Source of the DNA: Erythrobacter sp. HL-111
GTDB taxonomy: Bacteria; Pseudomonadota; Alphaproteobacteria; Sphingomonadales; Sphingomonadaceae
Reading direction: 5' to 3'
NCBI RefSeq assembly: GCF_900105095.1
Contig: NZ_LT629743.1
Span: forward strand, 2,728,001-2,792,000
Length of the DNA stretch: 64,000 bases
Of the stretch, positions 1-64,000 are shown one piece after another (position 1 is the stretch's first letter; each line of letters starts with the position of its first letter). The notes below the pieces were generated by a model. The model was given only the letters and a program-made list of their open reading frames with translations. It did not search any database and was not told where the DNA came from. The translations under genes were made by a program, and so were the position numbers.

Positions 1-20
1 TTCCAGGTGGTGAGATCGGG

Positions 21-1535
21 ATGTTGGTTGTGGAGACGGTTGTTCGGATTCGGCGGGAGCACGCGGGCGGGAAGGCGATCAAGGCGATTGCGCGGGATCT
101 GCGGTTGTCGCGCAAGGTGGTGCGCAAGGCGATCCGAGCGCCGGAAGGCGCATTTGATTATCGCCGCACGGTTCAGCCGCTGCCCCGGCTTGGACCGTTT
201 CAGGAGCGGCTCGACGTGCTGCTGACGGAGAACGAGGCCCGGCCCCGGCGCGATCGGCTGCGCATGACCCGGATCCATGATCTGCTTTGCCGTGAGGGGT
301 TCGAAGGTTCTTACGACGCGGTCCGACGTTACGCCCGGCGCTGGACGGAAGCGCGGCGCAAGGATGCGGGTGATGGGGCGCCTGCCTTCATCCCGCTCAT
401 GTTCAAGCCTGGCGAGGCCTACCAGTTCGACTGGAGCCACGAGGATGTGGAGATCGCGGGCAAGCCGATGCGGGTGAAGGTGGCGCAGATGCGGCTGTGC
501 GCGTCGCGCGCGGTCTACGTCAGGGCCTATCCGCGCGAGACGCAGGAGATGGTGTTCGACGCCCATGCGCGGGGCTTTGCCTTCTTCGGCGGCGTGCCCC
601 TGCGCGGCATCTACGATAACATGAAGACCGCGGTTACCACCGTGTTCGTCGGCAAGGAGCGGGTGTTCAACCGCCGCTTTCTGGTCATGGCCGATCATTA
701 CATGGTCGAGCCCACGGCCTGCTCCCCGGCGGCGGGGTGGGAGAAGGGTCAGGTTGAACACCAGGTTCAGACCATCCGAGGCCGCTTCTTCCAGCCTCGC
801 CTGCGCTTTGCCAGCATCGAGGAGCTCAACGGGTGGCTGGAAGCTGAGTGCCTGAGATGGGCCGCAACGCACGCGCATCCCGAGCAGAAGGAGCTGACCG
901 TTGCCGAGGCGCTGGAGCTCGAACGGCCAGCCCTGCAGCCGATGCTGGCACCGTTCGATGGCTTCCATGAGACCGCGCATGCCGTGACCGGCACCTGCCT
1001 GATCAGCTTCGACCGCAACCGCTACTCGGTCATGGCCAAGGCGGCGCGGCGGGCCGTCCAGGTCCGCGCCTATGCCGACCGCATCGTCGTGCGCCTCGGC
1101 GACGAGGTAATCGCAGAGCATGCCCGGCACTTCGGCCGCGACCGGACGATCTATGATCCCTGGCATTACCTGCCCGTTCTGGCCAACAAGCCCGGCGCTC
1201 TGCGGAACGGCGCACCCTTCCAGGGGTGGGACCTGCCACCGGCACTGACGCGGTTGCGGCGCAAGCTGGGCAGCGGTGATGAAGCCGACCGCCGCTTCGT
1301 GCGCGTGCTGGCAGCCATAATGACCGATGGCCTCGAAGCGGTCGAGGCCGCGGTCCGGGAGGCGCTCGATGCCGGCGCCGTCAGCGACGAGGTCATCCTC
1401 AACATCCTGGCCCGATACCGGGACCCGCCATCCGAGCGCCCCCTGGACGTGGTCGTCGATCTCAAGCTCAACCATCCGCCGATCGCGGACTGCGCGCGCT
1501 ACGATACGGTGCGAGGCCTTGATGCAGCGGCATGA
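21..1535 (+). CDS. istA: IS21-family transposase IstA
   Basis: DDE-type transposase of 504 residues that cuts and joins the element ends. The N-terminal 50 or so residues form a helix-turn-helix ([21 protein letters not shown]), followed by an integrase-core (rve) domain. A catalytic Asp is likely in the [10 protein letters not shown] stretch near residue 137, and a Glu in the [10 protein letters not shown] stretch near residue 243. Length is normal for IstA. The start ATG lies 20 bases into the window. The last 14 bases overlap istB, as is usual for translational coupling in this family. The frame is intact, so the protein may be active. Confidence 0.95.
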
Positions 1536-2250
1536 GATGATCGAGGCGATGCGCGCACTCGGCCTCAAGGGCATGGCCGGCGCGTTCGACGAGGCGGTCA
1601 CCACCGGGCTGCAGCGCAAGCGCACGACCCACGAGATCCTGACCGACCTGCTGCGCGCCGAAGCCGCGCATCGTCATGCCGCCTCGATCCGTTACCGCAT
1701 GACCGCAGCCAAGCTGCCTGTAATCAAGGACCTCGACGCCTTCGCGTTCGAGGGCACCCCGATCAACGAAGAGCTGGTGCGCTCCCTGCACGCAGGTTCG
1801 TTCCTGCCCGGTCGCCGCAACATCGTGCTCATCGGCGGCACCGGGACGGGCAAGACCCATCTGGCCACCGCGATCACCGCCAGCGTCGTGCGTGCTGGCG
1901 CTCGCGGGCGCTACTTCAATACGGTCGATCTCGTCACCCGGCTCGAGGAAGAAGCTCGCATCGGCAAGGCTGGCGCCATCGCCGCCCAGCTCGGCAGGCT
2001 CGATCTCGTGGTGCTCGATGAACTGGGCTATCTGCCGTTCGCCCGATCAGGCGGGCAGCTCTTGTTCCATCTGATCAGCAAACTCTACGAGCAGACCTCG
2101 GTGATCATCACCACCAACCTCGCCTTCGGCGAGTGGCCCACCGTCTTCGGCGATCCCAAGATGACCACCGCGCTGCTCGACCGCATCACCCACCATTGCG
2201 ATATCGTCGAGACCGGCAACGACAGCTGGCGCTTCAAAAACCGCAGCTGA
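1522..2250 (+). CDS. istB: IS21-family helper ATPase IstB
   Basis: AAA+ ATPase of 242 residues, related to DnaC, that works with IstA in target choice and transposition. The start chosen is the ATG at 1522 ([15 protein letters not shown]), inside the istA tail. The reading frame stays open further upstream, but that part is the istA overlap region and does not look like IstB. A Walker A motif GGTGTGKTH lies near residue 110 and a Walker [13 protein letters not shown] near residue 160. The C-terminal half has the [21 protein letters not shown] block typical of IstB. The gene is complete. Confidence 0.95.
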
Positions 2251-2472
2251 CCCGATCAGAAAACCGACTTCGCGCTGCTGACGCCTCCGGTCGGGCTACG
2301 CCCTCCCTACGCCGCCAGCAGCGCGAAAACCGCGCCCAGCGTCAACCGATCCTCGCAACCGCAGAGGGGTCCCTTTTGCGCGCCGATAGGGGGTCCCGAT
2401 TGAACGCCGATTGACAGTTGGGCGCCTCTCGGCGCGAGCTTGACGCCACTGCTGCGTGCGTGTCGTTGCCCC

Positions 2473-3318
2473 TTAATTCCCGGACAGTTCCTCACTGGTT
2501 GATTGGGTGATGTATTCTCGCGGGGCGAGGTAGCCAAGTGCGCGATGCGGGTGGACGGTGTTGTAGTGGTGGAACCAGCTGGGCAGCTGGTTGATCACGG
2601 CTCTGGCGTTGGGCTTTTCGGCGACGCGGACGTAGTCGCGCTTCATGGTGCGCACGAACGCTTCGGCCATGCCGTTGGACTGCGGGCTTTCGATGGGTGT
2701 CGTGCGCGGCCTGAGGTTGATCTCGCGGGCGAAGCGACGGGTCTCCCTGGCGGTGTAGCAACTGCCGTTATCGGTCAGCCATTCGATGGTAGTAGGGAGC
2801 CTGTTCACGCGGCCGAAGCGGTGCTCGACGGTGGCGGTCATGAGATCGCGCACGTCCTCGGCGGATATGCCTGCGGTGGTGGCAACAAAGCCCATCGCCT
2901 CGCGATCGCAGCAGTCGAGCGAGAAGGCGACCCGCACCTTCTCGCCGTTATCGCAGCCGATCTCGAAGCCGTCGGAGCACCAGCGGGTGTTGCGGGTATC
3001 GACCGCGACCCGCCCATCGTGGCGGCGCTCGTCACCCTTTCCGCTATGGCGCTGGAGCAGCAGGCCATGCACCTTCATCACTCGGTAGACCCGCTTGGCA
3101 TTGGGCGCAGATGGCCCGCCATTGCGCGCCTGCCGCCGCAGGAGCGCATGGATCCGGCGGTAGCCATAGGTCGGCAGTTCGGCGATCAGGGCCTGGATAC
3201 GCGCGACGAGCTCCTCCTCAGGCAGTGGAGGCCGGCCGCGGCGGCGTGCAGGAGCCTTGCGTCTGGCTGACGAGAGATGCTGCCGGGAGACGCCAAGCGC
3301 TCTCGCAACCGCGCTCAC
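2473..3318 (-). CDS. IS3-family transposase OrfB (catalytic part)
   Basis: Integrase-core transposase subunit of 281 residues when read from its own GTG at 3318. It has an N-terminal HTH_21-like region (PTYGYRRIHALLRR) followed by an rve domain with likely acidic residues in WCSDGFEI, LTDNGSCYTA and SPQSNGMAEAFVRT (D, D, E). The GTG overlaps the OrfA stop as GTGA. The frame is also open upstream, so that a -1 shift at a run of seven A residues in OrfA (3356-3362) would give a fused OrfAB, the active transposase form known for this family. No internal damage is seen. Confidence 0.92.
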   Translation of the reverse strand: MSAVARALGVSRQHLSSARRKAPARRRGRPPLPEEELVARIQALIAELPTYGYRRIHALLRRQARNGGPSAPNAKRVYRVMKVHGLLLQRHSGKGDERRHDGRVAVDTRNTRWCSDGFEIGCDNGEKVRVAFSLDCCDREAMGFVATTAGISAEDVRDLMTATVEHRFGRVNRLPTTIEWLTDNGSCYTARETRRFAREINLRPRTTPIESPQSNGMAEAFVRTMKRDYVRVAEKPNARAVINQLPSWFHHYNTVHPHRALGYLAPREYITQSTSEELSGN

Positions 3319-3716
3319 AGGTCGCCCTCCGGCAACGAGAGCGTGCGCAACGCTGTTTTTTTGGGTCCGGCCACGCGCGAGATCGCCTCGCGCAGGATCT
3401 CGTTCTCCATGGTCTTCTTACCGAGCATGCGCTGCAGCTCGCGCACCTGGTTCTCCAGCGCGCGATACTCGCTCGCCGGAACCACCTCGCCGCCAGCGCG
3501 GGTGGCGGACAGGGCGCCGCTTGCCGCCTGCCGGCGCCAGCCAAAAAGCTGGTTCGGCGCGACCCCGTGCATGCGCGCCACAAGCGACACGCTGTTGCCG
3601 GGCAGGAAGGTCTCTTCGACCATGCGGAGCTTCTCTTCCGGGGTCCAGCGCCTACGGCGCTGAACCCCTCCGAGAACCTCCGCATGCACATAGTTCCTGG
3701 GATTACTGTCGGTCAT
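3315..3716 (-). CDS. IS3-family transposase OrfA (DNA-binding part)
   Basis: A protein of about 133 residues with a helix-turn-helix (RRWTPEEKLRMVEETFLPG then SVSLVARMHGVAPNQLFGWRR) and a C-terminal leucine-rich coiled segment (YRALENQVRELQRMLGKKTMENEIL), the usual OrfA plan for end recognition and dimer formation. The ATG at 3716 is preferred; a GTG three codons upstream is also possible. The sequence CCC AAA AAA ACA near the 3' end is a likely -1 slippage site leading into OrfB. Confidence 0.9.
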   Translation of the reverse strand: MTDSNPRNYVHAEVLGGVQRRRRWTPEEKLRMVEETFLPGNSVSLVARMHGVAPNQLFGWRRQAASGALSATRAGGEVVPASEYRALENQVRELQRMLGKKTMENEILREAISRVAGPKKTALRTLSLPEGDL

Positions 3717-3891
3717 ATGCCTCACTCTTACATAAGTGTGAGGTCCTGTCCGGTCATTTTGGGGGCCGCTTCAGTGCGGCGGCGTAGAGCGGGCGTGCGG
3801 CACCGCTGGCGTCTGTTTCACCGCGCTGTGATCGATGGGCTTTTCTGGTTGAAGGACTTGGCTCGGGGTTTCTGCGGCACTGCCGCGCCCG

Positions 3892-5262
3892 CTACGTCGG
3901 CGCAGGCTTGAGCGCGAGAACGATGGCACGCATCAGATCGGCATCGGGGCACGCAGAGGCGAACGCTACGCGGATTCGGGTGGCGCTTTCCATGACGCGG
4001 GCAGCAACCTTGAGCAGCCGCAGGCGCAGGGTCGTAAACTCGGCTTTTGCCAGAGCGGTGGTCTTTGGGATCGCCTGCTGAACGCGCCACAGCAGCCAGT
4101 AGGCAGCGGTGTGCAGGATCAGGCGCATCTGGTTGGCGTTCGCCGACCGGCACGAGGTGCGGTCACTGGCCAGCTGGGTCTTGTGCAGCTTGATCAAGTT
4201 CTCGGCCTGCCCGCGCGCACAGTAGAGCGTGTCATAGATGTATTCAGCCGAGCCTTGGGTTAGCGATGTGACGACATAGCGGATATCCATGCCCAGCGTG
4301 CTGGCCTCGATCCTGGCGACGACGCGGCGCTGGCGGTTCCAGCTCTTCGCGCCGTAGCGGGTCTCGGCATAGCTGCGCAGCACCGGGTGCTGGCCCTCGG
4401 CGCGGCGGACCGCACAGGCATCGGCGGCAGTGACGATGACGGGATCGGCGCGCAGCGCGGCGTTGGTCGGCAGGCCGAACACATAATCGACGTCGGCAGC
4501 CTCGCAGAACGCCATGACCTCAGGGCGCCCATAATGCCCGTCGCCTCGGATGGTGATGTGGGTATCGGGCCAGTGGCGGCGAAGATGACGCACCAGGCGG
4601 CGGATATGGCCCGCCGCTTCCTTGCCCGAAGGCGTCTTGCCCGTGCGCAGCAGCACCGCCACCGGCCGGCCCGTTGCCGTGTCGTAGACATGGATCGGCA
4701 GGAAGCAGCGCTCCCCATGATGTCCGTTCCAGAAGGAGAGTTGCTGATAGCCGTGCACGACGTCGCAGGTGTCATCGATATCCAGCGTCACCGCCGCCGG
4801 CGGAGTGGGGTAGCTGGCGCAGTAGATGTCGATCATGATCCCCAGCATCTTTGCCAGCTCGCGCGTGCTCGGCGCATTCTCCCAGCGGCTCATCGTCGGT
4901 TGGCTGGCCAACCCCGCACCCGATCCCGGCAGCTTGCCCAGCGCAAGGCGGAAGCCCGGATCATCGCGCAGAGCGTCGAGATCATCGGCATCCTCATAGC
5001 CGCAGGCGATCGCGAACATCCGCGCGCGCAGGATATCTTCAAGCCGATGAACCACCCGAGCAGGATCGCGCGGATCGGCAATACACGCCGCAAGCCGCTG
5101 GCAGAGCCCCATCATGCGCTCGGCCTGAGCCAGCACCAGCACCCCGCCATCCGAGGTCAGCCTGCCGCCGTCAAACGCAGCTGTGACCTTCTTGCCGCGC
5201 ACTGCTGGAAACGAAAATACGGACGCGCTATCATCGCATCCGGCGGGTGTGGTCTGTGGCAT
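3892..5262 (-). CDS. IS1380-family transposase, copy 1
   Basis: DDE transposase of 456 residues (Tnp_1 group, IS1380 type). The N-terminus MPQTTPAGCDD is followed by a conserved N-terminal block (FDGGRLTSDGGVLVLAQAERMM), a candidate acidic motif LDIDDTCDVVHG near residue 166 and ITIRGDGHYGRPEV near residue 240, with GQAENLIKLHK further on. The frame is complete. It differs from copies 3 and 4 in a central cluster (for example RAEGQHPVLRS for RAECQLPVLRS, AADVDYVFG for AAHVDYVFG and VAVLLRTG for VAMLLRTG), matching the divergent DNA block at 4381-4656. Confidence 0.93.
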   Translation of the reverse strand: MPQTTPAGCDDSASVFSFPAVRGKKVTAAFDGGRLTSDGGVLVLAQAERMMGLCQRLAACIADPRDPARVVHRLEDILRARMFAIACGYEDADDLDALRDDPGFRLALGKLPGSGAGLASQPTMSRWENAPSTRELAKMLGIMIDIYCASYPTPPAAVTLDIDDTCDVVHGYQQLSFWNGHHGERCFLPIHVYDTATGRPVAVLLRTGKTPSGKEAAGHIRRLVRHLRRHWPDTHITIRGDGHYGRPEVMAFCEAADVDYVFGLPTNAALRADPVIVTAADACAVRRAEGQHPVLRSYAETRYGAKSWNRQRRVVARIEASTLGMDIRYVVTSLTQGSAEYIYDTLYCARGQAENLIKLHKTQLASDRTSCRSANANQMRLILHTAAYWLLWRVQQAIPKTTALAKAEFTTLRLRLLKVAARVMESATRIRVAFASACPDADLMRAIVLALKPAPT

Positions 5263-5404
5263 ATTTTGCCCCGTTGCAGGTCTGGCTTAAGCAACCACAT
5301 TCCTACAACAATGCAAATGCTTACGCCACTCCCGCCAACCCGTCAGACCACCGCCGGTGAATAATCCGGGCTAAAGTCGATCAGCCACTCGAAGGAGGAA
5401 AGTC

Positions 5405-6628
5405 ATGAAGACTAGGCGGCGCACCATCCCCGAAAATCGCGGGAATATGGGTGAGGCCGGGTTGCCCTCGGAGGATAAAAAGCTTCGAGGCCGGAAGCAC
5501 TGGGCACCTGCCGGTGGAACCGGCGGGTTGTCGCGCCGCGCCGCAATGGCTGGGCTCGGGATTGCCCTGGCGACCGGAATTTCGGCCTGCGGCGCGTCCG
5601 GCGGTGCTTCCGCTCAGGAGCGGCTGCGTGACCGGATCCGGCGACGCGTCGCCGAGCGGCGCGGAATTGTGCTGCCGGAGCCCCCCAACGATCTGCCCAG
5701 GCAATCCGTGGCCGATCCGCGTGCGGTCGAGGGACGGTTCGCCGTCATCGAACGCGACGGTGTCTGGACCGATCCTGCGCGTGGCGGCCGGGCTGTGCCG
5801 TGGCGCGCTTTCCTTCCGAACAGGCCTGGTCGGGCGCCCGTGGCGCTGTATTCCCACGGTGCGGGCGGAACCCGCGACAGCGGGCGGCAATATGGGACGC
5901 ATCTGGCCAGCCACGGCATCGCATCCGTGCATCTGCAGCATCCTGGAAGCGACCGGGCCGCTTTCCAGGATAATCTGCGGCAGGTCGGGCGAGCCATTCG
6001 CGACCCGCGCTTGGCTGCGCCGCGCTTCGGGGACATCGGTTTTGCAGTCGCGCAACTGCAAACCTCACGATCGGAGATCTCTGACGGAATCAATGCACGG
6101 CAGCTGGCGGTTTATGGGCACTCTTTCGGCGCGATCACCACGCTGATAGCGGCGGGTCAGCGGGTGGAGGGTTTCGACCGTAGCTTCGCTTTGCCGTCTC
6201 TGAAAGCCGCCGTTGCGCTAAGCCCTTCGCCGCCGCGAGAGCATTATGGCGACGTAGAGAGCGCATTCGCAGACATGCTTGCGCCGATTCTGCACATCAC
6301 CGGCTCGCAAGACGATGCGCCGAACGGCGATTTCGACGCGGCGGCCCGGCAGGTTCCGTTTCGGGAGATCAATGACGTCGACCAATATTTCCTCAGCCTG
6401 CATGGCGCCAACCACTTTACCTTCAGCGGTGATCCCAATCCGCAATTCAGGGGAAGAAGCCTCGCCTATCCCGGCCTTGGTCGCCATCACGGCCTTATCA
6501 AGGCGTCGATGCTGGCCTTTTTTCAATGGACGCTTGAGGGCGATCTCGGGGCGAGAACGTTCCTTGACGATGAACTTGAAAGCTTCCTCATAAAAGAGGA
6601 CGTATTTTTATCAAAATCCGCGGCGTAA
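5405..6628 (+). CDS. Tat-exported alpha/beta-hydrolase lipoprotein
   Basis: Predicted hydrolase of 407 residues of the dienelactone-hydrolase/PAF-acetylhydrolase type (COG4188-like). The nucleophile elbow GHSFG lies near residue 240, an oxyanion-type SHGAGG near residue 150, and a candidate catalytic His in LHGANHFTF near residue 335. Residues 43-62 (SRRAAMAGLGIALATGISAC) look like a twin-arginine signal ending in a lipobox with Cys62, so an envelope location is inferred. The stretch before the signal is unusually long; a later start such as Met15 is possible, but a strong GGAGGAA site precedes the ATG at 5405. The gene begins only 35 bp from the end of IS1380 copy 1, so its native upstream region is probably lost. 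Substrate unknown. Confidence 0.8.
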   Translation: MKTRRRTIPENRGNMGEAGLPSEDKKLRGRKHWAPAGGTGGLSRRAAMAGLGIALATGISACGASGGASAQERLRDRIRRRVAERRGIVLPEPPNDLPRQSVADPRAVEGRFAVIERDGVWTDPARGGRAVPWRAFLPNRPGRAPVALYSHGAGGTRDSGRQYGTHLASHGIASVHLQHPGSDRAAFQDNLRQVGRAIRDPRLAAPRFGDIGFAVAQLQTSRSEISDGINARQLAVYGHSFGAITTLIAAGQRVEGFDRSFALPSLKAAVALSPSPPREHYGDVESAFADMLAPILHITGSQDDAPNGDFDAAARQVPFREINDVDQYFLSLHGANHFTFSGDPNPQFRGRSLAYPGLGRHHGLIKASMLAFFQWTLEGDLGARTFLDDELESFLIKEDVFLSKSAA

Positions 6629-6654
6629 AAGTCAAATAACAGACGCGGCCCAAC

Positions 6655-7143
6655 ATGACCATTCCCTGGGAATTCGTCTCGATCTTTTTGCTCCGATTGG
6701 GGCTGGTGGCTCTGTTCGTGCCTTTCAGCGTTTATTATATGCTGCGCGACTTCCGAGGCGCGGCGCGACATGCAGCCTCGGCAGGGGTCGGCCGAAGCGT
6801 CGCCCAGTGGATGATCCTGGCAGCGATCCTTCTCAAGCTCGTCGCAACGCTCGGCGTGCTGACCGGTGTAGCCGATCGCCTGTGCTTTCTCTTGCTCGCT
6901 ACCTTCTGTGTCGGAACGGCGCTTATGTACAAGCGGTTCTGGACTGGTGACGGCGTAGCGTTCGCCTCAGAGAACGCCAATCTACCGATATTCTGGGACT
7001 TCCTGAAAAACATCTCACTCGCCGCCGCCTTTATCCTTATCGGCTTCGGTTCCGGCGCTGAGAGTTTCCGACAGGGGCTCGAGGAATTTATTCAATCTCC
7101 CTTTGCATCAAGCAGGCCCTATGGTGGCGGGATCTTGCGATGA
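6655..7143 (+). CDS. DoxX-family membrane protein
   Basis: A 162-residue inner-membrane protein with four hydrophobic segments, at about residues 7-28, 48-68, 73-92 and 115-135. It has the DoxX-type layout of a short N-terminal helix, a charged YMLRDFRGAARH loop, and an FWDFLKNISLAAAFILI segment near the end. DoxX proteins are linked to quinone or thiol redox steps, but the role here is unknown. It follows the Tat hydrolase by 26 bp on the same strand, so co-transcription is likely. Its stop overlaps (ATGA) a 24-codon frame that soon ends. IS1380 copy 2 starts about 100 bp downstream. Confidence 0.7.
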   Translation: MTIPWEFVSIFLLRLGLVALFVPFSVYYMLRDFRGAARHAASAGVGRSVAQWMILAAILLKLVATLGVLTGVADRLCFLLLATFCVGTALMYKRFWTGDGVAFASENANLPIFWDFLKNISLAAAFILIGFGSGAESFRQGLEEFIQSPFASSRPYGGGILR

Positions 7144-7244
7144 CCGGCAAGACGCCCTTCCTTTGTTCCACCTGCTGGCGAGCAGACGAGCGCACTCGCG
7201 CGGGCCGGGAGTGAAACGGGATGCATCGGTATCAGGACATCTAG

Positions 7245-8902
7245 CCTCTCTTATTCACGGCGATGCGGTTGGGCGCCTCTCGGCGCGAGCTTGACGCCAC
7301 TGCTGCGTGCGGCGGCGTAGAGCGGGCGTGCGGCACCGCTGGCGTCTGTTTCACCGCGCTGTGATCGATGGGCTTTTCTGGTTGAAGGACTTGGCTCGGG
7401 GTTTCTGCGGCACTGCCGCGCCCGCTACGTCGGCGCAGGCTTGAGCGCGAGAACGATGGCACGCATCAGATCGGCATCGGGGCACGCAGAGGCGAACGCT
7501 ACGCGGATTCGGGTGGCGCTTTCCATGACGCGGGCAGCAACCTTGAGCAGCCGCAGGCGCAGGGTCGTAAACTCGGCTTTTGCCAGAGCGGTGGTCTTTG
7601 GGATCGCCTGCTGAACGCGCCACAGCAGCCAGTAGGCAGCGGTGTGCAGGATCAGGCGCATCTGGTTGGCGTTCGCCGACCGGCACGAGGTGCGGTCACT
7701 GGCCAGCTGGGTCTTGTGCAGCTTGATCAGGTTCTCGGCCTGCCCGCGCGCACAGTAGAGCGTGTCATAGATGTATTCAGCCGAGCCTTGGGTTAGCGAT
7801 GTGACGACATAGCGGATATCCATGCCCAGCGTGCTGGCCTCGATCCTGGCGACGACGCGGCGCTGGCGGTTCCAGCTCTTCGCGCCGTAGCGGGTCTCGG
7901 CATAGCTGCGCAGGACCGGGAGTTGGCACTCGGCGCGGCGGACCGCGCAGGCATCGGCGGCAGTGACGATAACCGGATCAGCGCGCAGCGCGGCGTTGGT
8001 CGGCAGACGAACACGTAATCGACATGGGCCGCCTCGCAGAAGGCCATGACCTCGGGCCGTCCATAATGCCCGTCACCGCGGATGGTGATGTGGGTATCAG
8101 GCCAGTGGCGGCGAAGATGGCGCACCAGACGCCGGATATGCCCTGCCGCCTCCTTGCCAGAAGGCGTCTTGCCCGTGCGCAGCAGCATCGCCACCGGCCG
8201 GCCCGTTGCCGTGTCGTAGACATGGATCGGCAGGAAGCAGCGCTCCCCATGATGTCCGTTCCAGAAGGAGAGTTGCTGATAGCCGTGCACGACGTCGCAG
8301 GTGTCATCGATATCCAGCGTCACCGCCGCCGGCGGAGTGGGGTAGCTGGCGCAGTAGATGTCGATCATGATCCCCAGCATCTTTGCCAGCTCGCGCGTGC
8401 TCGGCGCATTCTCCCAGCGGCTCATCGTCGGTTGGCTGGCCAACCCCGCACCCGATCCCGGCAGCTTGCCCAGCGCAAGGCGGAAGCCCGGATCATCGCG
8501 CAGAGCGTCGAGATCATCGGCATCCTCATAGCCGCAGGCGATCGCGAACATCCGCGCGCGCAGGATATCTTCAAGCCGATGAACCACCCGAGCAGGATCG
8601 CGCGGATCGGCAATACACGCCGCAAGCCGCTGGCAGAGCCCCATCATGCGCTCGGCCTGAGCCAGCACCAGGACCCCGCCATCCGAGGTCAGCCTGCCGC
8701 CGTCAAACGCAGCTGTGACCTTCTTGCCGCGCACTGCTGGAAACGAAAATACGGACGCGCTATCATCGCATCCGGCGGGTGTGGTCTGTGGCATATTTTG
8801 CCCCGTTGCAGGTCTGGCTTAAGCAACCACATTCCTACAACAATGCAAATGCTTACGCCACTCCCGCCAACCCGTCAGACCACCGCCGGTGAATAATCCG
8901 GG
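7245..8902 (-). mobile_element. IS1380-family element, copy 2
   Basis: Full-length element of 1658 bp. The left end is CCTCTCTTATTCACGGCG and the right end, on the minus strand, is CCCGGATTATTCACCGG; the shared TTATTCAC core marks the terminal inverted repeats. The flanking tetranucleotides are CTAG on the left (7241-7244) and ATAA on the right (8903-8906). They do not match, so this copy does not have the flanks of a simple insertion. One base is missing in the transposase near 8008 compared with copies 3 and 4, giving 1658 rather than 1659 bp. Confidence 0.92.
7425..8794 (-). pseudogene. IS1380-family transposase, copy 2, frameshifted
   Basis: The same transposase as the intact 456-residue copies, but a single C is missing near 8008 (the plus strand reads CAGACGAAC where intact copies read CAGACCGAAC). 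The frame breaks at about residue 262, just after the HVDYVF segment, so the first part (from 8794) runs into a foreign tail and the C-terminal part (GMDIRYVVTSLTQG onward) is left in another frame. The element could move only if transposase is supplied by another copy. Confidence 0.9.
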
Positions 8903-9085
8903 ATAACCCGGCATGTCGTACCAATGGCCTTTTTACTTTTCGGCCAGTGCCGGAATTACCCGGTGCCAGGCAAAGGACGACCATGGCCAGCCATGGGCCA
9001 GAACGAGCGCCGGACCGGTACCGGCCGTTCCGTAAGCCACAATGCCGGCAGGTGTCGCAACGGTCTGATTAAGGTTCCAGTGCAT
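8903..9085 (-). pseudogene. Alpha/beta-hydrolase N-terminal fragment cut by IS1380 copy 2
   Basis: Reading the minus strand from an ATG at 9085 gives about 60 codons that look like the start of a haloalkane-dehalogenase or epoxide-hydrolase type alpha/beta-hydrolase: VAYGTAGTGPALVLAHGWP, then SSFAWHRVIPALAEK, an in-frame TAA (8933-8935), then HWYDMPGY up to the IS1380 border. HGWP and YDMPGYG are known motifs of this fold. So the gene has both a premature stop and a truncation at the IS end. The missing C-terminal part, including nucleophile and base, is not on the other side of the IS, which points to a deletion. A purple-assay-like functional call is not possible; no catalytic residues remain. 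Confidence 0.65.
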
Positions 9086-9324
9086 CAAATTTCTCCTTCA
9101 GCCAGTGCCCTTCGATCCGCGCAACGTGATGATATCGGGCGCGCCGCGATAATTAGCGCACCTTCTTTCGCAGCCATGCTTGGTGCCAGCCCTCGAATGC
9201 GCCTTCCAGATTGGTGCCATTGATTGCCTTGCTGAGCCTGTTTTGCCGCCGCTGTCAGTGCTGCCTCAAAGCAGCGGCACGGGTCGTTTTCGCATCGGCC
9301 GTTGAGAGGGGCTTGACCTGTATT
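9086..9324 (-). other. Gap between hydrolase fragment and TonB receptor, degraded coding remnants
   Basis: No intact gene is seen. On the minus strand one frame reads FEGWHQAWLRKKVR, a stop, then VARIEGHWLKEKFDALEP and a stop that overlaps the start of the hydrolase fragment. This looks like the decayed C-terminal part of an upstream gene, but I cannot name the family. The part nearest the receptor probably holds its promoter; a TTGACC at 9313-9318 is a possible -35 box, without a convincing -10. Confidence 0.35.
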
Positions 9325-9340
9325 GTTACCCTAAAGTAGC
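9325..9340 (+). promoter_or_regulatory. Putative operator in front of the TonB receptor gene
   Basis: GTTACCCTAAAGTAGC is an imperfect palindrome (GnTACC-N4-AGTAnC). Its arms match those of the site at 14927-14942, read toward the M28-like gene. It lies 48 bp before the receptor start. The likely ligand is the TetR regulator encoded between the two sites; that pairing is inference. Confidence 0.5.
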
Positions 9341-9388
9341 AATGGCCTCAGGTGCTCACAAGAATGCATCTGAGGAGAGAGTGAAATT

Positions 9389-11632
9389 ATGCGTAAATTG
9401 CTGCTGGGCGGTTCAGGCATGGCGGCCTGCATGGCCAATATGGGGGTGTTCGCACCAGCTTTGGCTGCGCAGGAAAGCGCGGCTGAAGAGGATACCAATG
9501 TCATTATTGTCACTGCGCGCCGTATCGCGGAAGGGGTCGAGGACACGCCGGTCGCGGTCAGCGTGTTAGATGGCGATACATTGGACAATCTCGTTGTCGA
9601 TGAAACGGTTGATCTGGTCCGGCAGATCCCCAGCGCCAGCTTTGTCAGTGGCGGCCCGGCTTTCCTCGCTGACATATCGATCCGCGGGCAGGGCGCCGGG
9701 CGGCAGGGCTTCTCCGAATCGGCGACGGGGATTTACCGCAACGGGTTCTATATCGCGGGCGGCGGTTTCGGTGGCCGTTCGTTCAACCGGCTCGACCTGT
9801 TCGACGTTCGGGCGGTTGAGACCTATCGTGGGCCACAGGCTGCGCTTTACGGTCGGAATGCGGTTGGGGGGGCGGTCAACGTGATCACCAATGCGCCGCG
9901 CCGAAACACTCTCGAAGGCCGCGTCCGTGCCCGGTACGAGGATGTCGACCGATTTGACATTGACGGCGTGCTCAATCTGCCCCTGGGCGAAAATTTCGCG
10001 GCGCGTCTTGGTGGGTTTTACAGCGATCAGGATGATGGGTTCTACACCGACGTAAACACCGGTGAAGCGGTCGATTTCCAGAGCCATACCGGCCTGCGTG
10101 GTGCGTTGCGCGGGTGGATCGGAGAGCGCACCGACATTACCCTCACGCTGGAGCATTACTCCAACGAAACGCCGAGCTTTTCGGCACTGGGTGAGCGCCT
10201 GCCAGTCAATAATGGCGGGCTTCCGGTACCCGGAGCGGCCGATCCTGGGCCGTTTGAGCGCAATGCCGATACGATCGGGCGCGTCGACCTGGAGGAAACC
10301 AGCGTGTTTGCCGAACTCGCCAGCAATCTCGATTTTGCCGATCTCGATATCGTGTTTTCGTACAAGACGCGCGATGCCGAGCGGTTTGACGACGATCTCG
10401 ATCATTTCCTCGGGTTTCAGGGCGTCGGCGGTACCATGATCACCGTCACCCAAGCCGAGGATTTCGAGCGGTTTGGCGGCGAAGTGCGGCTTTCGTCGAA
10501 AGAAGGCGGGCGCTGGCAATGGCTGATCGGGGCCGATTTCCAGACCTTCGATGACGATGTCCGGCTGGCCAATGCCGGGAGTTCCTCTGTTCCCTCGCTC
10601 GCAGCGCTCGCGACACGCAGCGAAAATTTCGTCGAGGAACTGACCTCGTTTTCCGCTTTCGGGCTGGTGGGTTTCGATCTCACCGAGCGCCTGAACCTGG
10701 CGGTCGAGGCACGCCTGATCCGGGATGAAAAAGATTTCGTCTTCGTCCGCCAGCAATCTGGTGCGACGGTGATCGATACGGGGGACCTGAACGAGAAGGA
10801 GACCCGGTTCCTGCCGGCCGCCACCTTGCGTTACGAACTGACGGACGCTTCGAACCTGTATCTCCGGTTCGCCACGGGCTACCGGCCCTTCGGCTTCAAT
10901 ACTGGCGTACCGAGCGAGGATTTCGTCCCCTATGAGGGCGAGCTTGCCCGCTCCTATGAGATCGGGTGGAAGGGTTCGCTGTTCGACAATCGGCTGCGCT
11001 ATGCCCTGGCCGGATTCTACATGACGACTGACGATCCGCAGCTCGTCACTGCCATTTCGACGACCGATACGTCCACTGCCCTGCAGAATGTCTCCGGCTC
11101 CGAGGTCTACGGGCTGGAGGCAGAACTGGACTGGACCTTTCCGGTCTGGTCGGGCAGGCTGACCGGCGGCTTTCGCATTTCGACGATTGACGGCGAATTT
11201 GATGACGGAACCTCCATCCTGTCTTCGGTCGAGGGTGTGGGAATCGTCGAATTCGATCTGTCCGGCGCGCGGGTGCCGCGCACTCGCGACGTTATCCTTT
11301 CCTTTGACAGCTTTTATAATGTGCCGCTGTCCGAGGGCTTGAACCTGTTTTTCGGGGGAAGCCTGCAAGCCGAGGATGGCGGATTTGAAAATGCCATTGG
11401 CGATTCGCCCACACGGTTTGATTCGGGGATTCCCAATACCGCCTTTGCCGGTCGCTCGCTCGACGGTTTTCTGCTCGTAGATGCGCGCATCGGCCTGTCA
11501 GGCGAATGGTGGCGCATTTCTGCTTATGGCGCCAATATCACCGACGAAGTCTACGTGTTGCAGAATGTGTTGCAGAACAATTTCTACAACCAACCGGCTC
11601 GCTATGGCGTACAGGCATCGGTGACATTCTGA
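9389..11632 (+). CDS. TonB-dependent outer-membrane receptor
   Basis: A 747-residue receptor with a signal peptide (residues 1-27, ending PALAAQES), a TonB-box-like stretch (TNVIIVTARR), a plug domain with ISIRGQGAGRQGF and VETYRGPQAALYGRNAVGGAVNVIT, and a beta-barrel ending in the aromatic tail YGVQASVTF. Such receptors import substrates too large or scarce for porins, using energy passed on by TonB. No iron-siderophore gene is nearby; the neighbours are a TetR regulator, DUF1214/DUF1254 proteins and two exported hydrolase-like proteins, so a hydrophobic organic substrate is more likely than iron. A GAGGAGAG site lies upstream of the ATG at 9389. The palindrome at 9325-9340 suggests repression. 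Confidence 0.92.
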   Translation: MRKLLLGGSGMAACMANMGVFAPALAAQESAAEEDTNVIIVTARRIAEGVEDTPVAVSVLDGDTLDNLVVDETVDLVRQIPSASFVSGGPAFLADISIRGQGAGRQGFSESATGIYRNGFYIAGGGFGGRSFNRLDLFDVRAVETYRGPQAALYGRNAVGGAVNVITNAPRRNTLEGRVRARYEDVDRFDIDGVLNLPLGENFAARLGGFYSDQDDGFYTDVNTGEAVDFQSHTGLRGALRGWIGERTDITLTLEHYSNETPSFSALGERLPVNNGGLPVPGAADPGPFERNADTIGRVDLEETSVFAELASNLDFADLDIVFSYKTRDAERFDDDLDHFLGFQGVGGTMITVTQAEDFERFGGEVRLSSKEGGRWQWLIGADFQTFDDDVRLANAGSSSVPSLAALATRSENFVEELTSFSAFGLVGFDLTERLNLAVEARLIRDEKDFVFVRQQSGATVIDTGDLNEKETRFLPAATLRYELTDASNLYLRFATGYRPFGFNTGVPSEDFVPYEGELARSYEIGWKGSLFDNRLRYALAGFYMTTDDPQLVTAISTTDTSTALQNVSGSEVYGLEAELDWTFPVWSGRLTGGFRISTIDGEFDDGTSILSSVEGVGIVEFDLSGARVPRTRDVILSFDSFYNVPLSEGLNLFFGGSLQAEDGGFENAIGDSPTRFDSGIPNTAFAGRSLDGFLLVDARIGLSGEWWRISAYGANITDEVYVLQNVLQNNFYNQPARYGVQASVTF

Positions 11633-11819
11633 TGCCCGCCTGCCAGTCTGCCCGCTGCAAGCCGTACAGCATATCTCTGCTGAGGCGGGCGGCTCTTGCG
11701 AGCGCACTGTTCGCGTCTTGCTGGCCGGGACTTTCTCCGCCGCCAGACTAGCCGGGGGTGGACATGTTATGATCGCATGCTCACGAGATCACAATCATCA
11801 CTTCGGGAGGATACCGGCC

Positions 11820-12470
11820 ATGGCCGCCAATGTCGAAAAGCTCACCCGCTCGCGCCAGGCGATTGACTCGCGCAAGGAGCGACGCGAGAAATTCCTTGAT
11901 GCAGCTGCGGAAGTGCTGGCCGAACAGGGTCTGCGCGATACCACGATGGACCAGATCGCCGACCATATCGATGTCTCCAAGGTTGTGCTTTACCGGCATT
12001 TCGCCTCGAAGGAGGATCTGATCCATTCGATCCTTGAACGGATCGCCGAAAAGATGCTGGCACTCGATGCGCAGTGCGACCCGCATCCTGCGCGCCAGGG
12101 TGAGGCTACTTTGCAGCTGGCGCGCGAGAACCGCGCCGCTTTCATCATTATCTGCCGCGATGCGCGCAACGATCCGACCTATGGAGCCCATTACCAGCAA
12201 GTGCATGAGGCAATCTCGAGCCGTCTGCGCGAGCTGATGCTGAATGAGGGTGTCGACTCCCTGATCGCACATATGTGCGCTGAAACCTATACGGATACCT
12301 GCCTCAACGGCGCGCTGAACTGGCTACTCCATGCCGACCCCGCACGCGACGATGAATATGGCGAATGGCTTGCTGAAGGCGTGCTGAATATGTGCCGTGC
12401 GTGGCGCGCCCGCGCGCGAGATCCGCAGGGATTTCATGCGGTGGCCGGTCTGCGCGAAGCCGGGCAATGA
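11820..12470 (+). CDS. TetR/AcrR-family transcriptional regulator
   Basis: A 216-residue regulator. The N-terminal helix-turn-helix lies at about residues 22-65 (KFLDAAAEVLAEQGLRDTT, then MDQIADHIDVSKVVLYRHF, SKEDLI), with a ligand-binding C-terminal domain. The ATG at 11820 is chosen because a GGGAGGA site sits just ahead and the TetR homology begins soon after; the frame is open up to 11718. Its stop overlaps the next gene's ATG (ATGA). It lies between two genes that share a palindromic upstream motif, so it probably controls the receptor and the M28-like gene and perhaps its own operon. Effector unknown. Confidence 0.9.
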   Translation: MAANVEKLTRSRQAIDSRKERREKFLDAAAEVLAEQGLRDTTMDQIADHIDVSKVVLYRHFASKEDLIHSILERIAEKMLALDAQCDPHPARQGEATLQLARENRAAFIIICRDARNDPTYGAHYQQVHEAISSRLRELMLNEGVDSLIAHMCAETYTDTCLNGALNWLLHADPARDDEYGEWLAEGVLNMCRAWRARARDPQGFHAVAGLREAGQ

Positions 12471-13048
12471 CACGCTATATCGCGGGGATCGCGGCATTCC
12501 TTGTCCTGTGCGGCGTGGTTGGCTGGCTTGCTGGAACCCGCCTGGCCGAAGCCGCTGCCGATGGGCGGATTTTCGGCGGCGGCGAATTCGTAAATTACGG
12601 CAGCTGGCGGATTACCCAGGCCCTGGGCTCGCCCGATAGCGATCCGGTCCTGCGCGCGTGGATCGCGCGAACCGGTATCCTGCCGCTCGCCCGCTCGGAG
12701 GTCGCCTATTTCTTCACCGATACCGCGCCGGGGGACGCTCCGCTTGACGGAGGCTGCGACTATGAGGTGCGCGTGCCCGAGATCGGTGCGCGCTGGTGGA
12801 GCTTGGCGGCCTATGATGCAGATCACAAGCCGATCGCCAACCGCCTGGAACGCTATTCGATCAATTCCGATGCGGGCCACAGCCGAATCGTCCTTTCGCG
12901 CGCTGCGCCAGCGGAAGAGGATGCCTGGCTGCCTTTGGGCGAGGCGGATCGCTTTGAGTTGCTGTTCCGGGTTTACCAGCCGGATACGACATTTGATCCC
13001 GCCGCACCCGAGGCACTGCCAGCAATCGAAAGGATTGGCCCGTGCTGA
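12467..13048 (+). CDS. DUF1214 domain protein
   Basis: A 193-residue protein with an N-terminal membrane anchor or signal (YIAGIAAFLVLCGVVGWLAG) and a DUF1214 C-terminal fold (GSDPVLRAWIARTGILPLARSEVAYFF then YEVRVPEIGARWWSLAAYD and RLERYSIN). DUF1214 proteins usually occur with DUF1254, either fused or adjacent, as here. The biochemical role is not known; they are exported or periplasmic-facing. The start ATG overlaps the TetR stop, and the 3' end overlaps the next gene by 7 bp, so the three genes form one transcription unit. Confidence 0.8.
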   Translation: MTRYIAGIAAFLVLCGVVGWLAGTRLAEAAADGRIFGGGEFVNYGSWRITQALGSPDSDPVLRAWIARTGILPLARSEVAYFFTDTAPGDAPLDGGCDYEVRVPEIGARWWSLAAYDADHKPIANRLERYSINSDAGHSRIVLSRAAPAEEDAWLPLGEADRFELLFRVYQPDTTFDPAAPEALPAIERIGPC

Positions 13049-13590
13049 AAACCGCATTGCTCTATGCTGGCGCAGGCCTCGCTGTTTTTCTGGCTACCGG
13101 CTGGAGCGGCTTCCAGAGCCGCATTCACGCTATTCCCTATGAGGAGATGGCGCGGATCGAGGCGCTGATGAAATCACGGGGCGCGACCAACACCATGGTG
13201 CTTTCCCCACCGGTCACCCCGCAGACGCCGGTTCCGCGCAACAATCCTGATACGCGGCCGACCTATTGCTGGGTCGATCTTTCCGAGGGCCCGGTGCGGG
13301 TCAGCGGGCCGTTGCCCGAAAGCTACTGGTCGCTTTCGGTCTACACGCCGGACAGTCTCAATCCCTTCGTCGCCTCAGACCGCGACTTTGCGCCTGCGCA
13401 AGCGTTCGATTTCATTGTCGCGCGTCTTGGTGAAGCGCCGCAGGTGCTTCCCGACAGTGCCCGCCTAATCGAGATCGATGCGCTGAAGGCAGCGGTGCTG
13501 CTGCGCTATTACGTGCCGCGGCAGGAGGATATTGAGCAGATTGATGCGCTGCGCTGGGCAGCGCGCTGTGCGCCCTATTCGCCCGAATGA
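13042..13590 (+). CDS. DUF1254 domain protein
   Basis: A 182-residue protein with an N-terminal hydrophobic segment (ALLYAGAGLAVFLATGW) and a DUF1254-like body (RPTYCWVDLSEGPVRVSGPLPESYWSLSVYTPDS). It is shorter than the usual DUF1254/DUF1214 fusion; the two halves are encoded separately here in the order DUF1214 then DUF1254. Overlap of 7 bp with the gene before it suggests coupled translation. Its tail overlaps the convergent M28-like gene by 16 bp. Function unknown; an envelope location is inferred from the N-terminus. Confidence 0.78.
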   Translation: MLKTALLYAGAGLAVFLATGWSGFQSRIHAIPYEEMARIEALMKSRGATNTMVLSPPVTPQTPVPRNNPDTRPTYCWVDLSEGPVRVSGPLPESYWSLSVYTPDSLNPFVASDRDFAPAQAFDFIVARLGEAPQVLPDSARLIEIDALKAAVLLRYYVPRQEDIEQIDALRWAARCAPYSPE

Positions 13591-14909
13591 GCCGGGGCGA
13601 GGATCCGTGCGATGGCATCCCGGAAAGCGCGCGCCGGGCCGGCCACTAATTCGCCCGAAACCGCATTCATCCTGTCGCTCATTACATGGTGCAGTCGGTG
13701 CGCGCCAAATGCCCCGAACACGCGCGGATAGCCGTGGGCCGCGATATGAGCGAGTTCCCCGGCCGCCGTGTCGGGCGTGAGCGGATAGGCATTGGCAAGG
13801 CCCGGTTCGTCGGCAAAGGCGCGGCGCACTATCGGAAGAATGTCTGGCGAAGCCATCAGATAGCGCTGCGGATCGGCGTGATTGAGCGGCAGGAGTCGTC
13901 GCGGCGGTTCATGCCAGTCCCTTGCGGCAAAACCTGCACCGAGATGGACCCACAGAGCGGTCTGCTTCGGATCGGGAGCGCCATTGTCGAGCCACAGCCG
14001 ACCGCCCAGCTCGGCAAGCTCGTGGCCGCTTGCGGCGAACAGGGTCAGGCTGTGATCAGGCAATGCCCCCGGCAACCAGCGCGAGAGTGCGCGCATAACC
14101 GCCACGCCCGGTCCGCGCTCTCCGGCGCAATGCGTCCAGCCGCTGAGCGGCGTGCTGATGACGAGGCGGGGCCCGTCTCGCTCAAGCTGCGCGATCAGAT
14201 TCTCCGCAGGGCGTTGGCCGGCCGGGGCAGGCGTTGCCAAGCGGGCCGAGTGGCCTGCGAGCGCAGCATCGCGAAGCTTCTGCGCGCGCGAAGGTGCAGC
14301 GAGCGCGAGCAGCGGAGTGTCGCGTTTGGTATCGGTGTTGAGAAAGATCGCCTCGTCAGATGGCCCGTTGGTGATGAGAATGATAGCGCGCGCTTCGACT
14401 TCGCGCGCCATTGCGAGAAAAGGCGCGATGAGCGGCCCGTCAAGCGCGCTGTGGCGGCCATTGGGCAGTTCGGCGACGAGAATGGCGTCCGCCGCCTGCC
14501 CCATCGGCCCGGCCAGCGTGGCGTAGCACAACCTCCCTTCTACTTCGTGCCGTGCCCGGAAGGGGGGTTGGGCCGCAAGTGCCAGCGTCGCGCCGTCGGG
14601 AAGGACGAGCCTTGCCTCATAATCATCATGGCTGGGCACGGTGAAGCACTGGCGAGTGGTCGAATAACCGATCTGAGACCATTCGGCTTCCATCCAGTTG
14701 AGAACGGCGCGATTGGCGGTGCCGCCGCTGCGATGAATACCGAACCCGTCATAGGTTTCGAGATCGCGTTGCAGGCTCGCCACGTGGAAGGGATCGACCG
14801 GATCGGCGGATATTTGGCCTGCCCAGCCTTTACCGCCGCCAATCACGGAAAGCCCGGAGGCGGTCGCCCCTGCTGCAATGAGACCACGTCTGGAAATTCC
14901 CGTGCCCAA
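13575..14909 (-). CDS. Tat-exported M28-like (aminopeptidase-fold) protein, probable loss of metal ligands
   Basis: A 444-residue protein with a twin-arginine signal (SRRGLIAAGATASGLSVIGGG). The middle part resembles M28/PA-type exopeptidases: a protease-associated-like segment around residues 110-240, then LVISTPLSGWTHCAGERGPGVAVMRALSRWL, which aligns in style with the M28 block that normally carries the His-x-Asp metal ligands and GANDN, and TLFAASGHELAELGGRLWLDN in place of the usual EE-containing block. The normal ligands are not evident, so it may be inactive or use other residues. A palindrome at 14927-14942 lies just before the start. It converges on the DUF1254 gene. Assignment to M28 is by motif style only. 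Confidence 0.6.
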   Translation of the reverse strand: MGTGISRRGLIAAGATASGLSVIGGGKGWAGQISADPVDPFHVASLQRDLETYDGFGIHRSGGTANRAVLNWMEAEWSQIGYSTTRQCFTVPSHDDYEARLVLPDGATLALAAQPPFRARHEVEGRLCYATLAGPMGQAADAILVAELPNGRHSALDGPLIAPFLAMAREVEARAIILITNGPSDEAIFLNTDTKRDTPLLALAAPSRAQKLRDAALAGHSARLATPAPAGQRPAENLIAQLERDGPRLVISTPLSGWTHCAGERGPGVAVMRALSRWLPGALPDHSLTLFAASGHELAELGGRLWLDNGAPDPKQTALWVHLGAGFAARDWHEPPRRLLPLNHADPQRYLMASPDILPIVRRAFADEPGLANAYPLTPDTAAGELAHIAAHGYPRVFGAFGAHRLHHVMSDRMNAVSGELVAGPARAFRDAIARILAPAHSGE

Positions 14910-14926
14910 TTTTTAACTCCTCCCTT

Positions 14927-14942
14927 GCTACTAAGTGGTTAC
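14927..14942 (-). promoter_or_regulatory. Putative operator in front of the M28-like gene
   Basis: Read toward the gene, the site is GTAACCACTTAGTAGC, with the same arms (GTwACC and AGTAGC, 4-bp spacer) and the same orientation relative to its gene as the site at 9325-9340. It ends 17 bp before the start codon, where a bound repressor would block transcription. Confidence 0.5.
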
Positions 14943-15187
14943 ACTTCGGGTCTGGGTGGTGCAAGACTGTGAGCATCCCGGCGAGGTGCACTGGCCGAGA
15001 GAAAAACCTTTGTGTGGAATTGTGCGCTGTCGCTCCATGACGCCGAACCCAGCCCGATAACGCCAATGCGGAAGAGACTTGGGCCGATCTCATGGGTCAC
15101 ATTCGGGGCCTCGATGCAAGCGAGTTCCATGGTCTTGGCAGTATCGCAGTACCTGTCGGATAAATTTCGCGTCAGCCATTTTGCTTC

Positions 15188-15640
15188 TCAGCGCAATTTG
15201 GCTAGCATACGCGCCAACTCCGTCGTCTCGTCCGCGTCGAGCTTGCCGGCAAAATGCGTCGCGATGGCCTGTCGATAGGCCGACCACATCCGCCGCAGCA
15301 AGCGGCGTCCGTCCTGCGTGATTTTGAGCAGCTGTCCGCGTCCGTCGTCCACGCAGTCCTCGCGCTCAACGTAACCGCCCTTCGTCAATCGGTCGGTGAG
15401 CCGCGAAACGTTGTATTGCGCAAGGAGCATCCGCTCCTGAAGCTGATACGGCCGAAGGCCTTCGGGTCTTGCACGGTCAAGTTCCAGCAGCGCATCATAC
15501 CACGAAAGCGGGGGAAACCCCGCCGCTTTCAGATCCGCTTCGACTTTCGACAAAACCGCCTGCGAGACGCGAACAAGCCGTGCCCAGGCCGTGACGGCTT
15601 CATCTGAGAGTTCCCGGGTATCTTTCGTCATGGAGCCCAT
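15188..15640 (-). CDS. MarR-family transcriptional regulator
   Basis: A winged-helix regulator of about 150 residues: an N-terminal dimer helix (EAVTAWARLVRVSQAVLSKVEADL), helix-turn-helix (YQLQERMLLAQYNVSRLTDRL) and wing (GGYVEREDCVDDGRGQLLKITQDGRRLL). ATG codons at 15640 and 15631 and a TTG at 15646 are all possible starts. Two copies of the palindrome ATGCATCTGCAT lie right upstream (15651-15690) and probably form its operator. A divergent target gene would be expected to the right, but IS1380 copy 3 begins about 70 bp beyond the operator, so that gene may have been lost. Effector unknown. Confidence 0.88.
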   Translation of the reverse strand: MGSMTKDTRELSDEAVTAWARLVRVSQAVLSKVEADLKAAGFPPLSWYDALLELDRARPEGLRPYQLQERMLLAQYNVSRLTDRLTKGGYVEREDCVDDGRGQLLKITQDGRRLLRRMWSAYRQAIATHFAGKLDADETTELARMLAKLR

Positions 15641-15650
15641 TATCAAACGG

Positions 15651-15690
15651 ATGCATCTGCATCAAGATTGCCACAATATGCATCTGCATG
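15651..15690. promoter_or_regulatory. Tandem palindromic operator, probably for the MarR regulator
   Basis: ATGCATCTGCAT occurs at 15651-15662 and again at 15678-15689. Each copy is a perfect inverted repeat (ATGCA-N2-TGCAT). The copies are 27 bp apart from start to start, so they are not on the same helical face to a whole turn number. Position directly upstream of the regulator gene suggests autoregulation. Confidence 0.6.
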
Positions 15691-15758
15691 TATTTCTGGA
15701 TACATCGGCAACAAATAGCCTGTGACGTTTTGGGCGCTCTTGGCGCTGTTGTTTTTAG

Positions 15759-17417
15759 CCTCTCTTATTCACGGCGATGCGGTTGGGCGCCTCTCGGCGC
15801 GAGCTTGACGCCACTGCTGCGTGCGGCGGCGTAGAGCGGGCGTGCGGCACCGCTGGCGTCTGTTTCACCGCGCTGTGATCGATGGGCTTTTCTGGTTGAA
15901 GGACTTGGCTCGGGGTTTCTGCGGCACTGCCGCGCCCGCTACGTCGGCGCAGGCTTGAGCGCGAGAACGATGGCACGCATCAGATCGGCATCGGGGCACG
16001 CAGAGGCGAACGCTACGCGGATTCGGGTGGCGCTTTCCATGACGCGGGCAGCAACCTTGAGCAGCCGCAGGCGCAGGGTCGTAAACTCGGCTTTTGCCAG
16101 AGCGGTGGTCTTTGGGATCGCCTGCTGAACGCGCCACAGCAGCCAGTAGGCAGCGGTGTGCAGGATCAGGCGCATCTGGTTGGCGTTCGCCGACCGGCAC
16201 GAGGTGCGGTCACTGGCCAGCTGGGTCTTGTGCAGCTTGATCAAGTTCTCGGCCTGCCCGCGCGCACAGTAGAGCGTGTCATAGATGTATTCAGCCGAGC
16301 CTTGGGTTAGCGATGTGACGACATAGCGGATATCCATGCCCAGCGTGCTGGCCTCGATCCTGGCGACGACGCGGCGCTGGCGGTTCCAGCTCTTCGCGCC
16401 GTAGCGGGTCTCGGCATAGCTGCGCAGGACCGGGAGTTGGCACTCGGCGCGGCGGACCGCGCAGGCATCGGCGGCAGTGACGATAACCGGATCAGCGCGC
16501 AGCGCGGCGTTGGTCGGCAGACCGAACACGTAATCGACATGGGCCGCCTCGCAGAAGGCCATGACCTCGGGCCGTCCATAATGCCCGTCACCGCGGATGG
16601 TGATGTGGGTATCAGGCCAGTGGCGGCGAAGATGGCGCACCAGACGCCGGATATGCCCTGCCGCCTCCTTGCCAGAAGGCGTCTTGCCCGTGCGCAGCAG
16701 CATCGCCACCGGCCGGCCCGTTGCCGTGTCGTAGACATGGATCGGCAGGAAGCAGCGCTCCCCATGATGTCCGTTCCAGAAGGAGAGTTGCTGATAGCCG
16801 TGCACGACGTCGCAGGTGTCATCGATATCCAGCGTCACCGCCGCCGGCGGAGTGGGGTAGCTGGCGCAGTAGATGTCGATCATGATCCCCAGCATCTTTG
16901 CCAGCTCGCGCGTGCTCGGCGCATTCTCCCAGCGGCTCATCGTCGGTTGGCTGGCCAACCCCGCACCCGATCCCGGCAGCTTGCCCAGCGCAAGGCGGAA
17001 GCCCGGATCATCGCGCAGAGCGTCGAGATCATCGGCATCCTCATAGCCGCAGGCGATCGCGAACATCCGCGCGCGCAGGATATCTTCAAGCCGATGAACC
17101 ACCCGAGCAGGATCGCGCGGATCGGCAATACACGCCGCAAGCCGCTGGCAGAGCCCCATCATGCGCTCGGCCTGAGCCGGCACCAGGACCCCGCCATCCG
17201 AGGTCAGCCTGCCGCCGTCAAACGCAGCTGTGACCTTCTTGCCGCGCACTGCTGGAAACGAAAATACGGACGCGCTATCATCGCATCCGGCGGGTGTGGT
17301 CTGTGGCATATTTTGCCCCGTTGCAGGTCTGGCTTAAGCAACCACATTCCTACAACAATGCAAATGCTTACGCCACTCCCGCCAACCCGTCAGACCACTG
17401 CCGGTGAATAATCCGGG
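15759..17417 (-). mobile_element. IS1380-family element, copy 3
   Basis: Full-length 1659-bp element with the same ends as the other copies. The flanks are TTAG on the left (15755-15758) and CTAA on the right (17418-17421); they are not a direct repeat. The element lies at the junction of accessory DNA and the tRNA-Leu region. It has a private change in the transposase (LVPAQAERM instead of LVLAQAERM) and shares with copy 4 the ACTGCCGG variant near the right end, where copies 1 and 2 have ACCGCCGG. Confidence 0.93.
15939..17309 (-). CDS. IS1380-family transposase, copy 3
   Basis: Intact 456-residue DDE transposase, nearly identical to that of copy 4 (one visible residue change, Leu to Pro, near residue 44) and to the unbroken parts of copy 2. 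The frame is complete, so together with copies 1 and 4 it could supply transposase to the frameshifted copy 2. Confidence 0.94.
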   Translation of the reverse strand: MPQTTPAGCDDSASVFSFPAVRGKKVTAAFDGGRLTSDGGVLVPAQAERMMGLCQRLAACIADPRDPARVVHRLEDILRARMFAIACGYEDADDLDALRDDPGFRLALGKLPGSGAGLASQPTMSRWENAPSTRELAKMLGIMIDIYCASYPTPPAAVTLDIDDTCDVVHGYQQLSFWNGHHGERCFLPIHVYDTATGRPVAMLLRTGKTPSGKEAAGHIRRLVRHLRRHWPDTHITIRGDGHYGRPEVMAFCEAAHVDYVFGLPTNAALRADPVIVTAADACAVRRAECQLPVLRSYAETRYGAKSWNRQRRVVARIEASTLGMDIRYVVTSLTQGSAEYIYDTLYCARGQAENLIKLHKTQLASDRTSCRSANANQMRLILHTAAYWLLWRVQQAIPKTTALAKAEFTTLRLRLLKVAARVMESATRIRVAFASACPDADLMRAIVLALKPAPT

Positions 17418-17611
17418 CTAAGCCCGCACGACTGCGCTTGCGGTCAGTTCTTTCCTGCCAGAGAAACTGGGGAAAAGGCCGCAATATCCGGCTCTCCGGG
17501 TGTGCTCTGGCACATCTGCCAATCCATTCCCGCCTGAAACCCCGCCGTACCGCGCGCTTTGCGGCGCCGGCCGAGCGAGCTCCGGTGTTTCCGGTCCCCT
17601 CGGAGACTGTT
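17418..17611. other. Junction between IS1380 copy 3 and tRNA-Leu, no gene seen
   Basis: This 194-bp stretch has no credible reading frame in either direction. It holds the flank CTAA of the IS and the downstream region of tRNA-Leu. I see no copy of the tRNA 3' end that would mark an attachment site, and no integrase gene is present anywhere in the window. Confidence 0.4.
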
Positions 17612-17698
17612 TGGTGCGGTCGAGAAGACTCGAACTTCCACGGGCGTTAGCCCACAACGACCTCAACGTTGCGCGTCTACCAGTTCCGCCACGACCGC
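17612..17698 (-). tRNA. tRNA-Leu(GAG)
   Basis: An 87-nt class II tRNA on the minus strand. The acceptor 5' strand GCGGTCG pairs with CGACCGC, followed by discriminator A and an encoded CCA (17612-17614). The anticodon loop TTGAGGT carries GAG. A long variable arm and the GTTCGAGTC T-loop are present. The 3' end faces the accessory region. Confidence 0.95.
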
Positions 17699-17896
17699 AC
17701 TCATGTCAGGGGCGCGCGGTGCCGGGCGCCCCTCGGTAGGAGCGCGCCCCTAGCAAGGGGGTGGACGCGGCGCAAGCACTTTGCACGGGGGAGGGCGGGC
17801 GGCTGCGCGAAAGGATGGCGGGCGCGCCCGTCCCGACCCGGGACCGCCTCGCCGCGGGGCTTGCGCGCGGCGTTAGGAAACTGGCAACCATGTTGC

Positions 17897-18151
17897 GTGA
17901 GCCCGCTTCTCAGCCTTGCCCCCGCCGTGCTGGCCATCGCCCAGGCTTCGGGCGCGCCGACGGAGCGGGCGTCGCGCCCCGTGGGCGAGCCGGTCGCGGT
18001 CGCCGTGAGCGCCACGGTCACGATCCTGCGCCCCGCGGTGATCGACATCGACGCCGAGGCGAGGCGCGCCGGGGACGACAGGCAGGGCGGGACACGGGCG
18101 CGCCAGCGGCGGATCGATGCGGCCGGGACGATCTGGATCGATTTCAGCTGA
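17897..18151 (+). CDS. Small hypothetical exported protein
   Basis: An 84-residue frame from a GTG at 17897. It opens with a plausible signal peptide (SPLLSLAPAVLAIAQASG), then a short body rich in Val and Ala (VAVAVSATVTILRPAVIDID) and a charged part ending AAGTIWIDFS. I do not recognise the family. It converges on the zinc-ribbon protein gene. The start is uncertain because the frame is open further upstream through the tRNA region. Real but unproven. Confidence 0.45.
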   Translation: MSPLLSLAPAVLAIAQASGAPTERASRPVGEPVAVAVSATVTILRPAVIDIDAEARRAGDDRQGGTRARQRRIDAAGTIWIDFS

Positions 18152-18178
18152 ACGGGTCCGCGCTGGCGGGGGCAGGGA

Positions 18179-19438
18179 TCAGCCGGGCGCCCAGCCCACT
18201 TCGGCGAACTGCGCGGTCTGCGGCACGTCGGCGATCGCCTCGGTCACGTTGAGCGTTTCGCCCGGGGCGAGTTCGCGCTTCGCCGGAACGACGACCCAGT
18301 CGGCGACTTCCTCGTTGGCCGCGTCGCGAAACACGATGAGCAGATCGGGCACGCGCACGCTTTCGCTGCTCTCGTTGCTGATCGTCCCGCGCACGCGGTA
18401 GATCCGCTCGCCGCTGTCGAGCGTTTCCACGCGCTGTTCGGCCGCCGCGAAGTCGAGCGCGAGGCCCGGCTTGCCGATCCCGAAGGTCGGGCGGCTGAAG
18501 GGCGCGAATTCGGGCAGGCTGTAATAATTCACCGCTACCGCGGCGCCGACCGCGAGCAGGGCGAAGATCGCGACGGCCGCGGTCCACATCTTCGCCGGGT
18601 TGCGCCGGGCGGTGAACGGCGCGCGGTATTCGAAGTGGGAGACCTCGTCCCCGCCCCGGTCGCCCCCGTCGGCGTCGTCATCGTCGGAATATTCGCCGAG
18701 GGGATAGTCCTCCCCGGGGAGCGCGGCGATCTCTTCATCTTCGGCGAAGCCGTCGCGCCGGGCCTCCCCGGCGAGAGGGTCGCGCGCCGGATCGATCGCC
18801 GCCCCGACCGGCGGTTCGTCCGTTTCGCCGCGGCGATCGCGCGCTCCTGCCGGGCCGTCGCGGCTGACGCGGGCGCGCTCGCCGGGCTCGTCGGGCTGGT
18901 CGGAGGCGCGCAGGCCGCGGCGCAGGGCGCGCACGGCGACGCCCGCATCGACGCCGTCTTCGGCGCCCGCCTGTTCCCGTGGCGGGGCCTGGGGCGACGG
19001 GGGCTGGTCCGGTGGGGGAGAGCCCGCAGGTTCTTCGCCCTCTGCCTCGGCCTCGGCGGCGGCGGGCGGCGAGGAGCGAGCGACCTCTTCGGCGCTGCGC
19101 CAATGGCTGACGCCCGGGCGCGCGGGATCGCTTTCTCCAGGCGCGGGCGAGGGCGGGGCGGGGGAAGGCGGCTCCTCGGCAGGTGCCCCATCCGCAGGCT
19201 CGTCCGCAGGCACGCCCGCAGGAGCGCCCGGAACCGGCCCTGCTGCATCGTCCCGTCCGGGTTCCCGCGCCGGGGGCGTTTCGGACCGGGGCAAGCGGGT
19301 CCGGTCGGCCGTTTCCGGCGCAGGCTCCTGGAACCAGCTGTGCTTGCACTTGGCGCAGCGCACGGTCCGCCCCTCCGGTCCGATCGCGGTTTCCGGCACG
19401 GCATAGCGGGTCGCGCAGGCGGGGCAGGATATGATCAT
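18179..19438 (-). CDS. Zinc-ribbon membrane protein (MJ0042 type, DUF3426-like C-terminus)
   Basis: A 419-residue protein. Residues 1-35 form an MJ0042-type zinc ribbon with CPAC and CAKC pairs. A very long Pro/Ala/Glu-rich region follows (about residues 40-275), then one membrane helix ([20 protein letters not shown]) and an extracytoplasmic domain of roughly 120 residues ([32 protein letters not shown], then [11 protein letters not shown]) like DUF3426. The role is unknown. Proteins of this plan are common in Alphaproteobacteria next to ftsE, and here it is divergent from ftsE with 169 bp between them. Confidence 0.82.
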
Positions 19439-19607
19439 TGTCGTCTATGCATTATCGCGCGGCCTGTCCGGCACAAGGGCAGCGCCCGAAAGGTGCCGGA
19501 TATGCACGCTTTTTTCCACATCGTTGGCGTCCGGTATCGCGCCCTGTATGGTGCATAGCGCCCAAACTGCACTTCCCCCTCCATTTCGGCGCTGATAAAG
19601 GCGCGCG

Positions 19608-20399
19608 ATGACCGACAGGCCGGGCGAGATCGTGAAGTTCGATAATGTCGGGCTGCGCTACGGCACCGATCCCGAGGTTCTGAGCGATCTCAGCTTCACG
19701 CTCTTCCCCGGCAGCTTCTATTTCCTGACCGGCGCCAGCGGGGCGGGCAAGACGAGCCTGCTCAAGCTGCTCTACCTCGCCCAGCGGCCCTCGCGCGGGG
19801 CGATCCGGATGTTCGGCAAGGACATCATCACCCTGCCGCGCTCGCGCCTGCCCGATTTCCGGCGGCGGCTCGGCGTCGTGTTCCAGAACTTCCGCCTCGT
19901 CGATCACCTCTCCGCCTTCGACAACGTCGCCCTGCCGCTGCGCCTCGCCGGAACCGAGGAGCCACGGCTGCGAAAGGCGGTGTCCGACATGCTCGACTGG
20001 GTCGGGCTTGCCCACCGCGCCGATGCCCGCCCGCCGAGCCTTTCGGGCGGAGAGCAGCAGCGCGTCGCGATCGCCCGCGCGGTGATCGCGCGCCCGCAGA
20101 TGCTCATCGCGGACGAGCCGACCGGCAATGTCGATCCGGAAATGGCGCTCAAGCTGCTGCGCCTGTTCGAGGCGCTCAACAACCGTGTCGGCACGACGGT
20201 GATCGTCGCGACGCACGATGTCCACCTGCTCAAGAAGGTGCCGGATTCGCTCATCATGCGGCTCAGCAAGGGGCGATTGTCCGATCCGACCGGCGCGCTG
20301 CGCTTTCCCCCGCGCCCGGGCGGGAGCGAGGCGGGGTTCGCGGGTGCGGGCAGGGCGGGTGCGGGCGGGGCGGGCGCGGGCGGGGCGGGCCTGCCATGA
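19608..20399 (+). CDS. ftsE: Cell-division ABC transporter ATPase FtsE
   Basis: The ATP-binding part of FtsEX, which couples division to activation of peptidoglycan hydrolases at the septum. Residues 1-225 are a full ABC domain: Walker A GASGAGKTS at about 42-50, Q-loop VVFQNF, signature LSGGEQQR at about 145-152, Walker B MLIADEP at about 165-171, and the H-loop ATHDVH. The last 30 or so residues are an odd low-complexity tail of Gly and Ala, encoded by a GGCGGGGCGGGTGCG-type repeat (20338-20395). The stop overlaps the ftsX start (ATGA). At 263 residues it is longer than typical FtsE by about that tail. Confidence 0.93.
   Translation: MTDRPGEIVKFDNVGLRYGTDPEVLSDLSFTLFPGSFYFLTGASGAGKTSLLKLLYLAQRPSRGAIRMFGKDIITLPRSRLPDFRRRLGVVFQNFRLVDHLSAFDNVALPLRLAGTEEPRLRKAVSDMLDWVGLAHRADARPPSLSGGEQQRVAIARAVIARPQMLIADEPTGNVDPEMALKLLRLFEALNNRVGTTVIVATHDVHLLKKVPDSLIMRLSKGRLSDPTGALRFPPRPGGSEAGFAGAGRAGAGGAGAGGAGLP
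20338..20395 (+). repeat. G+C-rich low-complexity repeat at the 3' end of ftsE
   Basis: Short imperfect repeats of GCGGGTGCGGGCAGGGCGG type code for GAGRAGAGGAGAGGAG at the FtsE C-terminus. Such tracts gain or lose units by slippage, so tail length may vary between strains. Confidence 0.7.
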
Positions 20400-21325
20400 C
20401 CACGCCCCCGCTGGCCGAGAAACCCTCGCGCAGGGCCGCGCCCGTGGGCGCGCGGCTCGCGGCGAGCCTCATTCCCTCGAGCCGGTTCGGCGGGGCGATG
20501 CCCTGGGTGATCGCGCTCCTCACCGCGCTCGTCGTGATCGCGGCGGCCGGCGGGCTCGCGCTCGGCAATCTCGCGGCCAATGCCCGCGCCGACCTGTCGG
20601 GCGCGGTGACGGTGCAGGTGATTGAGGCCGATCCCGCCGCGCGCGAGGCCGGGGCCGAACGCGCCGCGCGCATCCTGACGGCCGAGCCGCTGGTGCGATC
20701 GGTCAGGGTGGTCCCGCGTGCGGAGCTGGTGGACCTGCTCGAACCCTGGCTCGGCAGCGGCGCGCAAAGCGGCGAGGTCCCGATCCCCGCACTGATCGAT
20801 GTCGAACTGGTGCGCGAGGCCGACGCGGCGGAGATCGCCGCGCTCACCGCCGCGCTCGAGGGCGAGGTGCCCGGCGCGCGGGTCGATGCCCAGTCGGACT
20901 GGCTGCGGCCGGTCTACGACGCGCTCGCCGCGCTGCAATGGCTCGCGCTCGCGCTGATCGCGCTGGTCGCCTTCGCCACCGCTGCAGCCGTGTGGCTCGC
21001 CGCGCGCAGCGCCTTCGCCAACCACCGCGACACGGTCGAGATCGTTCACCTGCTCGGCGGGACGGACCGGCAGGTGACCCGCATCTTCCAGCGCGCGATG
21101 ATCCGCGACGCGGCCTTCGGCGCGCTGCTCGGCGCGCTGCTCGGCACGGTGGCGGTGTTCGTGCTGGGGCGGCAGTTCGCCGGGCTCGACAGCGGGATGG
21201 TGGCGGGCGGGGCGCTGGGGATCGGGGACTGGGGGGCGATCGCCGCGATCCCGGTCCTCGCGGTCGCGCTCGCCGCGCTCACGGGCCGGATCACCATTGC
21301 CTTTGCCCTGAGGAAGATGCTTTGA
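20396..21325 (+). CDS. ftsX: Cell-division permease FtsX
   Basis: A 309-residue membrane partner of FtsE. A cytoplasmic N-terminus is followed by a first membrane helix (WVIALLTALVVIAAAGGLALGN), a large extracytoplasmic loop (about residues 65-175) that would contact the periplasmic activator, then three further helices (ALQWLALALIALVAFATAAAVWL; ALLGALLGTVAVFVLG; AIAAIPVLAVALAALTG). The overlap with ftsE by 4 bp indicates translational coupling. The EIVHLLGGTDRQVTRIFQ block between helices 2 and 3 is typical of the family. Confidence 0.92.
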   Translation: MTTPPLAEKPSRRAAPVGARLAASLIPSSRFGGAMPWVIALLTALVVIAAAGGLALGNLAANARADLSGAVTVQVIEADPAAREAGAERAARILTAEPLVRSVRVVPRAELVDLLEPWLGSGAQSGEVPIPALIDVELVREADAAEIAALTAALEGEVPGARVDAQSDWLRPVYDALAALQWLALALIALVAFATAAAVWLAARSAFANHRDTVEIVHLLGGTDRQVTRIFQRAMIRDAAFGALLGALLGTVAVFVLGRQFAGLDSGMVAGGALGIGDWGAIAAIPVLAVALAALTGRITIAFALRKML

Positions 21326-21335
21326 GCGCCCCGCC

Positions 21336-21866
21336 GTGATTCGCTACCTGCTCGCTTCGCTCGTGCTTGCCTGGGCACTGGGGTTCTTGTGGTTCGCCGT
21401 CTCGCTTCCCCGGCCCGCGGGGGAGGTGCGGACCGACGCGGTGATCGTTCCGACCGGGGCCGCCGGGCGCATCCCGCGCGGGCTCGCGGTGCTCGAGCGC
21501 GGGCTCGCCGAAAGGTTGCTGGTCAGCGGGGTCGCGCCCGAGGTGCGCCCGGCCGAGTTCGCCGCCGAGTTCAGCGTTTCCGGGGAGCGCATGGAATGCT
21601 GCGTGACGCTCGGCTTCGCGGCGGTCGATACCAGGGGCAATGCCTCCGAGATCGCCGCCTGGGTCGAGGCGAACGACATCACCTCGCTGCGCTTCGTGAC
21701 GACCGACTGGCACATGCGCCGCGCCGCGAGCGAGCTCGACCGCGCCCTGCCGCCGGGGGTCACGGTGGTGCGCGACGCGGTCCCGTCCGAGCCGAGCCTC
21801 GCCAACCTGTTCCTCGAATATCACAAGCTGCTCGCGAGCCTCGCGGGCGGCCTCTTGGGGGTCTGA
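21336..21866 (+). CDS. YdcF/ElyC-family (DUF218) protein
   Basis: A 176-residue protein with an N-terminal membrane helix (YLLASLVLAWALGFLWFAVSL) and a DUF218 domain: DAVIVPTGAAGRIPRGLAVL, LLVSG, then NASEIAAWVEAN and RFVTTDWHMRRAASEL. Related proteins influence envelope polysaccharide or cell-wall steps, though the reaction is not settled. It starts 10 bp after ftsX and is followed by plsC after 8 bp, so ftsE-ftsX-ydcF-plsC form an operon. Confidence 0.85.
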   Translation: MIRYLLASLVLAWALGFLWFAVSLPRPAGEVRTDAVIVPTGAAGRIPRGLAVLERGLAERLLVSGVAPEVRPAEFAAEFSVSGERMECCVTLGFAAVDTRGNASEIAAWVEANDITSLRFVTTDWHMRRAASELDRALPPGVTVVRDAVPSEPSLANLFLEYHKLLASLAGGLLGV

Positions 21867-21874
21867 GCCGCGCC

Positions 21875-22564
21875 ATGCTGACGCTCGCGCGCAACCTTGC
21901 ATTCTACCCGCTGTTTTACGGGATCAGCGCGCTGCTGGTCGCCGGATCGGTGCTGGTCCGCCCGTTCGGAGCCGCGCCGCTGCGGCGGGTCGTCGGGGCG
22001 TGGAGCGCGTGGCACCGCTGGTGCGTGGAGCGCCTGCTCGGCATCGAGGTCGTGGTCGAGGGCGAATTGCCGCGCGGCGAAGTGCTGATCGCGGTCAAGC
22101 ACGAGAGCTTCTTCGAGGCGATCGACATGCCGCGCCTGCTCGGCTTTCCGACCGTCTTCGCCAAGCGCGAGCTTTTCGCCATTCCCGGCTGGGGCGCCTC
22201 GGCGACGGCCTATGGCCTCGTGCCGGTCGAACGCGAGGCCGGGGCGAAGGCGCTGCGGGCGATGATCGCGCTCGCCCGGGTTCGGGTCGCGGAGCGCCGC
22301 CCGCTCGTCATCTTCCCCGAGGGCACCCGGGTGCCGCACGGGCAGGAGGCGCCGCTGCAATCGGGCTTCGCCGGGATCTACAAGCTGCTGAAGCTTCCCG
22401 TGGTGCCGGTCGCGGTCGATTCCGGCCCGCTCTATCACCGGCGGCTGAAGCGGGCGGGGCGGATCACCTACCGGGTGGGCGAGACGATCCCGGCGGGCCT
22501 TCCGCGCGCGGAGATCGAGGCGCGGGTGCACGCGGCGATCAACCGCCTTAACAGGCCCGGCTGA
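21875..22564 (+). CDS. plsC: Lysophospholipid (1-acyl-glycerol-3-phosphate) acyltransferase
   Basis: A 229-residue membrane acyltransferase that would add the second acyl chain in phosphatidic acid formation. An N-terminal hydrophobic segment (NLAFYPLFYGISALLVAGSVLV) precedes the PlsC domain. Motif I reads KHESFFEAID, a variant in which the usual Asp of HX4D is Glu. The FPEGTR motif is present near residue 150, and PVVPVAV follows. The ATG at 21875 is chosen because it falls 8 bp after the ydcF stop and matches the family start. It converges on tyrC with 3 bp between the stops. Confidence 0.88.
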   Translation: MLTLARNLAFYPLFYGISALLVAGSVLVRPFGAAPLRRVVGAWSAWHRWCVERLLGIEVVVEGELPRGEVLIAVKHESFFEAIDMPRLLGFPTVFAKRELFAIPGWGASATAYGLVPVEREAGAKALRAMIALARVRVAERRPLVIFPEGTRVPHGQEAPLQSGFAGIYKLLKLPVVPVAVDSGPLYHRRLKRAGRITYRVGETIPAGLPRAEIEARVHAAINRLNRPG

Positions 22565-22567
22565 ACC

Positions 22568-23470
22568 TCAATGCTCGCGGCCGAAATCGGGTCGCGCGGT
22601 TTCCTGCCCCTCCTCGATCACCTGCCGCCGGATCGCGCGGGTGCGGGCAAACAGATCGTGCAGCGTCTCCCCGTCGCCCGAACGGATCGCGCGCTGTAGG
22701 GCGGTCAGGTCCTCGGTGAAGCGCCCGAGCATTTCGAGCACCGCCTCGCGGTTGCTGAGGAACACGTCGCGCCACATCACCGGGTCCGAGGCGGCGATGC
22801 GGGTGAAGTCGCGGAAGCCCCCGGCGGAATACTTGATGACCTCGGACCGGGTCACTTCCTCGAGGTCGCTCGCCGTGCCGACGATCGTGAAGGCGATGAG
22901 GTGGGGGATGTGGCTGGTCACGGCAAGGACGAGATCGTGGTGCGCGGCGTCCATCACCTCGACCTTCGCGCCGAGCCCCGCCCAGAAGTTCGAGAGCGCC
23001 TCGAGTGCCTCCGGGTCGGTGTCTTCCGGCGGGGTAAGGATGCACCACCGGCCCACGAACAGCGTCGCGAACCCGGCGTCCGGCCCGCTTTCCTCGGTCC
23101 CGGCGACCGGGTGCGCGGGGATCACGCAGCGCCCTGGCAGAACTTCGGCGAGCGCGCGGGCCACGCTCTGCTTGGACGAGCCGACGTCGCTGACGATGGC
23201 GCTTTCGGGCAGGGCCGCGGCGATCGCTTCGGCGGCATCGCGCATCGCGCCGACGGGCACGCACAGCACCACGAGATCGGCCTCGCGCACCGCCTCGGCG
23301 GGGGTTTGGGCGATCGCCGAGACGAGCCCGCGCTCCCCGGCCCGCGCGCGGACCTGCGGGTTGGCGTCAAAGCCGGTCGTGACGATGCCGGGCGCGCGTT
23401 CGCGCAGGGCAAGCCCGATCGAACCGCCCAGCAGCCCCAGCCCGATGATCGCGACCCGCTCGATCCTCAC
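22568..23470 (-). CDS. tyrC: Prephenate/arogenate dehydrogenase
   Basis: A 300-residue NAD(P)-dependent dehydrogenase of tyrosine synthesis. The Rossmann motif GLGLLGGSIGLAL lies at the N-terminus, and the catalytic region includes SDVGSSKQSV, HPVAGTEESGPD (catalytic His) and VTSHIPHLIAF. The start is taken as the GTG at 23470, which overlaps the hisC stop as GTGA; a start at 23485 is also open. Pairing with a HisC-type aminotransferase is known from Zymomonas mobilis, where the dehydrogenase accepts both prephenate and arogenate. No C-terminal ACT domain is present. Confidence 0.9.
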   Translation of the reverse strand: MRIERVAIIGLGLLGGSIGLALRERAPGIVTTGFDANPQVRARAGERGLVSAIAQTPAEAVREADLVVLCVPVGAMRDAAEAIAAALPESAIVSDVGSSKQSVARALAEVLPGRCVIPAHPVAGTEESGPDAGFATLFVGRWCILTPPEDTDPEALEALSNFWAGLGAKVEVMDAAHHDLVLAVTSHIPHLIAFTIVGTASDLEEVTRSEVIKYSAGGFRDFTRIAASDPVMWRDVFLSNREAVLEMLGRFTEDLTALQRAIRSGDGETLHDLFARTRAIRRQVIEEGQETARPDFGREH

Positions 23471-24567
23471 GCCGGTTCTCCGCACAGCCGGCGCAGGCAG
23501 GCGATGACGCGGGTCATGTCCTCGCTGCGACCGATCGTGATCCGGAGCGAGCGCGGCAGGCCCTGGCCCGGCAGGTGGCGCACGGCATAGCCTTCCTCCT
23601 GCAGCGCCTCGAGCGCGTCGGCCGCGCTCACCGCGCCTTCGAAATGGATCAGCAGGAAGTTCGCCTCGCTCGGGCTTGCCGAAAGGCCGTGATTGCCGAG
23701 CGCCGCGACCGCTTCGGCCAGCCGCGCGCGTTCGGCGGTGTTGTGCGCGCGGGTGGCGGCGACGAAATCTTGGTCGCCCAGGGCCGCGAGCGCCGCCTTC
23801 TGCCCGCTCGCCGAGACGTTGAAGGCCCCGCGCAGCCGGTTGACGAGGTCGATCAGGTGCGGCGCGCCCGTGGCCCAGCCGATCCGTTCCGCCGCGAGGC
23901 CGTAGGCCTTGGAGAAGGTCCGGCTGACCAGCACGTTTTCATGCGCCGCAGCCAGTTCGAAGCCGAAACGCTGGTGGGCGGGATCGACGTATTCGCCATA
24001 GGCCTCGTCCAGCACCAGCAGCACGTGCGGGGGGAGGCCGGCGTGGAGCCGCGCGATCTCGGCGGGGGGCAGCCAGCTTCCGACCGGATTGTTCGGGTTG
24101 TCGAGCAGGACGACCTTCGTGCGCTCGGTGACCGCGGCAAGGAGGTTGGCGACCGAGGCAGCGCAGGCATCATCCTCGGCGAAGACCGGCACCGCGCCGA
24201 CCTTGTGCGCGATGATCGGGTAGAGCGAGAAGGAATAGCGCGAGGCGAGCACCTCGTCCCCTGGCCCGGCGAGGGCCTGCACGATGCAGTTCAGCACTTC
24301 GCCCGAACCCGTGCCGCACACGATCCGGTCCGCCTCGAGCCCGTGGACCTCTGCGATCGCCTGGCGCAGCGCGCGCGCGTCGGGGTCGGGATAGTCGGCG
24401 AGGACGTGGGGCTCGCCGAGCGCGGCGAGCGCCGCCGGGCTCGAGCCCAGGGGGTTCTCGTTCGCCGACAGCTTGACGAGCGCGCGTCCGTCGCTCGCCT
24501 TGGACTTGCCGGGGGTGTAGGCGTGGATGTTGCGGATCCACTCTTTGGGTTCGGGCCGGGTGGTCAT
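23467..24567 (-). CDS. hisC: Histidinol-phosphate/aromatic aminotransferase
   Basis: A 366-residue PLP-dependent class I/II aminotransferase. The family start [14 protein letters not shown] is preceded by MTTRPEPKE, so the ATG at 24567 is chosen although the frame is open to 24741. Key features are [31 protein letters not shown] and the PLP-lysine block [17 protein letters not shown], ending with [11 protein letters not shown]. It forms an operon with tyrC, so besides histidinol phosphate it may use phenylpyruvate or prephenate. It is divergent from metX with 109 bp between the starts. Confidence 0.9.
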
Positions 24568-24676
24568 CTGGAGCGCGGCGATAACCGCTTCCCTCGCTTG
24601 CGACCAGCCCTCTCGTCGCGCGCCGCTTCCCGCCCGGATTGACTCGCGCGCGCGGCTCGCCCAATCGCCTTCGCCC

Positions 24677-25795
24677 ATGAACGCCGCCCCTCCCGCGAAC
24701 ACCCATGCGCTGTCCGATGACCTGCCGCTCGACAGCGGCAAGGCGCTCCCGGGCGCGCGGATCGCGTACGAGACCTATGGCAAGCTTGCCGCGGACCGAT
24801 CGAACGCGGTGCTGGTGTGCCACGCGCTGACCGGCGACCAGTATGTCGCGAGCACCCATCCCGTCACCGGCAAGCCCGGCTGGTGGGAACGCATGGTGGG
24901 GCCGGGCAAGCCGATCGACACGGCCCGGTTCCACGTCATCTGCGCCAATGTCATCGGATCGTGCATGGGCTCGACCGGCCCGGCGAGCCAGGCGCCCGAC
25001 GGCGCCCCTTACGCGATGCGATTTCCCGTCATCACCATCCGCGACATGGTGCGCGGGCTCGTCGCCCTGCTCGACGGGCTCGGGATCGAGCGGCTCCACG
25101 CGGTCGTCGGCGGTTCGATGGGCGGGATGCAGGCGCTGAGCCTCGCCGCGAACTGGCCCAGCCGCGCGGCGCGCGTGCTGGTGATCGCCTCGACCGCGCG
25201 CCATTCGGCGCAGAACATCGCCTTTCACGAAGTCGGGCGGCAGGCGATCATGGCCGACCCCGCCTGGGCCGAAGGCGATTACTACGGACGCGAGGCCCGG
25301 CCCGACAACGGGCTCGCCGTGGCGCGCATGGCGGCGCACATCACCTATCTTTCCGAGGAAGGCCTCACTGCCAAGTTCGGGCGCCGGTTGCAGGACCGCG
25401 AGGCCAAGAGCTTCGGCTTCGACGCCGATTTCCAGGTCGAATCCTACCTGCGTTACCAGGGCAGCGGCTTCACCCAGCGATTCGATGCCAATTCCTACCT
25501 CTACATCACCCGCGCGATGGATTATTTCGACCTCGCCGAAGAGCATGGCGGCAAGCTCGCCAACGCCTTCGCCGGGTCGAAGGACGCGCGTTTCTGCATC
25601 GTCAGCTTCGATACCGACTGGCTCTATCCCACCGCCGAAAGCCGCCACATCGTCCATGCCCTCAACGCGACGGGCAACCGGGTGAGCTTCGTCGAACTCT
25701 CGGCCCCGAACGGGCACGACAGCTTCCTCTTGCCCCACGAACAGCTCGACCGGGTGGTCGAGGGCTTCCTCAATGGCTCAGACGCCAATGGCTGA
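24677..25795 (+). CDS. metX: Homoserine O-acetyltransferase
   Basis: A 372-residue alpha/beta-hydrolase-fold enzyme that acylates homoserine in methionine synthesis. The nucleophile elbow GGSMGG lies near residue 148, with HALTGDQYV early in the fold, a catalytic Asp in FDTDWLYP and a catalytic His in [10 protein letters not shown]. The ATG at 24677 matches the family start. I looked for a SAM-II or other SAM riboswitch in the 109-bp leader and saw no convincing one. It overlaps metW, the usual partner in Alphaproteobacteria. Confidence 0.94.
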
Positions 25796-26399
25796 GGCGC
25801 CGCCCGCGCTGCGTTTCGACCTTGCCGCGATCGCCGCCGCGATCCGGGCGGCGCATCCCGGTGCGCTGGTGCTCGACATCGGCTGCGGGGACGGGGCGCT
25901 GATGGCCGCGCTCGAGCGGGATGCCGGGTGCGACGCGCGCGGGATCGAGATCGACGCGCGCCTGGTCGAACGCTGCGTCGCGCGCGGGCTGTCGGTGGTG
26001 CAGGGCGATGCCGACACCGACCTTGCCGAATATCCCGACAAGGCGTTCGATTACGCCGTGCTCAGCCAGACCCTGCAGACCGCCTCGCGGCCCGACCTGA
26101 TGCTCGACGAGCTGCTGCGGGTCGGACGCCGGGCCTTCGTCAGCTTTCCCAACTTCGCGCATTGGCGCACCCGCACCGCGCTGATGTTCGGCGGGCGGAT
26201 GCCCGTGACGAGCGCGCTGCCGGTGAGCTGGTACGAGACGCAGAACATCCACCACGTCACCGTCGAGGATTTCCGCGATCTCGCCCGCGCGCGCGGCGCG
26301 CGGATCGAGCATTCGTGGTTTTTCGCGGGCGAGCGCGCCATTTCGCCCATGGGAGCGAACTGGCGCGCCGAATTCGCGGTGTTCCAGCTGAGCCGCTAG
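25773..26399 (+). CDS. metW: Methionine biosynthesis protein MetW
   Basis: A 208-residue protein of methyltransferase fold. The SAM-binding motif [13 protein letters not shown] lies near residue 33, followed by [11 protein letters not shown] and the MetW-specific end ([21 protein letters not shown] and [16 protein letters not shown]). It is required with MetX for full homoserine acylation in several bacteria. The ATG at 25773 overlaps metX by 23 bp; an ATG at 25788 is an alternative. It converges on the VOC gene with 16 bp between stops. Confidence 0.93.
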
Positions 26400-26415
26400 G
26401 GTTCCCCGGGCCGGA

Positions 26416-26808
26416 TCAGCCGGGACGGTGGATGCCGCAGATCTTGTTGCCGTCGGGATCGGTGAAATAGCACAGGTGCATCGTGCCCATGGCGTTGTTG
26501 CGCGGACCGGGGGGATCCTCGATGCTGGTCCCGCCATTGGCGACCGCCACGTCGTGCAGTTCCTTGACCTGTTCCGCGCTGTCGCACTTGAACCCGATGG
26601 TCGCCCCGTTGGCGCAGGTCGCGGGCTGGTTGTTGATCGGCTCGGACACGGCGAAGGTCGCCCCGCCATGCATGTAGAACAGCCGCGTGTGGCCGCTGTC
26701 GGCGACGTTGACGATCGGTTCGCCCGCGCCCAGCACGCCGAGCACGGCGTTGTAGAAGGTTTTCGATTTCTCGATGTCGTTGGAACCGATCATCACGTGG
26801 TTGATCAT
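26416..26808 (-). CDS. VOC (glyoxalase/bleomycin-resistance) family protein
   Basis: A 130-residue single VOC domain. The start INHVMIGSNDIEKSKTFY and the end HLCYFTDPDGNKICGIHRPG hold the usual metal-ligand positions (His near the N-terminus and a Lys/Glu-like position near the C-terminus). The ATG at 26808 is preferred because GGAGAG lies just ahead. The substrate cannot be told from sequence; relatives include lactoylglutathione-lyase-like proteins and dioxygenase-like proteins. Stands alone. Confidence 0.85.
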   Translation of the reverse strand: MINHVMIGSNDIEKSKTFYNAVLGVLGAGEPIVNVADSGHTRLFYMHGGATFAVSEPINNQPATCANGATIGFKCDSAEQVKELHDVAVANGGTSIEDPPGPRNNAMGTMHLCYFTDPDGNKICGIHRPG

Positions 26809-26938
26809 TGTCGTCTCTCTCCTCATGCTGCGACCGCGTTCGATGACTAGGCCGCCCGCCGCCGCGCGGCAAGCCGGGTTTTCGCGGCGGGCCGCGGCTG
26901 TAGCCAGCGGTTCAGGCGCGCGGCTATAGGGCAGGGCC

Positions 26939-27328
26939 ATGACCATGACCCTGCTGTTCGCCCCGTTCCTTCTCGCCGTCGAGGCCGCCCCCGCCGCCGA
27001 GCCGCCCGCGGCAGGCGCGCCCGTCACGCTCGAGGAGCTGTCGCTCGAGCAGGCGGCCGCGCTGCGCTGCGCGGTCGGTTTCGCGCTGGTGAGCGCGTGG
27101 CAGACGGACGGCGACGAACGCGGCGCGGACTTCCCGGCGGTGGGGGAGGAGGGGGCGCGCGAATTCTTCGTGCGCACGATGGCGCGGCTGATGGACGAGC
27201 GCGCCCTCGACCGCGCCGGGGTGCTCGATCTCGTCGCGCTCCAGCAGGAGCGCTTCGCCGCGCGCCCCGCGACGCTCGAGGAGATCATGCCCGCCTGCCT
27301 GCTGATGCAGCGCGCCGCCGGCCTTTGA
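26939..27328 (+). CDS. Hypothetical exported protein
   Basis: A 129-residue protein that opens with a probable signal peptide (TLLFAPFLLAVEAAPAAEPPA), followed by a helical acidic body (SLEQAAALRCAVGFALVSAW, then EFFVRTMARLMDERAL and LEEIMPACLLMQRAAG). Two Cys residues, near positions 44 and 123, could pair. I do not recognise the family. It has the normal codon bias of its neighbours, so it is probably a real gene, transcribed alone. Confidence 0.65.
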   Translation: MTMTLLFAPFLLAVEAAPAAEPPAAGAPVTLEELSLEQAAALRCAVGFALVSAWQTDGDERGADFPAVGEEGAREFFVRTMARLMDERALDRAGVLDLVALQQERFAARPATLEEIMPACLLMQRAAGL

Positions 27329-27452
27329 GGCCTGCCGCCGAGCCGGGCCGCGAGCGCGGCGCTGTGATCCCTCCCATTTCCGGCCGGTTTCGCCGCGGCG
27401 CAGGCACGCGCGGCTGGATTCGCGGCCGGGTTTGAGGCATCAGGGCCGTTCG

Positions 27453-28124
27453 ATGTGGCGTCTTTACCAGTTTCCGCTCTGTCCCTTCAGCCGCAAGGTC
27501 CGCCTGCTCATGGGCGAAAAGCACGTCGCCTACGACATGGTGCGCGAGGATCCCTGGGCGGCATCCGATGCCTTCTGGAACCTCAACCCGGCGGGCCGCA
27601 CCCCGGTGCTGGTCGACGAAGCGCGCGGCATCACGCTCGCCGACAGCCGGGCGATCTGCGAATATCTCGAGGAGACGGTCGACAAGGCGCCGATGATCAA
27701 CGGCCCGGCGGTGATGCGGGCGGAAATCCGCCGGCTGGTTGCGCTGTTCGACGAGAACTTCTTCGCCGACGTCACCGCCCCACTCCTGTCCGAGCGGATG
27801 AAGAAGCGCCTCGTCCTGAGGCAGCCGCCCGACAGCAGGGCGCTGCGCGAGGCGATGAAGATGGCGCACGGGCATCTCGACTACATGGACTGGCTGATCG
27901 ACAACCGCCCGTGGCTGGCGGGTTCGACGATGAGCCTCGCCGATCTTGCCGCGGCGGCGCAGATCTCGGTCGCGGACTATCTCGGCGGGATCGACTGGAA
28001 CGGGCACGAACAGACCCGCGGCTGGTACGCCGTCTTCAAGAGCCGACCGAGCTTTCGCCCGCTGTTGACCGAACGGATGGACGTCATCAAGCCGCCCGCG
28101 CACTACGCGCTCGTCGACCTGTAG
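27453..28124 (+). CDS. fzlA: FzlA-like GST-fold division protein
   Basis: A 223-residue protein with a thioredoxin-like N-terminal domain (LYQFPLCPFSRKVRLLMGEK) and an all-helical GST C-terminal domain. It matches the Caulobacter FzlA pattern closely from memory: LNPAGRTPVLVDE, ICEYLEE, then NRPWLAGSTMSLADLAAAA, VADYLGGIDW and the tail KSRPSFRPLL followed by PPAHYALVDL. FzlA binds FtsZ and is needed for constriction in Caulobacter, without known GST activity. The ATG at 27453 fits the family start. Annotation as plain glutathione S-transferase would be the generic alternative. Confidence 0.82.
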   Translation: MWRLYQFPLCPFSRKVRLLMGEKHVAYDMVREDPWAASDAFWNLNPAGRTPVLVDEARGITLADSRAICEYLEETVDKAPMINGPAVMRAEIRRLVALFDENFFADVTAPLLSERMKKRLVLRQPPDSRALREAMKMAHGHLDYMDWLIDNRPWLAGSTMSLADLAAAAQISVADYLGGIDWNGHEQTRGWYAVFKSRPSFRPLLTERMDVIKPPAHYALVDL

Positions 28125-28131
28125 CGCCCGC

Positions 28132-28166
28132 GCCGGGAGCCGCTGCCGGGAGCCGCTGCCGGGAGC
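28132..28166. repeat. 13-bp tandem repeat between fzlA and msrB
   Basis: The unit GCCGGGAGCCGCT occurs about 2.7 times in a row. It lies in the short spacer before msrB and may vary between strains. No function is evident. Confidence 0.75.
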
Positions 28167-28229
28167 GACCCTTGCCTCGCCGGGTGCGGCCCCGATATAG
28201 CGGGCCATGCGACAAGAGGACCGTCTGTC

Positions 28230-28646
28230 ATGAACGCCCCCGAAGATCCGAAGAGCCTGACCGAAGCCGAATGGCGCGAGCGGCTTTCCGCCGAACAGTT
28301 CCATATCCTGCGCGAAGCGGGGACGGAACGCGCCTTCAGCGGCAAGTACGACAAGTTCTACGAGGACGGCGAATACGTTTGCGCCGCCTGTGGCACGCGG
28401 CTTTTCATCAGCGCGGCGAAGTACAACAGCGGCTGCGGCTGGCCCGCCTTCACGCGCCCCTTCGACCAGGAAACGATCGAGGAGCGCCGCGACACCAGCT
28501 TCGGCATGATCCGCACCGAGGTGCTGTGCGGCAAGTGCGGGAGCCACCTCGGCCATGTCTTCCCCGACGGACCGCCGTCCGAAGGGGGGCTGCGCTACTG
28601 CATCAATTCGGCCGCGCTCGAATTCGTGCCCGCCGAGGGGGAATGA
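28230..28646 (+). CDS. msrB: Peptide-methionine (R)-S-oxide reductase MsrB
   Basis: A 138-residue cytoplasmic enzyme that reduces methionine-R-sulfoxide. Two zinc-binding pairs are present (CAAC near residue 51 and CGKC near 98), along with the substrate site SGCGWPAF and the catalytic Cys in RYCINSAAL near residue 120. Length is normal. MsrA is encoded 14 kb away on the other strand, so both stereoisomers can be repaired. Confidence 0.95.
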
Positions 28647-28792
28647 GCCGCGCTTCATTCGCGCCGGGGGCGGGGTCCGGGCCGGCCGGCCGCCGCGGCG
28701 CGACGTTCACGCCGGGTTACACTTCGCCCGTGCAGGGCGGCCGTTCGGGCATCGGACTGTCCGGCAAGAGGCGGACGGACTGAACGCAATCA

Positions 28793-31072
28793 ATGTCGAA
28801 ACGGGGCAGGAACCTCTCGAACAAGGACAGGCGCGGCGCGCGCCGGGCTGCCGCCGCGCGCTCGCGTAGCGGCAGCGGTCGCGCCGGCACCAGCAGCAGG
28901 GCGGCGAAATCCGCCCGTCCCTCGCCGGTCTGGCGCTGGACGAAACGGATCGCGGCCGGCGGCATCGCGCTCGCGCTCCTGGCGGTCCTGTTCCTGACCG
29001 TCGCGGTCGGTTTCGCCGCGCGCTCGATCCCGAGCTATTACCAGCTCAAGGCGCAGCAGGCCGGCCAGACCATCCTCGTGCGGGCGAGCGACGGGAGCGA
29101 GATCGTCGAACTCGGCCCGAGCTTCGGCGAATGGCTCGACTTCGAGGAAATTCCCGAGACCATGACCAACGCGATGATCGCGGTGGAGGACAAGCGTTTC
29201 CGTTCGCATTACGGGATCGACCCGGTTCGCACTGCGGGCGCCGTGGTCGAGGGGCTGACGGGCACGCGCGAGCGGGTCGGCGGGACCTCGACGATCACGC
29301 AGCAGCTGGCGCGCAACCTGTTCCTCAACACCAACCGCACCTTCGACCGCAAGGCGCGCGAGGCGGTGCTGGCGATGGCGCTCGAATGGAAGTTCTCGAA
29401 GGAGGAGATCCTCGAGCTCTATCTGAACAAGGTCTATTTCGGCGGCGGCGCCTACGGCATCGATTCGGCGAGCCGCAAGTTCTTCAGCCACCCCGCGACC
29501 GAACTGTCGGTGGCCGAGGCGGCGATCATCGCCGGGCTGGTCAAGGCGCCGAGCCGCTATTCCCCCACCGCCGACGTGCAGGCCGCGGTCGACCGGGCGC
29601 AGGTCGTTCTGCGCCTGATGCGCGAACAGGGCTACATCACGCCGCAGGAAGCATCGGTCGATGTCGAAGCGGTGAAGCTCAAGGAGCCGGCCGGTCAGAA
29701 CTCGGTGCGCTATTTCACCGACTGGGCGCTGCCGCAGCTCGACATCCTGCTGCCCGAAACCCTCGCCCCGATCGAGGTGTGGACGACGATCGACGTCGGC
29801 AAGCAGCGCGCCGCGACGGCGGCGATCGCCGCGAACACGCCCGGCGGGTCGCAGGGCGCGTTGGTGAGCCTCGATCGCGACGGGGCGATCCTCGCGCTGG
29901 TCGGCGGGACCGATTACGTCGAGACCAATTTCAACCGCGCGACCAGGGCGATGCGCCAGCCGGGTTCCTCGTGGAAACTGTTCGTCTTTCTCGCCGCGCT
30001 CGAGGCGGGCTACCGGCCCGAGGACGTCGTGGTCGATACGCCGGTGACGATCGACGGGTGGAGCCCGCGCAACGCCAACGGGCGCAACATCGGCGAAACG
30101 GACCTTAGGACCGCCTTCGCCTATTCGATCAACACGGTCGCGGCGCAGCTCGGCAACGAGGTCGGGTTCGGCACGGTCGCCTCGATGGCGCGGCGGTTCG
30201 GGATTTCCTCGCCGGTCTCGACCTTCCCCTCGATGGTGCTCGGCTCGTCCGAGGTCCGCCTGATCGAGATGACGCGCGCCTTCGCGGCCGTGGCGGCGGG
30301 CGGCGTGTCGGTCGAGCCCTACGGCATCACGCGCGTCGTGACCGCCGGCGGCGAACTGCTCTACGAACGCGAGCGCCCGCGCGAGACGCAGCTGGTCCCC
30401 GGCTATGTCGCGGCGGGGATGACCGACCTGTTGCAGGCCGCCATCCAGACAGGCACCGGCCGCGCGGCGAACATCGGCCGGCCGGTGGCGGGCAAGACGG
30501 GCACGACCAGTTCGAACAAGGACGGCTGGTTCGTCGGCTTCTCCTCCGGCATCACCACCGGGGTGTGGATGGGGCGCGACGATGCGCGGGCCGTCCCGGG
30601 CCTGCAGGGCGGGCGCGCGCCGGCGCAGGCTTTCGCCGCCTACATGCGCTATGCCGTGAAGGACCGCCCGGTCGAGGAATTCGACACGGAGCTCGACCTG
30701 CCCGAATGGCAGCTGGAGCCCGACGACGAATACCTGTTCGGCGACCCGGACGACTATTACTTCATCGACGAGCAGGGCAACCTGATCGAGCCCGGGCGGC
30801 GCGGGGACGAGGATTCGCCCTTCGGGACCGAGGACGGGCGCGAGCCCGAGGCCGATGTGCTGGACGAGCCGCCGGCGGCGCTCGACGAGGACGTGCTCGA
30901 ACGCGCGATCGGCCGGGAACTGCCCGAGGTGCGGCGCGGCAATGCCCAGCAGGAGCAGCGCCAGCGGCAGCAGCAGGAGCAGCAGCGGCGGGAGCAGCAG
31001 CAGCAGCAGCGCGGGCCGGATGCGGCCCCCACCGTCGCCCCGCCGCTTCCGCGCCCCCGGGACGAGCCCTGA
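28793..31072 (+). CDS. Class A penicillin-binding protein (PBP1a-like)
   Basis: A 759-residue bifunctional murein synthase. A basic N-terminal tail is followed by a membrane helix (about residues 51-75), the GT51 glycosyltransferase domain (catalytic Glu132 in VEDKRFRSHYGID, then TSTITQQLARNLF), and the transpeptidase domain with SSWK at 392-395, SIN at 445-447 and KTGT at 568-571. The final 130 or so residues are acidic, then Gln-rich (QQEQRQRQQQEQQRR). No OB-like insert of PBP1a type is obvious, so the subtype is left open. A bidirectional terminator follows. Confidence 0.93.
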   Translation: MSKRGRNLSNKDRRGARRAAAARSRSGSGRAGTSSRAAKSARPSPVWRWTKRIAAGGIALALLAVLFLTVAVGFAARSIPSYYQLKAQQAGQTILVRASDGSEIVELGPSFGEWLDFEEIPETMTNAMIAVEDKRFRSHYGIDPVRTAGAVVEGLTGTRERVGGTSTITQQLARNLFLNTNRTFDRKAREAVLAMALEWKFSKEEILELYLNKVYFGGGAYGIDSASRKFFSHPATELSVAEAAIIAGLVKAPSRYSPTADVQAAVDRAQVVLRLMREQGYITPQEASVDVEAVKLKEPAGQNSVRYFTDWALPQLDILLPETLAPIEVWTTIDVGKQRAATAAIAANTPGGSQGALVSLDRDGAILALVGGTDYVETNFNRATRAMRQPGSSWKLFVFLAALEAGYRPEDVVVDTPVTIDGWSPRNANGRNIGETDLRTAFAYSINTVAAQLGNEVGFGTVASMARRFGISSPVSTFPSMVLGSSEVRLIEMTRAFAAVAAGGVSVEPYGITRVVTAGGELLYERERPRETQLVPGYVAAGMTDLLQAAIQTGTGRAANIGRPVAGKTGTTSSNKDGWFVGFSSGITTGVWMGRDDARAVPGLQGGRAPAQAFAAYMRYAVKDRPVEEFDTELDLPEWQLEPDDEYLFGDPDDYYFIDEQGNLIEPGRRGDEDSPFGTEDGREPEADVLDEPPAALDEDVLERAIGRELPEVRRGNAQQEQRQRQQQEQQRREQQQQQRGPDAAPTVAPPLPRPRDEP

Positions 31073-31114
31073 GGGCGCGCGCGTTCCGCGCCGCTGCGGT
31101 CCGGGAAAAGCGAA

Positions 31115-31147
31115 GGGCGCCCGCGGCATGGCCGCGGGCGCCCTTTT
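31115..31147. terminator. Rho-independent terminator, probably bidirectional
   Basis: A perfect 13-bp stem GGGCGCCCGCGGC (31115-31127) pairs with 31131-31143 around a 3-nt ATG loop and is followed by TTTT. On the other strand CGAAG and AAAA-complement T residues (31106-31109) follow after a few bases. It sits between the convergent PBP and htrA genes. Confidence 0.85.
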
Positions 31148-31171
31148 CCAGTCGGCCCTGTGCGGCGGCGA

Positions 31172-32704
31172 TCAGCGCAGGCGCACCGGCAGGAAGCGCG
31201 CGGGCTGGCCGCGCCGCTTGATCCGCAGGAGCACCGCGTCGCGGCCCGCTTCCTCGGCCGCGGCAATCTGCGCGTTCAGCCCTTCGATCGTATCGACGCT
31301 CTCGTAATTGGCCGAAAGGATGATGTCGCCCCGGCGCAGGCCCTTGCGGCCCGCGTCGGAATTGGGATCGACCGCGGCGATGACGAGGCCGGTCGTGCTC
31401 TCGTCCACGCCGAGGCTGTTCCTGATCTGCGGCGTCATGGTGATGACCTGCAGGCCCAGCTTTTCCTCGATCGTGCCGTCGGAAGCCTCGGGATCCATCG
31501 GAGTTTCGTCGTCGGGATCGAACACCTGCTGCGAGCGGAGCAGTTCCTCCTCGCTCGGGCGCTTGCCGAGCGTGGCGACGAGGTCGAGCTCCTGCCCGTC
31601 GCGCAGGATCGTGATCGGGACGCGCGTGCCCGGGTCGAGATTGCCGACGATGATCGAGACGGTCCGGTCCGAGGTCACTTCGCGGTCGTTGATCTCGACG
31701 ATGATGTCGCCGGGCCTGAGGCCCGCCCTGGCGGCGGCGCTGTCGTCCTGCACGTTCTGCACCAGTTCGCCGCGATTGCGCTGGATGCCGAGCGAATCCG
31801 CGAGATCGTCATCCATCGGCTGGAGCCCGACGCCGAGGAAGCCCCGCTCGATCTCCTCGCCCGCCATCAGCTGGCGCACGATCGGGGCAGCGGTTTCGGC
31901 CGGAATGGCGAAGCCGATCCCGACGCTCCCGCCCGAGGGCGAGAAGATCGCGTTGTTGATGCCGATGACATTGCCGCGCATGTCGAACAGCGGACCGCCC
32001 GAATTGCCGCGGTTGATGCTGGCGTCGGTCTGGATGTAGCGGTCATAGGCGCCGCCCTGGCCGGTGGTGCGCTGGATCGCCGAGACGATCCCGCTCGTCA
32101 CGGTGCCGCCGAGGCCGAAAGGGTTGCCGATCGCGACCACCCAGTCGCCCACCCGCGCCGCGCTCGAATCGCCGAAGGTGACGAAGGGGAAGGTCCGGTC
32201 GGCGTTGATCTTGAGCACGGCGAGGTCGCTCGCCGCGTCGGAGCCGACGAGTTCCGCCTCGTATTCGGTCCCGTCGGGCATGGTGACGGTGATTTCCTCG
32301 AGCGTCGCGTTGCTGTTCGGGGGCGAGATCACGTGGTTGTTCGTCACCACGAAGCCGTCGGCCGAGATGATGAAGCCTGAACCCAGCGATTGCGCCTCGC
32401 GCGTCTGGGGCTGGTTGCCGCCGCGGCGGCGGTTGAAGAGCTCGGCGAAGGGGGTGCCGGCGAAGGGGTTGCGCGACACTTCGACCCGCTGGCGCGTGGC
32501 GATGTTGACCACGGCGGGCTGCAACTGCTCGGTCAGGTCGGCGAAGCTCGCGGGGGCGCCCTCACGCGGGACCATGCGGTTCATCACCTGGTCGTCGTTC
32601 TGCGCCACCTGCGCCCCGGCGGGGATCCCCGTCATCAGCGAGATGGCCGCGCCGCCCACCAGCAGCGCGCTCGAAAGACCATATACATAACGCACGGTGT
32701 TCAC
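31172..32704 (-). CDS. htrA: Do-family periplasmic serine protease (DegP/HtrA)
   Basis: A 510-residue envelope quality-control protease. A signal or anchor sequence (LSSALLVGGAAISLMTG) precedes the trypsin-like domain with the triad His124 (TNNHVI), Asp160 (ASDLAVLKI) and Ser235 (RGNSGGPLF), and two PDZ domains (GFLGVGLQPM onward and TTGLVIAAVDPNSDAG onward). All three catalytic residues are present. It follows hflC on the same strand after about 200 bp; the order hflK-hflC-htrA is common in Alphaproteobacteria. Confidence 0.95.
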   Translation of the reverse strand: MNTVRYVYGLSSALLVGGAAISLMTGIPAGAQVAQNDDQVMNRMVPREGAPASFADLTEQLQPAVVNIATRQRVEVSRNPFAGTPFAELFNRRRGGNQPQTREAQSLGSGFIISADGFVVTNNHVISPPNSNATLEEITVTMPDGTEYEAELVGSDAASDLAVLKINADRTFPFVTFGDSSAARVGDWVVAIGNPFGLGGTVTSGIVSAIQRTTGQGGAYDRYIQTDASINRGNSGGPLFDMRGNVIGINNAIFSPSGGSVGIGFAIPAETAAPIVRQLMAGEEIERGFLGVGLQPMDDDLADSLGIQRNRGELVQNVQDDSAAARAGLRPGDIIVEINDREVTSDRTVSIIVGNLDPGTRVPITILRDGQELDLVATLGKRPSEEELLRSQQVFDPDDETPMDPEASDGTIEEKLGLQVITMTPQIRNSLGVDESTTGLVIAAVDPNSDAGRKGLRRGDIILSANYESVDTIEGLNAQIAAAEEAGRDAVLLRIKRRGQPARFLPVRLR

Positions 32705-32907
32705 GTCCTCTTTTCCTTGTCCTTGGTCCGGAACGCGAGGGCGAAGCCTGCGGTTCCGGGCCGGTTCATCCGAAATGCGAGGAGGATTTCAGCGAATATG
32801 CACTGAATGCCGTTTGAACACGGCTCGACCTCCGTCGGCGCGGGTCAACGCTTCATCGCCAGGTCCGGGGAGCCGCGCGGGTGCGAGCGAGCGATGCGCG
32901 CGCGATC

Positions 32908-33744
32908 TCAGCGCTCGCCCCGGAACTGTCGCAGGTATTCGTTGTCGGGCGAGAGGATGAAGGAGCTGTCCCCGCGCCCTTCGCCGCGCGCGAAGCTCTG
33001 TTCGTAGCTCTGCATCGCGCGGTAGAAATCGTAGAAGTTCTCGTCCCTGCCGAAAGCCTCGGCGTAGATCCGCGCGGCCTCGGCGTCGGCTTCGGCGCGG
33101 ATGATGCGCGCATCGCGCGTACCCTCCGCGCGGATCGTGCGTGCCTCGCGTTCGCGGTCGCTTTCCATCCGGCGGAAGGCCGATTGCAGCGGCGCGCCTT
33201 CGGGAAGGTCGGTGCGCTTGATCTGCACGTCGATCACCTCCGCGCCATATTGCCGCGCCTCGCGGTCGAGATTGGCGCGCACGTTCGCCAGCGCCGTGCC
33301 GCGCTCGGCGGTCAGCATCGCCTGGAAGGTCCGCCGCCCGAGCTCCTGCCGCAGGGCCGAGTTGAGGATCGGATCGAGCGCGGCCCGCACGCCGTCGGTG
33401 TTGTTGGCGCGTTCGACCATCGTCACCGGATCGACCACGCGGAACCGGGCATAGGCGTTGACGAGCAGGCGCTGCTGGTCGGCCGAGAGCACTTCCTCGT
33501 CGCGCATGTCGAGAGCGAGCACGCGGCGATCGACCCGGCGCAGGCTTTCGAGGATCGGGATGCGGAAATAGAGGCCGGGGCCGGCGCCGCCTTCGGGCGT
33601 GTTGACGGTCCTGACCGGCTTACCGGCCTGGACGACGACGACCTGCTCTTCCTCGTTCACGACATAGGCCGACAGGAACAGGCCGACCACCGCGATTCCG
33701 ATCGCGACGAGCGCCCAGCGATACTTGTTCCAGATCGATTCCAT
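32908..33744 (-). CDS. hflC: Membrane protease modulator HflC
   Basis: A 278-residue SPFH/band-7 protein with one N-terminal membrane helix (WALVAIGIAVVGLFLSAYVV). With HflK it forms the large ring that encloses and modulates FtsH. The band-7 domain (VVVQAGKPVRTVNTPEGGAGPGLYF) is followed by a long helical region (MESDREREARTIRAEGTRDARIIRAE). The ATG at 33744 is preferred because AGGAAA lies 5 nt upstream; a TTG at 33756 is possible. It starts 23 bp after the hflK stop. Confidence 0.94.
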   Translation of the reverse strand: MESIWNKYRWALVAIGIAVVGLFLSAYVVNEEEQVVVVQAGKPVRTVNTPEGGAGPGLYFRIPILESLRRVDRRVLALDMRDEEVLSADQQRLLVNAYARFRVVDPVTMVERANNTDGVRAALDPILNSALRQELGRRTFQAMLTAERGTALANVRANLDREARQYGAEVIDVQIKRTDLPEGAPLQSAFRRMESDREREARTIRAEGTRDARIIRAEADAEAARIYAEAFGRDENFYDFYRAMQSYEQSFARGEGRGDSSFILSPDNEYLRQFRGER

Positions 33745-33767
33745 AATTTCCTGCAATGGCTGAGTGC

Positions 33768-34949
33768 TTACTGGCCGGTCGGCGCGGGGGCCGCCTGCCG
33801 GGCGCGGCGCTGCAGTTCGGGCAGCGGGAGATAGGGCGTCACGTTGTCCGATTCGACCACGGTCTTGTCGGTCTGGGCGAGCACACGCTCCATCGTTTCG
33901 TAATAGAGCCGCTGGCGCGTCACTTCGGGCGCTAGGCGGTATTGTTCGTAGACCTTGGTGAACGCCTCGGCCTCGCCCTCGGCGCGCGAGAGGGTCTGCT
34001 GGGCATAGCCGCGCGCCTCGTTGCGGGCGGCGTCGGCGTTCTGTTCGGCGACCGAGACGTCGCGGAAGGCATCGACCACCTCGCCCGGCGGGTCGGCCTT
34101 GGCGATTTCCACGCCGAGCACGTTGATCCCCGCGCCATAGGTATCGAGGGTCGCCTGCATCCGCGTGCGGACGCGCTGCTGGATTTCCGCACGGCCCTGC
34201 CCGGTGAAGGTTTCATTGAGCGTCTTTTCCGCGACCGAGGCGCGCATTGCCGCTTCGGCGACTTCGTTCACGGTCTCGTTCGGATCGGCCAGTTCGAACC
34301 TGAAATTGCGCAGGTCCTTGATGTTCCAGCGCACGGTGTAGCTGAGATCGACGAGGTTCTGGTCGCCGGTCAGGATCAGCTTGTCGCGCTGGTTCGAGGC
34401 CGGGATATTGACCGCGCGCACGCCGCTCACGTCTTCTATCTCGATCGATTCGATCGGCCAGGGCGCGGTGACCTGCAGGCCCGGGCCGAGCGTGCGGCTG
34501 TAGCTGCCGAGCGTCTTGACCACGGCCTGTTCCTTCGGCCCGACGAGGTGGAACGAGGAGAACAGCACGAACACGGCGAGCACGACCACCACGATGACCG
34601 GCGTCCAGCTCTTCCCGCCGGGGCGCTGGGGCATCCGGAAATTCGGCCCGCCGGGTCCGCCGCCGCGCCGGCGCGGGCCTTCGGGGCCGCGGTTCTTGAA
34701 GATGTCCTCGATGCTGGCGGAGCGGCGCCTGCCATTGCCGCCGTCGCCGCCGCCGGGCAGCCAAGGGTTGCGCGGGCCGCTGCCCCGGTCGCCCGAAGGC
34801 GAGTCATCGCCCCGGTCGCCGTCGGAATCGCCGTCGTCGCCCTGGCCGGCATTGCCCCAGGGGTTCTTCCCGCCGACCATGGCAAGGCCGTTTCCCGCGC
34901 CCGATCCGGCCATACCGAGCCGCTTCATCCAACCGTCGAACATTTGCAT
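33768..34949 (-). CDS. hflK: Membrane protease modulator HflK
   Basis: A 393-residue SPFH-domain partner of HflC. A long Gly/Asp/Arg-rich cytoplasmic N-terminus (NAGQGDDGDSDGDRGDD) leads to a single helix (WTPVIVVVVLAVFVLFSSF), the band-7 domain (VGPKEQAVVKTLGSYSRTLGPG) and a coiled segment (RNEARGYAQQTLSRAEGEAEAF). The start is taken as the ATG at 34949; the frame is open to 35036 but those residues are not HflK-like. Divergent from mrp with about 115 bp between starts, so a shared promoter region is likely. Confidence 0.93.
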   Translation of the reverse strand: MQMFDGWMKRLGMAGSGAGNGLAMVGGKNPWGNAGQGDDGDSDGDRGDDSPSGDRGSGPRNPWLPGGGDGGNGRRRSASIEDIFKNRGPEGPRRRGGGPGGPNFRMPQRPGGKSWTPVIVVVVLAVFVLFSSFHLVGPKEQAVVKTLGSYSRTLGPGLQVTAPWPIESIEIEDVSGVRAVNIPASNQRDKLILTGDQNLVDLSYTVRWNIKDLRNFRFELADPNETVNEVAEAAMRASVAEKTLNETFTGQGRAEIQQRVRTRMQATLDTYGAGINVLGVEIAKADPPGEVVDAFRDVSVAEQNADAARNEARGYAQQTLSRAEGEAEAFTKVYEQYRLAPEVTRQRLYYETMERVLAQTDKTVVESDNVTPYLPLPELQRRARQAAPAPTGQ

Positions 34950-35065
34950 GAAACCCTTATAGGAAGGCGAAACGGGGAAAAACAGGGGTATTGCGAATTG
35001 AAAAGGCTGCACGCGATCAAAAACCCAATTCAACATGGCCCGTTTGATGATAGAGGGCGCTGCCC

Positions 35066-36049
35066 ATGAGCGAGGACGACACTTCCGGAGCGGGTCCGGC
35101 CCGCGAACCCGCCGGCGAGGAGCGGCGGCTGCGCGCCGCGCTCCCGCCCGAGATCGACCACCGCGTGCGCTCGGCGCGCATCCTCAATGGCCGCGCGATC
35201 GTCGTCGCCGAGGCGGGCGACCTTTCCCCGGCGAAGCGCGAGGAGCTCGAAGCCGAGATCGCCCGCCTGCTGTCGCCGCTGGCCGGCGTCGAGGAGGTGC
35301 GCGTCGCGCTCACCGGGGAGCGGCGGCGGCGGCGGATCATCGCGGTCGGATCGGGCAAGGGCGGCGTCGGCAAGTCGACGCTGACCGCCAATCTCGCGGT
35401 CGCGCTGGCGCGGCTGGGGCGCAGGGTCGGCGTGATCGACGGCGACATCTACGGCCCGTCCCAGCCCAAGCTGCTCGCGACCGAGGGGACCAAGCCCACG
35501 GTCGAGGATGAAAAGCTGGTCCCGCTCGACAGCCCGCACGGCGTCAAGGTGCTCTCGATGGGGCACCTCGTCGCGCCGGGCAAGGCGCTGGCGTGGCGCG
35601 GGCCGATGGCGGGCAAGGCGCTGGGCCAGCTGGTCGAGGCGAACTGGGGCGAAACCGAACTCCTCCTGATCGACATGCCGCCGGGCACCGGCGACGTGCA
35701 GCTTTCGATGATGGCCGATCACAAGCCCGACGGGGTGGTGCTGGTCTCCACCCCGCAGGACCTCGCCCTGATCGACGCGGCGCGCGCGGGGCAGCTGTTC
35801 GACCAGGGCGAGGTCGCGATCATCGGCCTCGTCGAGAACATGGCGGGCGAGATCTTCGGCTCCGGCGGGGTCGAGAAATTCGCCCACGCGCTCGACATTC
35901 CCTTCCTCGGGCGCATCCCGCTCGACGCGGACACGCGGGTCAGCGGGGATGCGGGTCATCCCCCCGCCGCGGGCGACGGCGAGGCCGGCAAGCCTTTCCG
36001 CGCGATCGGCGAAAAGCTCGCGCGCTGGCTCGACACCGGGAAAGTCTAG
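35066..36049 (+). CDS. Mrp/ApbC-type P-loop ATPase lacking the cluster-binding CXXC
   Basis: A 327-residue ATPase of the Mrp/NBP35 family, which normally carries Fe-S clusters to target proteins. An N-terminal MIP18-like region (ERRLRAALPPEIDHRVRSARIL) is followed by the deviant Walker A GSGKGGVGKST (95-105), DGDIYGPSQPK, and DMPPGTGDVQL. In the usual place of the C-terminal CPxC loop the sequence runs directly from GLVENMAGEIFGSGG, so the two bridging cysteines are missing. Cluster transfer by the standard mechanism is therefore doubtful. The next gene starts 4 bp after the stop. Confidence 0.88.
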   Translation: MSEDDTSGAGPAREPAGEERRLRAALPPEIDHRVRSARILNGRAIVVAEAGDLSPAKREELEAEIARLLSPLAGVEEVRVALTGERRRRRIIAVGSGKGGVGKSTLTANLAVALARLGRRVGVIDGDIYGPSQPKLLATEGTKPTVEDEKLVPLDSPHGVKVLSMGHLVAPGKALAWRGPMAGKALGQLVEANWGETELLLIDMPPGTGDVQLSMMADHKPDGVVLVSTPQDLALIDAARAGQLFDQGEVAIIGLVENMAGEIFGSGGVEKFAHALDIPFLGRIPLDADTRVSGDAGHPPAAGDGEAGKPFRAIGEKLARWLDTGKV

Positions 36050-36053
36050 ACGC

Positions 36054-38363
36054 ATGAACCTGTCGCGGCGCGGCATCCTGGCGGGCGCGGCCGCGGGCGG
36101 CGGCCTGCTCGTTGCCTGGTGGCTGCTGCCGCGTGCCCATCACAACCCGCTGACGCCCGGCCCGGGCGAACACGTCTTCGGGGCGTGGCTCAGGATCGGC
36201 GAGGATTCGGTGGTGACGGTCGCGGTCCCGCAGCTCGAAATGGGGCAGGGGGTGACGACGATCCTGCCGCAGCTCGTCGCGATGGAGCTGGGCGCGGACT
36301 GGCGGCAGGTCGCGATCGAGCCCGCACCGCCTTCGGGCGCCTATGCCAATCTCCCCCTGGCCGAGAAATGGGCGCCCCTGTGGGACCCGCTCGCCGCCGG
36401 GCTGTCCGAGCCGACCGACGCGCTCCTCGCCGCGCGCTTCGCCAATGCCGAACGGTTCTGCGCCACCGCCGAGGGCACGACGCTCTCCGCCTACGAAGCC
36501 GCCGCGCGCGCGGCGGGCGCGGCGGCGCGGGCGATGCTCGCGCAGGAGGCGGCGGAGCGCTGGGGCACGGCGTGGGAGGCGCTGCGGGTCGAAGGCGGGA
36601 TCGTGCGCGGCGGCGACGGGCGCAGCGCGACCTTCGGCGAACTCGCGGCGGGCGCGGCGGTGCGGGCGGTGCCCGATCCCGCCCCGCTCCGGCCCGAGGC
36701 CCCGCGCGAGGACCCGCACGAGGACCCGCTCGGCCGCTTCGCCGATGCCGCGCCGCCGTTCCCGCGGATCGACCTGCCCGCCAAGGTCGACGGCTCGCTG
36801 CAATTCGCAGGCGACGTGCGGCTGCCGCGAATGCTCCACGCCTCGATCCGGCACGGTCCCAATGCGGGGGCCGAGCTCACCGGCTTCGACGAGGCGGCCG
36901 GGTACCGCATGCCGGGCGTGGTGCAGGTGGTGGCGGGCAGGCGCTGGCTCGCCGCGCTGGCCGAAACGTGGTGGAGCGCCGAGCGCGCGCTCGAGGCGAT
37001 GGACCCCCGCTTTACCGCCGCCTTCCCTGCGAGCAGCGTGGAGGTCGCCACGCGGCTCGGCCTGATGCTCGAAAGCGGCCCCTCCTTCCGCATCGCCGAG
37101 ACCGGGTTCGGGGCCGAGGGGATGACGCGCGTCGACATCGCCCGGCGCTACGAGGTCGAGCCTCATCTCGCCGCTCCGCTCGAAACGGCGAGCGCGACCG
37201 CGCGGCTGTCGGGCGGGCGGCTCGAATTGTGGATCGCGAGCCAGGCGCCCGAAAGCGCCCGAGCGGCGGCGGCGCGGGCGATCGGGCTCGCGGTTGAGGA
37301 CGTCGCGCTCTACCCCGTGCCCGCCGGCGGCAGTTTCGATGCGCGGCTCGAGCACGACCACGCGATCGAGGTCGCGCTGCTCGCGCGCGAGGCGGCGCCG
37401 CGCCCGGTGCAGCTGACCTGGCCGCGCGCGTCCGAACTCGCCCACGCCCGCCCGCGCCCGCCTGCCTGGCTGCTGCTCGGCGCGCAGGTGCAGCAGGGAG
37501 CCCCCGGCAGCCCCGGCACCGGAGGGGCGATCGACGCCCTGCGCGTGCGGATCGCCTGCCCGCCCGCCGCGCTCGAATTCGGGCGGCGCCTGTTCGGCGG
37601 GCTTACCCCCTGGGCGGCGATCCGCGAGACCGAGGGCAGGAAGGACCCGCTCGCCTGCAGCGGGGCGGTCCCGCCCTATCGATTGCCGAGCCTGGTGGTC
37701 GAGCACGTCCCGGTCGAGATCGGCCTGCCGGTCGGGCGGGTGCGGGGCAATGCGGATGGCTGCACCGCCTTCGCGATCGAAAGCTTCATCGACGAGATCG
37801 CGCGCAGGCACGGGCGCGAGCCGCTGTCCTTCCGCATGGCGATGCTGGGCAGCGACATTCGCCTTGCCGCCTGCCTCCAGCGCGCGGCGCAGTTGGGCGG
37901 ATGGGACGGCGGCGCGGCCGGGAGCGGGCAGGGCCTTGCCTGCCACCGGATCGGGGATGGCCCCGACGCGCCCCGCATCGCCTGCATCGCCACCGCCAGC
38001 GGGGGCGAAAGCGGGGTGCGGGTTACGCGCCTGTCGGCCGCGGTCGATATCGGGCGGATCGTCAATCTCGACATCGCGCGCCAGCAGGTCGAGGGCGGGC
38101 TCGTATTCGGGCTCGGCATGGCGCTGGGCCGCGCGCCGCGCTGGCGGGCGGGACTCCCGGCGAGCGAGGCCTATGCCGATCTCGAACTTCCCACCCTTGC
38201 CGACTGCCCCGAGATCAAGATCGATTTCATCGCCAGCGAGGCGCCTCCGGCCGATCCGGGCGAGATCGGCGCGGTCGTCGCCGCGCCGGCGATCGCCAAC
38301 GCCCTGTTTTCGGCTACGGGCTTGCGCCTGCGGCGTCTGCCCCTACTTTCTGACGGAATATGA
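36054..38363 (+). CDS. Tat-exported molybdopterin-binding oxidoreductase subunit (xanthine-dehydrogenase family)
   Basis: A 769-residue large subunit of the isoquinoline 1-oxidoreductase/aldehyde-oxidase type (IorB-like). A twin-arginine signal opens the protein (LSRRGILAGAAAGGGLLVAWWL). The Mo-binding region includes LEMGQGVTTILPQ, LPRMLHASIRHGP and, near the C-terminus, DPGEIGAVVAAPAIANALF, where the Glu matches the catalytic position of the family. The small [2Fe-2S] subunit normally encoded next door is absent here; the neighbour is mrp. The ATG at 36054 is chosen for the Tat signal. Substrate unknown. Confidence 0.85.
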   Translation: MNLSRRGILAGAAAGGGLLVAWWLLPRAHHNPLTPGPGEHVFGAWLRIGEDSVVTVAVPQLEMGQGVTTILPQLVAMELGADWRQVAIEPAPPSGAYANLPLAEKWAPLWDPLAAGLSEPTDALLAARFANAERFCATAEGTTLSAYEAAARAAGAAARAMLAQEAAERWGTAWEALRVEGGIVRGGDGRSATFGELAAGAAVRAVPDPAPLRPEAPREDPHEDPLGRFADAAPPFPRIDLPAKVDGSLQFAGDVRLPRMLHASIRHGPNAGAELTGFDEAAGYRMPGVVQVVAGRRWLAALAETWWSAERALEAMDPRFTAAFPASSVEVATRLGLMLESGPSFRIAETGFGAEGMTRVDIARRYEVEPHLAAPLETASATARLSGGRLELWIASQAPESARAAAARAIGLAVEDVALYPVPAGGSFDARLEHDHAIEVALLAREAAPRPVQLTWPRASELAHARPRPPAWLLLGAQVQQGAPGSPGTGGAIDALRVRIACPPAALEFGRRLFGGLTPWAAIRETEGRKDPLACSGAVPPYRLPSLVVEHVPVEIGLPVGRVRGNADGCTAFAIESFIDEIARRHGREPLSFRMAMLGSDIRLAACLQRAAQLGGWDGGAAGSGQGLACHRIGDGPDAPRIACIATASGGESGVRVTRLSAAVDIGRIVNLDIARQQVEGGLVFGLGMALGRAPRWRAGLPASEAYADLELPTLADCPEIKIDFIASEAPPADPGEIGAVVAAPAIANALFSATGLRLRRLPLLSDGI

Positions 38364-38469
38364 CCCGGACATTCCTGCCCCACCCGGTCCGGGCCGTCTT
38401 TTCGCCCGGTATCGCCACGTCCCCCTCGCGCAGCCGGAAACCGGCGTTTGCGAAGGCGTTTGACCGCTC

Positions 38470-39519
38470 ATGACCTGGCGCGGCCAACAGCTTCCCCCCG
38501 ATCATCCGCCGGTCAGGAGCGGGCGTATCGGCGTGCTGCTGGTCAATCTCGGCACGCCCGATGCGCCCGATCCGGTTTCGGTCAAGCGATATCTCAAGCA
38601 GTTCCTGTCCGACCGCCGGGTGATCGAGATTCCGCCGATCGCCTGGCAGCCGATCCTGCGCGGCGTGATCCTCAACACGCGGCCGCAGAAGAGCGCCGAG
38701 GCCTATGCCAAGATCTGGACTCCGCGCGGCTCGCCGCTGGCCGATCTCACCGCGAGCCAGGCCGAGGCGATGGCCGCGACCCTGGGCGATGCCCACGGGC
38801 AAGGGGGGCTCCGTGTCGATTACGCCATGCGCTACGGCAATCCCTCGATCGAGGACAGGCTCACCCTGCTCATGCGGGAGGGGTGCGACCGGATATTGAT
38901 CGCGCCGATGTATCCGCAATATTGCGCCGCGACGACCGCGACCGTGTTCGACGAGATCGCCCGCGTGCTCGGCGAGATGCGCTGGCAGCCCGCGCTGCGC
39001 TTCGTCCCGCCCTATCACGACGATGACAATTACATCGCCGCGCTCGCCGACGACCTTTCCCGGCAGGTCGCCGCGCTCGATTTCGCGCCTGAGGTGATGC
39101 TGCTCAGTTTCCACGGAATGCCGCTGAGGACGCTGGAACAGGGCGATCCCTATCACTGCCAGTGCTGCAAGACCTCGCGCCTGTTGCAGGAAAAGCTGCG
39201 CGAGCGTCCGGAATTCGCGGGCACCCGGTTCGAGACGACGTTCCAGTCGCGCTTCGGCCCGGCAAAATGGCTCGAACCGGCGACCGACGACACGCTGATC
39301 AAGGAGGGCGAGAAGGGCACGAAACGCCTCGTCGTCGCCGCGCCCGGCTTCGCGGTCGATTGCGTTGAGACGCTGGAGGAACTCGCGATCGAGGGCCGCG
39401 ACGAATTCCTCGAGGCGGGGGGCGAGCACTATGCCGTGCTCGACTGCCTCAACACGTCCGATGCCGGGCTCGCCATGCTGGAGCGGATGCTGCGGCGCGA
39501 GCTTTCCGGCTGGATTTGA
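38470..39519 (+). CDS. hemH: Ferrochelatase
   Basis: A 349-residue enzyme that inserts iron into protoporphyrin IX. The start GVLLVNLGTPDAPDPVSVKRYL and the block LSFHGMPLRTLEQGDPYHCQC are typical; the catalytic His lies in SFHGMP, and a conserved Glu in DCVETLEE. The HCQCC cysteine group is a feature of alphaproteobacterial forms that may hold a [2Fe-2S] cluster. It directly precedes a haem enzyme (P450), with 68 bp between. Confidence 0.94.
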   Translation: MTWRGQQLPPDHPPVRSGRIGVLLVNLGTPDAPDPVSVKRYLKQFLSDRRVIEIPPIAWQPILRGVILNTRPQKSAEAYAKIWTPRGSPLADLTASQAEAMAATLGDAHGQGGLRVDYAMRYGNPSIEDRLTLLMREGCDRILIAPMYPQYCAATTATVFDEIARVLGEMRWQPALRFVPPYHDDDNYIAALADDLSRQVAALDFAPEVMLLSFHGMPLRTLEQGDPYHCQCCKTSRLLQEKLRERPEFAGTRFETTFQSRFGPAKWLEPATDDTLIKEGEKGTKRLVVAAPGFAVDCVETLEELAIEGRDEFLEAGGEHYAVLDCLNTSDAGLAMLERMLRRELSGWI

Positions 39520-39587
39520 TCCTTACACTTATTTACACCAAGGTCAGTTGCAAACCCGAACCTCTTTTCTGTGGTAAGGACCAAGCC

Positions 39588-40994
39588 ATGGCCACTCTTG
39601 CACAACCCCACACCGGCGCGAACGCGCCTTCCTTCGGTCACTGGAGCGAAGGGCGCATTGACGAATCCGATCTCTCCCACATTCCGGGCGAGGGCGGCTG
39701 GCCGGTGGTCGGCAACACCTTCCGGATGCTCGCCGACCCGCACGGCTTCGCCCGGCGGATGATCGACACCTACGGCAAGGTCTACAGGAACCGCGCCTTC
39801 GGCGGCTGGCAGGTCGCGCTGATCGGGGCGGAGGCGAACGAGCTCCTGCTGTTCGACCGGAACAAGATGTTCTCTTCCGAGCAGGGCTGGGGTCCGATTC
39901 TCGACCAGCTGTTCCCGCGCGGGCTGATGCTGATCGATTTCGAACATCACCGGGTCGACCGGCGCGCGCTTTCCATCGCGTTCAAGCCCGAGCCCATGCG
40001 GCATTATTCGGGCGCGCTCAATGCGGGCATTTCGCGCGAGGTCGAAGGCTGGGAAGGGGCGATGACCTTCTACCCGGCGATCAAGAAACTGACGCTCGAC
40101 CTTGCCGCCGACAGCTTCATCGGCCTGCCGTGGGGGCCGGAAGCCGACCGGATCAACGCCGCCTTCGTCGACATGGTGCAGGCCTCGGTCGCGCCGGTGC
40201 GCAAGCCGCTGCCCTTCACCAGGATGAAGAAGGGCGTCGACGGGCGGGCCTACCTGATCGACTATTTCACCCGCGAAACCCACAAGCGCCGGGCCGAGGG
40301 CGGCGGGCAGGACATGTTCAGCCAGTTCGCCACCGCCACCCGCGAGGATGGCAGCCTGCTGCCGGTCGACGAAGTGGTCGACCACATGAACTTCCTGATG
40401 ATGGCCGCGCACGACACGATCACCTCGTCCGCGACCTCGCTGATCTACTACCTCGCGACGAATCCCGACTGGCAGGAGAAGCTGCGCGAGGAGGTTTTCG
40501 CGGTCACCGGAGGCCCGGACGGTTCGGGCAAGGCGCGCGCGCTCGATTACGACGATCTCGGCAGGCTCGAACTGACTGAAATGGCCTTCAAGGAAGCGCT
40601 GCGGATGATCCCGCCGGTGCCCTCCATGCCGCGCCGTGCGCTGCGCGAGTTCGAGTATGGCGGCTACCGCATCCCGGCCGGCACGATGGTGGGGATCAAC
40701 ATCTACTGGACCCACCATTCGGAGGAATACTGGGATTCGCCCTTCACCTTCGATCCGATGCGCTTCACCCCCGACAAGGTGAAGGCGCGGCACAAATATG
40801 CCTGGGTGCCCTTCGGCGGGGGCGCGCATATGTGCCTCGGCCTCCACTTCGCCTACATGCAGGTGAAGATCCTCGTCGCTCAATTGCTCCAGCGCTACCG
40901 GATCGAGGCGGCGCCGGGCTATGCGCCGCAATGGCAGGAATGGCCGATCCCGCAGCCCAAGGACGGGTTGAGGGTGGAATTCGTGAAGCTGTGA
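39588..40994 (+). CDS. Cytochrome P450
   Basis: A soluble P450 of 468 residues. The I-helix reads MMAAHDTITSSAT (oxygen-activating Asp-Thr), the K-helix EALR (ExxR), and the haem loop FGGGAHMCLGLHFA with the thiolate ligand Cys416. The N-terminus SHIPGEGGWPVVGNT contains the proline-rich hinge and lacks a membrane anchor. The ATG at 39588 has a GTAAGGA site before it. No ferredoxin or reductase gene is adjacent, so the electron partner is elsewhere. Substrate unknown; the style resembles CYP families acting on sterols or terpenoids, which is only a guess. Confidence 0.93.
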   Translation: MATLAQPHTGANAPSFGHWSEGRIDESDLSHIPGEGGWPVVGNTFRMLADPHGFARRMIDTYGKVYRNRAFGGWQVALIGAEANELLLFDRNKMFSSEQGWGPILDQLFPRGLMLIDFEHHRVDRRALSIAFKPEPMRHYSGALNAGISREVEGWEGAMTFYPAIKKLTLDLAADSFIGLPWGPEADRINAAFVDMVQASVAPVRKPLPFTRMKKGVDGRAYLIDYFTRETHKRRAEGGGQDMFSQFATATREDGSLLPVDEVVDHMNFLMMAAHDTITSSATSLIYYLATNPDWQEKLREEVFAVTGGPDGSGKARALDYDDLGRLELTEMAFKEALRMIPPVPSMPRRALREFEYGGYRIPAGTMVGINIYWTHHSEEYWDSPFTFDPMRFTPDKVKARHKYAWVPFGGGAHMCLGLHFAYMQVKILVAQLLQRYRIEAAPGYAPQWQEWPIPQPKDGLRVEFVKL

Positions 40995-40999
40995 CCGAA

Positions 41000-41111
41000 A
41001 CCTCCCCTCCTTTTCGGGGTAGGGGATTGAGGGGTGGTTGCGGGGCGAAGCCTCGCGCCGATCAGGAAGGCACAGCCCCCAACCCCTTCCTCGGGGAGGA
41101 GGGGTCTTGAG
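41000..41111. repeat. G/C-run intergenic repeat between the P450 and sdhAF4 genes
   Basis: The stretch contains two facing runs: CCTCCCCTCCTTTTCGGGG near 41000 and CCCCTTCCTCGGGGAGGAGGGGTCTT near 41085-41110, which can fold as hairpins. Such elements between convergent genes are common in Sphingomonadales. It may act as a terminator for both genes. Confidence 0.5.
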
Positions 41112-41282
41112 TCAGAAATCCCAGGCGATTCCGTTCTTCTCCCAGTCGCCGTAGCGGGTCGGGGAAAGCTCGCGCGGTTCGTCCTTGAGCGGATCGACGG
41201 CCTTCGGCTCGGGCACGGGATCATTGGTCCAGTGGGCGGGCTTCCTGAAGGCCTTGGCGGCTTGGGATTTCTGCTTGGTCAT
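41112..41282 (-). CDS. Succinate dehydrogenase assembly factor 4-like protein (DUF1674)
   Basis: A 56-residue protein with the DUF1674 signature: a charged N-terminus (KSQAAKAFRKPAHW) and the conserved end ELSPTRYGDWEKNGIAWDF. In eukaryotes this family (SDHAF4) shields the flavinated SdhA subunit; bacterial members are presumed to do the same. It is divergent from rsmB with 57 bp between starts. Confidence 0.85.
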   Translation of the reverse strand: MTKQKSQAAKAFRKPAHWTNDPVPEPKAVDPLKDEPRELSPTRYGDWEKNGIAWDF

Positions 41283-41339
41283 GGCCCTTTCCAGATGCGC
41301 GCGCTGGCGCTCGGTTTCAAGCGGGTCTAGGGCCGGGCC

Positions 41340-42590
41340 ATGCCGAAGATCCCGGGACTTCCCGCGCGCCGCGCCGCGCTCAAGCTTATCGATGCCGTCC
41401 TGCGCCGGGGGGAAACGCTCGAACAGGCCGAAGGCGCGGCGCTGTCTGGGGTCCACGCGGGCGAGGACCGCGCTCTCGCCCGGGCCATTGCTGGCGAGGC
41501 GCTGCGCTGGCTCGTCGATCTCGATGCCCTGATCGACGGCGCCACGCGGCAGCGCCTGCCCGAGGATGCCAAGGCGCGCAGCGTGCTGCGGATCATGCTC
41601 GCCCAGGCGCTGCGGCTCGGCACGCCGCCGCACGCGGTGGTGGCGACCGGGCTGCCGCTGCTGGCGGGCGGGCCGCGGCGGCTCGCGCACGGGGTGTTCT
41701 CGACCCTGATGAAGCGCGAAGCCGCGCTGCCGTCCGCGCCGAGCCTGCCCGAACGGGTGCGGGCGCGCTGGGGGAGCGAGCGGGCGCAGGCGATCGCGCC
41801 GGGCCTCGCCGATCCGCCCGAACTCGACCTTGCGCTGAAGGACGCCGCGACCACGGCGGCGCGCGCGGCCGCCATGGGCGGGGTCAGCCTGGCCCCCGGC
41901 CATGTCCGGCTTGCGCGCGGCACCGCGATCGAGGCGCTGGAGGGTTTCGCCGCGGGCGAATGGTGGGTGCAGGACCTCGCGGCGCAGATCCCGGCGCGCC
42001 TCCTCGGCCCAGGCGAAGGGCGCCACGCGCTCGACCTGTGCGCCGCGCCGGGGGGCAAGACGCTGGCGCTCGCCGCGGCCGGGTGGAAAGTCACCGCGCT
42101 CGACATCAGCAAGCGGCGGCTCGACCTGCTCAAGGCGAACCTGAAACGCACCGGCCTTGCAGCTTCGCCGGTGCGCGCCGATGCCTTGAGCTGGGAACCC
42201 AGGCACCGCTTCGAGGCGATCCTGCTCGATGCGCCCTGCACCGCGACCGGCACCTGCCGCCGCCACCCGGACGTGCTCCACCGGATCGGGCAGGGCCAGG
42301 TCGCCGAGATGGGCGAACTGCAACGCGCCCTGCTGACCCGCGCCGCCGACTGGCTCGACCCCGGCGGGGTGCTGGTCCATGCGGTCTGCTCGCTCGAGGT
42401 CGAGGAAGGCGAGGAACAGGCGGCGTGGATCGGCCGCACGCTCGGCCTCGCCCCCGCCCCGATCGCGGCGGAGGAACTCCCCGCCGGGCTTGCCCCCACG
42501 CCCGAGGGCTGGCTGCGAACCCATCCGGGGATGCTGGCCGAGGCGGGCGGGCTCGACGGCTTCTTCGTCAGCCGCTGGCGCAAGCCCTGA
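41340..42590 (+). CDS. rsmB: rRNA (cytosine-5)-methyltransferase, RsmB type
   Basis: A 416-residue methyltransferase for 16S rRNA C967 or an equivalent site. A NusB-like N-terminal domain (about residues 1-135) is followed by the SAM domain: LDLCAAPGGKTLAL (motif I), LDAPCTATGTCRRHPDV (motif IV with Cys) and VHAVCSLEVEEGEEQ (motif VI with the nucleophilic Cys). Both cysteines are present. It converges on msrA with 6 bp between the stops. Confidence 0.92.
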   Translation: MPKIPGLPARRAALKLIDAVLRRGETLEQAEGAALSGVHAGEDRALARAIAGEALRWLVDLDALIDGATRQRLPEDAKARSVLRIMLAQALRLGTPPHAVVATGLPLLAGGPRRLAHGVFSTLMKREAALPSAPSLPERVRARWGSERAQAIAPGLADPPELDLALKDAATTAARAAAMGGVSLAPGHVRLARGTAIEALEGFAAGEWWVQDLAAQIPARLLGPGEGRHALDLCAAPGGKTLALAAAGWKVTALDISKRRLDLLKANLKRTGLAASPVRADALSWEPRHRFEAILLDAPCTATGTCRRHPDVLHRIGQGQVAEMGELQRALLTRAADWLDPGGVLVHAVCSLEVEEGEEQAAWIGRTLGLAPAPIAAEELPAGLAPTPEGWLRTHPGMLAEAGGLDGFFVSRWRKP

Positions 42591-42596
42591 GCCGTC

Positions 42597-43160
42597 TCAG
42601 CCCTGTTTCACCTTGTCCTGGAAGCTCTTCCTGAGCTTCATCAGCTTGGGCGGGATCACCGCGAGGCAATAGGGGCTGCGCTGGCCTTCGCCCTGCCAGT
42701 ATTCCTGGTGGTAATCTTCGGCCGGGTACCACGGCTTGACCTGCTCGCCACCTTCTCCCGCGTCGGCGTCGAAGCCTTCGATCGTGGTCACCGCCATCTT
42801 GCCGTGCTCGGTGTTCCAGCGCCCGATCGCGGCTTTCGCCTCCTCGAACTGGGCGGGGGAAAGGGGGAAGATGGCGCTGCGGTATTGCGAGCCGACGTCG
42901 TTGCCCTGGCGATTGAGCTGGGTCGGGTCGTGCGTGCCCATGAAGATGTCGTAGATTTCGCCAAGGCTGATCACGTCCGGATCATAGGTGACGCGGATCG
43001 CTTCGGCATGGCCGGTCCGGCCCGAGCACACGTCCTTGTAGGTCGGGTCCGCCGTGTCGCCGCCGATATAGCCGCTTTCGACCTCGGCGACGCCCACCAC
43101 GTCGCGAAACACCGCCTCGGTGCACCAGAAGCACCCGCCTGCCACGATCGCCTGTTCCAT
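42597..43160 (-). CDS. msrA: Peptide-methionine (S)-S-oxide reductase MsrA
   Basis: A 187-residue enzyme that reduces methionine-S-sulfoxide. The active site GGCFWCTEAVF lies at about residues 9-19, with the family blocks GYIGGDTADPTYKDVCSGRTGHAEA, DPTQLNRQGNDVGSQYRSAIF and EDYHQEYW. The ATG at 43160 is chosen as it puts the motif at the usual distance. No MsrB fusion; MsrB is separate at 28230. Confidence 0.95.
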   Translation of the reverse strand: MEQAIVAGGCFWCTEAVFRDVVGVAEVESGYIGGDTADPTYKDVCSGRTGHAEAIRVTYDPDVISLGEIYDIFMGTHDPTQLNRQGNDVGSQYRSAIFPLSPAQFEEAKAAIGRWNTEHGKMAVTTIEGFDADAGEGGEQVKPWYPAEDYHQEYWQGEGQRSPYCLAVIPPKLMKLRKSFQDKVKQG

Positions 43161-43287
43161 GCCGTCTCCTCTGCACCTTCCCGGCCCCGAGCCGGACTTA
43201 GGAATGCAACGCGGCAATGTCACCGCTTGTTTCCATTGGGGCCATGACTATTGGTGAACCGGCATCCCCGAAGAGAGGAGATCGTTC

Positions 43288-44127
43288 ATGAACCGCCTTG
43301 CCTTTGCCAGTCTCGCCGTGCTCGCCGCCGCGGGCGCGACGCTTGCCACCGCACCCGCCGTGGCCGACACCCACATGGAAGCCTCGGCGCCCGAACTCGA
43401 GCGGGTCCTCGCCGACAGCCGCCGCGATGGCGACCGGGCGCGCGACCAGTATCGCAATCCGGCCGGGACGCTGGCCTTCTTCGGGGTCGAACCCGACATG
43501 ACGATCGCCGAATTCGCCCCAGGCGGCGGCTGGTACACCCGCGTGCTCGCGCCCTACGTGATGGAACAGGGCAGGTATGTCGCCTTCAACACCCCAGCGC
43601 GCCAGCCGGCCGAGGGCGAAGGCTGGGCCGACACCTTCGCCGCCAGGACAGCGCAGATGCTCGGCGCGCCGGAAGGCAAGATCAACGCCTTCGAGGTCGG
43701 CGAGATGCCCGAGGACATGGCCGGCACGGTCGATCGCGTGCTGATCTTCCGTTCGATGCACGGGCTCAACGCCGCCGACATGGCCGACAGCGTGCTCAAG
43801 ACCGCGCGCCGGATGCTCAAGGACGACGGCATGGTCGGCGTCGTCCAGCACCGCGCGCCCGACGGGGCGAGCTACGACGATTACGGCGCCCGCCAGCGCG
43901 GCTACATGCGCGAGGCGGACGTGGTGAACATCTTCGAGGCGGCCGGTTTCGAACTGGTCGAAAAGTCCGAGATCAACGCCAATCCCAAGGACCCGGCCGA
44001 TTGGGAGCACGGCGTGTGGACCCTGCCGCCGACCCTCGCCACCGGCGAGGGAGATCCCAAGCGCAGCGAATATCTGGAAATCGGCGAAAGCGACCGGATG
44101 ACGCTGCTGTTCAAGAAGGCCTATTGA
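43288..44127 (+). CDS. Exported methyltransferase-like protein
   Basis: A 279-residue protein with a clear signal peptide (LAFASLAVLAAAGATLATAPAVADT) and a class I methyltransferase-like fold (COG4798 style): TLAFFGVEPDMTIAEFAPGGGWYTRVLAPYV, VDRVLIFRSMHGLN and LKTARRMLKDDGMVGVVQHR. The glycine loop AEFAPGGGWY replaces the usual ExGxGxG. SAM is not expected in the periplasm, so the activity is unclear. The ATG at 43288 follows a GAGAGGAG site. It precedes aguB by 32 bp on the same strand and may share its transcript. Confidence 0.8.
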   Translation: MNRLAFASLAVLAAAGATLATAPAVADTHMEASAPELERVLADSRRDGDRARDQYRNPAGTLAFFGVEPDMTIAEFAPGGGWYTRVLAPYVMEQGRYVAFNTPARQPAEGEGWADTFAARTAQMLGAPEGKINAFEVGEMPEDMAGTVDRVLIFRSMHGLNAADMADSVLKTARRMLKDDGMVGVVQHRAPDGASYDDYGARQRGYMREADVVNIFEAAGFELVEKSEINANPKDPADWEHGVWTLPPTLATGEGDPKRSEYLEIGESDRMTLLFKKAY

Positions 44128-44159
44128 CCGCCCGAGGGCGGCGAGGAAATCCGTAGTCC

Positions 44160-45038
44160 ATGCGCAGCATCACCGTCGCCGCCCTCCAGCTTGCGCTCGA
44201 CCGCGGGAGCGAGCAGGCCAATATCGATGCCGTCGCCGAACTCGTCGGCGAGGCCGCGGGGCAGGGCGCCCGGGTGATCCAGCCGCCCGAGCTGTTCTCG
44301 ACCCCCTATTTCTGCCGCGAGGAGGAGGAGGTGCTCTTCGCGCTCGCGAAGCCAACCGCCGAGCATCCGAGCGTCGTCGCGATGCAGCGGCTGGCCGAAA
44401 GGCTTAAGGTCGCGATCCCGACCAGCTTCTTCGAGCGCGACGGCCACCACTATTACAACACGCTCGCCATGATCGGGCCGGATGGCGACATCATGGGGAC
44501 ATACCGAAAGAGCCACATCCCCGACGGGCCGGGCTACCAGGAGAAGTACTACTTCCGCCCCGGCAATGACGGGTTCAAGGTGTGGGAGGTGCCCGGCGAC
44601 GACGGGACCCCGGTGCGGATCGGGGTCGGCGTGTGCTGGGACCAGTGGTATCCCGAATGCGCGCGGGTGATGGCGCTGAAGGGCGCGGAGGTGCTGTTCT
44701 ACCCCACGGCGATCGGGTCCGAGCCCTATGATCCCGATCTCGACACGAGCCGCATGTGGCGCCGCGCGATGCAGGGCCACGCGGTGTCGAACTGCATGCC
44801 GGTGGTCGCGGTCAACCGGATCGGGGCGGAGGGGCCACGGGATGCGGAGCAGGTCTTCTATGGCCACTCCTTCATCACCGACGAATGGGGTGATCTCGTC
44901 GCCGAATTCGGCCGCGATCAGGAAGGCGTGCTGGTCGCGACCCTCGACCTCGATCGGGCGGCCATGCACCGGGCGGGCATGGGCTTCTTCCGCGACCGCC
45001 GCCCCAACCTCTACGATCGGCTGGCGCAGGACATTTGA
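44160..45038 (+). CDS. aguB: N-carbamoylputrescine amidase
   Basis: A 292-residue nitrilase-superfamily enzyme that converts N-carbamoylputrescine to putrescine. The Glu-Lys-Cys triad is visible: Glu in QPPELFSTPYF near residue 43, Lys in YRKSHIPDGPGYQEKYYF near residue 120 and Cys in GVGVCWDQWYPEC near residue 158. The REEEE and PDGPGYQEKYYF blocks are typical of AguB. No agmatine deiminase gene is in the window. The stop overlaps folK, which begins at a TTG. Confidence 0.92.
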   Translation: MRSITVAALQLALDRGSEQANIDAVAELVGEAAGQGARVIQPPELFSTPYFCREEEEVLFALAKPTAEHPSVVAMQRLAERLKVAIPTSFFERDGHHYYNTLAMIGPDGDIMGTYRKSHIPDGPGYQEKYYFRPGNDGFKVWEVPGDDGTPVRIGVGVCWDQWYPECARVMALKGAEVLFYPTAIGSEPYDPDLDTSRMWRRAMQGHAVSNCMPVVAVNRIGAEGPRDAEQVFYGHSFITDEWGDLVAEFGRDQEGVLVATLDLDRAAMHRAGMGFFRDRRPNLYDRLAQDI

Positions 45039-45523
45039 GCAGCCTCTACCTCGTCGCGATCGGATCGAACCGGCGGCATCATCTTTACGGTCTCCCGCGC
45101 GCGGTGGTGCACGCCGCGATGGAGGAACTCGCCGCGCTCGGCACGGTCCTGGCGCGCTCGCGCGTGGTCGGTTCGGCCCCGCTGGGCGCGGCGCAGCGCC
45201 GGTTCGCCAACGCCGCGAGCGTGCTGGCGAGCGAATACGACCCGCCCGCGCTCCTCGCCGCGCTCAAGCGGATGGAGCGCGAATTCGGCCGGCGTCCGGG
45301 GCGGCGCTGGGGCGACCGGGTGCTCGATCTCGACATCGTGCTGTGGAGCGAAGGGCGGTGGGAGGACGGGACGCTCGCCATCCCCCACCCCCGTCTCGGC
45401 GAACGCGGCTTCGTCCTCGGCCCGGCGCGGGAGATCGCACCCGGCTGGCGCGATCCGGCGAGCGGGCTCACCATCGCCCAGCTCACTCGCCGCTTGACCC
45501 GGCGGGAGGCGCTGCCTAGGTGA
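45035..45523 (+). CDS. folK: 2-Amino-4-hydroxy-6-hydroxymethyldihydropteridine diphosphokinase
   Basis: A 162-residue HPPK of folate synthesis, which transfers pyrophosphate from ATP to the pterin. The motifs are YLVAIGSNRRHH at the start, RRFANAASVL, and the metal-binding block RWGDRVLDLDIVLW (Asp-x-Asp) followed by IPHPRLGERGFVLGP. The start is a TTG at 45035 that overlaps the aguB stop, which implies coupled translation. A later start would remove the first strand. tRNA-Lys follows 40 bp downstream. Confidence 0.9.
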   Translation: MSSLYLVAIGSNRRHHLYGLPRAVVHAAMEELAALGTVLARSRVVGSAPLGAAQRRFANAASVLASEYDPPALLAALKRMEREFGRRPGRRWGDRVLDLDIVLWSEGRWEDGTLAIPHPRLGERGFVLGPAREIAPGWRDPASGLTIAQLTRRLTRREALPR

Positions 45524-45563
45524 GCGGTCCGCCGCGCACAGGCGCGGCGCGCGACCCTTCCGG

Positions 45564-45639
45564 GGGCCCTTAGCTCAGTCGGTAGAGCAACTGACTTTTA
45601 ATCAGTAGGTCGCTGGTTCGAACCCAGCAGGGCTCACCA
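45564..45639 (+). tRNA. tRNA-Lys(TTT)
   Basis: A 76-nt tRNA. GGGCCCT pairs with AGGGCTC in the acceptor stem; the D arm is GCTCAGTCGGTAGAGC, the anticodon loop ACTTTTAAT carries TTT, the T arm holds GGTTCGAACC, and CCA is encoded at 45637-45639. Confidence 0.97.
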
Positions 45640-45702
45640 ACCCTCGGACGGCTCGCATCCCATGGCCTCTCCCGAAGCGTCCCTTCTCCGCCCCGGTCCC
45701 TG

Positions 45703-46419
45703 TCACCCGGCGGATTCGGCCCGATCCGCCGGCGTGTCGAGCCATCGCGCCGCGCGCACGCCGAAGGTGATGAGGAACGGCACCAGCACGAGGCTGAGCG
45801 TCACCTTGGCGATGACCTGGCCCACGAGCAGGCTGGTGATGTCGAATTCCCCGTAGAAGGCGAGCGTCACGAAGATCACCGAATCCACCGCCTGGCTCAG
45901 CGCGGACGCGATCGCCCCGCGCGCCATCAGGCCGAGCGTCGAGCCGCCCCCGCCGCCCGCGCGCAGCCGGTCGAAGATCCAGATGTTGAGCAGCAGCGAG
46001 ACGAGATAGGCGACCGGCCCTGACGCGACCACACGCCAGAACTGGCCGTGAACCATCTCGAACGCCTCGAGCGCGCCCGGCCTTCCCGCGATCATTTCGG
46101 GCGAGGCGGGAAGCGCGAGGACCAGCGTCATCAGCCCGATCGAAAGGGCGAGCGGCAGGAAGCCCCACCACACGATCCGGTTGGCCATTTCCCGTCCATA
46201 AAGCTGCGCGATGGTGCTCGTAATCACCACAAGCAGGAGAAACGCGAAGATCCCGCTTTCGACCGCGAGGTCGGTCGGCCAGAGGCGCGACTGCTTGTAG
46301 GCGAGGAATCCCGCCAGCACGGTCATGCCGCCGTAGATCAGCGTGAAGACGAACAGGCCCAGCGGCATCGGCATCCCACGGGAGGCGGCATCGCCGGAGG
46401 CGGTGGCGGTCTTGTGCAT
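45703..46419 (-). CDS. Queuosine-precursor transporter (YhhQ/VUT family)
   Basis: A 238-residue inner-membrane protein with about six hydrophobic segments, including LFVFTLIYGGMTVLAGFLA, IFAFLLLVVITSTIAQLYG and SGPVAYLVSLLLNIWIF. The block ALSQAVDSVIFVTLAFYG followed by LLVGQVIAKVTLSLVLVPFLI is typical of YhhQ-type importers of queuine precursors for tRNA modification. The ATG at 46419 is chosen; no strong ribosome site is seen. Adjacent to tRNA-Lys, which is not a queuosine-bearing tRNA. Confidence 0.82.
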   Translation of the reverse strand: MHKTATASGDAASRGMPMPLGLFVFTLIYGGMTVLAGFLAYKQSRLWPTDLAVESGIFAFLLLVVITSTIAQLYGREMANRIVWWGFLPLALSIGLMTLVLALPASPEMIAGRPGALEAFEMVHGQFWRVVASGPVAYLVSLLLNIWIFDRLRAGGGGGSTLGLMARGAIASALSQAVDSVIFVTLAFYGEFDITSLLVGQVIAKVTLSLVLVPFLITFGVRAARWLDTPADRAESAG

Positions 46420-46665
46420 GGCGGCATGCGCTAGTCGGGCGCGGGCCAAAAGGAAAGCGCCAAGCCGGTCGCGGCCGCGCTGCGGGGGCGGGGCGGCGCT
46501 GGCGTTAACCTATTGCGCTATCGCGCGCAAAGTGCCACGCGATCGGACGAGGGCACGCGGAGCGGCGCTCCCGGGGTCATTCACCGAGACGAACATTCAC
46601 TTAGACGAACAGCGCCCGCGGCTCACCCGAGCCCGCCGCGCGCCCATCAAGAGCACGCTTCCATC

Positions 46666-48162
46666 GTGAACGAGAGCGCCACCTCCATCCTCTTCAGCCT
46701 GCTCGGCATCCTTGCCATCCTCGGCATTGCCTTCGCGCTGTCCTCGGGCCGGTCGCATATCCGGCTGCGCGTGGTCGGCGCGGCGTTCGGATTGCAGGCG
46801 GCGATGGCGGTGCTGGTCCTGCGCGTGCCTTTCGGGCAGGAACTGATCGAGGGGCTGTCGCAGGGGGTGATCGCGCTGCTCGACTATTCGGTCGTCGGGA
46901 TCGAAAGCGTGTTCGGGCCGATGGACGACAATCCCTTCGCCACCAGCTTCGTGATCGCCGCGCTGCCGGTGATCGTGTTCTTCGCCGCGATCGTCGCGAT
47001 CCTCTACCATCTCGGCATCATGCAGCGGCTGGTGCGCTGGGTCGGCGGGGCGATCGGCTGGATCACCGGGGTCAGCCGGGTCGAAGCGCTGGGAAGCGCG
47101 GCCAACATCTTCGTCGGCCAGTCGGAAAGCCCGCTGGTCGTGCGGCCCTATCTCGCCGCGCTGCCGCCGGCGCAGCTGTTCACGCTGATGGCGGTCGGCA
47201 TGGCCGGCGTTGCGGGCACGATCCTTGCCGCCTATGCCAGCTTCATAGGCGAGGAGGCGGTGCCATTCCTGCTCGCCGCCGCGTTCATGTCGGCACCGGG
47301 CGGTATCCTGATGGCGAAGATCATCATGCCCGACGAGCCGGTCGCCCCCCACCGCGCGCCGCCCAATGTCGCGGCGATGGCGGGGGTGCGGCTGCGGGAC
47401 CACGCGCCCCCTCCGGGCGAGGGCACGCGGGTCGTCATGGTCGGCGCGAACGGGGAGGAGATCGAGCTTCCCCAGCCCTCCGGCGGACCGGACCGCGCCG
47501 CCATGGCGAGCGGGCCGGGCGCGGACGGCATCTACGAACCCGACGAGGAGATCGAACTCGCCGAGACCTTCGAGGAGGGCCAGCGCCCTGCCAACATCAT
47601 CGAGGCCGCGGCGCAGGGCACGCAGACCGGGGTCAAGCTCGCGGTCGCGGTGGGGGCCATGGTGATGGTCTTCGTCGCGCTGGTCGCGCTCGCCAACGGG
47701 ATCCTCGGCGGGATCGGTGCGGGCGTGGTCGCGCTCGCCGCCGGGATCGGCCAGCCGTTCGCCGCGGACACCGCCGCCTGGCTCGAGGCGCTGAGCTTCC
47801 AGGACCTGCTCGGCACGGCGTTCGCGCCGGTCATGTTCCTGATCGGCATTTCCGACTGGGAACAGGCGCGGATCGCGGGCGGATTGTTCGGGACCAAGAT
47901 CGTCCTCAACGAATTCGTCGCCTTCATCGATCTCGGCGCGATGACGGGCGACCAGCTGACCGAGCGCAGCCGGGCGATCATCACCTTCGCGCTGTGCGGG
48001 TTCGCCAATTTCTCTTCGATCGCGATCCAGATGGCGGTAACCGGGGGCCTTGCCCCGAACCAGCGGCCGGTGATCGCGCGGCTGGGCCTCAAGGCGCTCG
48101 CCGCGGGCAGCCTCGCCAACCTGATGAGCGCGGCGCTGGCCAGCCTGTTCCTGCCGCTCTAG
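46666..48162 (+). CDS. Concentrative nucleoside transporter (NupC/CNT)
   Basis: A 498-residue transporter that takes up nucleosides with ions. CNT motifs are GQSESPLVVRPYL, MSAPGGILMAK, KIVLNEFVAFIDLG and CGFANFSSIAIQMAV. A polar insert of about 90 residues with acidic tracts (YEPDEEIELAETFEEGQ) splits the membrane regions, longer than in E. coli NupC. The start is a GTG at 46666 (NESATSILFSLLG), since the frame upstream is not CNT-like. The stop codon TAG at 48160-48162 lies within the CTAG target of IS1380 copy 4, so the insertion left the coding sequence intact. Confidence 0.9.
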   Translation: MNESATSILFSLLGILAILGIAFALSSGRSHIRLRVVGAAFGLQAAMAVLVLRVPFGQELIEGLSQGVIALLDYSVVGIESVFGPMDDNPFATSFVIAALPVIVFFAAIVAILYHLGIMQRLVRWVGGAIGWITGVSRVEALGSAANIFVGQSESPLVVRPYLAALPPAQLFTLMAVGMAGVAGTILAAYASFIGEEAVPFLLAAAFMSAPGGILMAKIIMPDEPVAPHRAPPNVAAMAGVRLRDHAPPPGEGTRVVMVGANGEEIELPQPSGGPDRAAMASGPGADGIYEPDEEIELAETFEEGQRPANIIEAAAQGTQTGVKLAVAVGAMVMVFVALVALANGILGGIGAGVVALAAGIGQPFAADTAAWLEALSFQDLLGTAFAPVMFLIGISDWEQARIAGGLFGTKIVLNEFVAFIDLGAMTGDQLTERSRAIITFALCGFANFSSIAIQMAVTGGLAPNQRPVIARLGLKALAAGSLANLMSAALASLFLPL

Positions 48163-49821
48163 CCTCTCTTATTCACGGCGATGCGGTTGGGCGCCTCTCG
48201 GCGCGAGCTTGACGCCACTGCTGCGTGCGGCGGCGTAGAGCGGGCGTGCGGCACCGCTGGCGTCTGTTTCACCGCGCTGTGATCGATGGGCTTTTCTGGT
48301 TGAAGGACTTGGCTCGGGGTTTCTGCGGCACTGCCGCGCCCGCTACGTCGGCGCAGGCTTGAGCGCGAGAACGATGGCACGCATCAGATCGGCATCGGGG
48401 CACGCAGAGGCGAACGCTACGCGGATTCGGGTGGCGCTTTCCATGACGCGGGCAGCAACCTTGAGCAGCCGCAGGCGCAGGGTCGTAAACTCGGCTTTTG
48501 CCAGAGCGGTGGTCTTTGGGATCGCCTGCTGAACGCGCCACAGCAGCCAGTAGGCAGCGGTGTGCAGGATCAGGCGCATCTGGTTGGCGTTCGCCGACCG
48601 GCACGAGGTGCGGTCACTGGCCAGCTGGGTCTTGTGCAGCTTGATCAGGTTCTCGGCCTGCCCGCGCGCACAGTAGAGCGTGTCATAGATGTATTCAGCC
48701 GAGCCTTGGGTTAGCGATGTGACGACATAGCGGATATCCATGCCCAGCGTGCTGGCCTCGATCCTGGCGACGACGCGGCGCTGGCGGTTCCAGCTCTTCG
48801 CGCCGTAGCGGGTCTCGGCATAGCTGCGCAGGACCGGGAGTTGGCACTCGGCGCGGCGGACCGCGCAGGCATCGGCGGCAGTGACGATAACCGGATCAGC
48901 GCGCAGCGCGGCGTTGGTCGGCAGACCGAACACGTAATCGACATGGGCCGCCTCGCAGAAGGCCATGACCTCGGGCCGTCCATAATGCCCGTCACCGCGG
49001 ATGGTGATGTGGGTATCAGGCCAGTGGCGGCGAAGATGGCGCACCAGACGCCGGATATGCCCTGCCGCCTCCTTGCCAGAAGGCGTCTTGCCCGTGCGCA
49101 GCAGCATCGCCACCGGCCGGCCCGTTGCCGTGTCGTAGACATGGATCGGCAGGAAGCAGCGCTCCCCATGATGTCCGTTCCAGAAGGAGAGTTGCTGATA
49201 GCCGTGCACGACGTCGCAGGTGTCATCGATATCCAGCGTCACCGCCGCCGGCGGAGTGGGGTAGCTGGCGCAGTAGATGTCGATCATGATCCCCAGCATC
49301 TTTGCCAGCTCGCGCGTGCTCGGCGCATTCTCCCAGCGGCTCATCGTCGGTTGGCTGGCCAACCCCGCACCCGATCCCGGCAGCTTGCCCAGCGCAAGGC
49401 GGAAGCCCGGATCATCGCGCAGAGCGTCGAGATCATCGGCATCCTCATAGCCGCAGGCGATCGCGAACATCCGCGCGCGCAGGATATCTTCAAGCCGATG
49501 AACCACCCGAGCAGGATCGCGCGGATCGGCAATACACGCCGCAAGCCGCTGGCAGAGCCCCATCATGCGCTCGGCCTGAGCCAGCACCAGGACCCCGCCA
49601 TCCGAGGTCAGCCTGCCGCCGTCAAACGCAGCTGTGACCTTCTTGCCGCGCACTGCTGGAAACGAAAATACGGACGCGCTATCATCGCATCCGGCGGGTG
49701 TGGTCTGTGGCATATTTTGCCCCGTTGCAGGTCTGGCTTAAGCAACCACATTCCTACAACAATGCAAATGCTTACGCCACTCCCGCCAACCCGTCAGACC
49801 ACTGCCGGTGAATAATCCGGG
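48163..49821 (-). mobile_element. IS1380-family element, copy 4, with matching target duplication
   Basis: Full-length 1659-bp element flanked by CTAG on both sides (48159-48162 and 49822-49825), the 4-bp duplication expected for the IS1380 family. It lies directly after the stop of the nucleoside transporter gene. This is the clean reference for the element ends: CCTCTCTTATTCACGG at the left, CCCGGATTATTCACCGG read from the right. The most recent or least disturbed copy. Confidence 0.95.
48343..49713 (-). CDS. IS1380-family transposase, copy 4
   Basis: Intact 456-residue DDE transposase. It has the same amino-acid sequence as copy 3 apart from Leu in place of Pro in LVLAQAERM, and matches the readable parts of copy 2. 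Likely functional. Confidence 0.94.
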   Translation of the reverse strand: MPQTTPAGCDDSASVFSFPAVRGKKVTAAFDGGRLTSDGGVLVLAQAERMMGLCQRLAACIADPRDPARVVHRLEDILRARMFAIACGYEDADDLDALRDDPGFRLALGKLPGSGAGLASQPTMSRWENAPSTRELAKMLGIMIDIYCASYPTPPAAVTLDIDDTCDVVHGYQQLSFWNGHHGERCFLPIHVYDTATGRPVAMLLRTGKTPSGKEAAGHIRRLVRHLRRHWPDTHITIRGDGHYGRPEVMAFCEAAHVDYVFGLPTNAALRADPVIVTAADACAVRRAECQLPVLRSYAETRYGAKSWNRQRRVVARIEASTLGMDIRYVVTSLTQGSAEYIYDTLYCARGQAENLIKLHKTQLASDRTSCRSANANQMRLILHTAAYWLLWRVQQAIPKTTALAKAEFTTLRLRLLKVAARVMESATRIRVAFASACPDADLMRAIVLALKPAPT

Positions 49822-50015
49822 CTAGGGTGGCACGCACGTGGTCCCAGCTGCCCGGCGATTGCCGCTCCGCTGCCGGCAGCGGTCATAGGGGGCCGTCTCG
49901 CCCCTTGCCGTCTCCCCCCCTCGTCGCCTCACCCCTCGTCGCCTCCTCTCCGCGCGCGATTGAATAGCCATTCTCGCGCCTTATGTCCGGCGCGGACAAT
50001 TCCGGGATCAATGCC

Positions 50016-50963
50016 ATGACCGACACGATTTCGCAGCACCAGGCCGACATCGCCGTCGTCTCGATCGCCCAGCCGCTCGAGACGATCGCCGACGAGCTCG
50101 GCCGCAGCTTCGCCGAATACGGCTTCGCGGTGATCCGCGACCACGGCATCCCGCAGGACCTGATCGCGCGGGCCGAGGCGAAGAGCCGCGAATTCTTCGC
50201 CCTGCCCGAAGGCGTCAAGCGCGCCTACAGGCTCGAAGGCGGGGGCGGGGCGCGCGGCTACACCCCCTTCGGCACCGAGCGGGCGAAGGATGCGGAAGTC
50301 TTCGATCTCAAGGAATTCTGGCACGTCGGGCGCACCCTGCCCGAGGGCCACCAGCTCGCCGAGTTCATGGCGCCCAACATCTGGCCGAAGGAAGTCGCGG
50401 GATTCGAGGAGGTGTTCTCCGACCTCTTCGCCGCGTTCGAGACCGCCGGGCTGCGCGTGCTCGAGGCGATCGCGCTCCATCTCGGGCTGGAGCGCGATTT
50501 CTTCGCCCCGACGGTCGAGGACGGCAATTCGGTGATGCGCCTGCTCCACTACCCGCCGCTCGGCCCCGACGCGCCCGAAGGCGCGATCCGCGCGGCGGCG
50601 CATGGCGACATCAACACGATCACGCTGCTCCTCGGCGCGGAGGAGGCCGGCCTCGAACTCCTCACGAAACAGGGCGAATGGCGCGCGGTCGACGTGCCCG
50701 AGGGCGCCCTCGTCATCAATATCGGGGACATGCTGGAACGCCTCACCAACGGCCGCCTGCGCTCGACCACGCACCGGGTGGTCAACCCGCGCGGGGAAGC
50801 GGCGCGGCGTTCGCGCTATTCGATGCCCTTCTTCCTCCACTTCCGGCCCGACTACATGATCGAGCCGCTCGGGTGCTGCATCGCCGAAGGGGAGGACGCG
50901 CCCGAGCCGATCAGCAGCCACGATTTCCTGCAGCAGCGCCTGCGCGAGATCAATCTCGCCTGA
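50016..50963 (+). CDS. 2-Oxoglutarate/Fe(II)-dependent oxygenase (isopenicillin-N-synthase family)
   Basis: A 315-residue non-haem iron oxygenase. A DIOX_N domain (LGRSFAEYGFAVIRDHGIPQDL) precedes the catalytic jelly-roll with the iron ligands His-x-Asp in AAAHGDINTITLL and His in RSTTHRVVNP, and Arg/Ser in ARRSRYSMPFF for the co-substrate. All ligands are present. The ATG at 50016 is preferred; an in-frame ATG at 49983 is possible. Its upstream region begins close to the IS1380 copy 4 border. Substrate unknown; relatives act on varied small molecules. Confidence 0.87.
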   Translation: MTDTISQHQADIAVVSIAQPLETIADELGRSFAEYGFAVIRDHGIPQDLIARAEAKSREFFALPEGVKRAYRLEGGGGARGYTPFGTERAKDAEVFDLKEFWHVGRTLPEGHQLAEFMAPNIWPKEVAGFEEVFSDLFAAFETAGLRVLEAIALHLGLERDFFAPTVEDGNSVMRLLHYPPLGPDAPEGAIRAAAHGDINTITLLLGAEEAGLELLTKQGEWRAVDVPEGALVINIGDMLERLTNGRLRSTTHRVVNPRGEAARRSRYSMPFFLHFRPDYMIEPLGCCIAEGEDAPEPISSHDFLQQRLREINLA

Positions 50964-51319
50964 CCCTTCCCGCCGCCGCGACCCTTGCCGCGCGCCCCGC
51001 CCCGCCCCGGGCGGGCGCGCGGGCGCGCGGGCGCGATTGTGACACAATTGTTGCGGCGGCTCGACGAAAACGCCCACCTCAAGACCTGAAAACGCGGCCC
51101 CGCGGAAAAAGGCGAGCCTCGTTGCCCTCATGCAACACATCCCCGGAAAACCCCCGAGATCCGCGGGATACGGGGCACGCGCGAGGCGCCATCGGAAGGC
51201 ACTCGGCGGCCCCTGCGGCGAGTTTCACAAAATTGTCACGTATCCGTCAATTTTGTGCAGCGCAACGAACCTAGGAGCGGCCCGTCTTTCCCGCCAACAA
51301 TGTCGCCAGGGGTCAATCC
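50964..51319 (+). promoter_or_regulatory. Leader region of the Oar-like receptor gene, with inverted repeat
   Basis: This 356-bp gap holds no convincing gene. CACAAAATTG (51226-51235) and CAATTTTGTG (51248-51257) form a perfect 10-bp inverted repeat with a 12-bp spacer, about 60 bp before the receptor start. A related palindrome ACACAATTGTT lies at about 51040-51050. These could be a regulator site or overlap the promoter. AT-richness rises sharply here against the surrounding G+C-rich DNA. Confidence 0.5.
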
Positions 51320-54300
51320 ATGAAGATCAAATATCTCCTTGCAGCGAGCGTCGTAAGCCTCTCTGCCGCCACTTTCGTCGCGACTCCGGCAGTCGCCCAG
51401 CAGATCACCTCGGGTGTCGAGGGTCGGGTGACCGACGATGCGGGCAATGCCATTCCCGGGGCGACCGTTGTCGTCACCGACGAGCGCACCGGCGCCTCGC
51501 GTTCCTCCACCTCGGGCTCGGGCGGTTCCTTCCGCGTCGTCAACCTGCCGCCGGGCGGCCCCTACACCGTGACCGTGACCGCGCCGGGCTTTGAAGGCCA
51601 GACGGTCGAAGACATCTTCACCAGCATCGGCGGCCGCCGCAGCTTCACCTTCGCGCTGACCAGCGATGCCGACGGCACGGCCGAAACCATCATCGTGACC
51701 GGCGCACGTGCCGGCGCGACCCAGCTCGCGGTCGGCCCGGGCTCGGCATTCGACACCCAGACGCTCGAAGCCTTTCCGTCGATCACCCGCGACATCCGCG
51801 ACATCATCCGCATCGACCCGCGTGTCGCCATCGACACCCAGAACGATGTCGACCGCATTTCCTGCCTTGGCGGCAACGACCGTTCGAACACCTTCACCGT
51901 CGACGGCATCGTCCAGGCCGACACCTTCGGCCTGAACGGCACGCCCTTCGCCGCTCGCAACGCGCTGCCGCTGCCGTTCGACGTGGTCGACCAGGTCTCG
52001 GTCGAATTCGCGCCGTTCGACGTCGAATATTCCGAATTCACCGGCTGTCTCGTGAACGTCGTGACCAAGGCCGGTTCGAACGAATTCCACGGTTCGGCCT
52101 TCATCACCTATTTCGACCAGGGCCTGCTCGCCAACGAAGTCGCTGGTCGTCCGCTCCAGGCCGGCAGCGAAAAGCGCTGGGGTGCAACCATCAATGGTCC
52201 GATCTTCAAGGACAAGCTGTTCTTCTCGTTCGGTTATGAAGAGACCGATCTTGGCGACGGCAACGATTTCGGCCCCACCGGCGGCGGCTTCGCCAACGAG
52301 GCGATCTTCGCCACGCAGGAACAGTTCGACGAATTCGCGCAGATCGCGCGCGACGTCTACGGCCAGGACACGGGCGGCTATCCGACCACGCTGGCGGAAA
52401 GCTCGGTGCGCTATTTCGGCCGTCTCGACTGGCAGATCGCCGATGGTCACCGCCTCGAAGGCACCTATCAGCGGCTCGAGGAAACCAATGTCGAACCCGA
52501 TTTCGGCGGTCAGCAGCTCGGCGGCCTGAACAGCTTCGAGGACGAAGGCACGATCTCCGACTACTACTCGCTGCGTCTCTATTCCGAATGGAGCGACACG
52601 ATCTCGACCGAACTGCGCGTCAGCCGCGCCGAAGTCGGCGACGTGCAAGGTCCGGTCGGCTTCGGCGAAGCGCAGTCGGACAACCCGACCGTGCGTCTTG
52701 CCGTCGGTGTGGAGCCGGTCCCCGGCGTCACCAGCGAAAACGGCCTTCTGACCACCGGCCCGGGCATCTTCCGTTCGGCCAACCAGCTCGACACCAAGAT
52801 CGACCAGGCCCGTTTCCAGATGAACGTCGATGCCGGTAACGGCCACTTCCTGAAGTTCGGTGCCGAAATCAACGACCTGGAAGTGTTCAACCTGTTCGCC
52901 ATCAACGCGACCGGCACGCTGTTCTTCCGCAACCTCGACGATTTCCGCAACGGCGTCGTGGCGGGCGGCAGGTTCTCGAGCGTGTTCGGCGATCTCGCCG
53001 ACGAACTGGCGGCCGGCAATCTCGGCGGCGGCACGATCAACGCCTCGCCGTCGGGCGACATCAACGAGGCCGCGGCGCTGTTCAGCCGTCGGATCTACTC
53101 GATCTACGCCCAGGACGAATGGCAGGCGACCGACCAGCTGTCGATCAATGCCGGCATCCGCGTGCAGATGTACGACGGCGATGCCCCGCCCGCGAACCCG
53201 AACTTCCTCGAGCGTTACGGCTTCAGCAACGCGACCTCGTTCGGTCGTCTCGACACGCTGCTCCTGCCGCGTGTCTCGGCCTCATACGAGTTCGACAATG
53301 CCGGGTTCTTCTCGAACTCGCGCCTGACCGGCGGTGTCGGCATCTTCTCGGGCGGCGACCCGGTGGTGTGGTTCTCGAACGCGTTCTCGAACAACGGGTT
53401 CAATGTCGGCAGCGGCAACACCTTCAGTTCGGAATGCGACGGGTTCACCAACCCGGACGGTTCGTTCAATGTCCTCAACGGCGGGTCCTTCCAGGGCTTC
53501 CCGCAGTGCGCGATCGACGCCGGTTCGGCGCAGGCCGCCGCGGGTCTTGCCGATACCCAGTCGATCGATCCCGAAATCGACGTGCCGAGCGTGGTGCGTG
53601 CCAATGTCGGCTTCGTCACCGATTTCGGCACCGAGACCGGCTTCTTCAGCAACTGGCGCCTGAACCTCGACTACATCTATTCGCGGTTCAACGACACGCT
53701 GAACTGGGTCGATCTTGCCCAGGCGCCCAATCCGACCGCGGGTCTCAACGGCTTCACCGTCGACGGGCGTCCGATCTACGACGCGCTCGACCCGACCAAC
53801 CCGGGCTGCGACGCGCAGCTGCAGGGAACGGGCGGCACGCCGCCCGTCTGGAGCAACCTCACGGCCGACTGCTTCGGCGCGCGCCGCGATGACGAGATCC
53901 AGCTGACCAACGGGCCGAGCTTCGAGAGCCACGTCTTCTCGGCGATCCTGTCGAAGACCTTCGCCAGCGGCCTGTTCACCGAAGGCGGCAGCACGCAGCT
54001 CAACTTCGGCTACGCCTTCACCGATGCGAGCAACAACCGGAACGCCAGTTCTTCGACCGCGACTTCGTCCTACGACTCGACCGCGGCCTTCGATCGGCAG
54101 AACCCGGCGGTGTCGACCTCGAACTTCGAGACCCGTCACAACATCACCGCGACGATGAACTTCCGCGAGGAATTCTTCGACGGTTACGACACCAGTATCG
54201 GGATCTTCTTCCGCGCGCGTTCGGGCCTGCCCTACAGCCTGACGTTCGACGGCGGCAGCGTCTTCAACGACTCCGCGTCGGGTTCGGACAACGCGCTGCT

Positions 54301-54751
54301 CTACATCCCGAGCGGCGTGGACGATCCGAACATCTCGCCTTCGTCGGATCCGGCTGCGGTGACGGCTCTGCTCGACTATCTCGACACGAGCGAAGTCGGC
54401 GAGGAGTGCGGCTTCAACCGGGGCGAATCGGTCGCGCGCAACACCTGCAACAACGACTGGCACTTCGACATGGACCTGCGCTTCAGCCAGGAACTGCCGT
54501 TCCTCGGCAGCCTGACGGGCATCGCCGATGACCGGATCGAGGTGTTCGCCGACTTCGCCAACTTCCTCAACCTGATCGACGGCAGCTGGAACGTCCTGCG
54601 TCAACGCAGACAGTTCGTCGACCTCGTCGATGGCGGCGTGGACGATGAGGGCCGTTACATCATCTCGGGCTTCAACCCGGACGATCAGAACAACGTGGCG
54701 ATCCTTCCGTCGGCCTGGCGGATCCAGATCGGTGCGCGTTACGAGTTCTAA
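51320..54751 (+). CDS. Oar-like TonB-dependent receptor with carboxypeptidase-regulatory domain
   Basis: An outer-membrane protein of 1143 residues. The signal peptide (LLAASVVSLSAATFVATPAVA) is followed by a carboxypeptidase-regulatory-like Ig fold (residues about 30-115, VEGRVTDDAGNAIPGATVVVT), a plug domain (residues about 130-250), and a barrel ending in the aromatic WRIQIGARYEF. Such OmpA-related or Oar-like receptors take up large substrates, including peptides. The size is at the high end but normal for the subfamily. It stands alone, with an inverted repeat in the leader and a terminator after it. Confidence 0.92.
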   Translation: MKIKYLLAASVVSLSAATFVATPAVAQQITSGVEGRVTDDAGNAIPGATVVVTDERTGASRSSTSGSGGSFRVVNLPPGGPYTVTVTAPGFEGQTVEDIFTSIGGRRSFTFALTSDADGTAETIIVTGARAGATQLAVGPGSAFDTQTLEAFPSITRDIRDIIRIDPRVAIDTQNDVDRISCLGGNDRSNTFTVDGIVQADTFGLNGTPFAARNALPLPFDVVDQVSVEFAPFDVEYSEFTGCLVNVVTKAGSNEFHGSAFITYFDQGLLANEVAGRPLQAGSEKRWGATINGPIFKDKLFFSFGYEETDLGDGNDFGPTGGGFANEAIFATQEQFDEFAQIARDVYGQDTGGYPTTLAESSVRYFGRLDWQIADGHRLEGTYQRLEETNVEPDFGGQQLGGLNSFEDEGTISDYYSLRLYSEWSDTISTELRVSRAEVGDVQGPVGFGEAQSDNPTVRLAVGVEPVPGVTSENGLLTTGPGIFRSANQLDTKIDQARFQMNVDAGNGHFLKFGAEINDLEVFNLFAINATGTLFFRNLDDFRNGVVAGGRFSSVFGDLADELAAGNLGGGTINASPSGDINEAAALFSRRIYSIYAQDEWQATDQLSINAGIRVQMYDGDAPPANPNFLERYGFSNATSFGRLDTLLLPRVSASYEFDNAGFFSNSRLTGGVGIFSGGDPVVWFSNAFSNNGFNVGSGNTFSSECDGFTNPDGSFNVLNGGSFQGFPQCAIDAGSAQAAAGLADTQSIDPEIDVPSVVRANVGFVTDFGTETGFFSNWRLNLDYIYSRFNDTLNWVDLAQAPNPTAGLNGFTVDGRPIYDALDPTNPGCDAQLQGTGGTPPVWSNLTADCFGARRDDEIQLTNGPSFESHVFSAILSKTFASGLFTEGGSTQLNFGYAFTDASNNRNASSSTATSSYDSTAAFDRQNPAVSTSNFETRHNITATMNFREEFFDGYDTSIGIFFRARSGLPYSLTFDGGSVFNDSASGSDNALLYIPSGVDDPNISPSSDPAAVTALLDYLDTSEVGEECGFNRGESVARNTCNNDWHFDMDLRFSQELPFLGSLTGIADDRIEVFADFANFLNLIDGSWNVLRQRRQFVDLVDGGVDDEGRYIISGFNPDDQNNVAILPSAWRIQIGARYEF

Positions 54752-54781
54752 CTCGCAGCCGCCCGGACAAGGCAACAGAAC

Positions 54782-54815
54782 AGCGGCGGGGCCCCATGGG
54801 CTCCGCCGCTTTCGT
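54782..54815 (+). terminator. Terminator after the Oar-like receptor gene
   Basis: A stem AGCGGCGGGGCCC pairs with GGGCTCCGCCGCT (one mismatch) around a short loop and is followed by TTTCGTTT. It lies 30 bp after the stop codon. Confidence 0.75.
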
Positions 54816-54922
54816 TTGCGGGCGGTGAGGGGGCGCCGCGCCGTGCGTCGGCCCGCCGCGGCAGGGCGCGCGGTCGCGGCCCGTCCGCCCGACCCGCCCC
54901 GCCGTACGCGCCCCGCAGGCGC

Positions 54923-57835
54923 TCACGCCCCGCGACTGCCGGCGCGCTCCTGCGGCGGCGTTGCGGCCTCCTCGGCGAGCGCCAGCAATTCGCGCGCCAT
55001 TTCCTCCCGAAGCGCGCCCGCCTGTTCGCCTGCCAGTGCCCGTTCGAGCGCCGCCGCCTGGTCGCCGAGCCGGGCCTCGGAAAACATTGCCGCGGTCCCG
55101 GCAAGCCGGTGCAGCTTGCGCGCGAGCGCGGCCCCTGCCGGGCTGCGGCCCGCGCCCTCCCGGTCCAGCCAGCCGTGTTCGATCGCCTCGCGCACCGCGC
55201 CCACCGCCTCGGCCCGGCGCGCCTCCCAGCGCTGGCGCAGCGCGCCGGCCCTCTCGCCGCCCGACCCGCGGGAACGGACCGGTTCGGCGCCCGGCGCAGC
55301 GATCTGCGCCTCGGCCCGCCGGGCATCCCCGCCCGCGCGCGCCTCGATCACGCTGGGTGCGGCCTCGACGATGCGGGTCGGCAGCCAGCGTTGCAGCGCC
55401 TGCGCCAGCGCGGAGAGATCGACCGGTTTCGCAAGATGCGCCTGCATCCCCGCCGCGCGCGCCTGGGCGACGTCTTGCGAAAAGGCGTTCGCCGTGAGCG
55501 CGATGATCGGCAGCCGGTCCGGCCCGATCCCCTCCGCCCGGATCGCGCGGGTCGCTTCATAGCCGTCGCAGCCCGGCATCTGCACGTCCATCAGCACGAG
55601 GTCGAAGGGCCGCCCGCGCATCAGCGCATCGATCACCATCGCAATCGCCTCGTTCCCGTCATGGGCGAGCGCGACGTCCTGCCCGCAGCGATCGAGCATC
55701 TCGCTCACCAGCTGGCGGCTGATGTCGTGATCCTCGGCCAGCAGGATGCGCGCAGATTGCGGCAGGTCTTCGGCGAGGACCGCGGCGGGCGCGCGCTCCG
55801 GCCGGGCCTGCGGTTCGGCGCGCGGCGCAGGCAGGACGAGCGTGAAGCACGACCCCCGGCCCGGCGCGCTTTCGACCTCGATCCGCCCGCCGAGCAGCCC
55901 GGCGAGCTGGCGGCTGACGGACAGGCCGAGGCCGGTCCCGCCATAGCGCCGCGCGGTGTCGGCCGATCCTTGCGCGAAGGGGCGGAAGATCGCCTCGAGC
56001 CGGGCCTCGCTGATGCCGATGCCGCTGTCCTCGACCCGGATACGGGCCATCCCGCGCTCGACCGACCAGCTCACGTCGATGCGCCCCCTTTCGGTGAACT
56101 TGACCGCATTGCCGATGAGGTTGAGCGCGATCTGGCGCAGGCGCAGGGCGTCGGTCATGATCCAGGGCCGCGCGTCCTCTTCGAAGCGGGATTGCGAATG
56201 GTCCCCGCAGCGGCGCCGGAAGGTGAGCTCGAGGCCTTTCTTCTCGGCGCTCGGCCGGTGCAGCGCGGCGCAATCCGAAAGGGTCGCGTGAAGGTCGACC
56301 GGGGCCTGGTCGATCGCGATTTCGCCCGCCTCTATCCTGGAAAGGTCGAGAATGTCGTTGAGGAGCAGCATCATCGACCGCCCGGATTCGACGATGAGAT
56401 TGGCCTGCCGGCGCTGTTCGGGATCGAGGTCCCCCCGCAGCATGAGTTCGGCAAAACCGAGCACCCCGTTCATGGGAGTGCGGATCTCATGGCTCATGTT
56501 CGCGAGGAATTCGGATTTCGCCCGCGCCGCCTCCTCCGCCTTGCAGCGGGCGCGGGTGAGCAGCTCCTCGAGTTCGACCCGGTCGGTCACGTCGCGCGCC
56601 GCGACGACGATCCCGGCGCGCGCGCCGCTCACGGGGGCGAAGGCGATCGCGCAATCGGCCTCGATGAAGACCGGCGTCCCGTCCGGCGCATCGTGCAGGC
56701 GGCGATAGGTCACCCGCTCGCGCTGCGATTGCCCCGTCATCAGCCGTTCGAACGCGAGCAGCACGCGCTCTTGCGTTTCGGCGTGCAGGAAGACGCCGAC
56801 CCTTTCGCCGAGCAGGTCCTCCGGCACCAGGCCCAACACCTCGCGCGCCGAGGGCGAGGCATAGGTGCATACCCCGGTTTCGTCATAGCGCAGCACCGCA
56901 TCGGTGATGGTTCGCGCCAGCAGGTCGAGCCGCTCCCGCCCCGCCGCGAGATCTTCCGCAATCCGTTGGCGCCCGGCGAGGATCGCCGCGACCGGCAGGC
57001 CGGTGAGGAAATTCGCCGCGACGAAGGCCTGCACGAGATGGACCTGCGCGAGGCCCGGGACGGTCGCGGCCCCGACTGGTCCCTCCCCCGCCATGGTCCT
57101 GCCGCAGGCGATGCCCGCCACCGCCATGACATAGACGGCCGTGCCGAGACTGCCGAGGCGGAAGGCGTGCAGCAGGGTGATCGGCGGGATCAGGAACAGG
57201 AGCGAATGGCGCGGCTGGTCGAACACCACCAGCGCGCAGGCCATGCCCGCCGCGATCACGCCCGCGGCCTGTGCCAAGGCGGCCGGATCGGGCGCGCGGC
57301 GCCGCTCGACCGCGTCCCAGGCGAGGAGCGCGGTCGGCACGATCACCACCATGCCCACCGCATGGGCCAGGAACCAGGCCAGCGTCCCGGCCGGCACGGA
57401 CCCCGCAGGCCCCGGCATGACCGGCGAGGCGAGCGCGGCCGAGAGCAGCGGCCCGACGAGCCCGCCGGCCCAGACGAAGCGGGCGAGGTGGCCGATCCGC
57501 GTCATGTCGGGCCGGTCCCCGCAGCCGCGCCGGGTCAGCCACGTCACCACCGCGAGATCGGCGACATGGGCGAAGGTGCGGACGCCTGCGACCATCGGCT
57601 CGACGCCGAACGCGAGGTTCGCGGCCATGCTCGCCGCGGCGAAGGCGAGCAGGAAGGGAAGTTCGTTGGCGAGCCGGGCGCGCAGGAGAAAGGCGACGCC
57701 GAGCGCATTGGGCAGCCAAACGCCCTGTGCGAGCGTGCCATCATGCGCGCCCGCAAGACCCGGCGCGCCCAGCGCGAACAGCGCCGCCGCGCCCGCCAGC
57801 GCGCCCAGCAGGCTGTCGCGGTCGAGTTTCCCCAT
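54923..57835 (-). CDS. MASE1-PAS hybrid histidine kinase with receiver and HPt domains
   Basis: A 970-residue sensor. Residues 1-290 are a MASE1-like membrane domain with about eight helices. A PAS domain with PAC end (about 300-425) leads to the kinase: HisKA with phospho-acceptor His449 in NMSHEIRTPMNG, HATPase with NLIGNAVKF, DSGIGIS and GGTGLGLS, a receiver with Asp750 in LVLMDVQMPG, and an HPt-like segment with His909 in KLHRLAGTAAMF. The full His-Asp-His relay is therefore in one chain, but the final response regulator is not nearby. The ATG at 57835 is chosen; the frame is open to 57982. Divergent from tonB. Confidence 0.92.
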   Translation of the reverse strand: MGKLDRDSLLGALAGAAALFALGAPGLAGAHDGTLAQGVWLPNALGVAFLLRARLANELPFLLAFAAASMAANLAFGVEPMVAGVRTFAHVADLAVVTWLTRRGCGDRPDMTRIGHLARFVWAGGLVGPLLSAALASPVMPGPAGSVPAGTLAWFLAHAVGMVVIVPTALLAWDAVERRRAPDPAALAQAAGVIAAGMACALVVFDQPRHSLLFLIPPITLLHAFRLGSLGTAVYVMAVAGIACGRTMAGEGPVGAATVPGLAQVHLVQAFVAANFLTGLPVAAILAGRQRIAEDLAAGRERLDLLARTITDAVLRYDETGVCTYASPSAREVLGLVPEDLLGERVGVFLHAETQERVLLAFERLMTGQSQRERVTYRRLHDAPDGTPVFIEADCAIAFAPVSGARAGIVVAARDVTDRVELEELLTRARCKAEEAARAKSEFLANMSHEIRTPMNGVLGFAELMLRGDLDPEQRRQANLIVESGRSMMLLLNDILDLSRIEAGEIAIDQAPVDLHATLSDCAALHRPSAEKKGLELTFRRRCGDHSQSRFEEDARPWIMTDALRLRQIALNLIGNAVKFTERGRIDVSWSVERGMARIRVEDSGIGISEARLEAIFRPFAQGSADTARRYGGTGLGLSVSRQLAGLLGGRIEVESAPGRGSCFTLVLPAPRAEPQARPERAPAAVLAEDLPQSARILLAEDHDISRQLVSEMLDRCGQDVALAHDGNEAIAMVIDALMRGRPFDLVLMDVQMPGCDGYEATRAIRAEGIGPDRLPIIALTANAFSQDVAQARAAGMQAHLAKPVDLSALAQALQRWLPTRIVEAAPSVIEARAGGDARRAEAQIAAPGAEPVRSRGSGGERAGALRQRWEARRAEAVGAVREAIEHGWLDREGAGRSPAGAALARKLHRLAGTAAMFSEARLGDQAAALERALAGEQAGALREEMARELLALAEEAATPPQERAGSRGA

Positions 57836-57991
57836 GGCGGGAAAGCCCGTCCCGGCGAAGGATCGGGCGGGTATCACCGCGCCCGCCCGCGCGTTCGATC
57901 GCAATCCATCGCCCCATGCTATAGGAAGCGCTCCGCCGGGACCGGGGGAGTTCGCTCCGGAACGGACGCAATCGGGAGCCATTGGGCCGCC

Positions 57992-58717
57992 ATGGCCACA
58001 TTTTCACACCGGGATGGAGCGGGATCGCGGCGGGTTCGCTGGCCGCTCCTCGTGGCGATCGCGCTGGGACATCTCGCCGGGCTCTACCTCCTCGGCAAAC
58101 TCCTCGCGCCCGATCTCGCCGGCGGGATCGAACGCGAGGTGGTCGCCGCCTTCACGCTCGAAGCCCCGGAGCCCGCCCCGCCGCCGCCCGAGAACGAGCC
58201 CGAGCCCGACGAGGGGGCCCAGGGCGAACCGGGCGAGGAGCCGGTGCCCCGGCCCGTCACCGCCCCGCCGCCCGAGATCGACCTGCCGCGCCCGAGTCCG
58301 CTGCCTCGAGCTTCCTCGACCGGGACGGCCGACCGGTCGGGCGCGCGCGTGGCGGGCGAGGGCACGGGCGCGGCGGGAAGCGGGCCGGGAACCGGCTCGG
58401 GCAACCGCGGCGGCGGGCGCGGCGGGGTCGCGGTGACGCGGCCGGTGCACGTCGCGGGAGGGATCGACGATGCGCGCGACTATCCCCTCCCGCCCGGCGG
58501 GCGCGCCGCCCGTCGCGGGACCGAGGTGATCGTGCGCGTCATCGTTGGCACCGATGGCCGCGCGCGCGATTGCACGGTCTATCGCCCCAGCCCCGACCCG
58601 CAGGCCGATGCGATCACCTGTCGCCTCGTCGAGCAGAGGCTTCGATTCCGCCCGGCAACCGATGCGAACGGCGATCCCGTGCCCGCCCCGTTCTACTGGC
58701 GCCAGCGCTGGTTCTGA
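57992..58717 (+). CDS. tonB: TonB-family energy-transducing protein
   Basis: A 241-residue protein with one N-terminal membrane helix (LLVAIALGHLAGLYLLGKLL), a Pro/Glu-rich linker (EPAPPPPENEPEPDEG) and a glycine-rich stretch, and a C-terminal TonB domain (GTEVIVRVIVGTDGRARDCTVYRPSPDPQADAITCRL and LRFRPATDANGDPVPAPFYWRQRW). It would pass energy from ExbBD to receptors such as those at 9389 and 51320, though no exbBD is seen in the window. Divergent from the histidine kinase; 156 bp between starts. Confidence 0.88.
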   Translation: MATFSHRDGAGSRRVRWPLLVAIALGHLAGLYLLGKLLAPDLAGGIEREVVAAFTLEAPEPAPPPPENEPEPDEGAQGEPGEEPVPRPVTAPPPEIDLPRPSPLPRASSTGTADRSGARVAGEGTGAAGSGPGTGSGNRGGGRGGVAVTRPVHVAGGIDDARDYPLPPGGRAARRGTEVIVRVIVGTDGRARDCTVYRPSPDPQADAITCRLVEQRLRFRPATDANGDPVPAPFYWRQRWF

Positions 58718-58813
58718 GCGCGGCGCGCGGCCCGGCCGGGGAGCCGGGATTTTCCCGTGCGCGGCAGGCTCGGCGCTGGCATCGACCGCGCGCGCTGCTA
58801 TAGCTCGGATCCG

Positions 58814-59878
58814 ATGAGCGCGCCCGCCCGAATCCACCCGGTGATCCTTTGCGGCGGCAGCGGCACGCGGCTCTGGCCGGTCAGCCGCAAGGCGAGGCCC
58901 AAGCCCTTCCTCCCGCTGGTGGGCAGCCGCACGCTGTTCGAGGCGGCGCAGGACCGCGTGGGCGACTGCGAGAGCTTCGCCGCGCCGATCATCGTCGCCG
59001 GGGCGCAGCATTGCGAGCTGATCGAGGCACAGGCGCGTGGGCAGCATCGCCTCGTCATCGAGCCCGCGGCGAAGAACACCGCACCCGCCATCGCGCTTGC
59101 CGCCGCGCTGCTGCCGGCCGAGGCCGTCATGCTGGTCTGCCCGAGCGACCACCACATCGCCGACGAGACCGCTTTCGTCGCCGCCGCGCTGGCCGCGGCA
59201 AGCCTTGCGCGGGAGGACTGGCTCGTCTCCTTCGGCATCGCGCCCGACCATCCCGAAACCGGCTATGGCTACCTGCGCCGGGGCGAACCCCTGCCCGGCG
59301 GTTACCGGATCGCGCGCTTCGTCGAGAAGCCCGATCTCGCGACCGCGCAGAGCTATCTCGCCACCGGCGAATACAGCTGGAACGGCGGCATCTTCGCCTT
59401 TCGCGCGGGCCATTTCCTCGACGAACTCGCCCGCCATCGCCCCGACATGGCGCGCCTCGTCGGCGAAGCGGTCGCGGGCGGACGCGAGGAGGGCACGCGC
59501 TTCCATCCCGCCGCCGAACCTTTCGCGGCCATCGAAGGCGATTCGGTCGATTACGCCGTCATGGAGAACACGGACCGCGCCGCCATGGTCCCGGCCGACA
59601 TGGGCTGGTCCGACATCGGCAACTGGGCCGCGCTCGCCGATGCGCTCGCGGCCGAGCCCGGCCTTGCCGATCCCGATCGCAATGTCGCGCGCGGGCCTGC
59701 CGATCTCGATTCCTGCCGCGGCGTCCTCGCGCTCAGCGACGGGCCGCGCGTTTCGGTCGTCGGGCTGGAGGACATCTGCGTGGTCGTGTGCGAGGGCGAG
59801 GTGCTGGTGACGACGCGCGCGGGCGCGCAGCGGGTCGGCAAGCTCCCCGGCGCGGTCAACCAGGAACCCGCCCGGTGA
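58814..59878 (+). CDS. manC: Mannose-1-phosphate guanylyltransferase
   Basis: A 354-residue nucleotidyltransferase that makes GDP-mannose. The signature ILCGGSGTRLWPVSRKARPKPFLPL lies at the N-terminus, then PAAKNTAPAIALAAA, VCPSDHHIAD and YGYLRRGE. The C-terminal part (MENTDRAAMVPADMGWSDIGNWAAL) is standard. It lacks the extra isomerase domain of bifunctional forms; the isomerase follows as a separate gene with a 4-bp overlap (GTGA). The ATG at 58814 matches the family start. Confidence 0.92.
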   Translation: MSAPARIHPVILCGGSGTRLWPVSRKARPKPFLPLVGSRTLFEAAQDRVGDCESFAAPIIVAGAQHCELIEAQARGQHRLVIEPAAKNTAPAIALAAALLPAEAVMLVCPSDHHIADETAFVAAALAAASLAREDWLVSFGIAPDHPETGYGYLRRGEPLPGGYRIARFVEKPDLATAQSYLATGEYSWNGGIFAFRAGHFLDELARHRPDMARLVGEAVAGGREEGTRFHPAAEPFAAIEGDSVDYAVMENTDRAAMVPADMGWSDIGNWAALADALAAEPGLADPDRNVARGPADLDSCRGVLALSDGPRVSVVGLEDICVVVCEGEVLVTTRAGAQRVGKLPGAVNQEPAR

Positions 59879-60684
59879 CGATGCGCGTGCGCCGGCTTCC
59901 CACCCGCATGGTGGAGAAGGTCTGGGGCCGCGAGCACCTTCCCCCGCCCTTCGCCGCCCCCGCGGGCACCCGGATCGGGGAAATCTGGTTCGAACCCCCG
60001 CCCGAACTGCCGCAGGTGCTGGTCAAGTATCTCTTCACCTCCGAAAAGCTCTCGGTCCAGGTCCACCCGTCCGATGCGAATGCCCTGCCGGGCGAGGCGG
60101 GGAAGGAGGAATGCTGGCTGGTTCTCGATGCCGAACCGGGGGCGAGCCTTGCGATCGGGTTCCGCGAGACGGTCTCGCCCGAACGGATCGAGGCGGCCGC
60201 GCGCGACGGGTCGATCGAGGACCTGCTCGAATGGCACGAGGCGAAGGCGGGCGACCTGTTCTACCTTCCGGCCGGGACGGTCCACGCGATCGGCCCGGGC
60301 CTCGCCCTGGTCGAGGTGCAGCAGGCGAGCGACACCACCTTCCGGCTCTACGATTACGGCCGTCCGCGCGAACTCCATCTCGACCGGGCCATGGCGGTGG
60401 CGAAGGGCGAGCCTTACGGCGCACGGCACAAGGGCAGCGTCGCCGAGCGCGGCGAACGGCTGATCGACGGGCGCTTCTTCCGGCTCGACCGGATCGAGGG
60501 GGCTCCTTCGGAAGCGATCGCCGCGGCCTATGACGCGCCGCTCCTCGCCCTGCCGCTCGAAGGTGCGATCCATGCGCGGGAAGGCGGGGCGCGGGTCGGT
60601 GCGGGCGAATGCCTCCTTGCGCCCGGTATCGGCGCGCTCGATTTCGCCGCGGCCGGGGTCACCCTGCTGACGCGGGCGAAATAG
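59875..60684 (+). CDS. manA: Mannose-6-phosphate isomerase, class I
   Basis: A 269-residue cupin-type isomerase supplying mannose-6-phosphate. Zinc-site blocks are KLSVQVHPSDANALPGE, GKEECWLVLDAE and LPAGTVHAIGPGLALVEVQQ. The GTG at 59875 is preferred, since AGGAA lies 8 nt ahead and the start overlaps the manC stop; an ATG at 59881 is the alternative. The class I fold is short here relative to the E. coli enzyme (about 390 residues), as in many Alphaproteobacteria. Operon with manC; converges on the PHA-system gene with a 4-bp gap. Confidence 0.9.
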   Translation: MTMRVRRLPTRMVEKVWGREHLPPPFAAPAGTRIGEIWFEPPPELPQVLVKYLFTSEKLSVQVHPSDANALPGEAGKEECWLVLDAEPGASLAIGFRETVSPERIEAAARDGSIEDLLEWHEAKAGDLFYLPAGTVHAIGPGLALVEVQQASDTTFRLYDYGRPRELHLDRAMAVAKGEPYGARHKGSVAERGERLIDGRFFRLDRIEGAPSEAIAAAYDAPLLALPLEGAIHAREGGARVGAGECLLAPGIGALDFAAAGVTLLTRAK

Positions 60685-60688
60685 CGCG

Positions 60689-60985
60689 TCAGCGCAGGAG
60701 CCGCGCGCCTTCCTTCTTCATCGCCCGTTCGATCGTGCCGCGCAGGAAGGACAGCGCGAGCGGCAGTTCCATCTCGATCGTCACGCTCGTCTCGTGGATG
60801 TCGATCGCACCCCTCAAGTGCTGGCCGACGATGGTGATGACCATGTCCATGTGATCCTCGCCCTGCCAGCTCGTGTCGAGGCTCGCCATGCCGGGCGGGA
60901 AGAAATGCGCGATCTCGCCTTGCCGTTCGTGAAGGCGGCGGCGCACTTCCTCACGGCCGAGGTTATGGGGGAGCGAGACTCGCAT
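60689..60985 (-). CDS. Polyhydroxyalkanoic acid system family protein
   Basis: A 98-residue protein of the PHA_gran_rgn family: VSLPHNLGREEVRRRLHER, then SWQGEDHMDMVITIVGQHLRG and ELPLALSFLRGTIERAMKKEG. It is associated with polyhydroxyalkanoate granules in some genomes, though the function is not established. The ATG at 60985 is chosen. No PHA synthase gene is in the window. It lies 10 bp after the next upstream gene on the same strand, so it may share that transcript. Confidence 0.78.
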   Translation of the reverse strand: MRVSLPHNLGREEVRRRLHERQGEIAHFFPPGMASLDTSWQGEDHMDMVITIVGQHLRGAIDIHETSVTIEMELPLALSFLRGTIERAMKKEGARLLR

Positions 60986-60995
60986 CTGGTTTCTT

Positions 60996-61811
60996 TCAGG
61001 ACTTCGATTTTTCGCGGGTCGCGATCGAAGGGGCGGGAAGCGGCGTGCCGTTCGTGTCGGGATCGCCGCGCATGTCGGAGAGCAGGCCGTCCCCGCCATA
61101 GCGGTAATCGAGATAGCGTGACTTGACCGCAAGGTCGTCGAGCGCGCCTTCGGCCAGCCGGCGCGTCACCCGCTCGACTTCGCCCGAAAGGCGCGCGAGG
61201 CTTTCGCTCAGGCGTTCGTCGGCGGTCTTGCCGGCGTGTTCCTCGCCGCGCAGGTGCTCGGGTATCTTGCGATAGTTCTCGATCGTCTCGGGAATGTATT
61301 CGCCGACGAGTTCGCGCACTTCGGCCATGGCGGGATGCGCGGCGTCGATCGTTTCGAGTTGCAGTCCGAGGGCGTCGAGCTGCACGCCGAGCTGATCGAC
61401 GAGGCGCACCGCCGGCGGGGGAAGGGCGGGGCGCTGGGCTTCGAGCCAGAGTTCGGTCCGCTCCACCATCTGCTGCGGATTGCCGAGTTTCAGCTCGCTG
61501 CGCTTGGGTGGCTTCGGCGCGGGGGCGAGCGCGAAGACGCCGACCGCGACGATCACCGCGAGCGCCAGCGCCATCACCCCCCAGAACCCGATCCCGCCGA
61601 CGATCGCGCCGATGACGCCGGTCGCGACGAAGATCGCGACGAGCGCGGCCGCGAGCCAGGCTCCGCGGCGGATCAGGTGCTTCATCTTGGCCTGCGCCGA
61701 GCCCTTGCCGATGCTTTTCGCGGGGCGGTGCGTCCCGCCCTCGCGCTGCACCGCCAGCGAGGTTCTGGCCTCCTTCAGGATCCGGTCGGAATCGCGGGTC
61801 GTATCGGCCAT
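60996..61811 (-). CDS. Membrane protein adjacent to telA, function unknown
   Basis: A 271-residue protein with a basic N-terminus, two membrane helices (about residues 50-70 and 74-95, LAAALVAIFVATGVIGAIVGG and GVMALALAVIVAVGVFALA) and a long helical cytoplasmic or periplasmic part (VERTELWLEAQRP, then YIPETIENYRKIPEHLRG). The pattern resembles XpaC/5-bromo-4-chloroindolyl-phosphate hydrolysis-type proteins that often accompany telA, but I cannot confirm the family. Its ATG overlaps the telA stop by 1 bp (TGATG). Confidence 0.65.
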   Translation of the reverse strand: MADTTRDSDRILKEARTSLAVQREGGTHRPAKSIGKGSAQAKMKHLIRRGAWLAAALVAIFVATGVIGAIVGGIGFWGVMALALAVIVAVGVFALAPAPKPPKRSELKLGNPQQMVERTELWLEAQRPALPPPAVRLVDQLGVQLDALGLQLETIDAAHPAMAEVRELVGEYIPETIENYRKIPEHLRGEEHAGKTADERLSESLARLSGEVERVTRRLAEGALDDLAVKSRYLDYRYGGDGLLSDMRGDPDTNGTPLPAPSIATREKSKS

Positions 61812-63043
61812 CAGCTATCCGGCGAGAGCAGCGAGGGGTCGCGCGACACCTTGGCCTGGGCCTGTGCCTGCCCTTCGGCGCGGGCGATGTAGCCCTTGGA
61901 TTTCTCGACCTCTTCCGAAAGGACGGTGACGGTCTGCTTCATCGAGGAGAGGGCGCGGACCTTGAATTCGTCGACCTCGTCCATGGTGTCGTAGATGTTC
62001 TGGAACGCGCGCTGGAGCGTCTCGAGCGGGATCGTGCTGGAGGCGGCCTGTTCGTGGATCTGCGCGGTCTGTTCGCGCAGCAGCGTGCCGGTCGAATCGA
62101 TGATGTCGCTGGTGGTCTGGTTCAGCGAGGTGATCTGTTGCAGCACGAGCTTCTGGTTGGTCATCGCCTGCGCCACCGTCACCGCGGTCCGCAGCGCGCT
62201 GACCGTGGTGGTGCTGGCGCGGTCGACGCCCTTGACCAGTTCGATGTTGTTCTTCTTGACGAGATCGAGCGCGAGATAGCCCTGCACCGTCACCGCCATC
62301 TGCGTGAGCAGGTCCTGCGTGCGCTGGCGGACGTAGAACAGCGCGCTCTCGCGCAGCGCCTTCGCCTTGGCCGGGTCGCTCGAATCGAGCTCGTTCGCCT
62401 TCGCCTCTAGCCGGGCGCCGAGCGTCCTGGCGATGTGGATCATCTGTTCGAGCTCGCCCATCGCCTCCCACAGCTTGGCCCGCTCGGTATCGATCGCCGC
62501 GTTGTCGAGGTGGAGTTCCTTCTTGCCGCTTTCGAGCCGTTCGAGGATCGCCTGGATGTGCCCCTGCGCGCTGGTGTAGCTGTCGAAATAGTTCTTCAGC
62601 CGGTTGCCGAAGGGGATGATGCCGAACAGCTTGCGCGGGGCGAGCAGGTTCTGCTTGCGGCCCGGGTCGAGGTCCTCGACCGTGCGGCGCAGTTCGGCGA
62701 GATCCTTGCCGACCGAACTGTCCCCGTCCATCGCGCGCACCGGCCGGTCGAGGAAACGGTTGGAATGCGACGCCGCGGCGCGGATCTGTTCCTGGCCCAT
62801 GCGGGTGATGTCGTCGACCTTCGCGCCGAATTCCGGGGAATTGGGATCGGCCGCGACGAGATCGGCCACGAAGGCATCGACCTTGTGGTCGAGCTTCGAT
62901 TTCTGTTCCGAGGTGACGGGAACGAGGCCGACCGCCTGTTCCGGTGCGATCTGCGGCACGGGATCGGGCGGGGTCAGCGCGAACCCGGTCTTGGTCGCGG
63001 TGCTCGTCTGCGGGCTCGTCTCCGGCGTCTGCTGCGTGCTCAT
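61811..63043 (-). CDS. telA: Toxic-anion-resistance family protein (TelA)
   Basis: A 410-residue, mostly helical protein. The TelA signature region runs from DSSVGKDLAELRRTVEDLDPGRK through NRLKNYFDSYTSAQGHIQAILERLESGK and LVKGVDRASTTTVSALRTAVTVAQAM. TelA was linked to tellurite and other stress resistance, but its biochemical role is unsettled. The neighbour is the small membrane protein overlapping its stop. No ter genes are seen here. Confidence 0.9.
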   Translation of the reverse strand: MSTQQTPETSPQTSTATKTGFALTPPDPVPQIAPEQAVGLVPVTSEQKSKLDHKVDAFVADLVAADPNSPEFGAKVDDITRMGQEQIRAAASHSNRFLDRPVRAMDGDSSVGKDLAELRRTVEDLDPGRKQNLLAPRKLFGIIPFGNRLKNYFDSYTSAQGHIQAILERLESGKKELHLDNAAIDTERAKLWEAMGELEQMIHIARTLGARLEAKANELDSSDPAKAKALRESALFYVRQRTQDLLTQMAVTVQGYLALDLVKKNNIELVKGVDRASTTTVSALRTAVTVAQAMTNQKLVLQQITSLNQTTSDIIDSTGTLLREQTAQIHEQAASSTIPLETLQRAFQNIYDTMDEVDEFKVRALSSMKQTVTVLSEEVEKSKGYIARAEGQAQAQAKVSRDPSLLSPDS

Positions 63044-63379
63044 GCGGCTCTTCGTGCTCCCTTGCGATGCCGCACCTGCTGGCGGCGCCCGCCTTGCCTT
63101 GTGTATTAGTGACCTAAAACACGCCTTTCAAGGCCGGCCCAAACTAGCGTCAAGCCGTGGGGCGCGTCCACGCTTTTGGCATCGGCCCGCCGCGCGCCCC
63201 CTGCCGGTGGTGCTGACCGGCAATGGCGAGGATGGCGTGCGCGGGCGGGCGTTTCGCGAGGAACGCGGCTTTCGAGGAACGCGGTTTCACCGTCGAACTG
63301 CGCGATGCGCGCGGGGACTCGAGGCCCGAATGGGGCGCCTGTCCGGCAGGGGAATGAGCCGCCCGCGCTCCGGACCGCG
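63044..63379. other. Gap between telA and the fatty-acyl-AMP ligase gene
   Basis: In this 336-bp stretch I see no convincing gene. A 41-codon plus-strand frame at 63232-63357 (ATG, ending AACPAGE-like) is possible but unsupported. The AT-rich part at about 63095-63125 (GTGTATTAGTGACCTAAAAC) may hold the telA promoter. Confidence 0.35.
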
Positions 63380-64000
63380 TCAGGCCGCGAGCTTGAGCGG
63401 GACGATCTCGCCCGAGAGGTAGAGCTTCTTCGCCTTGGCGCGCGACAGCTTGCCCGAAGACGTGCGCGGCAGGGTGCGCGGGGGGACCAGTTCGACGACG
63501 CAGCTCATCCCGGTGACCGAGCGCACCTTGTCCGCGATCAGTTCGCGCAGGCGGATGCGTTCGGCGGGGTCGGACACGCGGCAATGGACCAGCACCGCGG
63601 GCGCTTCCTCGCCGGTTTCGGTCTCGATCGCGAAGGCGGCGATATCGCCGTGGTTGAACCCGGGCAGCTGTTCCACCGCCCATTCGATGTCCTGCGGCCA
63701 GTGGTTCTTGCCGTTGATGATGATCATGTCCTTCGCCCGGCCGACGATGAACAGGTAACCGTTCGCCATGTAGCCCATGTCGCCGGTGTCGAGCCAAGCC
63801 TTGCCGTCCGCATCGCGCACGAGACAGGCAGTGGTCGCTTCCTCGTTGCGGAAATAGGAATGCATGACGCTCGGGCCGCAGGCCCACACCTTGCCGATCT
63901 GGTGATCGCCGCGGGCGTGCCCGTCCTCGCCGCGGATCTCGACCTGCATGTCGGGAAGCGGCTTGCCGCAATTGACGATCGCGCGGTAGCGGGCCGGGCG
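63380..64000 (-). CDS. Fatty-acyl-AMP ligase / AMP-binding enzyme, C-terminal part
   Basis: The gene starts beyond base 64000; about 206 residues of the end are in the window. The adenylation C-terminal domain is visible: LDTGDMGYMANGYLFIVGRAKDMIIINGKNHWPQDIEWAVEQLPG, a conserved hinge, and the catalytic Lys in LPRTSSGKLSRAKAKKLYL. The NHWPQDIE variant in place of the acyl-CoA ligase NVYPxEIE suggests the fatty-acyl-AMP ligase class, which feeds acyl groups to carrier proteins. The subclass is tentative without the N-terminal part. Confidence 0.82.
   Translation of the reverse strand, partial: RPARYRAIVNCGKPLPDMQVEIRGEDGHARGDHQIGKVWACGPSVMHSYFRNEEATTACLVRDADGKAWLDTGDMGYMANGYLFIVGRAKDMIIINGKNHWPQDIEWAVEQLPGFNHGDIAAFAIETETGEEAPAVLVHCRVSDPAERIRLRELIADKVRSVTGMSCVVELVPPRTLPRTSSGKLSRAKAKKLYLSGEIVPLKLAA

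Follow-up and report, generated by a model that had tools for sequence, protein, structure and literature searches.

A predicted TetR operator upstream of a TonB-dependent receptor gene and an exported M28-like gene in Erythrobacter sp. HL-111

The window analysed here, a stretch of 64,000 nucleotides from Erythrobacter sp. HL-111, contains a TonB-dependent receptor gene (9389..11632, forward strand; 747 aa) followed on the same strand by genes for a TetR-family regulator (11820..12470; 216 aa), a DUF1214 protein (PF06742; 12467..13048; 193 aa) and a DUF1254 protein (PF06863; 13042..13590; 182 aa, GTG start). The receptor has both the plug (PF07715) and the barrel (PF00593) domains required of its class. 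The regulator belongs to the TetR family by its TetR_N domain (PF00440, 60.2 bits against a cut-off of 24); its best NCBIfam model is FasR (NF053731), at 57.4 bits against a cut-off of 330, so it is not assigned as a FasR equivalog. Both DUF proteins have N termini that read as hydrophobic by eye. The TetR and DUF1214 genes share four bases, and the DUF1254 start at 13042 falls within DUF1214; the first-pass annotation had described these three genes as coupled by overlaps, and the gene order and overlaps are as it gave them. On the reverse strand, the gene for an M28-like protein (13575..14909; 444 aa, TTG start) overlaps DUF1254 tail to tail at 13575-13590. A MarR-family gene (15188-15646) lies between the M28-like gene and a copy of an IS1380-family element.

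The M28-like protein, whose N terminus appears twin-arginine-like by eye, matches no Pfam family at E 1e-3 but has the M28 fold. It differs from the peptidases of family M28 (BSAP 6hc6, 3iib) at several metal-site positions, and the canonical set of zinc ligands (H, D, E, D, H) with the general-base Glu is not found intact. In alignments that used 3iib, BSAP, L100 and L102 as references for the metal site, the HxD position lacks an invariant His; it falls on P254 in two alignments and on neighbouring residues in the other two. The bridging Asp is replaced by E264 and the base Glu by H296, while the ligand Glu (E297) and the final His are retained. The position of the later Asp corresponds to H322 with one reference and is two columns off with the other. 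At several of the canonical positions the replacement residues are invariant in 22 aligned sequences. The family has at least 157 relatives. Three records come from the plasmid collection, and a search of viral contigs gave no confirmed relative. For neighbourhood comparison, 79 genome loci of the family were fetched.

Upstream of the receptor lie genes for a PETase/PAF-AH-like alpha/beta hydrolase (5405..6628, forward strand; 407 aa) and a DoxX family protein (6655..7143, forward strand; assigned by family match). The hydrolase scores 29.2 bits with PF12740, just over the cut-off of 28, and 30.3 bits with PAF-AH (PF03403); read by eye, it has a twin-arginine-like N terminus and a lipobox-like ISAC. 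Relatives of this hydrolase occur in five of the 79 M28-like loci (L006, L008, L033, L046, L083), adjoining the receptor gene in L033 and L046 and one GntR gene away from it in L006. In the last of these (Marinicaulis flavus), about 9 kb carry DUF1214 and DUF1254 as split genes, the PETase-like gene, GntR, a receptor (50%), a sulfatase and an M28-like gene (46%). Because PETase-like relatives lie near the receptor in these loci, we add 5405-7143 to the unit, which the first-pass annotation had confined to 9325-14942; the hydrolase and DoxX genes are best read as former members that an IS1380 copy has split off. This copy (about 7240..8905, reverse strand, with a frameshifted transposase) lies between the pair and the receptor, and the end of a second copy is found some 30 nt ahead of the pair, so that the native promoter of the pair is probably gone.

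The window contains four IS1380-family copies in the same orientation, at about 3774-5375, 7240-8905, 15754-17420 and 48158-49825. The first lacks the left end shared by the others, and CTAG is present at each end of the 48.2-kb copy. The flanking bases of the three copies around the unit are not paired as target duplications, so the assembly of the unit is not deducible from them; the unpaired flanks suggest recombination between copies. The G+C content is 58-65% over 9-15 kb of the window and 69-75% at 18-24 kb. Relatives of the TetR protein are found in 4 of 298 genomes of the family, its own genome included, at E 1e-20, and a TetR profile at E 1e-30 finds them in 5 of 396 genomes of the order and 2 of 385 of the class; in the family and order searches, no other genome of the genus gave a match. 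The G+C content, this distribution and the IS copies together suggest that the unit was gained horizontally.

Two predicted operators are located in the window, one 47 nt upstream of the receptor start codon (9324..9341, forward strand) and the other 16 nt upstream of the M28-like start codon (14926..14943, reverse strand). The first-pass annotation had recognised a common arm sequence before both genes, and its positions and count are exact: the 16-base arm pairs, GTTACCCTAAAGTAGC at 9325-9340 (+) and GTAACCACTTAGTAGC at 14942-14927 (-), agree in 11 of 16 bases and are oriented alike with respect to the gene that each precedes. The whole imperfect palindrome spans 18 bp (9324-9341 and 14943-14926), with left arms TGTTACC and TGTAACC and an inverted right arm of TGCTACT at both sites. 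Symmetrising the two sites gives the pattern TGYWACY-N4-RGTWRCA, which can be derived from the window alone, although it was written after the inverted-repeat search of related loci described below. A scan for sigma-70 promoters gave one site against 1.7 expected, and it coincides with neither operator.

Taken alone, the 11/16 match is weak evidence. Among 400 pairs of upstream regions, each of 150 nt and generated by a Markov model, 27.5% reach a best match of 13/18, and 1% do so when both members must be equally palindromic. In the genome of 3,191,868 bases, TGTWACC-N4-AGTAGCAA (15 positions, up to three mismatches) occurs at 12 places, of which two are exact (both window sites) and ten have three mismatches; with the pattern reversed as a control, the counts are 8 and 8. 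The symmetrised pattern has two exact occurrences in the 3.19-Mb genome, which are the window sites only, and two with one mismatch (G000:C1:898385-898402 and 3123439-3123456).

Conservation in other loci makes chance untenable as an explanation of the palindrome. An inverted-repeat search of the receptor/TetR intergenic regions in related loci returned the same palindrome, and exact matches to the symmetrised pattern are found in 7 of 86 loci: the window (L001), L003, L014, L040, L041, L085 and the unrelated L081. Against 300 patterns with permuted arms (mean 0.003, maximum 1), seven exact sites in five loci were counted. Exact sites also occur in L096, L094 and L095, which were added later, L094 and L095 covering the genomes of L003 and L040. 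Over 2.03 Mb of loci there are eight one-mismatch sites, three of which are the same site in L099.

Nine TetR lineages have readable surroundings: five have an exact site, one a near site and three no site. In the five exact lineages the site lies 42-47 nt upstream of the TonB receptor gene (window 47, L014 42, the L085 group 44, L094 46, and L096 47 with a start codon corrected by hand). In the near lineage, L099, the one-mismatch site TGTAACTCGTGAGTTACG (site and frame together at L099:10216-10480) lies 37 nt downstream of the TetR gene and 15 nt upstream of a receptor-like frame, which has a signal-like start followed by EIVVTATRR, ends after 75 residues and is followed by a frame resembling an insertion-element protein; the receptor gene is apparently interrupted by an insertion element. 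The best matches in L097 and L098 have two mismatches, and the single one-mismatch match in L124 lies inside a receptor gene. In L097 (8519-13766), M28-like, TetR, GntR and receptor genes lie together without the palindrome, and this locus perhaps uses a different operator.

The TetR proteins beside these sites are diverse. Those of L040, L041 and L085 are identical, those of L094 and L096 are 91% identical, and that of L014 shows 59-67% identity to both groups. Identity of the window TetR is 32-36% with the four other exact-site groups and 31% with the L099 protein. In the TetR tree, where inner supports are weak (30-65), the site-bearing proteins are not grouped in a single clade separate from the others. 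Copies beside such distantly related TetR and receptor genes indicate that the palindrome is very probably a real DNA switch site. The first-pass annotation had staked its proposal on the motif being conserved before orthologous genes, and it does precede receptor genes beside homologous TetR genes, as a feature of most of these lineages rather than all. A second site is likewise present in relatives but precedes other genes there: in the Novosphingobium loci (L040, L041, L085), exact copies lie upstream of genes for exported esterases, and L014 has a one-mismatch copy at 11414, about 21 nt upstream of a likely esterase start read by eye. As far as seen, a site before an M28-like gene occurs in the window only.

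The related loci repeat parts of the gene set, which supports the first-pass annotation in part, but GntR/FCD regulators often replace TetR (two confirmed by Pfam; a single sequence cluster that contains GntR extends over 35 loci). L085 carries on one strand a receptor, a PQQ dehydrogenase, an EthD-like gene, an acyl-CoA ligase and a fused DUF1254-DUF1214 gene; here, as in L040 and L041, sites lie at the receptor/TetR region and at a PHB-depolymerase-like esterase. In L094, the receptor, esterase, PQQ dehydrogenase, acyl-CoA ligase and DUF1254-DUF1214 follow a single site on one strand. Small EthD-like proteins recur (L006:352-1170, a weak Pfam match; L068:9135-9908; L085:16306-17133, TIGR02118), those of L068 and L069 falling in the same sequence cluster as that of L006. 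The best PDB match of the Novosphingobium esterase is a feruloyl esterase (E 2.6e-12), with oxidised-PVA hydrolase at E 4.1e-4. Breakdown of polyvinyl alcohol or feruloyl esters, considered for these loci, was not adopted because the window unit shows neither dehydrogenase nor ligase.

A DUF1254/DUF1214 match lies within the fetched stretch of 20 of the 79 M28-like loci, representing fewer than 20 independent events since many loci are close relatives. A search of 99 genomes from the family to which the window belongs gave 39 DUF1254 matches, an estimated background of about 0.0025 per 20 kb for that family only; a genome scan with DUF1214 gave no match. Among 20 regions hand-picked from the 39, none has an M28-like gene and eight have a TonB receptor. 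DUF1254 thus resides mostly away from M28-like loci; the idea that it always travels with the M28-like system is rejected, and the DUF pair is not dedicated to the unit, which corrects the first-pass annotation.

The explanation we favour, and regard as likely, is that a TonB receptor and exported hydrolases for an ester or acyl compound are under the control of a TetR repressor, with the DUF pair as accessory. The TetR protein encoded at 11820-12470 would bind the palindrome as its operator, covering the promoters of the receptor and M28-like genes and repressing them until released by a nutrient-derived ligand, possibly acyl-CoA or similar. The receptor would then bring an ester-bearing or acyl compound into the periplasm, for processing by the PETase/PAF-AH-like hydrolase, perhaps together with the M28-like protein; the DUF1214/DUF1254 pair may have an accessory envelope role. 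In related loci the same site stands at the front of a series of genes on one strand, for receptor, PQQ dehydrogenase, acyl-CoA ligase and fused DUF1254-DUF1214. The esterase gene belongs to this series in L094 and follows a second site in L085. More tentatively, and with rather less than even confidence, we propose an alphaproteobacterial regulon in which TetR proteins down to 31% identity use one operator to couple a TonB receptor to exported hydrolases, including a widespread M28-fold family with its metal site rebuilt for a non-peptidase reaction, and to DUF1254/DUF1214 envelope partners.

Were the M28-like protein an active peptidase, the locus might instead import and trim a peptide-like compound; the changed metal-site residues and the frequent esterase-like and acyl-CoA ligase neighbours make this unlikely. 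The top NCBIfam model of the receptor, the siderophore receptor TIGR01783, would point to an iron or siderophore locus, yet its 99.8 bits are below the curated cut-off of 223.5, and hydrolases, PQQ dehydrogenase and acyl-CoA ligase accompany related receptors, so that we consider this improbable. It is more improbable still that the palindrome is the site of a different regulator, for example the MarR protein: the MarR gene adjoins the second site and L014 contains a MarR-domain frame, but in loci of differing content, whose frames were scanned for MarR in part, the site adjoins TetR genes.

Searches confined to the open literature found no description of the set of TetR, receptor, DUF and M28-like genes. 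They gave no match for DUF1254 together with DUF1214, which are almost unstudied there (named in five papers and in one, respectively), or for a joint mention of TonB-dependent, M28, Sphingopyxis, esterase and GntR; in the text portions consulted, DUF1254 appears with TonB-dependent only as one table row. The nearest match for TetR, TonB receptor, esterase, operator site and acyl-CoA ligase (four of five) is, from its excerpt, a Pseudomonas TetR; PheR, in its excerpt, is an IclR regulator. The conserved operator offers a handle: once an inducer of the TetR protein is found, substrates can be tested for the receptor, for the DUF pair and for the M28-like protein. The locus also draws attention to an M28-fold family, linked to TonB receptors and altered at active-site residues, that Pfam missed here.

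Among known systems, the acyl-CoA-binding TetR regulators FasR and DesT have the solved structures closest to the TetR model, although the window protein scores far below the FasR cut-off. FasR and DesT regulate lipid genes and are not known to control a TonB receptor. The bsd I bile-salt cluster of Caenibius tardaugens also combines a TetR regulator with palindromes in a catabolic cluster; its proposed sites, ATAGGGCCATTG and GCATGCGGGATGC, differ from those of the window, and the term DUF is absent from the text of that paper (PMC12882949). In Sphingobium SYK-6, the openings of the abstracts name no TetR operator, M28-like protein or DUF1254/DUF1214, but they describe the TonB receptor DdvT in the uptake of lignin-derived compounds, a case of TonB-dependent import of an organic nutrient in a sphingomonad such as we predict for the window receptor (PMC6874591, PMC8599685).
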